From assembly GCA_016125215.1 (NCBI GenBank), contig WGMF01000058.1, positions 1 through 33,615 on the forward strand: a stretch of 33,615 bases of DNA, given 5' to 3'. The translations under genes were made by a program, and so were the position numbers. The stretch comes from Phycisphaera sp. Lineage in GTDB: Bacteria > Planctomycetota > Phycisphaerae > Phycisphaerales > Phycisphaeraceae. Below the pieces are notes generated by a model. That model did no database searches. It saw nothing but the letters and a program-made list of their open reading frames with translations, and was not told the origin of the DNA. Below are positions 1 through 33,615 of the stretch, piece by piece. Within the stretch, counting starts at the first letter, position 1. Every line of letters starts with the position of its first letter.

Positions 1-126
1 AACCCGCACAGACCCGGTAGACACGAACCGCGTGTGGTCAAACGAAGGAAAGACCGCTACAGCTACATGACCCAACCCCGCGACCAACTACGCAAACACC
101 TTGAAATCACAAGCGTTGCCGCTTAA
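1..126 (+). CDS. C-terminal end of an IS4-type transposase (partial at window edge)
   Basis: An open frame enters from the left edge and stops at TAA 124-126. It encodes about 41 residues that include RPGRHEPRVVKRR followed by KDRYSYMTQPRDQLRKHL. This basic RPGRxEPRxVKRR...MTxPR tail is typical of IS4-family DDE transposases, just after the catalytic domain. The catalytic residues lie outside the window, so neither intactness nor the exact group can be judged. No clear terminal inverted repeat was found in the 40 bases after the stop. The family call rests on recognition of the tail alone. Confidence 0.65.
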   Translation, partial: NPHRPGRHEPRVVKRRKDRYSYMTQPRDQLRKHLEITSVAA

Positions 127-167
127 GTTGATGGCGTTCGTTCCTGGAACCTTTTCTTATCTCACAG

Positions 168-740
168 TTACCGATTCATGGGGACCTGTCTTGCGGATCC
201 CGTGTTATGCGCACCGATCACGCGAAAAGCTACGACCTCTCCGTCTCGAATCGTCACTAAAAATTCTGTCACCCTACCGTCCTTGGTGTAGCGATTCATT
301 TGCCATGACTCCTCACCTTCGATTGAAGATACAAGCTTTTGGCTCCCACCGAGCGACATATGAGCCTCTTCCTTAGTCATGCCAAGCATAATCTCACGCT
401 CGCTGATTGCTCTCGCCACGGCTTGGGCTTTGGCAAGACGATTACGCGCCTCGGGGTCTTTCGATATTGAAAGTTTCAGCTCTTCCAATTCTTTCGCCAG
501 TTCATCACGCTCTTGAGTTACGCCCTTGAGTTCGGATTTTGTGTCACGCAACTGCTTGCCCAAACTCTCCAAGTCTGCCTCCATCCTCTCCACTTTGGCG
601 TAAAGGTTCGATGCCAGTTTACGAAGTGTGTCGGCATTGAATGAGCTTAAATCGGGTTCTTCTGCAACAGAGACAGTGAACGGCACAAGAGCAATAAGTA
701 CAGCGAACACAATAACGCACGGCTGATTCTTGCTGAACAT
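168..740 (-). CDS. Secreted coiled-coil protein with BamE/SmpA-like C-terminus
   Basis: This is a 190-aa protein. It begins with a Sec-type signal peptide (about residues 1-26, hydrophobic VIVFAVLIALVPFTVSVA, then EEP). Residues about 35-95 form a charged heptad-like coiled coil. The C-terminal part (about 115-175) reads MLGMTKEEAHMSLGGSQ...SWQMNRYTKDGRVTEFLVTIRDGEV, which resembles the small alpha/beta fold of BamE/SmpA-type lipoproteins (GMTxxEVxxxLG followed by a W/Y-containing strand), although no lipobox Cys is present. AGGAA about 7 bases upstream supports the start. The gene is visibly more AT-rich than the housekeeping genes and sits among mobile-element remnants, so it may be acquired. 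The cellular role is unknown. The fold call is by motif resemblance only. Confidence 0.65.
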   Translation of the reverse strand: MFSKNQPCVIVFAVLIALVPFTVSVAEEPDLSSFNADTLRKLASNLYAKVERMEADLESLGKQLRDTKSELKGVTQERDELAKELEELKLSISKDPEARNRLAKAQAVARAISEREIMLGMTKEEAHMSLGGSQKLVSSIEGEESWQMNRYTKDGRVTEFLVTIRDGEVVAFRVIGAHNTGSARQVPMNR

Positions 741-884
741 GACTAGTTCCTTTCTTTTCGTCGATGATGATGCCCACGGATATCGCCAACTCCGCTACAG
801 CCTGTTCCTCTGTCTCGGCCTTGACGTGATGAAATTGCCCGGTCTTGTCATCCTTCCTGGCGGGTGGCACTGCCTGCGGGTGCC

Positions 885-905
885 ACTGGCGGCTTGTCCG
901 CCAGT
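885..905. repeat. REP-like palindrome, copy 1 (3' side of the RAYT gene)
   Basis: A perfect 8-bp stem, ACTGGCGG (885-892) and CCGCCAGT (898-905), encloses the 5-base loop CTTGT. The same hairpin occurs at 1524-1544 in opposite orientation, each followed on its outward strand by GGCACCC. The two copies bracket the RAYT transposase gene. Confidence 0.8.
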
Positions 906-927
906 GATTAAGACACATGGAGTTCGA

Positions 928-1503
928 TCACCAACCGATTGGCCAGTCGTGTACCGTGGGAAGGTTTTCTTTTCTGTTGCCCGGATCATGGTAATGGTGC
1001 CAGCTTGACCAGTGCCACTCCGATTCACGGGGGACCAGTCCCCGTCGGACCGGGTTGGCGTGGATGTAGTTTATCACACTGTGCAAGGTGTCGGGGTCGG
1101 TGATGTTGCGGTCGTAGCCGGAGCCTTCCTGCCAGAATCGGAACGAGGATTTGCTGGGCCTTTCCGTGATGGTGAGTCGGCCAAGCAACGGGTCGTCGTG
1201 CAGTTGCATGAGTTGTTTGACCCGGTAGGAAAACGGTCTTTTGATGGCTGACAGGAACGGGCTGATCGTGGCATCGATACGGTTGGGGATTACCAGCAGA
1301 TGGACGTGTTCGGGCATGTAGACATAGGCCAGGAGGAGGAAACCCTGTCCCGTGGTGGCATTATCGATGGAATCGGAGAGGAGCTTACGATATGTGTCGT
1401 TCTGCAACAGGGGGAATCGACGGTAGCAGGAGAAGGTCAGTTCGTGGGCATGCCCGGGGTTGTCGATGTGTTTGACGAGCTTTCGATGGGACGGTGACGG
1501 CAT
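928..1503 (-). CDS. REP-associated tyrosine transposase (RAYT, Y1_Tnp family)
   Basis: This 191-aa HUH-type single-strand transposase is related to IS200/IS605 TnpA. Visible features are the HUH metal motif in MPEHVHLLV, preceded by the HxxTFSCYRRFPLL strand, and the INYIHANPVRRGLV segment typical of RAYTs. A longer frame runs to 1611, but its first 36 residues are translated from the adjacent palindrome and have no family resemblance, so the Met at 1501-1503 (MPSPSHRK) is preferred. No good ribosome site is visible. RAYTs bind and cleave REP hairpins, and this gene is flanked by two inverted REP-like hairpins within about 25 bp of its ends. The frame is intact. The exact catalytic Tyr was not assigned. 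Confidence 0.9.
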   Translation of the reverse strand: MPSPSHRKLVKHIDNPGHAHELTFSCYRRFPLLQNDTYRKLLSDSIDNATTGQGFLLLAYVYMPEHVHLLVIPNRIDATISPFLSAIKRPFSYRVKQLMQLHDDPLLGRLTITERPSKSSFRFWQEGSGYDRNITDPDTLHSVINYIHANPVRRGLVPRESEWHWSSWHHYHDPGNRKENLPTVHDWPIGW

Positions 1504-1523
1504 GGTTGACGGGAAGTTAAAGC

Positions 1524-1544
1524 ACTGGCGGGCAAGCCGCCAGT
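1524..1544. repeat. REP-like palindrome, copy 2 (5' side of the RAYT gene)
   Basis: The hairpin has stem ACTGGCGG (1524-1531), loop GCAAG and stem CCGCCAGT (1537-1544), followed by GGCACCC. It is identical in both stems to copy 1 but in the opposite orientation. A degenerate tail at 1558-1595 holds two copies of GTGGCATCC. The arrangement resembles a REP-RAYT-REP unit. Confidence 0.8.
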
Positions 1545-1626
1545 GGCACCCATAGCCTGTGGCATCCATTACTGAGTGGCATCCAAAGCCAGTGGTGCCG
1601 TTAACGCACACTTCCGGGGGCGGGGG

Positions 1627-3285
1627 TTACCAATCCTTCCCGCCTTTACGGCTTCCGCAGAAGTGGACTTCCAACCCGAGAGCGGCGGCGGTGGCGGCTT
1701 TGACGTAGGCCGCTTCGTCGGCTTCTTTCGCACTGTTGGCGTAGGCCACCTGGATGTGGTTGGCCTGGTGTTTGGCCATCATCTTGTCGCGGTCCACACC
1801 ATACGTCACCGCGTGCATGATCGGCCACTGGTAGGTGGTGGCCTGCCAGCGGCGGTCGGTTTCGCTTTGGGGCAGTTCGACGACGCCCGCGCGGCCGACG
1901 TCCATGCAGAGTTTGCCGCCCTTGTTGTCGCCCTCGACGTAGATGCGTGACCAGACGATCTCGCCGGGCTTGGCGATGCCGCGCAGGGTGCCGCCGCCCT
2001 TGGGGAAGTACATGTTGGGCTGACGGAGGCTGTCGGAGCCGCCCCATCCGCCGACGTGGTGCGCGGGCGGGGCCGAGCCGGAGATGAGGAAGACCCAGAC
2101 GTAGTCTTTGACCGTGCCGGAGGCGTCGAAGTCGCCCCAGCGCAGGTCGTGGAGCGTGTTCTCGACGGGTTGGCCCAGGGCTTTGTGGATGCGGTAGGTC
2201 AATAGGCCGTCGAGGCCGGCACACTCGTCGACTTCGTTGAAGTGCGGGATGGGTTCGCCGTCGCGGATGATGCGGTAGTGGTCGCGTGACCAGACGGGCG
2301 GGCGGTCGGAATTGTTGAGCGTGCCTTCCACCAGGTCAGAAGCGGGCATCAAATCCTTGAGGCCCTGCTGGTATTGGATGCCGATGGTGTGGCAGCCGAA
2401 GTCGTCGGCGATGCGGACGGCGGCGATGTACATCTTGCACTGCCAGCGGACCTGGTTGTCGGTGAGGTGTTCCCACTCATCGGGGCCGGTGTGGAAGACG
2501 AAGCCGCGCTCGCCCATCCACCATCGGATGTCGTCGGCTTCCTTGTCGGTGACTTGTGTCGCTTCGTAGTAGAGGGCGGACTGGCTCATGCGTTCCTTGA
2601 AGACGCCGGTCTGGTGGAGCAGGTGGTCGGGGATGATGGCGTTGAACATGCCCATGCAGCCCTCGTCGAAGACGCCCATGATGGCCTTGGTGTGCTGGAG
2701 TTGTTTGGCCAATTCTTCGCCGAGCTTTTTGGCTTTGCTGGGGAGTTTGACGTGTTTGAGCTTGGTGACGTGGGGTGTGCGGTGCGGGGCGTAGCCGTCG
2801 GCGAGCCACTTGCGGATGGTTTTTTTGAAGAGGTCGTCGGTGAAATCGTCGGACCAGATGGTGGAATACTTGACGCCGGCTTTGGTGAGTGAGCCGTTGA
2901 GGTTGAGCATGCCGACGAGGCCGGGCCAGGTGCCGGACCAGTTGGCGACGGTGAGGATGGGGCCCTGGTGGGAGATCAAACCGTGCAGCAGGTGGTGGGA
3001 GTATTGCCAGACGCACTCAGCGACGACGAGGGGGGCCTTGGGGTCGATGCCTGCGAAGACGCACATGCCTTCTTTCTGTGAGCTGATAAAGCCGTGGCCG
3101 ACTTCGGGCTTGTAGGGGTGGGCACGGACGAGTTCGTAGCCCTCGTCGGCAAAGGCGCGGGCCAGGGTCTCTTCCATCTTGGCCTGCTCGGGCCAGCAAC
3201 GCTGGTTCGCAGACTCGCGCAGGTCGCCGTTGGCAACGAGCTGGATTTTCTTGCCTTTGACACGGGGCGTATGGGGCTTGGACAT
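1627..3285 (-). CDS. L-fucose/L-arabinose isomerase-like protein
   Basis: This 552-aa protein has the look of the fucose/arabinose isomerase superfamily, which interconverts aldoses and ketoses with a divalent metal. Visible segments include [16 protein letters not shown] (about residues 180-195), [18 protein letters not shown] and [11 protein letters not shown] in the middle, and a C-terminal domain ending with [14 protein letters not shown], like the isomerase C-terminal domain. The frame is open to 3459, but [13 protein letters not shown] at 3285 is chosen because GGAG lies 9 bases upstream and the extension is unlike any protein. The substrate cannot be deduced, and the protein may be one of the planctomycete paralogues of unproved activity. 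A repeat element (3351-3513) lies immediately upstream, so it is probably transcribed apart from the arginine genes. Confidence 0.72.
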
Positions 3286-3350
3286 GGTGTGTGGCTCCGG
3301 GATTAGAACCTGACAGGATACCGCGCCGGGAAGAAGACTCAATCCGGAGT

Positions 3351-3513
3351 TAGCCGCAGATGAACGCAGATGGGGCAGAGAATGGATGATGTCAGGAAGC
3401 AGGCCATTGATACTTGATGGTCGCAGAGAGTGCGTGGTGGCAATGGTCTCTGCCGCCAACTCCGAACTCCTCTCCTGCTCCTATCCGCGTTTATCTGCGT
3501 TCATTTGCGGCTA
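3351..3513. repeat. Modular inverted-repeat element A (non-coding)
   Basis: The left arm starts TAGC and then has 10-bp units CGCAGATGAA (3355-3364) and CGCAGATGGG (3365-3374). The right arm, read on the minus strand, is TAGC followed by CGCAAATGAA (3500-3509), CGCAGATAAA (3490-3499) and CGCGGATAGG (3480-3489). The outer 21 bases of the arms match at 20 positions. Inner modules are AATGGATGATGTCAG (3381-3395) on the left and, on the minus strand, two 7-bp units GGAGTTC/GGAGTTG on the right. The centre has no credible gene. The element fills the gap between the isomerase gene and the 160-aa gene, ending 9 bases short of the latter's stop codon. Confidence 0.85.
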
Positions 3514-3522
3514 CTTCCCGGC

Positions 3523-4005
3523 TTACCCCACGTCGGGTTCGACCTGTGTCACCACGGCCCGCAGGTAGGCGTCGAGGTAGCGCTCGGTGAAGAGCTCGAG
3601 GGCCTTGACGGTCAGGTCGTGGTCCATGCCCCAGACCGCGACGCGGAGGTGTACGAACTCGGGGTCGAGTTGGATGACCATCTTGTGTTCCTGAAGCATG
3701 GCGGGTTCGAGCTTCTGGGCGTAATATTGCGACAGCGCGTTGACGCCGGGGCCGCCGATGCTGATGGTCGGGCGGGACTGGAGGTCTTCCTGGTTGACGT
3801 ACCACAGGTCGGTGCAGACGACGGGTTCGACACGGATGTTCAAGGCGGGCTGGTGGTCTTTGAGCCAGTGGAGGATGCCCTCGCGCAGCGCGTATGCGAG
3901 CGGGCGGTCGGCGGTCTCGGCGCGGAGGTGGGCGCCGACGACGATGAGGAGCAGGTTGGTGGTGTCCACCTGTTTGGGCGCGGGTTGTGGGGATTCTTCG
4001 GGCAT
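3523..4005 (-). CDS. Hypothetical protein of 160 aa downstream of argF
   Basis: I do not recognise this protein. It is a soluble-looking 160-aa polypeptide with no signal peptide or membrane segment. It has a short Pro-rich start (MPEESPQPAPKQ), then NLLLIVVGAHLRAETADRPLAY, a central WYVNQEDLQSRPTISIGGPG segment, and HLRVAVWGMDHDLTVKALEL before the C-terminus. The start at 4005 is chosen because the longer frame reads through the repeat arm at 4023-4051. It follows argF on the same strand, but the gap is entirely occupied by repeat element D, which could hold its promoter (4083-4111). The GGPG turn and alternating hydrophobic segments suggest an alpha/beta fold. Any role in arginine metabolism would be guesswork. 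Confidence 0.75.
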   Translation of the reverse strand: MPEESPQPAPKQVDTTNLLLIVVGAHLRAETADRPLAYALREGILHWLKDHQPALNIRVEPVVCTDLWYVNQEDLQSRPTISIGGPGVNALSQYYAQKLEPAMLQEHKMVIQLDPEFVHLRVAVWGMDHDLTVKALELFTERYLDAYLRAVVTQVEPDVG

Positions 4006-4241
4006 GAGTAGAGTAGTGAGTTCTCGCGAAGCTCGCGAAGAGCGCGAAGATATAAATGGGTCTAGGGTCTGGGATCTGGGGGCTGATATTTCAGTTGACA
4101 CTTGTTTTCAAGTTGCATTATTTACACACGCCGTACCTTTGCCATACAAGCAATCTAAACAGCACCGCATTGATCAGCCCTTAGACCTCAGACCCTCTCG
4201 TATTACTTCGCGTCCTTCGCGAGCTTCGCGAGACTCTACTC
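4006..4241. repeat. Modular inverted-repeat element D
   Basis: The outer tip GAGTAGAGT (4006-4014) is mirrored by ACTCTACTC (4233-4241). Next come three 9-bp units on the left, CGCGAAGCT, CGCGAAGAG and CGCGAAGAT (4025-4051), and three on the minus strand on the right, CGCGAAGCT, CGCGAAGGA and CGCGAAGTA (4230 down to 4204). Inside these are 7-bp units: GGTCTAG, GGTCTGG, GATCTGG, GGGCTGA from about 4059 on the plus strand and GGTCTGA, GGTCTAA, GGGCTGA from about 4194 on the minus strand. The element begins directly after the start codon boundary of the 160-aa gene and contains the argF stop codon (4236-4238). Confidence 0.85.
4083..4111 (-). promoter_or_regulatory. Possible promoter inside element D
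   Basis: On the minus strand TTGAAA (4111-4106) and TATCAG (4088-4083) are separated by 17 bases. They match the sigma-70 consensus at 5 of 6 and 4 of 6 positions. This could start transcription of the 160-aa gene, with a leader that includes one repeat arm. There is no support beyond the match. Confidence 0.35.
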
Positions 4242-5174
4242 GCCCATCAACACCGCAAGCAGGCCCTTTTGAGCGTGCAACCTGTTGTGGGCCTGTGGGA
4301 ACACCCGGCTGCGCGGGCCGTCCATCACGCTGTCGGTGATCTCGATGCCGCGGTAGGCGGGCAGGCAGTGGAGGACGATGGCGTGCCTGGGTGCGGCGGC
4401 TAACAACCTGTCATTGACCTCGTACCCCGCAAAGGCACGGAGGCGTTCTTGTTTTTCCTGCTCCTGGCCCATCGAGACCCAGGTGTCGGTGTAGATCGCG
4501 TCGGCGTAATGGACCGCCGCAATCGGGTCGTGCGTCGTCTCGAAATTCATGCCCGGCACCTGCGACATGATGCGGTCGATGAACTGCGGTTCGAGTTCGT
4601 AACCGGGCGGCGTGGCAAGGATGAAATTCATGCCACACTTGCCGCAGAGCGTGGCCAGCGAACGCGCGACGTTGTTGCCGTCGCCCACGTATGCCAGCGT
4701 CTTGCCCGAGAGCGCGACGGGGTCGGTCTGACCCGGGCAGAATTCGTCCATCATGGTCATGGCGTCGGCCAGGGCCTGGCAGGGGTGTGAGTAATCACTG
4801 AGCATGTTGACGACGGGGACGGCGCTGTGCTGCGCGAGCTCGGTGAGCTTGGCGTGCTCGAAGACACGCGCCGCGATGCCCTGCACCATGCCCGAGAGCA
4901 CACGCGCGATGTCCGCAACCGATTCACGTTTGCCCAGGCCGACCTCTTTGTCGGTGAGCACGATGGCGTGGCCGCCGAGTTCGTTCATCGCCTGCTCGAA
5001 ACTCACGCGCGTGCGCAGGCTGGGTTTCTCGAAGATCATCGCCAGCGTCTTGCCCAGGAGCACCGTGCGGGTGGACTCTTTACGCTCCCGCCTTGCGCGC
5101 AGGGCAAAGGCCTGCGCGAAGATTCTCCGCAGCGTGTCGGACGGGGTGTCGGCGATGGAGACGAAGTGGGGCAT
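4236..5174 (-). CDS. argF: Ornithine carbamoyltransferase
   Basis: This 312-aa cytoplasmic enzyme makes citrulline from ornithine and carbamoyl phosphate in arginine synthesis. The carbamoyl-phosphate loop is SLRTR (residues 52-56), followed by HPCQALADAMT, DTWVSMGQE and the ornithine-loop motif HCLPAYRG, where most family members have HCLPAHRG. The length is normal for the family. The start MPHFVSIADTPSDT fits the family, but it is preceded by a C run and heptamer repeats with no ribosome site. It lies downstream of argB on the same strand, with repeat element E in between, and its stop codon is inside element D. Arginine biosynthesis is therefore linear here, but every gap is filled with repeat DNA. 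Confidence 0.95.
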   Translation of the reverse strand: MPHFVSIADTPSDTLRRIFAQAFALRARRERKESTRTVLLGKTLAMIFEKPSLRTRVSFEQAMNELGGHAIVLTDKEVGLGKRESVADIARVLSGMVQGIAARVFEHAKLTELAQHSAVPVVNMLSDYSHPCQALADAMTMMDEFCPGQTDPVALSGKTLAYVGDGNNVARSLATLCGKCGMNFILATPPGYELEPQFIDRIMSQVPGMNFETTHDPIAAVHYADAIYTDTWVSMGQEQEKQERLRAFAGYEVNDRLLAAAPRHAIVLHCLPAYRGIEITDSVMDGPRSRVFPQAHNRLHAQKGLLAVLMGE

Positions 5175-5182
5175 GGGGGGGG

Positions 5183-5317
5183 ATGTCTAATGTCTGATGT
5201 CTGATGTCTGATGTTTTATGTTTTATGTCGGAACGGAATGGATGATGGATGATGTCAGCTTGAAGTTGTATCTCATCGGTCTATTCCCTAGATTTCAAAC
5301 CTCAGACCTTAGACCCT
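5183..5317. repeat. Heptamer-repeat element E between argB and argF
   Basis: From 5183 a 7-bp tandem runs for about 49 bases: ATGTCTA, three ATGTCTG, two ATGTTTT, ATGTCGG. Three more in-register heptamers follow at 5238-5258 (ATGGATG twice, then ATGTCAG). Reading the minus strand from 5317 to 5286 gives GGTCTAA, GGTCTGA, GGTTTGA and AATCTAG, similar to the left array and nearly identical to the inner units of element D. There is no convincing 9- or 10-bp outer arm, so this may be a core-only or decayed relative of elements A to D. Confidence 0.7.
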
Positions 5318-5331
5318 GCTTCCATCCGCCA

Positions 5332-6216
5332 TCAAAGCACGATCTCGGTCCCGATGCCGCTGGTGGTGTAGACCTCTAGCAGGAGCGAGTGGGGGATTCG
5401 ACCGTCGATGATGTGGGCCTTGGAGACGCCGGCTTCGAGGGCGGTAAACGCGGCTTCGACTTTGGGCAGCATGCCGGCCGAGATGACGCCCTTCTCAACG
5501 AGCTCTTCGATCTGTCTCTTGGAGAGGTGGTTGGCTAACGTCGAAGCGTCCTCGCCCGTGCGGATGCCGTGCGTGTCGGAGACGAGGACGAGCTTTTCCG
5601 CTTTGATCGCGGCGGCGACGTGGCCTGCCACGCTGTCGGCGTTGATGTTGAGCTTGCCCCCGGAGGGGTCGCGGCCGATCGGTGCGATCACAGGGATGTA
5701 GTCCGCCTCGACCAGCGCGTGGACCAGCGGCGCGTTGACGCCCTCGACCTCGCCGACAAAGCCGATGTCGATCTTGCGTGACGCGCCGTCTTCGCCTTTG
5801 GTCTGTAGAAAAAGCCTCTTGCCGAACACGACGCAGCTCCGCAGCGTGTGCAGGCCGATGCCTTTGTGCTCGAAACTGTTGATGTCGTCGACGATCTGCT
5901 TGTTGACCTCGTTGACCAGCACGTGTTCAGCGATCGCCAGCGTGCGCTCGTCGGTGTACCGCCTGCCCTGAACGAACTGGGCCTCGAGGCCGGCCTTCTT
6001 CATCGCCTCGGTGATGCTCTTGCCCCCGCCGTGCACGATGATCGGCTTCATGCCCACCGCATCGAGAAAGCACACGTCCTGCACGAGGCTACGCAGCGTC
6101 GTCGGGTCGTCCATGATCGACCCGCCGACCTTCACGACGACGGTCTTGCCCTCGAACCGGCGGATGTATTCGTGGGCTTCGACAAGGGCGGCGGCTTTGG
6201 TGATGGCGTCGGTCAT
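5332..6216 (-). CDS. argB: Acetylglutamate kinase
   Basis: This 294-aa amino-acid-kinase-family enzyme phosphorylates N-acetylglutamate, the second step of arginine synthesis, and is often the arginine-feedback point. Visible motifs are the N-terminal VVKVGGSIMDD, IIVHGGGKSITEAMKKAG, the INADSVAGHVAAAIKAEKLVLVSD nucleotide-site region (shortened here), AGMLPKVEAA and the C-terminal GIGTEIV. The frame is open to 6429, but the extra 71 residues look random and overlap the divergent lipoprotein promoter, so MTDAITKAAALVEAHE at 6216 is preferred. The N-terminal helix before the kinase core is the kind used for hexamer formation and arginine sensing in other bacteria, which is inference here. It heads the argB-argF pair. 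Confidence 0.95.
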   Translation of the reverse strand: MTDAITKAAALVEAHEYIRRFEGKTVVVKVGGSIMDDPTTLRSLVQDVCFLDAVGMKPIIVHGGGKSITEAMKKAGLEAQFVQGRRYTDERTLAIAEHVLVNEVNKQIVDDINSFEHKGIGLHTLRSCVVFGKRLFLQTKGEDGASRKIDIGFVGEVEGVNAPLVHALVEADYIPVIAPIGRDPSGGKLNINADSVAGHVAAAIKAEKLVLVSDTHGIRTGEDASTLANHLSKRQIEELVEKGVISAGMLPKVEAAFTALEAGVSKAHIIDGRIPHSLLLEVYTTSGIGTEIVL

Positions 6217-6351
6217 GGGCTTTCGTGCGTATCGCGTGGGCGGGGTTGGGCGTTGAAAAAAAGCAAGCCCCCGATTCGGGAGCAAAGCGTGAGTGTATCT
6301 CTCACGGCGTTGCGTTGCAAAGCTTGTGTGCTGGTTGCCTTGCGAGCGCTG

Positions 6352-6360
6352 TGGTATGAT
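6352..6360 (+). promoter_or_regulatory. Extended -10 promoter of the lipoprotein gene
   Basis: TGGTATGAT is an extended -10 (TG, one base, then TATGAT, 5 of 6 to consensus). The -35 region is weak (CTGGTT 18 bases upstream). Transcription would start near 6367, about 25 bases before the ATG at 6392, with AAGGAG at 6379-6384 as ribosome site. Confidence 0.5.
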
Positions 6361-6391
6361 GCGTGTGGAGAGAAAAATAAGGAGCGACGCG

Positions 6392-7024
6392 ATGCCATTC
6401 AAAGCGGTGTGGATCATGATCGGGATCACGATGGCGCTGTGGCTTGGCGGGGCGCTGGGATGCGCTTCGCAGGACCACCCCGACCAGAACTACAAGACCC
6501 TCGAAGAAGACCGCCCGCAGTTCCAACCGCCCGACAGCGGCGGGGCAGCACCCGTCGAATCCACCACCGCCACAGCCCAGACCGACGCCGAAGGCCCCTC
6601 GCTCGTCGGCGTAGACCGTTCGCACTGGGACAAGACCACCGTTGGACCTGATGACGGTGTCACCCACCACCACCCGGTCTACTTCAAAGACTGCCCCATC
6701 CAGCACGACGAGATCGACCGTCTGCCGATTGTTCAACTCGACGCGCCAGGAAGCGACCCCGAAGCCGCCTACCGTGATGCCCTGTCCGGTGAAAGAGCGG
6801 GCTGGCTGCTCGACGGCAAGAATATTCTCGGGGCCTTTACGCAGCCGGTGAAGTTCGGTTTCGACCTGGGCACCTGGCCCGTCCACGCGGTGATCCAGCA
6901 CCCCTACAGCGACGTGACCACGCCGTCGTCTTGCGGGAAAGCCTGCGACGATTGCGGCGGCTGCGGCGGCTGCGGCGGCTGCGGTGATTGCGAAACCGAC
7001 GGTGCGTGTGACGAAGACCATTGA
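6392..7024 (+). CDS. Putative lipoprotein with Cys/Gly-rich tail
   Basis: This 210-aa protein is not recognised as a known family. It starts MPFKAVWIM with a hydrophobic signal to GALGC (Cys about residue 23), a loose lipobox, suggesting membrane anchoring. The middle is a Pro/Gln/Asp-rich linker, then a globular part with DGVTHHHPVYFKDC and LLDGKNILGAFTQPVKFGFDLGTWPVHAV. The C-terminus has Cys-rich CGKACDDCGGCGGCGGCGDC encoded by a 9-bp DNA tandem, ending in acidic residues, a plausible metal-binding tail. AAGGAG 7 bases before the ATG fixes the start, although the frame opens at 6293. It is flanked by its own promoter and terminator, so it is a single-gene unit. Function is unknown. Confidence 0.8.
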   Translation: MPFKAVWIMIGITMALWLGGALGCASQDHPDQNYKTLEEDRPQFQPPDSGGAAPVESTTATAQTDAEGPSLVGVDRSHWDKTTVGPDDGVTHHHPVYFKDCPIQHDEIDRLPIVQLDAPGSDPEAAYRDALSGERAGWLLDGKNILGAFTQPVKFGFDLGTWPVHAVIQHPYSDVTTPSSCGKACDDCGGCGGCGGCGDCETDGACDEDH

Positions 7025-7050
7025 TCGAATTAAAAAAAGACCATAACCCG

Positions 7051-7080
7051 ACGCGACCTTTCACGGGTCGCGTTTTTATT
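7051..7080 (+). terminator. Rho-independent terminator of the lipoprotein gene
   Basis: The 8-bp stem ACGCGACC (7051-7058) and GGTCGCGT (7066-7073) is followed by a T-rich run to 7080. It lies 27 bases after the stop codon and between two convergent genes. Confidence 0.85.
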
Positions 7081-7082
7081 GG

Positions 7083-7877
7083 CTACAACCTCGTCATCTC
7101 GAATATCCCGCAGCCGTAGGAGCAGCCGTAGTTGTTCTGAATGTCTTCATTGTCGAGCGGGACATCTTCATACAAGTCGCCACGGTCATCGACGAACGAA
7201 AACGCATCGACACGGTATTTGTCTCTGAAATAGTCCAGAAGGAACGCGACGGAAAAAATCCGGTGTGCGTTGAACTCGATGCGCTGCGGGCCGATGGGCG
7301 TGGAGAAATAATGCTTGCCCCCCGGCTTGAGCATGGCGTGGAGATTGTCCAGCCCGAGGCGATAGCCACCGTAGTTGACCGGGTCGCCGTAGCGTCCGAG
7401 ACCGAAGTGCTCGATGGTGTGCAGGCACGAGAGCGAATCGCAGTAACCCTGCAGCCCTTCGGGGAGGGGCGACATCATGTCGGCCTGTTTGAAGGTGACA
7501 TTGGCGATGTTGTTTTCGAGCGGGCGGATGTCGATGACCTCGATCTTGCGGAACGACGCCACGTGCGCGACAAAGCCGTCCACGCGCGAGCCGACGTCCA
7601 CGTGGCGCTGCGGGTTGTTGAGGTGGACCCTGCGTGCCACGAGCAGGTCCTGGTGAAAGTAGTGTCCCCTGGCGGCCCCACTCTTGGCAAAACGGTCGCC
7701 GAGGCAGGGCCTGGACCGGGCCAGCGGAAACTCGCGAGCCGATGCCGCCATCTGATTTTTGAGTCGTCCCCGATCCCGGTAGTAAGCCGGCAGGCCGCGC
7801 ACAGCGTGGATGGTTTTGCGTGGGTCAAAACCAAACGTCGCCAGGAAACCGTGGATGCTCCGCATAAGTTTTTTCAT
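7083..7877 (-). CDS. DUF268 family methyltransferase-like protein
   Basis: This 264-aa protein has a degenerate SAM-methyltransferase core: HVDVGSRVDGFVAHVASF (glycine loop, about residues 92-109), IDIRPL, a QADM segment, then SLSCLHTIEHFGLGRYGDP, the most typical stretch of DUF268 proteins, and MLKPGGKHYFSTPIGPQRIE. Homologues usually sit in polysaccharide or glycan clusters, but here the gene stands alone, convergent with the lipoprotein gene. The N-terminal 80 residues are basic and helical with no signal peptide. A purine-rich AAGAGAG about 7 bases upstream supports the start at 7877. Substrate and activity are not known, and the family name is my recognition of the motif set. Confidence 0.75.
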   Translation of the reverse strand: MKKLMRSIHGFLATFGFDPRKTIHAVRGLPAYYRDRGRLKNQMAASAREFPLARSRPCLGDRFAKSGAARGHYFHQDLLVARRVHLNNPQRHVDVGSRVDGFVAHVASFRKIEVIDIRPLENNIANVTFKQADMMSPLPEGLQGYCDSLSCLHTIEHFGLGRYGDPVNYGGYRLGLDNLHAMLKPGGKHYFSTPIGPQRIEFNAHRIFSVAFLLDYFRDKYRVDAFSFVDDRGDLYEDVPLDNEDIQNNYGCSYGCGIFEMTRL

Positions 7878-7974
7878 GTGCGCTCTCTTACTCGGTCAGA
7901 TAGGGTGCCCCCCTGCCGGCGAACCGGCATCATATCGCAGATTTTTAGGTCACACTCATCCGTCAACCTTCTCG

Positions 7975-8020
7975 TGACAAAAGCAACCGCCCCCCGGGGG
8001 TGTGCGTCCCGGAGGGCGGT
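7975..8020 (-). terminator. Terminator of the giant helical-protein gene
   Basis: The stem ACCGCCCCCCGGG (7986-7998) pairs with CCCGGAGGGCGGT (8008-8020) with one mismatch. On the minus strand the hairpin is followed by TTGCTTTTG, a short T tract. It lies about 75 bases after the stop codon at 8095. The remaining bases to 7877 hold a small hairpin with a CGAA loop (7914-7929) and no gene. Confidence 0.6.
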
Positions 8021-8094
8021 CGTGGGTTGCGATCATTCGAATGTTCATCCGACATCGTTACACGAAGACTTGCAAATGAAAATGGGTTCGGTGC

Positions 8095-11000
8095 TCAGGC
8101 TGCCTCACGGCGAGGGGGATGGTCTTCATCTCGATCATCCTTCTCACGCTCGGCGTCATCGCTTAGAGGTTCGATCCGGCCGATCGTCGGGGGACGATGG
8201 GCGTCGGGCCGACGGGGCGACTTGCCCTTGAGACGGTTGGCCATGTCCCGCATCTGGTCTGCTAATCGCCGAACCTCAGCCACACCCTGTGAGGGGGTCA
8301 TCGGCACACGGGGCGTCTTGGCATCCGTTGACGGTTCGGTTTTTATCGTGGTTGCCTGCGGCGCGGTCAGAAGCATCGTCGTGTTGTCCGCCGCGTCGCA
8401 CGCAAGTTCCGCCCGGTTGCAGACCGACTCGAGCCGATGCGTCGTGTGCTCAGCCTTGTCGATCATCTCACCCAGACGTGTGACGACCTGCACCGGATCG
8501 CCCGAGGCCACACCCGTAACCTTGCACAGGTTGGCAACCTTCTGCCCCGCGGCTTCGATCTTCGCCATCGCTTCGGTCAGCGTCTGACGGGTCTGGTTGT
8601 CAAGGTGTTCGATCCGGTCGCTGAACTTCTTCTGCATTGGGGCCGAGAGGGTATCGACCTGCGATTCGAGGCGGTGGATATGCGAGGCGACCTCCTCTTC
8701 GACTTCGTGCAGCGCAGCTAGCACCTTAGGACGCAGGTCTTCGAGGCGCTTGACCATCTGGCCCTCGCCGGCTTCGACCATCGCCCGTGTCTGTTCGGTG
8801 AGCGCTTCGAGTTTCTGCCTGAGCATCGCCTGGGCCGACTCGATGGCCGCCTGGGCCTGCGGCTTGAGTGATCCGATGCGGTTGCCGAGCTGTTCTTCCA
8901 TCGAACCGACCAGCGCGTTCAACGAATCGCGCACCTCAACCACACGCTGCTGCATCTGCTTGTATGTCGCATCCAGCGCGGCCTGCGACTGTTTGCCGAC
9001 GGTGTCCTGGTGCTCGGCGAGCTTGCGGAGGATCGGCTTGATGGCCGACTCGACCTGCGCCCGAACGCCGGCCACGTGTTGCATCACGACAGCCCGTGTC
9101 TGTTCGACGGCGGCCTGAGACTGTTCATCGAACGCTTTGCCGAGCTGGGTAAACCGCTCGTCGATGCTCTGGAGCTTTTCATCGAGCTGCGCATCGAACG
9201 TGCCGTCGCGCTCGGCCATAGCCAACTCGTGACGCTTGAGCGCCTCATCGATCAAGCCACGGTGAGTATCCAGCCGCTGGGCCAGGTCTCGCTCGAAGGG
9301 TTCGAGCATTCGGCTGGATTCGTCTCGGGCCGACTCGATGCCATCCGAGAGCTTGTCGTGGAGCGATTCCATGAACTGGCGGGCCTCGACCTCTAAATCG
9401 TTGAGGCGGGCCTGGATCGACTCGGCCACGACACGGCTGCCGTTGTGCGCCAGTTCCACGCCCTTGTCGACCTCGCCCTGCACCGAGCGGGCCAATTCCT
9501 GCGCCTCGTTCTCAAACTGGGCGAGCTTCTGACGGAACGCATGCACCATCGTGTCCGCGTTCTGTCTTGCGTTGTCGAGCTGCTGTTTCATACGGGCCTG
9601 GGACTTCTCGTACAGATCGTCCGCCGCATTGGACAGGTCAGTGAATCGCTGTTCGAGCGGGGCGGCCAGCCGGTCCGTGTGTTCGGTCGCCTCGTGCAGG
9701 CCTTTGTCGATGCGCTGACGCAGTGTGACGATGTACGCCTGAGCGTCGCGGTCGAACGAATCGATCTGTTCGTTGAAGGGTTCGACGAGTTTGTCCGCAC
9801 GACGCTGGGCGGCTTCGAGCTGGTCGGCCACACGGGCGTCGATCGATCGACAAAGCTCGCGGGCCTCCGATTCGTGCTCTGCCAGGCGTTCGCGCATCGG
9901 TTCGAGCATCGCATCGGTTTTGGCCTTGCCCGTCTCGAAACCCTCGGCGAGGGTCCGCTGGATCGATTCACCCAGTTCTTCACCCCGCCTGCGGAAATCG
10001 GCGATACGCCGATTAAGTTCATCCGTCGTGGATTGAGCTTTGGATTCACAGTCGCGCTGGAGGTTGCCCAGGCGTGCTTGCACGGCATCGAAAGCCTGGT
10101 CGGTTTTATGCGTGAAACGGTCGAGCTTCTCACGCAGGGGCTGCTCGAAACCGTCAGCCAGTTCCTGCGATTTTTCTTCGACCCGGCCGGCCCACTCTTC
10201 GAGTCTGCCGTCGAGCGGTTTGAAGATCGCCGCGGCGCCACGGTGCGCCTGCATGAGCGTTTTCTTCACACGCTCACGCAGGGTCTTGATGCGCTCCTGC
10301 GATTCTTTGTTGAATGTGGCAAGTCTGTCGTCAATCACTCTGGCCACGTGGCCGGAGAGGTCCTGGGCCTGCGACTGCGCCTGTTCCAGCGCGACTGAGA
10401 GCGGACCGGTGATCGAGGCGGATTTGCGTTCCGACTCGATGACCGCGTCGATCAGGGGTTGACGGATCGCTTCGGCGCGGGACTGGGATTCGTTGATCGC
10501 GGTCTGCAGTTGTTCCTGTGTCGTGCCGACCAACTCGGCGGCGTCGTGACGGAACTCGTCAAGGATGCGCTGCAGCGGTTCGGACAGTGTTTCGGTCTGC
10601 GACTTGACGATCCCGGAAATCTCGTCGAGCCGACCCTTGGCAGACTCGATTGCACGGTCGACGTGGGCGTGGGCCTCGCCGTCGAGTGCCGACGCGTTCT
10701 GACGCCAATCGTCGAGGCGCTTGTCCAAGTCTGCCATCACGCCATCGGCTTGTGACCGCGCGGTTTGGAATTGAGACTCGATGCGTTCGCGGGCCTGCTG
10801 GGTTACCGCGTCGGCGTTGGATTTGAATTCGTCGAGGCTCTTGTTGAGCACGTCGCCCACGACGCCGGCCTTGCCCCGGGCCAGGTCGATCGCTTCCTGC
10901 ACCTGCTTCTGAACGTCGGCTGAGAGTGTGTCGGCCTGCTCGCGGTGGCGGTCGAGTGAATGCGCGAGCGTGTCGGCGAGTTGTGTCGCCTCTGACCGTG

Positions 11001-13092
11001 CCTGCACGAGTTTTTTCTGCAGGTCCTGATCGATGGAATCGACACACGCTTGGGAGTCGGTGTGGAGGGATTCGATACGCGATGACACCGCGCTGACCAG
11101 GGCTTCGATACGTGCGTCGGATTCGTTTTGCAGGGCCTCGCAACGGGCACGGGCGTCGTCATACCCACGCGAGAGCGTTTCGTCGGTCGTGGTTGTGATC
11201 TGTTGAGCGCTCTGGCGGAGATTGTCGAGGATCGAACGGTTGCTGTTTTCGATCTCGCGGAGCTTATGCGTGCTTTGAGTGAGGGAGGCTTCAACTTTCT
11301 GAATGTGTTCGTCGGCACGCTGAGCAAGGGTGTCGGCGTGCCGGCCGATCTCCTCGATGCGCTGGGCCAGGGGCTGCTCGATATTCAGCGCACCCTGGTG
11401 GGCGGACTTGAGGATGTCGCGGACCTGGTGCTTGAGGGCCTTGACCTGGTTCTCGGAGAGTTGCTTGAACAGACGGGCCTTGTCCTGCGACTTCTCGCTC
11501 TGTGCGATGAGCTGCGCCACAGCGGCGTCGGCGGCCTGGCGGGCTTTGGCCTCGAAGGCCTCGAGTTTTTCCGCCAACGGGTCGGCGATGCGGTCGGCGC
11601 TCTGTTTGGCTTCGAGCGTGGTGGCGCGGATTCGGCGTTCGATCTGGTCGGCCAGTTCCTGCGACTCGAAGCTGAATTTGGCAAGCTTTTCATCGAGCGG
11701 CTTGGCGTAGGCGTCGGCCTGGGCGAACGCGCGGTCCACTTGCTTCCTGATGGCCTCGTCCGTGGACTTCACCACGGCCTGGGCCTTGTCGGCAAAGTCG
11801 TTGAGCTTTTCTTCCAACGGCACGGTGATCGCGTCGGCGCTCTGTTGTGTGGCGTGAAGTGTTTCATTGATGCGCTCTTCGATGGCGGACGCCTGGGCCT
11901 GCGCCTCGGTCTTGAATCGCGCGAGCTTGTCGTTGAGCGGCTGGGCGTGGGCGTCGGCGGCGGTGTGGGCCTGTTCGATGGCCTTTTGGACTCGCGCTTC
12001 GATGGTGGAAGCGAGTTGCTCGCCACGTTTCTGGAAGTCCAGCAGCTTGCTCTCGAGCGGCGAGGCGATTTCTTCGGCGCTCGAACGCGCACGCAGCACG
12101 CTCTGGTGCAGGCGGGACTCGATCTCTTCGGTGAGTTTCTGGGTGGTCTTCTCGAAACCGGCGAGTTTATCCATCACCGGCGTGGACAGCGCCTCGGTTC
12201 GACGCTGGGCCGAGGTCATCTGGTCGCCCAGGTCGCGGTCGGTTTTGCGGTAGAGACTGGTCAGCTGCTCCTCGAAACGGGCCATCCGGTTTTGCAAGGC
12301 TTCTTCCGCGTGGCTGAGCATGTCCTCAAATCGAAGTTCGTATTGACCCATGCGGACGGCGATGGCCTCGTCGAGCTGGTGGCCCAGGGGTTCGATCTGT
12401 TCCAACGCCTGCCTGCGGGACTGCTCGATGCGCTCGTCGAATTGCCTCTTGATGTCGTCCGCGATTTCCCAGACGGATTTCTCGAATTGCGGGACGCGGT
12501 CTTCGAGCGAGCGCTGCGCGTTTTTCACCGACGTTTCGAGCTGCCGCTTGACGTTGTCGGCTGACTCGGTAAAACGCCGGGCAATCGGTTCGGTCAGCGC
12601 GGTGGCTTCGTTTCGGCTGACGTTGATGAGTTCGGTTAACTGGTCCTTGAGTTGCGGCAGGATGCTGCGCGCTTCACGCTCGAAGGCGGACAAGCGCTGG
12701 TTGAGATGGTCCTCCGCGGCCTTGAGGGCGTCGAGGCGTTCCTGGATGGGCTGGGCCAGTTGGGCCAGGTCCTTGCGGGCGCACTCCATCGATTCATCGA
12801 ACCGCGCGCGGGCCTCTTTCTTGAGCTTGGCAATCTGCTCATCGGTCGGGCGGGCTTCTTCAAGTTGGCGTTGCAGCGCGGTGATGAGTTTCTTCACACT
12901 GTTTTCGAGGCCGTTCATCTGGACGATGCGCTGCTCGAAACTCCTGTCGGTGTCGCGGAACTCGTTGATCCGTCGTGCGATCCACTTGTCGAGCTCGGAG
13001 ACCTTCTCGATGGCCTTGGTAAGTCGTTCCGCGGCGACGGCGGGGTTCGAGAGTTCGGAAGCGACCTTCAGGGCGTCTTGATGGGAGGGCAT
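8095..13092 (-). CDS. Giant repetitive alpha-helical protein (1665 aa, 40-residue repeats)
   Basis: This 1665-aa protein has no signal peptide and no membrane segment, so it should be cytoplasmic. Almost the whole chain is Ala, Glu, Gln, Arg and Lys helix. In the best-preserved stretches it repeats every 40 residues, with consensus PLxEKLxxFExxAxxxAxxIE (about half a unit) followed by Rxxxx...AxxxAdxIA. Four consecutive units in the N-terminal third and four in the C-terminal third are each exactly 40 long. Forty residues equal 11 turns at 3.64 residues per turn, as in apolipoprotein-like helices, and fit heptads poorly. The last 120 residues are different: a short helical region, a Pro/Thr linker and a mixed-charge tail. 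The start at 13092 has AAAGG about 8 bases upstream. It could be a filament or scaffold protein. No family was recognised with certainty. Confidence 0.85.
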
Positions 13093-13271
13093 GGTGCACA
13101 CCTTTCTCAATGCAAACAACACGGAAAACACAACAACCCGTGTGCGAGCATCGGCCAGAAGGTGTAACGACTGAAGCGCCTGTAACGGTTGGGAGGGATA
13201 TTCCGTCGGGAGCCGGGGCCGATAACGGGACGATGCGTGTCGATAAGCACGTCCCCCCCGTGCTCATAATG

Positions 13272-13300
13272 TTGCTCGACATGGGCTATGCCTGTAAACT
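13272..13300 (+). promoter_or_regulatory. Possible metK promoter
   Basis: TTGCTC (13272-13277) and TAAACT (13295-13300) are 17 bases apart. Both match the consensus only partly. The 254-base divergent region 13093-13346 also holds the promoter for the giant helical gene, not located with confidence. No known SAM riboswitch core was seen there. Confidence 0.35.
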
Positions 13301-13346
13301 GACCGACTCGACTGATTTCCATCCACACACACAAGAGAAAGCAAGT

Positions 13347-14534
13347 ATGGCTGCAAACTACAGTAACGGCACGCACCTGTTCACAAGCGAATCGGTCTCG
13401 ATGGGCCACCCCGACAAGGTTTCGGACCAGATTTCCGACGCCATCCTCGACAGCCTGCTCGCGGCCGACCCGATGGCGCGGGTCGCGTGTGAGACGCTGT
13501 GTACGACCGGTCTCGTTGTCGTGGCGGGTGAGATCACGGTCCACAATCAGAAGGCGATCAAGGCGCTCGACGACGTCGAAGAAACCGTCCGCAATACCAT
13601 CAAGCGCATCGGCTACACCGACCCCGAAGCCCGGTTCAGCTACGACTCGTGTGGCGTGATCCGTGCGCTGCACTCGCAGTCGGCTGACATCGCGATGGGC
13701 GTGGACCGTGAGGGCGCGGGCGACCAGGGCCTGATGTTCGGTTTTGCCTGCCGTGAGACCAAGGAGTTCATGCCCCTGCCGATCTATCTCTCGCACCGGC
13801 TCGTTGAGCGTCAGGCTTATGTGCGTGAGAAGAACATCATCAAGGGCCTGCGTCCCGACGCCAAGAGCCAGGTCACGGTGGAGTACGAGGGCATGAAGCC
13901 CACGAGCATCCACACCGTCGTGCTCTCGACCCAGCACACCAGCGCGTGGAGCTCTCCTGCCAAGCAGAAACAACTCAAGCAGCAGGTCATCAAGCACATC
14001 ATTGAACCGGTGATGCCCAAGAAGCTTTACAACTCGAAGAAGGTCAAGGTCCACGTCAACCCGACGGGCCAGTTCGAGATCGGCGGGCCGCACGGCGACA
14101 CGGGCCTGACCGGGCGCAAGATCATCGTCGACACCTACGGCGGGCGCGGTTGCCACGGCGGCGGTGCGTTCTCGGGCAAGGACCCGACCAAGGTGGACCG
14201 ATCGGCCAGCTACATGGCACGCTACATCGCCAAGAACGTGGTCGCTGCGGGATTGAGCGACGTGTGCGAGGTGCAGCTCTCGTATGCGATTGGTGTGGCG
14301 GACCCGATCTCCGTGCTCGTCGATACCCAGGGGACCAATAAGATCGACGAAACCAAGATCAGCAAGCTTGTGCGCAAGCACTTCCCCATGACGCCGCGCG
14401 GCATCATCGAGCACCTCAAACTGCGTCGCCCGATCTACGAAGAAACCGCACGCCACGGCCACTTCGGTCGCCCGGGCTTCTCGTGGGAAAAGACGGACAT
14501 GGCCCGAAAGCTCCGCGCCGACGCGGGGCTGTGA
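13347..14534 (+). CDS. metK: S-adenosylmethionine synthase
   Basis: This 395-aa cytoplasmic enzyme makes SAM from methionine and ATP. Signatures in order are [16 protein letters not shown] near the N-terminus, [12 protein letters not shown] in the ATP site, and [18 protein letters not shown] for the phosphate-binding loop, followed by [16 protein letters not shown]. The C-terminus [12 protein letters not shown] is standard. The frame is open from 13110, but ATG 13347 gives the family-normal start ([13 protein letters not shown]). Only a weak purine run, AGAGAAAG, precedes it. Upstream is a divergent gap, and downstream is repeat element B, 5 bases after the stop. Confidence 0.97.
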
Positions 14535-14539
14535 GGCAG

Positions 14540-14779
14540 TAGCCGCGAATGAACGCGAATGAACGCGGATGTGAAAGGATACAGGAGTTAGGAGTTAGGA
14601 GAAAGGGATACGGTGTATTTAGCCCGGTCGCTAGCGACCCGTGAGCGTGGCCATCAAGATCGATAATTACTTGCTGGGATACTCAGCCATGAATTTCTCT
14701 AACATCATCCATTCTCCATCGTCGATCATCCAATCTTAATACCTTCCTATTCGCGTTTATTCGCGTTCATTCGCGGCTG
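14540..14779. repeat. Modular inverted-repeat element B (non-coding)
   Basis: Left arm: AGC followed by 10-bp units CGCGAATGAA (14544-14553), CGCGAATGAA (14554-14563) and CGCGGATGTG (14564-14573). Right arm, minus strand: AGC, CGCGAATGAA (14766-14775), CGCGAATAAA (14756-14765), CGCGAATAGG (14746-14755). Inner 7-bp units are GGAGTTA twice and GGAGAAA (from 14584) on the left, and TGGATGA-type heptamers on the right minus strand (about 14734-14700), including a copy of the AATGGATGATGT word of element A. The centre holds a perfect 14-bp palindrome, GGTCGCTAGCGACC (14626-14639), after TTTAGCCC. It fills the whole metK-ptsP gap, and the right arm ends 8 bases before the ptsP start. Confidence 0.85.
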
Positions 14780-14786
14780 ACTCACC

Positions 14787-16550
14787 ATGCAACTCAAGCA
14801 GGGCATCAAGGTTTCTCCCGGTGTCGCGATCTGCCAGGCGCTGGTGATCGACGCGGAGGATCAGCCGATCCCCAAGCGGACTGTCGCCCGCAGCAGGCAG
14901 AGCGCTGAGCTTGAACGTCTGGACGCGGCGCTCAAAGCCAGCGGTCAGGACATCGAAGACCTTCGCAAGCACGCCACCACCAAGGTCGGGCCGGAGCTAG
15001 CCAAGATTTTCGACGTCCACCTTGTGATGCTCAAGGACAAACACCTTGTCGCACAATTCCGGGAGGCAATCTCGACGGATTCGGTCACGGCGGAGTACGC
15101 GGTCTACTCGGTGATGCGTCGCCAGCAGGCGGTCTTCAGCCAGATGGACAAGGGCTTTTTCCGCGAGCGTGCCAACGACCTGTGGGACATCGAAAAGCGG
15201 ATCATCGGCCACCTGATCGGTGACGAGCGTGCGCACCTCACGGGCCTCAAGCAGGACGTGATCCTTGTCGCTCACGACCTCACGCCCAGCCAGACCGCTT
15301 CGCTCGACAAGTCGCGTATCAAAGGCATTGCCACCAACGCCGGCGGCCAGACCAGCCACACCGCCATCCTCGCCCACGCCCAGGGCATCCCCGCGATCGT
15401 GGGCCTGGAGAACATCACCTCGCTCGTTTCATCGGGCGACACCATCATCATCGACGGCCACAAGGGCATGGTCATCATCAGCCCCGACGCGGCGCAGTTG
15501 ATGGAGTACCGCCAGCAGGCCGAACGCTTTGCCCTGCTCGAGACGCAGTTCGACGAACTGGCCCACCTGCCGGCCGTGACACGCGACGGCAAGGCAATCA
15601 CGCTGCTGGCCAACATCGAGTTCCCCGACGAGGTCCCCCCCGCCGTGGCCAAGGGCGCGATGGGCATCGGGCTTTACCGCACCGAGTTTCTCTTTCTCTC
15701 GGCGGATGAGGAGCCCGACGAAGAGCAACAGTACGCCGCGTACAAGCGCGTGATCGACCTGCTCAAGGGCAAGCCGCTCACGATCCGCACGCTCGATCTT
15801 GGCGCGGACAAGGTCGCCCACATCGACGGCCTGGCCACCAACGAACGTAACCCCTTCCTCGGTTGCCGATCGATCCGGCTGTGCCTGCAGAACCTGCCGC
15901 TCTTCAAGACGCAGCTCCGCGCGATCCTGCGTGCGAGTGTCCACGGTCAGGTCCGCATCATGTTCCCGCTGATCTCCAATGTGATGGAGCTTCGCCAGGC
16001 GAGGATGATCCTCAACGACGTGATGGAGGACATGACCGACCAGGGCCACGAGTTCAACCACCACATCCCTGTGGGCATCATGGTCGAGGTGCCCTCGGCG
16101 GCGTTGCAGGCCAAGACGCTTGCGCGGGAGGTGGACTTCTTCAGCATCGGCACCAACGACCTGATCCAATACACCGTGGCGGTCGACCGGGGCAACGAAC
16201 GGATTGCCAATCTTTATTCCGGTGCGCACCCGGCGGTGGTGCAGCTCATCAAGGACGTGGCCAGGGCCGGCGTGCGAGGCGGGATCGAGGTGAGCCTGTG
16301 CGGGGAGATGGCGGGCGAGCCGCAGTTCGTGCCGCTGCTCATCGGGCTGGGCCTGAAGAAACTTTCGATGACCCCGCCGGCGCTGCCGGAGGTCAAGAAG
16401 GTGATCCGCTCGGTGACGATGGACCAGTGCCAGAAGATCGCGCGCAAGGTCAGCGGCATGGAATCGGACCGCGAGGTCCTGAACTACCTGCGCGACGAGA
16501 TGCGCAAGGTCCTGCCCGAAGCGATGGAGGTCCGGGGATCGACCCGATAA
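14787..16550 (+). CDS. ptsP: Phosphoenolpyruvate-protein phosphotransferase (enzyme I)
   Basis: This 587-aa cytoplasmic enzyme transfers phosphate from PEP to HPr, the first step of the phosphotransferase system. The N-terminal helical domain is followed by the swivelling phosphohistidine domain with GGQTSHTAILA, where His191 is the expected phosphorylated residue. The PEP-binding barrel has GIGLYRTEFLFL, GTNDLIQYTVAVDRGN and SLCGEMAG with the catalytic Cys. Length is close to E. coli enzyme I (575), and no GAF domain is present, so ptsI would be an equally good symbol. No ribosome site is seen, because the 8 bases before ATG directly follow the arm of element B. No HPr or sugar permease gene is in the window, so a regulatory PTS is possible. 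Confidence 0.95.
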   Translation: MQLKQGIKVSPGVAICQALVIDAEDQPIPKRTVARSRQSAELERLDAALKASGQDIEDLRKHATTKVGPELAKIFDVHLVMLKDKHLVAQFREAISTDSVTAEYAVYSVMRRQQAVFSQMDKGFFRERANDLWDIEKRIIGHLIGDERAHLTGLKQDVILVAHDLTPSQTASLDKSRIKGIATNAGGQTSHTAILAHAQGIPAIVGLENITSLVSSGDTIIIDGHKGMVIISPDAAQLMEYRQQAERFALLETQFDELAHLPAVTRDGKAITLLANIEFPDEVPPAVAKGAMGIGLYRTEFLFLSADEEPDEEQQYAAYKRVIDLLKGKPLTIRTLDLGADKVAHIDGLATNERNPFLGCRSIRLCLQNLPLFKTQLRAILRASVHGQVRIMFPLISNVMELRQARMILNDVMEDMTDQGHEFNHHIPVGIMVEVPSAALQAKTLAREVDFFSIGTNDLIQYTVAVDRGNERIANLYSGAHPAVVQLIKDVARAGVRGGIEVSLCGEMAGEPQFVPLLIGLGLKKLSMTPPALPEVKKVIRSVTMDQCQKIARKVSGMESDREVLNYLRDEMRKVLPEAMEVRGSTR

Positions 16551-17000
16551 CGCCACGGGTCATGGGATCACGCCCACAGGCCGATGAATGAAAACATCCG
16601 GGTTTGGGGTCGGTCCTATGGGGGTCGGCCTGACTACCTGTGTGGCGTGAAAACGGGCGACATCCCCCGCTCACTCCCAACCTGTTATAATCCCCTTAGC
16701 CTCCGGGCAAAGAACAAACATCCACCCCCGCAAACCGGCAAACCGCTCGCGACAACCCCCGGCCCTCAAACATCGAACTTAGCCGGACATACGCTCGAGC
16801 GCAAGCCCCAGAACAAGGACGGGACGACCCCACTGGAAAGGATTCGCCCACTCGCTCAGGACCACGACACACCCAGCCGACACGCACGAAACACACGACG
16901 CGCCTTCACGCCCGTGAAAATCGATGCCCCGGCTACGGTGTTTCTGCGCGCCTGACTGCGCGACCGCCACAACCTATGGGAACACTCGCCCCGGCAGCAC
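16551..17000 (+). other. 450-base intergenic region: long RNase E/G leader
   Basis: There is no credible gene here; the one open frame (16584-16955) has no family features. A strong promoter lies at 16683-16691, so the transcript for the RNase E/G gene would carry a leader of about 300 bases. The leader is C/A-rich with few obvious strong hairpins by eye. No T-tract terminator for ptsP was found between 16551 and 16680. Confidence 0.5.
16683..16691 (+). promoter_or_regulatory. Extended -10 promoter of the RNase E/G gene
   Basis: TGTTATAAT is a perfect extended -10 (TG, one base, TATAAT). The bases 17 upstream (TCCCCC) are not a -35, which the extended motif may compensate for. Transcription would start near 16698. 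Confidence 0.65.
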
Positions 17001-19253
17001 ATGCCCAAGCGCGACATGCTCATCAACTACGTCCCCGGTGAAGAGTGCAGGATTGCCATCACCGAGGACGGACGCCTCGAAGAGTTCTATCAGGAAAGAG
17101 CCGGCACAGAATCGCACGTCGGCAACATCTACAAAGGCCGGGTCACCAACGTCGAGCCCTCCATCCAGGCGGCCTTCGTGGAATTCGGCCTCGAACGCAA
17201 CGGCTTTCTCCACATCTCCGACCTGCACCCGAAATACTTCCCCGGCAAGGACCGTGAGGAGTTCGAGCGCGTCGGACAGAAGACCCCCAGGCGCGAACGG
17301 CCCCCGATCCAGAAGTGCCTGCGACGCGGGCAAGAACTGCTCGTGCAGGTGCTCAAAGAGGGCATCGGCACCAAAGGCCCGACGCTCACGAGCTACCTCT
17401 CCATCCCCGGCCGATTTATCGTGATGATGCCCCACATGGAGCGCCTGGGCGTCTCTCGCAAGGTCGACGATGACGATGCGCGCCGGGCTGTCCGTGACCT
17501 GCTCGACCAGCTCAAGCCCCCGGAGGGCTTTGGATTCATCGTGCGCACCGCGGGTATCGGCCGAAACAAAACCGACCTCAAACGCGACCTGGCCTACCTC
17601 CAGCGGCTCTGGAAGACCCTCGAAACCCGCATGGAAAAAGTCAACGTCGGCGAGCTCTACACCGAGAGCGACCTGGTCGTCCGCACGATCCGAGACGTTT
17701 TTTCTTCCGACATCGACCGCATCCTCTGCGACAACGAGATCGCCGCCAAACGCGCCCGCGCCTACCTGGGCATTGCCAGCCCACGCGCGGGGTCCAATGT
17801 CCTGCTCTACGAAGACGACATCCCCCTCTTCCACCGTTACGACATCGAAAGCCAGATCGAAAACATCAACGCCCGCACGGTGCCCCTGCCCTCGGGCGGC
17901 TCGCTGGTGATCGACTCGACCGAGGCCCTCGTCGCCATCGACGTGAACTCCGGCAAGAACCGCGAGAACTCCGACGCCGAGCAGACGGCTTACAAAACCA
18001 ACCTCGAAGCGGCGGACGAGATCTGTCGGCAGTTGCGCCTGCGCGACCTCGGGGGTGTGGTGGTCAATGACATGATCGACATGGTCAACCTCAAGCACCG
18101 CCGTGCCGTCGAAGCCCGTTTCAAGGCCAACCTCAAGAACGACCGCGCCCGCACACGCACCGCGTCGATCAGCCCGTTCGGCATCCTCGAGATGACACGG
18201 CAGCGCATGCGGCCGTCGCTCAAGAAATCGCTCTATGCCGAGTGCGCCGCCTGCTCGGGCGCGGGGCAGGTCAAGAGCGCCGAGTCGGTCGTGCTCGACG
18301 TAATCCGCAGGTTGGCTGTCGTCTTGCACCACAGGCAGGTCAGCCGAATCGATCTCACCGTCAGCCCCGACGTGGCGTTTTTGCTGCTCAACCGCCGAAG
18401 GCACACGCTCGTTTCGCTCGAACAGCGCTACGACAAGCCCGTGATGGTCCGCGTCAACGGCGGAGGCCCGATCGACTTCCTCCACATCGCCGCTTTCGAC
18501 GAGCGCGACGGCGCGATCGACCACGAACGCCTCAAGCCCTCTTCCGAGCCCCGCCTCACCCCCGTCGAAGGCCCGCCCGACGAGATGCTCGACAGCCTCG
18601 ATGAAGAGTCGCAGGACGATGCCAACGATGAGCATGAGGCACCTCACGACGGTGCTCACGAGCAAGAAGGCCACAACCGTACGACCGCACGCCACGATCA
18701 ACACGATGAACCGTCCGCGTCTGACCATGACCAAGGTGATGAGCAGAAACAGGATCAAGTCGGCGACAGTCAGGGCCAAGCGACGGATGGCCAACCCGCG
18801 AGCAAAAAACGCAGACGCCGCCGACGTGGTGGCCGCGGTCGAAACCGTGGCGACGCGACGCAAACGCATGCGGCACCCGAAGAACATCCCCCCACCCAGT
18901 CCGACACACCGCCACGAGTCACTGCCAAAGCCGACGATCAGTTTGAATCCGCACCCCATCACGACGATGAGCCGACCCCCGGCAACGAACACAATGATGA
19001 ATCCTCGCCACCCGACGTGGACGGCAACGTCAAGTCGGACTCGCCCGTGAACACGTCACCACCCGGCGAGGGCGGTGGCCGTCGGCGACGCAGGCGCAGG
19101 CGCGGCGGTCGCGGTCGCAGACGCTCGGGTGCTAACGCCAATGCCCAGAACACAGGCGATTCACAGGGCGAATCCTCGGGCAACACCGGTCAAGCCCATC
19201 CCCCTCAACACCGCGATAACAACCCCACTCCCGAACACGAACCCTTCGATTGA
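17001..19253 (+). CDS. rne: Ribonuclease E/G family endoribonuclease
   Basis: This 750-aa enzyme is of the family that cuts single-stranded RNA in mRNA decay and rRNA/tRNA processing. An S1-like domain is at about residues 38-125 (GNIYKGRVTNVEPSIQAAFV). Catalytic aspartates are Asp314 (AIDVNSGKN) and Asp357 (VVNDMIDM), spaced by 43 residues as in E. coli RNase E (303 and 346). The zinc-link CAAC gives Cys415 and Cys418, again at the family spacing. The last 220 residues are a disordered acidic/His-rich region with two arginine-rich blocks containing RRRRRRGGRGR (about residues 608 and 697), probably for RNA or partner binding. It could be named rng, but the long tail favours rne. dxr follows after 12 bases, so they are probably cotranscribed. 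Confidence 0.93.
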   Translation: MPKRDMLINYVPGEECRIAITEDGRLEEFYQERAGTESHVGNIYKGRVTNVEPSIQAAFVEFGLERNGFLHISDLHPKYFPGKDREEFERVGQKTPRRERPPIQKCLRRGQELLVQVLKEGIGTKGPTLTSYLSIPGRFIVMMPHMERLGVSRKVDDDDARRAVRDLLDQLKPPEGFGFIVRTAGIGRNKTDLKRDLAYLQRLWKTLETRMEKVNVGELYTESDLVVRTIRDVFSSDIDRILCDNEIAAKRARAYLGIASPRAGSNVLLYEDDIPLFHRYDIESQIENINARTVPLPSGGSLVIDSTEALVAIDVNSGKNRENSDAEQTAYKTNLEAADEICRQLRLRDLGGVVVNDMIDMVNLKHRRAVEARFKANLKNDRARTRTASISPFGILEMTRQRMRPSLKKSLYAECAACSGAGQVKSAESVVLDVIRRLAVVLHHRQVSRIDLTVSPDVAFLLLNRRRHTLVSLEQRYDKPVMVRVNGGGPIDFLHIAAFDERDGAIDHERLKPSSEPRLTPVEGPPDEMLDSLDEESQDDANDEHEAPHDGAHEQEGHNRTTARHDQHDEPSASDHDQGDEQKQDQVGDSQGQATDGQPASKKRRRRRRGGRGRNRGDATQTHAAPEEHPPTQSDTPPRVTAKADDQFESAPHHDDEPTPGNEHNDESSPPDVDGNVKSDSPVNTSPPGEGGGRRRRRRRRGGRGRRRSGANANAQNTGDSQGESSGNTGQAHPPQHRDNNPTPEHEPFD

Positions 19254-19265
19254 CCCCAACGACCG

Positions 19266-20453
19266 ATGACCCACACCCCCCCCACCCCACGACGACTCGT
19301 GCTCCTCGGCTCGACCGGGAGCATCGGCGTCAACACGCTCAAGGTCGTCGAACACCTCAACAAGGACGGTCACGCCATCGAGGTCGTCGGCCTTGCGGCC
19401 GGCCGCGGCGGGGACAAGCTCATCGAACAGGCCCGCAGGTTTAATGTCACCACCGTCGCGGTGGCGGATCATGCTCAACGCGAGGTGATCTCAAAGCAAC
19501 TTCCGGGGGTCGAGGTCTTCGCCGGTGACAGCGCAGCCCTTAAGCTCGTCGAACAGACTCACGCCACCGACCTCTCCGCTGCGATCGTTGGTTCGGCGGG
19601 ATTGCCCGCCACCATTGCCGGGGCACAGCGCGGCATGCGCATCGGCCTGGCCAACAAGGAAACCCTCGTCGCCGCCGGCGAACTTGTCACGCCCATCGTC
19701 AAAAAACACCACGCCACGCTGCTCCCCGTCGACAGTGAGCACTCAGCCATCTTCCAGTGCATTGCCTCGCAGGCGCACGACCACCCCGGCAAGCACGTCA
19801 AACGCATCGTCCTCACCGCGTCCGGCGGCCCCTTCCGTACCGCGACGAAAGAACAGATGGACAGCGCCACCGTCGAGCAGGCCCTCAAGCACCCGACCTG
19901 GAGCATGGGCCCCAAGATCACCATCGATTCGGCCACGATGATGAACAAGGCCCTGGAGATCATCGAGGCCCACTGGCTCTTCGACCTGCCCCCGGAAAAG
20001 ATCGATGTCATCATCCACCCGCAATCCATCGCACACAGTTTTGTCGAGTTCGACGACAACTCGATCCTCGCCCAACTCGGCCCGCCGGACATGAAGACCC
20101 CGATCCAGTACGCCCTGACCTGGCCCGACCGCGCCCCCGGCTGCAGCGATGCCATGGATTGGTCGAAGTTATCCAAACTGGACTTCGAGCAGCCCGACCC
20201 CCGGAAGTTTCGGTCGCTCAAGCTGGCCTATGATGTCATCCGGGCCGGCGGCACCGCGGGGGCGGTCTTCAACGCCGCCAACGAAGCGGCCGTCGCGGCC
20301 TTCTTAGACCGCAAAATCCGCTTCGGCCAGATCACCGACCTCGTCGCAGACACGCTGGAGAAAGTCGAAGTGAAAAAGGTGGAGAACCTCGAAACGATCC
20401 TCGAAGCCGACCGGACCGCAAGAGCATACGTCGGGTCGCGGGTGAAAGCGTAA
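19266..20453 (+). CDS. dxr: 1-deoxy-D-xylulose 5-phosphate reductoisomerase
   Basis: This 395-aa cytoplasmic enzyme forms 2-C-methyl-D-erythritol 4-phosphate with NADPH, the committed step of the MEP isoprenoid pathway. The NADPH loop is LLGSTGSIGVNTL at the N-terminus, and then come ANKETLVAAGE, the metal-site VDSEHSAIFQC, the flexible-loop HPTWSMGPKITIDSATMMNK and IHPQSIAHSFVEF. The C-terminal helical domain contains FNAANEAAVAAFL. Length is normal. It starts 12 bases after the RNase gene and has no ribosome site, so translational coupling or leaderless-like initiation is possible. In many bacteria dxr is next to rseP, and here element C separates them. Confidence 0.97.
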   Translation: MTHTPPTPRRLVLLGSTGSIGVNTLKVVEHLNKDGHAIEVVGLAAGRGGDKLIEQARRFNVTTVAVADHAQREVISKQLPGVEVFAGDSAALKLVEQTHATDLSAAIVGSAGLPATIAGAQRGMRIGLANKETLVAAGELVTPIVKKHHATLLPVDSEHSAIFQCIASQAHDHPGKHVKRIVLTASGGPFRTATKEQMDSATVEQALKHPTWSMGPKITIDSATMMNKALEIIEAHWLFDLPPEKIDVIIHPQSIAHSFVEFDDNSILAQLGPPDMKTPIQYALTWPDRAPGCSDAMDWSKLSKLDFEQPDPRKFRSLKLAYDVIRAGGTAGAVFNAANEAAVAAFLDRKIRFGQITDLVADTLEKVEVKKVENLETILEADRTARAYVGSRVKA

Positions 20454-20463
20454 TCCGATACAG

Positions 20464-20914
20464 AAACCACAGATTTCGCAGATGACGCAGATTCCGAGCC
20501 AGATTGAAGAAAAGTCAAAAGATGTCCGTGACGAACGGACTTACGCCATTATCGGCGCAGCAATGGAAGTGCATCGAGAGCTTGGACCGGGGTTTCTTGA
20601 TTTGGTGTATCACGAAGCCTTGGCTATCGAGTTTGAAGAAAGAGGGATTCCTTATGTGCACGAATCATCGCTGGAAATCCGGTACAAAGGTCGCAGACTG
20701 AATCAGACTTATCGAGCCGACTTCGTCTGTTTTGGTTCGGTTCTGGTTGAAATCAAGGTGGTACCTAAACTCACCGGGCTCGAATCCGCCCAACTGCTCA
20801 ATTACCTCAAAGCCTCAAGCATCCAGACAGGATTGCTCTTAACTTTCAACAACGACAGTCTGCAATACGATCGATTCATTCTCTCTATATCTGCGTCATC
20901 TGCGCAATCTGCGG
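20464..20914. mobile_element. Modular inverted-repeat element C carrying a GxxExxY gene
   Basis: Left arm: AAC followed by 9-bp units CACAGATTT (20468-20476), CGCAGATGA (20477-20485), CGCAGATTC (20486-20494). Right arm, minus strand: AAC, CGCAGATTG (20911-20903), CGCAGATGA (20902-20894), CGCAGATAT (20893-20885). Three units on each side in strict 9-bp register is the same architecture as elements B and D. Between the arms lies one gene in place of the non-coding centre of the other elements. The gene is more AT-rich than dxr and rseP on either side. No target-site duplication was evident by eye. Confidence 0.75.
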
Positions 20915-20937
20915 TTGCTCCGGATAGCGCCCCGTAA
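20482..20937 (+). CDS. GxxExxY / PDDEXK_3 family nuclease-like protein
   Basis: This 151-aa protein belongs to the GxxExxY family (PF13366-like), thought to have a PD-(D/E)XK nuclease fold. Visible are IIGAAMEVHRELGPG, the eponymous motif as G37-F-L-D40-L-V-Y43 (Asp in place of the usual Glu), RYKGRRLNQTYRADF with Asp80, and VLVEIK with Glu90-x-Lys92, the expected metal-site residues, then the LTGLESAQLLNYLK segment typical of the family. The ATG lies inside the second 9-bp arm unit (CGCAG-ATG-A), giving MTQI, and the last residues SASSAQSAV are translated from the opposite arm, so the protein ends are made by the repeat. No biochemical role is established for the family. A homing or repeat-cutting role is inference. 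Confidence 0.88.
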   Translation: MTQIPSQIEEKSKDVRDERTYAIIGAAMEVHRELGPGFLDLVYHEALAIEFEERGIPYVHESSLEIRYKGRRLNQTYRADFVCFGSVLVEIKVVPKLTGLESAQLLNYLKASSIQTGLLLTFNNDSLQYDRFILSISASSAQSAVAPDSAP

Positions 20938-20953
20938 ACCATAAAGGCCCACC

Positions 20954-23014
20954 ATGCCCTTCCAACTCCCCTCGCTTACCGGCACGAGTTCGTTCCTGAT
21001 CTTTCTGCTCGGGTTTGGGTTTCTCATCTTCATCCACGAGCTGGGGCACTTTGTGGTTGCCAAGCTTGTGGGCATCAAGGTGACACAGTTTGCCATCGGG
21101 TTTGGGCACAGCGTACTGTCGTGGCGCAAGGGGCTGGGGTTCCGCGCAGGCTCGACGGAAGCCGAGTATGAAAAACGCATCGAGGATCACCTTAGAAAAC
21201 AGCACAACCTCGCGGAAGGTCAGGTGCTGCCGCAGTGGTCCACCACGGACAGAGACCGAGCCGTCGCCTCGCTGGGCCTGGGTGAGACCGAGTACCGACT
21301 GAACTGGATGCCCCTGGGCGGGTACGTCAAGATGCTCGGGCAGGAGGACCTCGACCCGACGGCGCGCAGTGACGACCCGCGCTCGTTCAACACCAAGCCC
21401 GTCTGGGCACGAGCCTGCGTCATCAGCGCCGGCGTCGTCATGAACCTGATCTTCGCGGTGATCTTTTTCATCGCCTGCTTCCTGCACGGCGTCGAGTTTC
21501 CGCCCGCTGTGGTCGGCGCGGTGGCACCGGGTTCACCCGCCGCGACGACCTTCGCCGTGGGCCACGACGGCGACGAGGCCTACCGTGGCCTGCTCCCCGG
21601 CGACCGCGTGCTCAAGATCAACGACGAACGCATCCCCGACTTCATGGGCATTGCCACAAGCACCGTGCTCGGCTCGGCAAGCTCGGACCGTGTCCTCAAA
21701 GTCCAGCGCGAGGGCGAAGACGCGCCGCTGACTTACAAGTTGTTACCCATGAAGGACCCCGACACCGGGCTGCTGTCGCTGGGCATCGCACCCGGTCGCA
21801 CGCTCACCCTGGCCGCCATCCGCGAGGAAAGCACGCTCTACAAACAGGGCGTCCGGGCCGACATGACCGTCACCGCCGTCGACGGCAAGCCCGTATCGAC
21901 CTACGGTGAATACGCCCGTGCGATCACGTCTGCCCACGGCAACGAAGTGCAAGTCGAGTTCGACCACGGCAAGGTCACCGTCCCGCTGTCAGCCGACATG
22001 GTCCTGCCCGACACCGGCGACTACCCCAACCTGTTGGGCCTGGTCCCCGCCACGCGCATCGGCAAGGTGATGAAAGACTCCCCCGCCCAGAAAGCCGGCG
22101 TGCAAACCGACGACCTGGTGGCCGAGGTCAACGGCCAGGCCTGGCCCACCGCGACCCAGCTCCAGAAAGCCGTCAAAGACGCGGGCACCGATCCGGTCTC
22201 GCTCACCGTCGAGCGAAAGGGCGAACTCGTCACACTCGAACCCGTAGCCCCGCACAACGGGTTGCTCGGTGTCTCGCTGGGTGTGGAGACCGACCAGGTG
22301 ATCATCGGCCAGTACCTGTCCGACACGCCCGCCGCGGCCCTCAACCTCACCGGCGGCTCTCGCATCCTGGCCATCGACGGCACAGACGTGGCCGACTGGT
22401 CGCAGATGGAACGCGCCCTGCAACAGGCGTGTTCCAAACTCACCGACGGCGGAAAGGTCGGTGTCCGTTTCGAGTTGGCAGTGAAAGACCGCCCGGTCAT
22501 GCAAGAGGACCTCCCCATCACCGCGGATCAATCCCGGTTGATGGCCAAGGCGGCCTGGGTCGAACCGCTGGGCTGGATGTTCGGCGACCTGCGCGAACCG
22601 GTCAAAGCCGGCAACCCTTATGACGCGCTGGTGATCGGTCTGCAGAAGACCCACCACTTCATGCTGCAGACCTACCAGACTATTCTGCGTATCGCGCAGG
22701 GTTCGGTCCCGCTCAAGGGCGTCTCCGGGCCGGTCGGCATCATCCACGCGGGCACCACCGTCACCTCACGCGGCTGGCCCTACCTCTGCTTCTTTCTCGG
22801 GCTGATCTCGGTCAATCTCGTCGTGCTCAACTTCCTCCCGATCCCGATCGTCGACGGCGGGCTGATGGTCTTCCTCATCATCGAAAAAATCAAGGGTTCG
22901 CCCGTCAACGCGAAAATCCAGAACGCCGCGTCACTCGTCGGCATCGCCCTGATCGGCAGCCTCGTGCTGTTCGTGACCTACCACGACATCACGCGCCTGT
23001 TCACCGGAGGTTAA
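20954..23014 (+). CDS. rseP: Site-2 protease RseP with four PDZ-like domains
   Basis: This 686-aa membrane zinc protease cuts transmembrane segments, for example anti-sigma factors in envelope stress. HELGH is at residues 28-32 in the first membrane helix, and the second active-site motif is NFLPIPIVDGG near the C-terminus (usual LDG replaced by VDG). GGYVKMLGQED follows the first helix. E. coli RseP has about 450 residues. The extra length comes from an insertion of about 50 residues before NWMPLGGYVK and from four PDZ-like units (about residues 180-260, 268-345, 355-425 and 430-525), where two are usual. AAGG 7 bases before ATG supports the start. It lies 16 bases after the GxxExxY gene. 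The domain count is by eye. Confidence 0.93.
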   Translation: MPFQLPSLTGTSSFLIFLLGFGFLIFIHELGHFVVAKLVGIKVTQFAIGFGHSVLSWRKGLGFRAGSTEAEYEKRIEDHLRKQHNLAEGQVLPQWSTTDRDRAVASLGLGETEYRLNWMPLGGYVKMLGQEDLDPTARSDDPRSFNTKPVWARACVISAGVVMNLIFAVIFFIACFLHGVEFPPAVVGAVAPGSPAATTFAVGHDGDEAYRGLLPGDRVLKINDERIPDFMGIATSTVLGSASSDRVLKVQREGEDAPLTYKLLPMKDPDTGLLSLGIAPGRTLTLAAIREESTLYKQGVRADMTVTAVDGKPVSTYGEYARAITSAHGNEVQVEFDHGKVTVPLSADMVLPDTGDYPNLLGLVPATRIGKVMKDSPAQKAGVQTDDLVAEVNGQAWPTATQLQKAVKDAGTDPVSLTVERKGELVTLEPVAPHNGLLGVSLGVETDQVIIGQYLSDTPAAALNLTGGSRILAIDGTDVADWSQMERALQQACSKLTDGGKVGVRFELAVKDRPVMQEDLPITADQSRLMAKAAWVEPLGWMFGDLREPVKAGNPYDALVIGLQKTHHFMLQTYQTILRIAQGSVPLKGVSGPVGIIHAGTTVTSRGWPYLCFFLGLISVNLVVLNFLPIPIVDGGLMVFLIIEKIKGSPVNAKIQNAASLVGIALIGSLVLFVTYHDITRLFTGG

Positions 23015-23021
23015 CACCCCA

Positions 23022-23192
23022 TTAGCCCCGGGCTTTGCCCGGGGATGAATCGGTGGATCGACTAACGGATGGATTGACAGATCGATTGGCGGATGGATTG
23101 GCGGTTTGGTAGCGGCATTGTCCCGGGAATTGCCCGGGGGATGGGTGAATCACGTGATATGCGCAGTGCCCCCGGGCGGAGCCCGGGGCTAA
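23022..23192. repeat. GC-rich inverted-repeat element G
   Basis: Both ends carry the same hairpin word in opposite orientation: TTAGCCCCGGGC...GCCCGGGG at 23022-23044 and its complement at 23170-23192, matching at 21 of 23 positions. A third similar hairpin is at 23120-23140. Between the first and third lies a 12-bp tandem (GGATGGATTGAC, AGATCGATTGGC, GGATGGATTGGC, about 23067-23102). There is no T tract, so it is not a standard terminator. It fills the gap after rseP, and its right end touches the tig promoter. Confidence 0.75.
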
Positions 23193-23196
23193 CGGA

Positions 23197-23225
23197 TTGA
23201 CCCGCGCACCCGATGCGGTCATAAT
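23197..23225 (+). promoter_or_regulatory. tig promoter
   Basis: TTGACC (23197-23202) and CATAAT (23220-23225) are 17 bases apart, each 5 of 6 to the sigma-70 consensus. This is the best two-box promoter in the window. The -35 begins 4 bases after the end of element G. The leader to ATG 23391 would be about 160 bases. Confidence 0.7.
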
Positions 23226-23390
23226 ATGGTCTTCCCGTCGAGGTACCGGCCGTGCGTGGGCTTTCACAACCCACCGCGAGCAAGGCGTGGGTCGGCGGGT
23301 GTCGCGGTTGACCGTTCCCCCACGCTGAACTTTTCCCCCCTACCGTTCGCCGGTCGTCGATGACCGCCGCGCGACACAGGAGCCTTCGCC

Positions 23391-24911
23391 ATGGCCGACC
23401 ACGATCACGACCACACACACGACCACGCACACGACCACGATCATCATCACCACGATCACGACCATGACCACGCGCACGAAGAGCGTGGCGAACAGACCGT
23501 CGCCGTCGCCGACGCAGGCCCGGCTCGCAAAAAGCTCACCATCGAACTGCCCGCTGATCGCATTGCCAAGAAGATCGAGGAGAACTACTCCAAGCTCCGC
23601 AACGACGCGGTGATCCCCGGCTTCCGTCGCGGCCGAACACCCCGAAGGCTCATCGAAAAACGCTTCGGCTCGTCCATCAAGGACGACGTCAAAGCCCAGC
23701 TCATCTCCGAGAGCTACTCGCAGGCGGTCGAGGATGAAAAGCTCGAAGTCATCGGTCAGCCCGACGTGAAGGACATCGACAAGATCGAGTTGCCCGAAGC
23801 CGGTCCGCTCAAGTTCGAGGTCGAGGTCGAGGTGACGCCCACCGTCGAACTGCCCGAGCTCGAGGGCATCGAGGTCAACAAGGTCAAGGCCGACGTGACC
23901 GATGAGGACATCGACGAACAACTCAAGAATTACAGCGAACGCTTCGGCAAGCTCCAGCCCGTGACCGACGGCGGGATCGAATACGCCGACTACGTCAAGG
24001 CGGACCTGCGCATCCTCGAGGGCAAGGACGCGGCTGACGATGCCGCCGAGATTGCCCACATGCCCGAGGCCTACATCCTCGTCCACGGCGAGGACCACGA
24101 CTTCAAGGGTCACGTCGCCGGCATCCTCGTCGACGACCTGGGCAAGCGGATGCACGGCAAGAAGCTCGGCGACATCGAATCAGTCTCGATGACCGGCCCG
24201 TCCGGCCACGAGAACGAGAAGATCAAGGACAAGGACATCACGCTCAAGATCAAGGTCACGAGCATCGAGCGCCTCGACCCGATGCCGATCGAAGAGCTGC
24301 CCGCCCAGGCCGGCGTCGCGGATATCGACGCCCTTAAGACCGAGGTCCGAAACATGCTTGTGGACCGCAACAACCGCCGACAGCAGGCGGACATGCACGA
24401 GCAACTCCGCACCAAGCTTAGCGACGCGGTGACGCTCGAACTGCCCGCGGGCCTTTCGTCACGGCAGGCCGACCGCATACTGCGAAGGCGTGCGCTGGAC
24501 CTGGCGTATCGCGGTGTGGAGCAGCAGGAGATCGAGCAGAAGGTCGCCGAGATGCGAACCGAATCGCAGGAGCGTGCCCAGAAAGAGCTCAAAGAGTTCT
24601 TCATCCTCGAGGCCGCCGCCAAGAAGCTCGAGGTCTCCGTGAGCGAGGCGGAGGTCAACGGCCGTGTGGCCATGCTGGCGATGCAGCGAGGCCGGCGTCC
24701 GGAGAAGATGCGTCAGGAGATGCAGCGCAGCGGCGAGCTTGAACACCTCTACCTGCAGTTGCGTGAGCAGAAGACTCTCGACGCGATCCTAGAAAAGGCC
24801 AAGGTCGCCGAGGTCGACGCCCCGGTGGAGGGTGAGGGAGGCGACAAGCCCAGCGCCAAGAAGAAGGCCCCCCGCAAGACCACCAATCCCAAGAAAGAGA
24901 GCAAGGAGTAA
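23391..24911 (+). CDS. tig: Trigger factor with His-rich N-terminal extension
   Basis: This 506-aa ribosome-associated chaperone has the ribosome-docking signature GFRRGRTP at residues 77-84, where E. coli has it at about 43-50, because the protein begins with an extra segment: 15 of the first 29 residues are His, alternating with Asp (HDHDHTHDHAHDHD and on). Such a stretch should bind nickel, zinc or other metals, although metal binding is inference. The middle FKBP-type prolyl-isomerase region (about 195-300) is poorly conserved, so isomerase activity is doubtful. The C-terminal helical arms follow, and then a Lys-rich tail. CAGGAG 8 bases before ATG fixes the start, so the extension is genuinely translated by this reading. 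A membrane protein gene follows at once. Confidence 0.94.
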   Translation: MADHDHDHTHDHAHDHDHHHHDHDHDHAHEERGEQTVAVADAGPARKKLTIELPADRIAKKIEENYSKLRNDAVIPGFRRGRTPRRLIEKRFGSSIKDDVKAQLISESYSQAVEDEKLEVIGQPDVKDIDKIELPEAGPLKFEVEVEVTPTVELPELEGIEVNKVKADVTDEDIDEQLKNYSERFGKLQPVTDGGIEYADYVKADLRILEGKDAADDAAEIAHMPEAYILVHGEDHDFKGHVAGILVDDLGKRMHGKKLGDIESVSMTGPSGHENEKIKDKDITLKIKVTSIERLDPMPIEELPAQAGVADIDALKTEVRNMLVDRNNRRQQADMHEQLRTKLSDAVTLELPAGLSSRQADRILRRRALDLAYRGVEQQEIEQKVAEMRTESQERAQKELKEFFILEAAAKKLEVSVSEAEVNGRVAMLAMQRGRRPEKMRQEMQRSGELEHLYLQLREQKTLDAILEKAKVAEVDAPVEGEGGDKPSAKKKAPRKTTNPKKESKE

Positions 24912-24915
24912 TCGC

Positions 24916-25326
24916 GTGATGGGTTGGGCTGTGCCACCTGTGGTGTTCTCACTGGCCCAGGCGCGAAGCAACGCCTCGGATTACCTGACGGACATCCTGC
25001 CGGCACTGGGCGCGTTGCTCGTGGCAATCATTGTCGTCGGGGTTATCGGGTTGATGGTTCGGCGGTGGTATTTCCACGGCCAATCCCATCGTATCGATGA
25101 GGGCTTTACGCTCTCGGACCTGCGTCGGATGCACCACGAGGGGCACCTGAGTGATGTGGAATACGAGCGAGCCAAGGCCAAGGTGATCGACGCGGCCCGC
25201 GGCGTGGTGCCCCCGGAAGAGGCTGGGGATCAAGCGGCGGAAGATGGCGTGGTGCAAACCGACACCGACCACGATCCAGACACGGATACCGACACAGACT
25301 CCGATAATCTTTCCGACGAAAAGTGA
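24916..25326 (+). CDS. Small membrane protein with SHOCT-like domain
   Basis: This protein has about 136 residues. One membrane helix (ILPALGALLVAIIVVGVIGLM shortened here to LPALGALLVAIIVVGVIGL) is followed by RRWYFHG, then GFTLSDLRRMHHEGHLSDVEYERAK, which matches the pattern of SHOCT-like short helical domains (LxxLhxxGxlsxxEYexxK). The tail is acidic with a TDTD repeat. AAGGAG (24903-24908) lies within the last tig codons, 7 bases before GTG 24916 and 10 before ATG 24919, so either codon could start it. It is almost certainly cotranscribed with tig. In many bacteria clpP occupies this place between tig and clpX, and no clpP is present. Function is unknown. Confidence 0.78.
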   Translation: MMGWAVPPVVFSLAQARSNASDYLTDILPALGALLVAIIVVGVIGLMVRRWYFHGQSHRIDEGFTLSDLRRMHHEGHLSDVEYERAKAKVIDAARGVVPPEEAGDQAAEDGVVQTDTDHDPDTDTDTDSDNLSDEK

Positions 25327-25376
25327 CCGTTTTTTACCGTCGTACGGCTGTTTTTAACCCACGCAGCGGTGGTCGT

Positions 25377-25384
25377 GATACAAT
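25377..25384 (+). promoter_or_regulatory. Possible clpX promoter (extended -10)
   Basis: The upstream TG at 25376-25377, one base, then TACAAT (25379-25384) forms an extended -10 without a clear -35. A small hairpin CCGT-CGT-ACGG followed by TGTTTTT (25338-25355) just upstream could be a weak terminator for the tig operon. The leader to clpX would be about 170 bases and contains CCCGGTGGTTGCCGGG (about 25516-25531). Confidence 0.4.
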
Positions 25385-25562
25385 GAATTATTAAGCGTCC
25401 GAAGGCCTTGGGGGCTGCGGATGTGTAGCCGGTGATCTCAATCGAGCGGGTCAGGATCAAGAACATCTTGGTGTTGGACGATTAACGGATAGAGTCGGCG
25501 AGAATTGGCCTGTGCCCGGTGGTTGCCGGGTTGATCAGCATCGCCCCAATCAGGAACGATCC

Positions 25563-26984
25563 ATGTCGAATCAGCGATCAGGACGCAACGGTGGAAGAGA
25601 CAGCGCTCCCTTGGGCAGCGCATCGAGCAACACCCCCGGCGGATCGGGCGGCGGCTCCGGCGGCTCCGGGGGCGGCGGCGGATCGGGCTCAGGCGGCGGC
25701 GACGGCTCATCCGGGGGCGGGGGCGGCGGGTTCAAAGGTCGTCGTGTCACCACTTGTTCGTTCTGCGGCAAGACCTCGCGCGAGGTCGGCCCGATGGTTG
25801 AAGGCCCCAACGATGTCTACATCTGTGCCAACTGCACGGACCTGTGCCAGAACATCTTCAAGCAGGAACGCAGGCGCGTCTCCACAGGCAAGCCAACGTT
25901 CGGCAACATCCCCTCGCCGCGACAGCTCAAGGAGTTCCTCGATCAATACGTGATCGGCCAACTCTCTGCCAAAAGGTCGCTGTCGGTCTGCGTTCACAAC
26001 CACTACAAGCGCCTGACCAACGTCGAAGACAAGGACGCGGGCATCGAGCTGGATAAGTCCAACGTGCTGATGATCGGCCCGACGGGCAGCGGCAAGACGC
26101 TGCTGGCGCGGTCGCTGGCTCGCACGCTCAACGTCCCCTTTGCCATCGGCGATGCGACCACGCTCACCGAAGCCGGCTACGTCGGCGAGGACGTGGAGAA
26201 CCTCCTGCTCAAACTGCTCCAGGCCGCGGACTACGACCTCGAAGCGGCGCAGCGAGGCATCATCTACATCGACGAGATCGACAAGATCGGCAAGACCTCG
26301 CAGAACGTCTCGATCACCCGCGACGTCTCCGGCGAAGGCGTGCAGCAGGCGCTGCTCAAGATGCTCGAGGGCACCGTGGCCAACGTCCCCCCGCAGGGCG
26401 GCCGCAAGCACCCCGAGCAGCAATACATCCAGATGGATACGACCAACATCCTCTTTATCACCGCCGGCACGTTCGTCGGCCTCGAAGAGATCGTCCGCCG
26501 AAGGCTCGGCCACCAGGCGATCGGGTTCATCAGTGAAGAGGGTGACGAATCCTCCATCGAGGAACGCAACCGGCTGCTCGCGCAGGTCACGCCCGAGGAC
26601 CTGATCGAGTTCGGCATGATCCCCGAACTGATCGGCCGCCTGCCCATCATCACCGCGCTCGAACCGCTGTCGGAAGAGGCGATGGTGCAGATCCTCACCG
26701 AGCCCAAGAACGCATTGGTCAAGCAGTACCAGCACTTCTTCACGATGGAGAACGCTTCGGTCGAGTTCACACCCGGCGCGCTGGCGATCCTGGCACGGCG
26801 TGCGCTCGAGCGCAACACCGGTGCCCGTGCGCTGCGTGGCGTGCTCGAAGAGGTCATGCTCGACCTGATGTACGACCTGCCCGACATGAACGGCGACGGC
26901 AGTAAATACATCATCGACACCTCGGCCATCGAGCGTCGCAAGCCGCTTTCCCAGTTGCGCGAAGTGAAAAAAGAGTCGGCTTAA
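25563..26984 (+). CDS. clpX: ATP-dependent Clp protease ATPase subunit ClpX
   Basis: This 473-aa AAA+ unfoldase feeds substrates to ClpP. The N-terminal zinc domain has Cys65, Cys68, Cys88 and Cys91. The ATPase core has Walker A GPTGSGKT, Walker B IIYIDEID, the pore loop GYVGED, the RKH loop (GGRKHPEQQ) and sensor-2 GARALR. The ClpP-docking IGF tripeptide is present in HQAIGFISE, so a ClpP partner is expected elsewhere. The zinc domain is preceded by an unusual low-complexity segment at residues 26-56, almost pure Gly/Ser. The start at 25563 has AGGAAC upstream and is preferred over the in-frame codon at 25512. Confidence 0.97.
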
Positions 26985-27044
26985 AGCCGTGATGCCCCGT
27001 TGAACCGGGCCTATACTCAAACGTCAAACCCAAAGAGTTCGCCC

Positions 27045-29339
27045 ATGAGACGCAGCCCCGTGTTGACTGTGATTCTGGCGCTGGCGGCGCTTTGCGTAAC
27101 CCACGCACAAGCGCTGCGAGCCGACGATGCTGTCCTGACCGATCAGACCGCCCCGCAGCTTGCACAGAAGGGCGAGTTTGACGAACTGCTCAAGCGCGTC
27201 TCGTCCGAGGCCGGCCCCGATTCGCCTCGCTACGTCGCCCTGCTCACCAAAGACCTCGAACGCTACCTCGACCACCACGCTCAACAGACCGCCAAACGCC
27301 GAGAGAGCTACGACAAGGCCCTGGCGGACCTCGACAAGCACCTGGCTGAAGAACGCATCGACGACGCCCTGCTCGACGCCATCGAGGCATATGGTCTTGC
27401 GGATGACGCCAAAGCTTTTCTCGCTTCGGACCGCGTCAACCAACTCGTCGATCAATCCAAGGCCGCCGCCGAGAAAGCCGAGAAAGACGGCCAGTGGCTC
27501 GATGTCCTGAACCTCTACCGCAAGCTCAACTATCTTTTTGAAGTCGACGCCCGTTTCCTGACGCACGTCAAGGACGCGGAAAGACACGTGCGCGTGCTCC
27601 GGCTCTACGCCCCCAAAGCACTCGAGGCGATGCTCAAGGATCGCGCCCGCGCCAGACTTGCAAACCTGGAAAAAGACAAGGCCGAACAGGCCCATGCCGA
27701 CAAGCCCGGTGGCGATCCGGCACCCGACAAAGACAAGGCCCAGGCCGGCGACGACCCCAATCAGCCCATCGAACGAAAAGACCCCGTCGACCTGATCGAC
27801 CTTGGCGATGAGACCTGGAAGCAGCGTCTAGAAGGTGTTGAGGTTGAGATGCTCAAGGAGGGCCTCCTCACCGCCGGCTCGCGTCACGTGGACAACCGTG
27901 GGTACAAGCCGCTCATGGTCGGCATGATCGACGCGCTGGGCGTCTTGATCGACACACCGCAGATCGTCGAATCGTTCCCGACCATGGCCGACGCGGGCAA
28001 GGTGCTCGTGCTGCGTGGCGTGCTGCGAACCGAACGCACCCGGCTCGACGCAATGGGAAACGCCCCCGACAAGACCGACGCGATGGACCTTGTCGAAAGG
28101 CTGCTCGACGCTGACAAACAGACGCTCCAGTTCCCCACGAGCGTCATGGCCTACGAGATGATGGACGGAGCGTTATCCGAACTTGACGACTTCACCGCGA
28201 TGATCTGGCCGCAGGAGCTTGAGCAGTTCTCCCGATCGTTCAGCGGAACGTTCTACGGCGTGGGCATCCAGATCTCCAAGCGGGACGGCCAACTCATCGT
28301 CGTCAGCCCGCTGGCGGACACCCCCGCCTTCCGCGCGGGCATCAAGGCCGGCGACGTGATTGCCACGGTTGACGGCGTCGATACCTCGTCCTGGTCGCTC
28401 GACAAGGCGGTCCGCATGATTACCGGCCCCGAAGGCACGCCCGTGACGCTGGGCATCGACCGCGTCGGCGAAAAGAACACCCTCGAGTTCAAACTCAAGC
28501 GGGCCGAGATCCCCATCGAATCGATCCGCGGCTGGCAGCACCGCAACGATAACTCGTGGGACTACTACGTCGACCCCGACTTCGGCATCGGGTATGTAAG
28601 ACTCTCGCAGTTCATCCCGCAATCGGCCAGCGACCTTGACGCCGCGCTCGAACAGATGCGCAAACAACGCCCGCTCAACGCGCTGGTCCTCGACCTGCGC
28701 TTCAACCCCGGCGGGCTGCTGACCAGCGCGATCGAGGTGAGCAACCGTTTTGTCGCGAGCGGCCCGATCGTCTCGACCGTCGACATGGACGGCAAACGCA
28801 CCAGCGAGGCCCGCGCCAGGCCCGACCGGGTCCAGCCGCACATCCCCGTCGTCGTGCTCATCAACCAGGGGTCGGCCAGTGCGTCGGAGATCGTCTCCGG
28901 TGCGCTGCAGGACCACCACGCCGCGATCATCGTCGGTGAAAACAGCTTCGGCAAAGGCTCGGTGCAGGACCTCTTCCGCATCGACGACGCCAAGGCCTAC
29001 CTCAAACTCACCACGCAGTACTACATGCTCCCCGGCGGTCGCATCATCCACCGTCGGCCCGGCTCCAAGACGTGGGGCATCCAGCCTGACCTCGAAGTCA
29101 AGATGACCACGCAACAGGTGGCCGACTCGATCGAAGTTCGCCAATCGCTCGACATCCTCCGCCGCGACGGCGAGGAACTGCCCGAGGGCAAGGAACAACC
29201 CAAGATCACCGACATCATTGAAAAAGGCCTCGACCCGCAACTCGAAGCGGCGCTCCTGGTGCTCAAGACCCAGATCGCCGCCGACCAGATCGCCCTTGCC
29301 GCCGGCAAACCCCAGCAAGAGCCCGCGGCGGTGCCGTGA
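27045..29339 (+). CDS. S41 family carboxyl-terminal processing protease
   Basis: This 764-aa exported serine protease resembles CtpA/Prc. A Sec signal peptide (MRRSPVLTVILALAALCVTHAQA, 20 residues of it hydrophobic) ends near residue 24. Residues about 40-250 are helical and charged with a Lys/Asp/Pro-rich stretch, a PDZ domain covers about 402-490 (FYGVGIQISKRDG...AGIKAGDVIATVDG), and the S41 core about 509-685. The catalytic Ser is in INQGSASASEI and the Lys in GENSFGKGSVQ. The core continues with TTQYYMLPGGRIIHRRPGS and GIQPDLEV. TATACT at 27012-27017 may be a -10. It follows clpX by 60 bases and probably trims or degrades periplasmic proteins. Confidence 0.93.
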   Translation: MRRSPVLTVILALAALCVTHAQALRADDAVLTDQTAPQLAQKGEFDELLKRVSSEAGPDSPRYVALLTKDLERYLDHHAQQTAKRRESYDKALADLDKHLAEERIDDALLDAIEAYGLADDAKAFLASDRVNQLVDQSKAAAEKAEKDGQWLDVLNLYRKLNYLFEVDARFLTHVKDAERHVRVLRLYAPKALEAMLKDRARARLANLEKDKAEQAHADKPGGDPAPDKDKAQAGDDPNQPIERKDPVDLIDLGDETWKQRLEGVEVEMLKEGLLTAGSRHVDNRGYKPLMVGMIDALGVLIDTPQIVESFPTMADAGKVLVLRGVLRTERTRLDAMGNAPDKTDAMDLVERLLDADKQTLQFPTSVMAYEMMDGALSELDDFTAMIWPQELEQFSRSFSGTFYGVGIQISKRDGQLIVVSPLADTPAFRAGIKAGDVIATVDGVDTSSWSLDKAVRMITGPEGTPVTLGIDRVGEKNTLEFKLKRAEIPIESIRGWQHRNDNSWDYYVDPDFGIGYVRLSQFIPQSASDLDAALEQMRKQRPLNALVLDLRFNPGGLLTSAIEVSNRFVASGPIVSTVDMDGKRTSEARARPDRVQPHIPVVVLINQGSASASEIVSGALQDHHAAIIVGENSFGKGSVQDLFRIDDAKAYLKLTTQYYMLPGGRIIHRRPGSKTWGIQPDLEVKMTTQQVADSIEVRQSLDILRRDGEELPEGKEQPKITDIIEKGLDPQLEAALLVLKTQIAADQIALAAGKPQQEPAAVP

Positions 29340-29343
29340 GCTA

Positions 29344-29358
29344 ACTCCTTGTCGGAGT
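29344..29358 (+). promoter_or_regulatory. Hairpin covering the hicB ribosome site
   Basis: ACTCC (29344-29348) can pair with GGAGT (29354-29358) over a 5-base loop. The GGAG is the only ribosome site for hicB, 8 bases before its ATG. It sits 4 bases after the protease stop codon, so ribosomes finishing that gene would open it. Coupled translation is a possibility. The stem is short. Confidence 0.3.
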
Positions 29359-29365
29359 CACGACG

Positions 29366-29593
29366 ATGCCCCAGGTCAAGCACCTCACCTCGGTGATCGA
29401 ACGTGAAGGGGACGGTTACGTCTCCCTCTGCCCGGAGCTCGACATCGCCAGCCAGGGCGACACCATCGAAGAGGCCCGCGCGAACCTGATCGAAGCGGTC
29501 GAGGGGTTTTTTGAGGTGACGTCGCCCGAAGAAATCACGCAACGGTTGCACGACGAGTCTTATATCACTCGATTCGAGGTGACCTTTGCCTAG
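29366..29593 (+). CDS. hicB: HicB-type antitoxin
   Basis: This 75-aa protein matches the HicB/UPF0150 fold: IEREGDGYVSLCPELDIASQGDTIEEARANLIEAVEGFFE, shown here across residues about 11-50 in pieces (GYVSLCPELDIASQGDT, then EEARANLIEAVEGFFE). It is a partial RNase-H-like fold that in the family binds and neutralises the HicA ribonuclease, with a C-terminal DNA-binding part in longer members, which this short one lacks. GGAG 8 bases upstream fixes the start. The hicB-before-hicA order is known in some modules. The partner toxin directly overlaps its stop codon but is broken. Confidence 0.85.
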   Translation: MPQVKHLTSVIEREGDGYVSLCPELDIASQGDTIEEARANLIEAVEGFFEVTSPEEITQRLHDESYITRFEVTFA

Positions 29594-29809
29594 GCTCGGG
29601 GTGTTCTCTGGCAGCCAGGTCGGAGCCATCCTCCAATCCCACGGGTTTGAATTTGTCCGGCGGCGTGGCAGCGACGTCATCATGCAATAGCGCTGGACGG
29701 GGGGACCTTGACCGTGCCCGTCCCAGACCACCGTGAAATCCGGAGAGGCACATTGCAATCCATCATCCGTAGGTCCGGATTGCCCCGTTCCTTGTTTGAG
29801 GTCAGTTGA
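29586..29809 (+). pseudogene. hicA: Broken HicA-type toxin gene (frameshift, catalytic His lost)
   Basis: TTG 29586 opens a frame that overlaps hicB by 8 bases and encodes MPRLGVFSGSQVGAILQSHG, then FEFVRRRGSDVIMQ before TAG 29688-29690. Two residues' worth further on, another frame from 29693 continues LDGGTLTVPVPDHREIRRGT and then LQSIIRRSGLPRSLFEVS to TGA 29807-29809. Joined, the pieces make a normal-length HicA (about 73 aa). One base appears to be missing between 29687 and 29693. In addition the family's catalytic GSH motif reads GSD. HicA is normally a translation-dependent mRNA interferase. This copy should be inactive unless the frameshift is a sequencing error. Confidence 0.8.
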
Positions 29810-29852
29810 ATCTCGCACGGGGCTGGATCGTGCATCACAACCCCGGCGCCAT

Positions 29853-29858
29853 TACAAT
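29853..29858 (+). promoter_or_regulatory. Possible aroC -10 giving a leaderless mRNA
   Basis: TACAAT (5 of 6) ends 8 bases before the aroC ATG at 29867. Transcription would start at about 29865, so the mRNA would have almost no leader, in line with the absence of a ribosome site. No convincing -35 is seen. Confidence 0.4.
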
Positions 29859-29866
29859 CCCCATCC

Positions 29867-30970
29867 ATGTCCGGCAACACCTTCGGCAGACTCTTTCGCG
29901 TGACGACGGCCGGCGAGAGCCACGGGCCGGGGAATGTCTGCATCGTGGACGGTTGCCCGGCGGGGATCGAACTTTCCGAAGCCGACCTCCAGCCCGATCT
30001 GGATCGCCGTCGGCCGGGGCAGTCCAAGCTCACCACGCAGCGCGACGAGCCCGACAGCCCGAAGATCCTCTCGGGCGTCTTCGAGGGCAAGACCACCGGC
30101 ACGCCCATTGCCATCGTCATCCCCAACCGTGACCAGCGCAGCGCCGACTACTCCGACATCAAGGACAAGTACCGCCCCGGCCACGCCGACTACACCTTCG
30201 ACGCCAAGTTCGGCTTCCGGGACTACCGCGGCGGCGGGCGTTCGTCGGCGCGAGAGACCAACGTCCGTGTTGCGGCCGGCGCGATTGCAAAAAAAATCCT
30301 CCGCCAGTGGCACGGCATCACGGTCGTCGGCTATGTCAAACAGGTCGGCGATGTGATCGCGGATATCCCCGAACCTGAAAAAATCACTCTCGAACAGGTC
30401 GAAGCCAGCCCCGTGCGTTGCCCCGACCCCCGGAAAGCAGCGGCGATGATCGAACTCATCGAGCGTGTCCGCAAGGAACAGGACTCGATCGGCGGCGTGG
30501 GTGAAGTGGTGGCGACAAATGTTCCCCCCGGCTGGGGTGAGCCGGTCTTCGACAAGCTCAAGGCCGACCTGGGCAAGGCGATGTTCTCACTCCCCGCGGT
30601 GCTCGGCGTCGAGTACGGCATCGGCTTTGGCTGTGCGACGATGCGTGGTACACAGAACAACGATGTGTTTGAGTCCGTGAAGGATGGCGATAAGCAGCAC
30701 GTCGCGACAACCACCAACCGTCACGGCGGGATGCTGGGGGGGATTTCGTCGGGGATGCCGATCGTGATGCGCTGCGCGGTCAAGCCCACATCGTCGCTCA
30801 GTCAGCCGCAGAGGACGGTCACCCGCGACGGCGAGCCGACGACGATCTCGACCAAGGGCCGACACGACCCGTGCCTGCTGCCCCGCTTCGTCCCGATGGC
30901 CGAAGCGATGATGGCGCTGGTGCTCGTGGACCACGGCCTGCTCCACCGCTCCCGCCAAAGCCCGCGATAA
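29867..30970 (+). CDS. aroC: Chorismate synthase
   Basis: This 367-aa flavin-dependent cytoplasmic enzyme makes chorismate, the last common step of aromatic amino acid synthesis. Signatures are [10 protein letters not shown] near the N-terminus, [37 protein letters not shown] with GGRSSARET after it, and the C-terminal [16 protein letters not shown]. Length is normal. The start [16 protein letters not shown] fits the family. There is no ribosome site within 15 bases, and a -10-like box lies just upstream. It follows the HicBA remnant by 57 bases and precedes the zinc-ribbon gene by 15. Confidence 0.97.
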
Positions 30971-30985
30971 GTCGGGGCGCTAAGA

Positions 30986-31225
30986 TTGGCTGTGGGCATC
31001 TGGTTAGTCATCGTGGTGGTTTTTTCACTTCTGGGTCTGATCCCGCTGACGCTGGTGATATGGTTGCTGGTCTATGCTGCGCGGTCAGCGACGGTTCAGG
31101 TCGGCCGGTGTGCCGGGTGCGGTTATGACCTGGCCCACCTCGGTGAGTCCCGCGCGTGCCCCGAATGCGGGCTGGCGTTTACCCGCAATGCCCGCGGCGA
31201 CGCGGTGAGTAAACGCTCGGCTTGA
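30986..31225 (+). CDS. Small membrane protein with C-terminal zinc ribbon
   Basis: This 79-aa protein has an N-terminal hydrophobic region long enough for one long or two short membrane helices (IWLVIVVVFSLLGLIPLTLV and on to LLVYAAR), followed by a zinc ribbon with CAGCGYDLAHL and CPECG, i.e. CxxC-x14-CxxC. Proteins with this CGYDL...CPECG ribbon are frequent in planctomycetes and unassigned in function. The start is TTG 30986 or GTG 30992, and neither has a strong ribosome site. It is probably cotranscribed with aroC. Confidence 0.75.
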   Translation: MAVGIWLVIVVVFSLLGLIPLTLVIWLLVYAARSATVQVGRCAGCGYDLAHLGESRACPECGLAFTRNARGDAVSKRSA

Positions 31226-31269
31226 CCACCAGACAATACAGGCCGCACCGCTTACCTATCTCCACAACT

Positions 31270-31290
31270 TACGTTCTACTGCGTAACGTA
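31270..31290. promoter_or_regulatory. Inverted repeat upstream of the PEP-CTERM gene
   Basis: TACGTT (31270-31275) and AACGTA (31285-31290) form a perfect 6-bp inverted repeat with a 9-base spacer, about 40 bases before the -35 of the PEP-CTERM promoter, in an AT-rich stretch. It could be an operator. No factor is known. Confidence 0.3.
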
Positions 31291-31327
31291 TTGTTAATTT
31301 GGGTAAGCATAAATTCCTTGAATTGGG

Positions 31328-31356
31328 CTGGCATTCTTCAAAAGTGATGGTATATT
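31328..31356 (+). promoter_or_regulatory. Promoter of the PEP-CTERM gene
   Basis: CTGGCA (31328-31333) and TATATT (31351-31356) are 17 bases apart, and TGG directly before TATATT makes an extended -10. Transcription would start near 31363. Confidence 0.55.
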
Positions 31357-31394
31357 AATTGGAACACTTCACCTACCATTGGGGAGAAAAACCA

Positions 31395-32012
31395 ATGTCG
31401 ATCCGAACCGCTTCGTTATCACTCTTGGTTGTGCTGCTGGCCCTCACGGTTGGAACCGGTGTCGCGCGTGCGACGACCTTCACCTTCACACCGACGCCTG
31501 CCGACCTGTACGACCTGGACCACTACTATTACTACAAGTGGGGTGTCAACTTCTCCGTGCCCAACGGCGAAGTGATCTGCGACGCCAAGATCCAGTTCAA
31601 GAACATTGCCAACTGGGACAACAACCCCAACGTGCTCTACGCCCACCTGTTTGATTACGCCTCCCTGGGTGTCAAGCAGTATTACGATGGCCAGGGCGGC
31701 GGTGACGCCTTCGCCGGCGTCGGCGTCAAGCTCTTTGAGTGGGTCAACCTCACCACGACACCGTCCACCCGCACGTACACATTCGACCAGACCGCGCTCG
31801 ACGCCCTGGCGACCTACGCCCTCGACGGTCGCATCGGCTTCGGCTTCGACCCCGACTGCCACTACTGGAACGACGGCATCACCCTGACGATCGAAACCTG
31901 CTCTCCCCCGCCGCCCCCCAGCACCGCGGTCCCCGAGCCGGTCACCGCGAGCCTGAGCCTCATGGGCCTCTCCGCCCTCACGCTCACCGCTCTCCGCCGA
32001 CGCCGGGCCTGA
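31395..32012 (+). CDS. PEP-CTERM sorting domain protein
   Basis: This 205-aa exported protein has a signal peptide (MSIRTASLSLLVVLLALTVG to about VARA) and a C-terminal sorting signal: TAVPEP, a hydrophobic helix (SLSLMGLSALTLTAL) and RRRR. Such proteins are processed by an exosortase (EpsH/XrtA type) and placed on the surface or in the matrix. The body is rich in Tyr, Asp and Phe strands (LDHYYYYKWGVNFSVPNGEV, VKLFEWVNL, GFGFDPDCHYWNDGI), suggesting a beta-sandwich. The start follows GGGGAG by 9 bases, and the frame otherwise opens at 31359. It is a single-gene unit with its own promoter and a strong terminator. No exosortase is in the window. Confidence 0.9.
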   Translation: MSIRTASLSLLVVLLALTVGTGVARATTFTFTPTPADLYDLDHYYYYKWGVNFSVPNGEVICDAKIQFKNIANWDNNPNVLYAHLFDYASLGVKQYYDGQGGGDAFAGVGVKLFEWVNLTTTPSTRTYTFDQTALDALATYALDGRIGFGFDPDCHYWNDGITLTIETCSPPPPPSTAVPEPVTASLSLMGLSALTLTALRRRRA

Positions 32013-32092
32013 GCGCCGCCGCAAACCCAAGGGTTTCACACGGGGGCCGAAGAGAGCGCTAGGTAAGAATTAAAGAACAAGACAAGATCACA

Positions 32093-32122
32093 AAAGACGC
32101 CAAGAAATTGGCGTCTTTTTTT
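32093..32122 (+). terminator. Rho-independent terminator of the PEP-CTERM gene
   Basis: A perfect 11-bp stem, AAAGACGCCAA (32093-32103) and TTGGCGTCTTT (32108-32118), with a GAAA loop and more T bases to 32122. It lies 80 bases after the stop codon. Nothing else was seen between here and 32232. Confidence 0.93.
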
Positions 32123-32232
32123 GTGAAGAGTGCCTGCGGATGTTGGTGAAACCTTGCCACCCACCCAGCCAACAGGGGCTTACAGACACCAAGCCTGATC
32201 CCCCCACGCTCGCCCCGGCCCCTGCGTGAAAC

Positions 32233-33324
32233 CTATCGCACGATCCTCGCCCCGCCGCCGCCGGCGACGTGTTTGAGTTCGCTCAGTGTGATCTGCGACG
32301 TATCGCCCCGCGTGGTCTGGAGCATGGCTCCGTGGGCCGTGCCGATGTTGACGGCGGTCTGCGGGTCGGACCCGGTGAGGAAGGCGTAGGCAAAGCCCGA
32401 CGCAAACCCGTCGCCGCCGCCGACGCGGTCTTCGATGATGAGTCGGTCGAACGTCGGGCCCTGGTAGAAGGTGTCCATCTCGGACCAATAAAGGATAGCG
32501 GACCAGTTGTTTTCGCTGGCGCTGAGGACCTCGCGGAGAGTCGTGCCGATGACCTTGAGGTTGGGATAGTCCTTAGCCACCCGGCGGACCATGTTTTTGT
32601 AGTTCTCGATGGGCAGTTCCTTGAGGTCTTCGCCCGCGCCCTCGACCTCGTAGCCGAGCACCTTCTGGAAGTCCTCCTCGTTGCCGATGAGGCAGTCGAT
32701 ATATTGCACGAGGGGCTTGGTGGTCTCGATGGCCTCCTTGCTCGACCAGAGCTTGGATCGGAAGTTCAGGTCGTAGGAGACGATGGTGCCCGCGTCGTGG
32801 GCGGCCTTGAGAGCCTCGGCGGCGACGAGGCGCGTCGAAGGGGAGAGGCAAGTGAAGATCCCGCCGGTGTGCAGCCAGCGGGCACCTTGCTTGGCAAAGA
32901 TGCTCTTGAAATCCACACTTCCGGGGGTGATTTTGGAGGTGGCGGAGTGGCCACGGTCGTAGAGGGTCACGCTTGCCCGGGGTCCGGAGCCGACCTCGGT
33001 GAAGTTCAGGCCGATGCGGGCCTCGCGTCCGACGCCATCGTATTTCATGTTGACGACATGCGAGACATCGACGCCGGCCGAGCGGGCGTGGTTGAGGATG
33101 ATCTTGCCCACAGGGTTGTCGACGAGGCCGCCGATCCAGCCCGTCCGCAGGCCCAGGCGTGAGAGGGCGTATGCGACGTTGTATTCCCCGCCGCCGACCC
33201 AGACTTCGAGCAGGTTGGCAAACTCGATGCGACCGGTCCCGGGGGGGCTGAGGCGGACCATGCACTCGCCGAGGGAGACCAGGTCGTAGGCACAGGAAGA
33301 CGCGTCACGGATTTTGAGGGACAT
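32233..33324 (-). CDS. kdgK: PfkB family sugar kinase, 2-keto-3-deoxygluconate kinase-like
   Basis: This 363-aa ribokinase-fold enzyme has LVSLGECMVRLSPPG near the N-terminus, the substrate-side GGGEYNVAYALSRLGL, SYDLNFRSKLW and NEEDFQKVLG in the middle, and the ATP/catalytic loop DRVGGGDGFASGF with the catalytic Asp. DRVGGGD in place of the more common DTxGAGD is typical of KDG kinases, which phosphorylate 2-dehydro-3-deoxygluconate in uronate or pectin breakdown. The sugar is thus likely but not certain. GGAG 9 bases upstream in the context CCCGGAGCC supports the start. It is convergent with the PEP-CTERM gene, and no partner aldolase is in the window. Confidence 0.8.
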   Translation of the reverse strand: MSLKIRDASSCAYDLVSLGECMVRLSPPGTGRIEFANLLEVWVGGGEYNVAYALSRLGLRTGWIGGLVDNPVGKIILNHARSAGVDVSHVVNMKYDGVGREARIGLNFTEVGSGPRASVTLYDRGHSATSKITPGSVDFKSIFAKQGARWLHTGGIFTCLSPSTRLVAAEALKAAHDAGTIVSYDLNFRSKLWSSKEAIETTKPLVQYIDCLIGNEEDFQKVLGYEVEGAGEDLKELPIENYKNMVRRVAKDYPNLKVIGTTLREVLSASENNWSAILYWSEMDTFYQGPTFDRLIIEDRVGGGDGFASGFAYAFLTGSDPQTAVNIGTAHGAMLQTTRGDTSQITLSELKHVAGGGGARIVR

Positions 33325-33393
33325 CGCTGAGGCTCCGGGTTAGTGGAGCGGCGATTGTCGGGAGTTGGGGGTCTTGTGTCAATCCGTGTGAAA

Positions 33394-33485
33394 CGCCAAG
33401 GACGCCAAGGGGGGAAGTGGAGCGCCACGATGTCTGAAGTCTGATTCTATTTCCGAGCCATTGATGATTGATGATTGATCACTAC
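33394..33485. repeat. Half of a further repeat element (F), cut by the window edge
   Basis: Two 9-bp units CGCCAAGGA and CGCCAAGGG (33394-33411) are followed by heptamers GATGTCT and GAAGTCT (33429-33442) and TGATGAT twice (33462-33475). This is the outer-then-inner order seen in elements A, B and D, but no inverted partner is visible. The rest to 33615 has no gene. It contains TTTTCGAAAA-like words and a GTCTCG/CGAGAC pair (about 33555-33597). Confidence 0.55.
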
Positions 33486-33615
33486 TGTCCCAACATTACT
33501 CGAACAGCGACAACTGGTTAGCGAATGGGTCGGTCTTGGTATTTTCGTTTTGTCTCGAAAACGCCTGTAAAAGCGGGGTTTTTTCGAAAAGCGAGACGCT
33601 TAAAACCTGGAGGAT

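Follow-up and report, generated by a model that had tools for sequence, protein, structure and literature searches.

A GxxExxY nuclease gene framed by inverted word arrays points to a probable family of small mobile elements

Why should a small nuclease gene lie between dxr and rseP with both of its ends running into the arms of an inverted repeat? The gene in question was met in a contig of Phycisphaera sp. (GCA_016125215.1, WGMF01000058.1), of which the whole 33,615-nt stretch that was analysed is called the window here. An initial annotation had read the gene as an insertion at this site and had taken three gene-less elements of the window (its A, B and D) for dependent copies of it. The features on which the question turns are the following.

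3351..3513, no strand: gene-less element with AGCC ends and 10-nt units, of the class of the L001 gene and not of the window gene
4011..4241, no strand: gene-less element with TCTCGCGAAG ends, of the class of the L005 gene
14541..14778, no strand: gene-less element with AGCC ends and 10-nt CGCGAATGAA units, of the class of the L001 gene
19266-20453: dxr
20457..20921, plus strand: whole element of the window copy, bounded by the outer ends GATACAGAAACC and GGTTGCTCC, which are common to a 107-bp gene-less element; the exact ends are the probable ones
20462..20492, no strand: 5' arm with three CRCAGAT units spaced at 9 nt, from an inverted-repeat search
20482..20937, plus strand: GxxExxY / PDDEXK_3 nuclease gene, 151 aa, with its start codon in the 5' arm and reading through the 3' arm
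20889..20919, no strand: 3' arm, inverted ATCTGCG units, from an inverted-repeat search
20954-23014: rseP

The two arms of the window copy form an inverted repeat of 31 nt that is 90% complementary in the repeat search. As had been read from the sequence, the start codon at 20482 lies inside an arm unit, CGCAGATGA, and it is the sole in-frame ATG ahead of the GxxExxY domain. The residues SASSAQSAV, described as the last of the protein, are indeed read from the 3' arm, but they stand near the end and not at the very end, as APDSAP comes after them. A search of this genome found five GxxExxY genes, one of them interrupted by TAG, and all five lie between inverted arms of about three tandem units, which differ from gene to gene (CGCAGATGAA, CGCAGAGGA, CGCCAAGGA, CGCAGATGA in the window, and CGCGAAGGA). 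That gene and arms form one unit is supported.

The position between dxr and rseP is peculiar to this genome. With dxr found in 40 of 41 genomes, 30 dxr loci were taken, that of this genome included, and rseP lies within the fetched flank (no more than 1500 nt from the dxr locus) in 27 of them. A GxxExxY gene separates the two in this genome only, and the remaining 26 of the 27 sites are without one; the gene is thus not a fixed member of a dxr-rseP cluster, which is in keeping with the proposed insertion. In genome G002 (L045) a gene-less element, of the class with 10-nt units, lies in the dxr-rseP gap. Another inverted repeat, of a different class (TTAGCCCCGGGCTTTGCCCGGGG), lies 3' of rseP at window positions 23019-23044 and 23170-23195.

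The window protein matches TIGR04256 with E 6.9e-40 and 136 bits (curated cut-off 35) and PF13366 with E 1.2e-36 and 126.1 bits (curated cut-off 22); at E 0.001 the latter is the sole Pfam domain found in it, and the Y1 HUH domain PF01797 was not found. In an alignment of 88 sequences, G37, Y43 and D80 are invariant and E40, E90 and K92 are at least 90% conserved, so that the Asp80 and Glu90-x-Lys92 of a PD-(D/E)XK site, which had been recognised in the window protein, are kept among its relatives. Q104 and Y108 are conserved in the same alignment and make up a QxxxY motif, which we take to be a mark of the RecB/Cas4 type. A structure model built from the 88 sequences (pLDDT 87.5) has Cas4 SSO0001 (4ic1) as its best fold match (Foldseek E 8.9e-5, TMq 0.51; VIA Z 10.2 but rmsd 8.0), followed by LHK-Exo and lambda exonuclease, with a Holliday-junction resolvase and AddAB lower and tRNA-splicing endonucleases among the weaker matches. 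The best matches of this model are DNA nucleases, and the protein would resemble nucleases of the Cas4, RecB and lambda-exonuclease type in its fold and in its conserved D, ExK and QxxxY residues. It differs from the Cas4-type nucleases in its size (151 aa, against 202 residues in the SSO0001 structure) and in being lodged between repeat arms. A sequence search of the PDB at E 1 gave no match, nor did PADLOC and PHROGs at E 0.01 (three proteins each). In three homologous pairs of genes dN/dS is 0.07, 0.10 and 0.08, at dS values of 1.25-1.90 that are near saturation; purifying selection on GxxExxY genes at fixed sites could alternatively reflect a benefit to the host.

How general, then, are the arms? 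TIGR04256 is present in 37 of 61 relatives and in 138 of 294 sampled genomes of the phylum, with a patchy distribution. At an alignment score of at least 28 within 250-nt flanks, inverted arms are found at 77 of 90 order-level GxxExxY copies, 65 of them with two or more CRCNRAK units in each arm. The same holds for 69 of 97 copies (59 with CRCNRAK units) in a wider sample that takes in the phylum and 80 named loci from many phyla, picked by similarity to eight queries; the armed copies include Bacteroidota, Verrucomicrobiota, Chloroflexota, Cyanobacteria and Archaea. Rows with a short flank (L152, L075) or with an ambiguous match position in cut loci (L234, L245, L251, L253, L255) were left out, as were a place in G050 below the cut-off and a 108-nt piece of G060. 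Arms were scored in none of 80 shifted flanks and at one of 30 dxr genes, and GxxExxY genes thus generally come with flanking arrays. Most arms are arrays of a CRCNRAG/T word with unit spacings of 9, 8 or 10 nt (204, 171 and 67 cases), and in 51 of 145 elements the first in-frame ATG falls within the 5' arm, while in 44 more it comes no more than 12 nt after that arm.

Copies below the arm score number 28 of 97 in the wider sample and 13 of 90 at order level; the latter comprise seven low-scoring genes (L138, L140, L142-L145 and L147; 81-102 bits), three copies that keep one arm (L069, L116, L150) and one with weak arms (L136), among others. Without the seven the count would be 77/83, but since they were set apart post hoc, after their lack of arms was known, 77/90 is the honest order-level count. 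Four of these armless genes (L142, L144, L145, L147) have flanks conserved in four species of one genus and are perhaps domesticated. Matches to the GxxExxY protein of L066 also occur in eight plasmid records.

Whether the arms belong to the element or to the genome in which it resides can be asked of the protein tree, which holds 133 proteins of the 147 armed elements (nine without a clear word type and five short or stop-rich rows were left out). On this tree, which is limited by a short alignment with 66 of 129 inner branches open and by rows of one genus that are not independent, the arm core type changes 52 times, against 72.1 ± 2.1 when shuffled, and AT- versus AG-type words change twice, against 15.3 ± 0.8 (129 rows, the ATGAA and AGGAA types being left out); in neither case was any of 300 shuffles as low. 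For the order-level relatives alone the core type changes 29 times, against 42.0 ± 1.5, and the genome of residence gives no signal (57 changes against 56.5 shuffled). By eye, one group of the tree (L005, L122, L127, L256, L090, L119) is set apart by an outer end that reads CTC in place of ACC. The arms thus belong to the element, their type following the protein clade and not the host genome. An origin of the arms from the local genome was rejected: arm similarity is 0.262 in same-genome pairs and 0.252 in different-genome pairs, rising with protein identity. In this comparison, and in that of array counts by gene type below, two loci (L089, L091) were taken in the reverse orientation, which gave one false 100% pair among the arm similarities; the tree has them corrected. 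Recent gene duplication is not seen, because copies within one genome differ as much as copies from different genomes. At one site whose flanks are 88% alike (L112/L121), the two species differ in the word, CGAAG against mostly CAGAG, and they do so in both arms together. Compensatory change between the arms found no support as a general rule: for the 107-bp element, 26 aligned rows (25 distinct, as L316 and L337 are one copy) show no covariation of the spacers. The element family is real and general, and its arms are type-specific.

The same words recur far outside the genes. A pattern for two CGCAGAT-type units, CGCAGATN{0,6}CGCAGA, has 302 matches in the 4.04-Mb genome, the reversed control pattern has none, and CGCAGAT-type arrays exceed chance in this genome. 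Gene-less copies thus exist, as had been proposed, but the three elements of the window are not copies of the window gene's element: they match the elements of the L001 and L005 genes elsewhere in the genome, and the window gene's own class has AACC ends and 9-nt units. Among the sampled loci of this genome, AGCC ends occur with a 10-nt period in 23 cases and with a 9-nt period in one, and AACC and ATCC ends with a 9-nt period in 57 and 20; these are the combinations of the L001 gene (AGCC, 10-nt) and of the window gene (9-nt). The 107-bp gene-less element is present at at least 40 places in this genome (40 of 112 candidates scored). It has GATACAGAAACC in common with the window element at one end, and its L263 copy also has GGTTGCTCC at the other. 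Seven of its copies (L311-L317) have some 40 nt of flank in common on both sides and may therefore have multiplied inside a larger repeat. On contigs C16, C42 and C44 of G000, matches to the 107-bp element start at base 1, so the repeat seems to break the assembly. The loops of several gene-less elements (L272, L279, L280) start with arrays of another word type, which we read as nesting.

Across 61 genomes, the abundance of arrays goes with the type of gene present, in counts that take in the genes' own few matches. CAGAT arrays have a median of 176 in the seven genomes with a CAGAT-type gene, 5 in the 23 with another GxxExxY gene and 3 in the 31 with none (p 2e-4, 3e-5); the corresponding medians for CAGAG are 35 (19 genomes), 13 (11) and 2 (31), with p 0.024 and 2e-8. 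For CCAAG, a word also common in coding DNA, with control-pattern counts of up to 17 a strand, they are 58 (9), 20 (21) and 16 (31), with p 0.009 and 7e-4. Exceptions, in which no gene of the type was found, are G006 (143 CAGAT arrays), G046 (188 CAGAG) and G015 (150 CCAAG); G008 has 120 CAGAT arrays and a GxxExxY gene whose arms mix CAGAT and AGGAT. From these type-matched arrays and from the protein tree, which lend it statistical support, we infer that the protein may act on the arms.

Filled and unfilled versions of the same site were compared across relatives at three places (700 nt, read by eye). Between two genes that are presumably groEL and dnaJ, the element is present in G030 and G034 and absent from G025 and G038, of the same genus, and from G054. 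At the second site it is present in G030 and G034, with a short gap in G038 and unrelated DNA in G025; at the third it is present in G056 and G036, with a short gap in G028, unrelated DNA in G060 and, in G032, a different GxxExxY element with CCAAG-type arms. Sites without the element would fit gain or loss alike. Among species of a single genus, one intergenic gap is occupied by two different GxxExxY elements with different arm words (L282/L289 and L283). At L149 and L151 only parts of the gene are left between the arms, as in deletion derivatives. The outer ends of 92 elements read ACC...GGT, with TTTA/TAAA outside, and the best direct repeats around these ends, whose exact positions are uncertain, measure 1.51 nt, against 1.68 nt when pairs are shuffled. 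At two homologous sites the element is more similar than the flanking DNA (L070/L075, 97% against 83%; L246/L249, 94% against 83%), with high identity extending some 45-60 nt into the flank, and at three it is less similar (79% against 90-93%, 75% against 88-89%, 74% against 84-86%).

The orientation of the copies is strongly biased where they carry a gene. With a codon model trained on window genes, applied to 76 gene-bearing elements, 72 of 73 resolved copies point the same way as their upstream gene and 63 of 71 the same way as their downstream gene; a cruder method applied to 140 elements gives 58/60 and 50/56. The 107-bp gene-less copies are without such bias, 11 of 21 being co-directional upstream and 8 of 21 downstream (22 copies, from 30 fetched less three with short flanks and five duplicates); orientation by stop-free frames was uninformative for them, and the codon model was used instead. 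Insertion therefore seems to be free of orientation, and copies with a gene seem to be retained where transcription reaches them.

The arrangement recalls a known system with a different enzyme. One paper (PMC3733652) describes REPtrons and TIRtrons, in which a RAYT gene, encoding a Y1 HUH tyrosine transposase, has REP or TIR repeats on either side, the gene-less copies being REPINs. The likeness lies in one small enzyme gene whose flanking inverted repeats also occur in many gene-less copies, in intergenic location and in several unrelated repeat types per genome. The differences are that GxxExxY is a PD-(D/E)XK nuclease with a predicted Cas4/lambda-exonuclease-like fold, and not an HUH transposase, and that its arms are tandem CRCNRAG/T arrays where theirs are REP palindromes. 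GTAG-tagged REP palindromes were not found at the GxxExxY elements, whose outer ends are ACC...GGT. By analogy, the arrangement may work like RAYT-REPIN. The window itself holds a RAYT-like arrangement, an ORF at 931-1611 on the minus strand with a weak Y1_Tnp (IS200-like) match (E 1.8e-5) and a different long inverted repeat at 862-909 and 1520-1567; elsewhere the Y1 genes of L385, L389 and L390 have inverted repeats on both sides that are of the AAAAGGTGTCAGGAACCTTTT type or related to it. With insertion sequences and MITEs the elements have in common inverted terminal repeats, short gene-less copies with the ends of the gene-bearing copy, and internal-deletion forms; unlike them, they gave no detectable target-site duplication, and the one gene that they carry encodes a nuclease in which no known transposase domain is present. 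The four-helix-bundle genes of 23S_rRNA_IVP (PF05635), found in 28 of 41 genomes, are likewise small genes between inverted tandem arms in 21 of the 30 tested, but the protein is unrelated and the arm units are others, with CRCNRAK units at 1 of the 30. By eye, many arms at these loci (L341-L370) have a period near 7 nt.

Several other accounts of the arms have to be weighed. They might be mobilised by another enzyme, such as a Y1 (IS200/RAYT) transposase, with the nuclease gene as cargo or squatter. Genes are far outnumbered by gene-less arrays, the four-helix-bundle genes lie in comparable arms, and Y1_Tnp occurs in 49 of 61 relatives with counts that correlate with those of the arrays (Spearman 0.38, 0.38, 0.27), so a helper role of Y1 is possible. 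However, CRCNRAK-unit arms surround one of 19 Y1 genes tested, from more than 150 places listed, most having other terminal repeats; arm type tracks the GxxExxY tree; and in a rank regression the GxxExxY count retains its effect for each of the three words (t 2.14, 6.40, 2.41), the Y1 effect being smaller for two of the three (t 2.46, 2.03, 1.46). We consider it unlikely that the gene is a mere passenger. Slightly more doubtful still is a homing route, in which the nuclease would cut the element-free allele or site and the gene would owe most of its spread to repair templated by the filled copy; the arms would aid repair or be traces of the target. The identity reaching into the flanks at L070/L075 and L246/L249 and the gap filled by two different elements in one genus would suit such a route, but elements are less alike than their flanks at the three other sites, they occupy many unrelated sites, and the gene-less copies need ectopic movement.

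A role at the RNA level appears very improbable. The arms would then be mRNA hairpins bound or cut by the protein in self-regulation, and the gene-less copies would be RNA targets with no part in mobility. Such a role could explain why the first ATG so often lies in or just after the 5' arm and why gene-bearing copies are oriented so as to be transcribed, and tRNA-splicing endonucleases do appear among the weaker fold matches. Against it stand the better matches to DNA nucleases, unit spacers in the aligned 107-bp copies that are neither complementary nor covarying, 107-bp copies in any orientation, convergent gene gaps included, and the lack of any Rfam match at gathering score from eight sources.

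We propose as the likely explanation a family of small mobile elements in which cognate inverted word arrays surround one GxxExxY nuclease gene and which are spread by host replication or repair. In each element a single GxxExxY gene would be enclosed by two inverted arrays, each with some three copies of a CRCNRAG/T word at 8-10 nt, and the arrays would serve as the element's cognate ends. The nuclease would most likely recognise the words and cut the DNA at or in the arms. Host replication or repair, the probable route, would copy or move into intergenic DNA either the element itself or a gene-less derivative that keeps its ends, without target-site duplication. Copies with the gene would last only where a gene upstream of them, running in the same direction, transcribes them. 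The element-free sites, the deletion derivatives and the dN/dS values of 0.07-0.10 agree with a mobile element that has a cognate nuclease. A wider proposal, to which we give even chances, is that these elements are a separate class, present in bacteria as well as archaea, that combines one Cas4-like nuclease with inverted word arrays and in which nuclease clade and word would form a recognition code and gene-less copies would amplify by word type; the four-helix-bundle (23S_rRNA_IVP) proteins with their other inverted tandem arms may be a sister class.

A literature search on GxxExxY, PF13366/TIGR04256 and the arm strings found no paper on the function of GxxExxY genes or on such an element, and the family is undescribed in the searches made; the name appears in one case of another program's cas4 gene reported as GxxExxY and in one gene table. 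The genes are frequent, with 138 of the 294 genomes sampled from the phylum carrying one, and their arms offer a concrete, testable substrate. If the proposal is true, an abundant class of intergenic palindromic repeats would be explained, and GxxExxY proteins would make up a natural set of small nucleases, each paired with a short recognition word.
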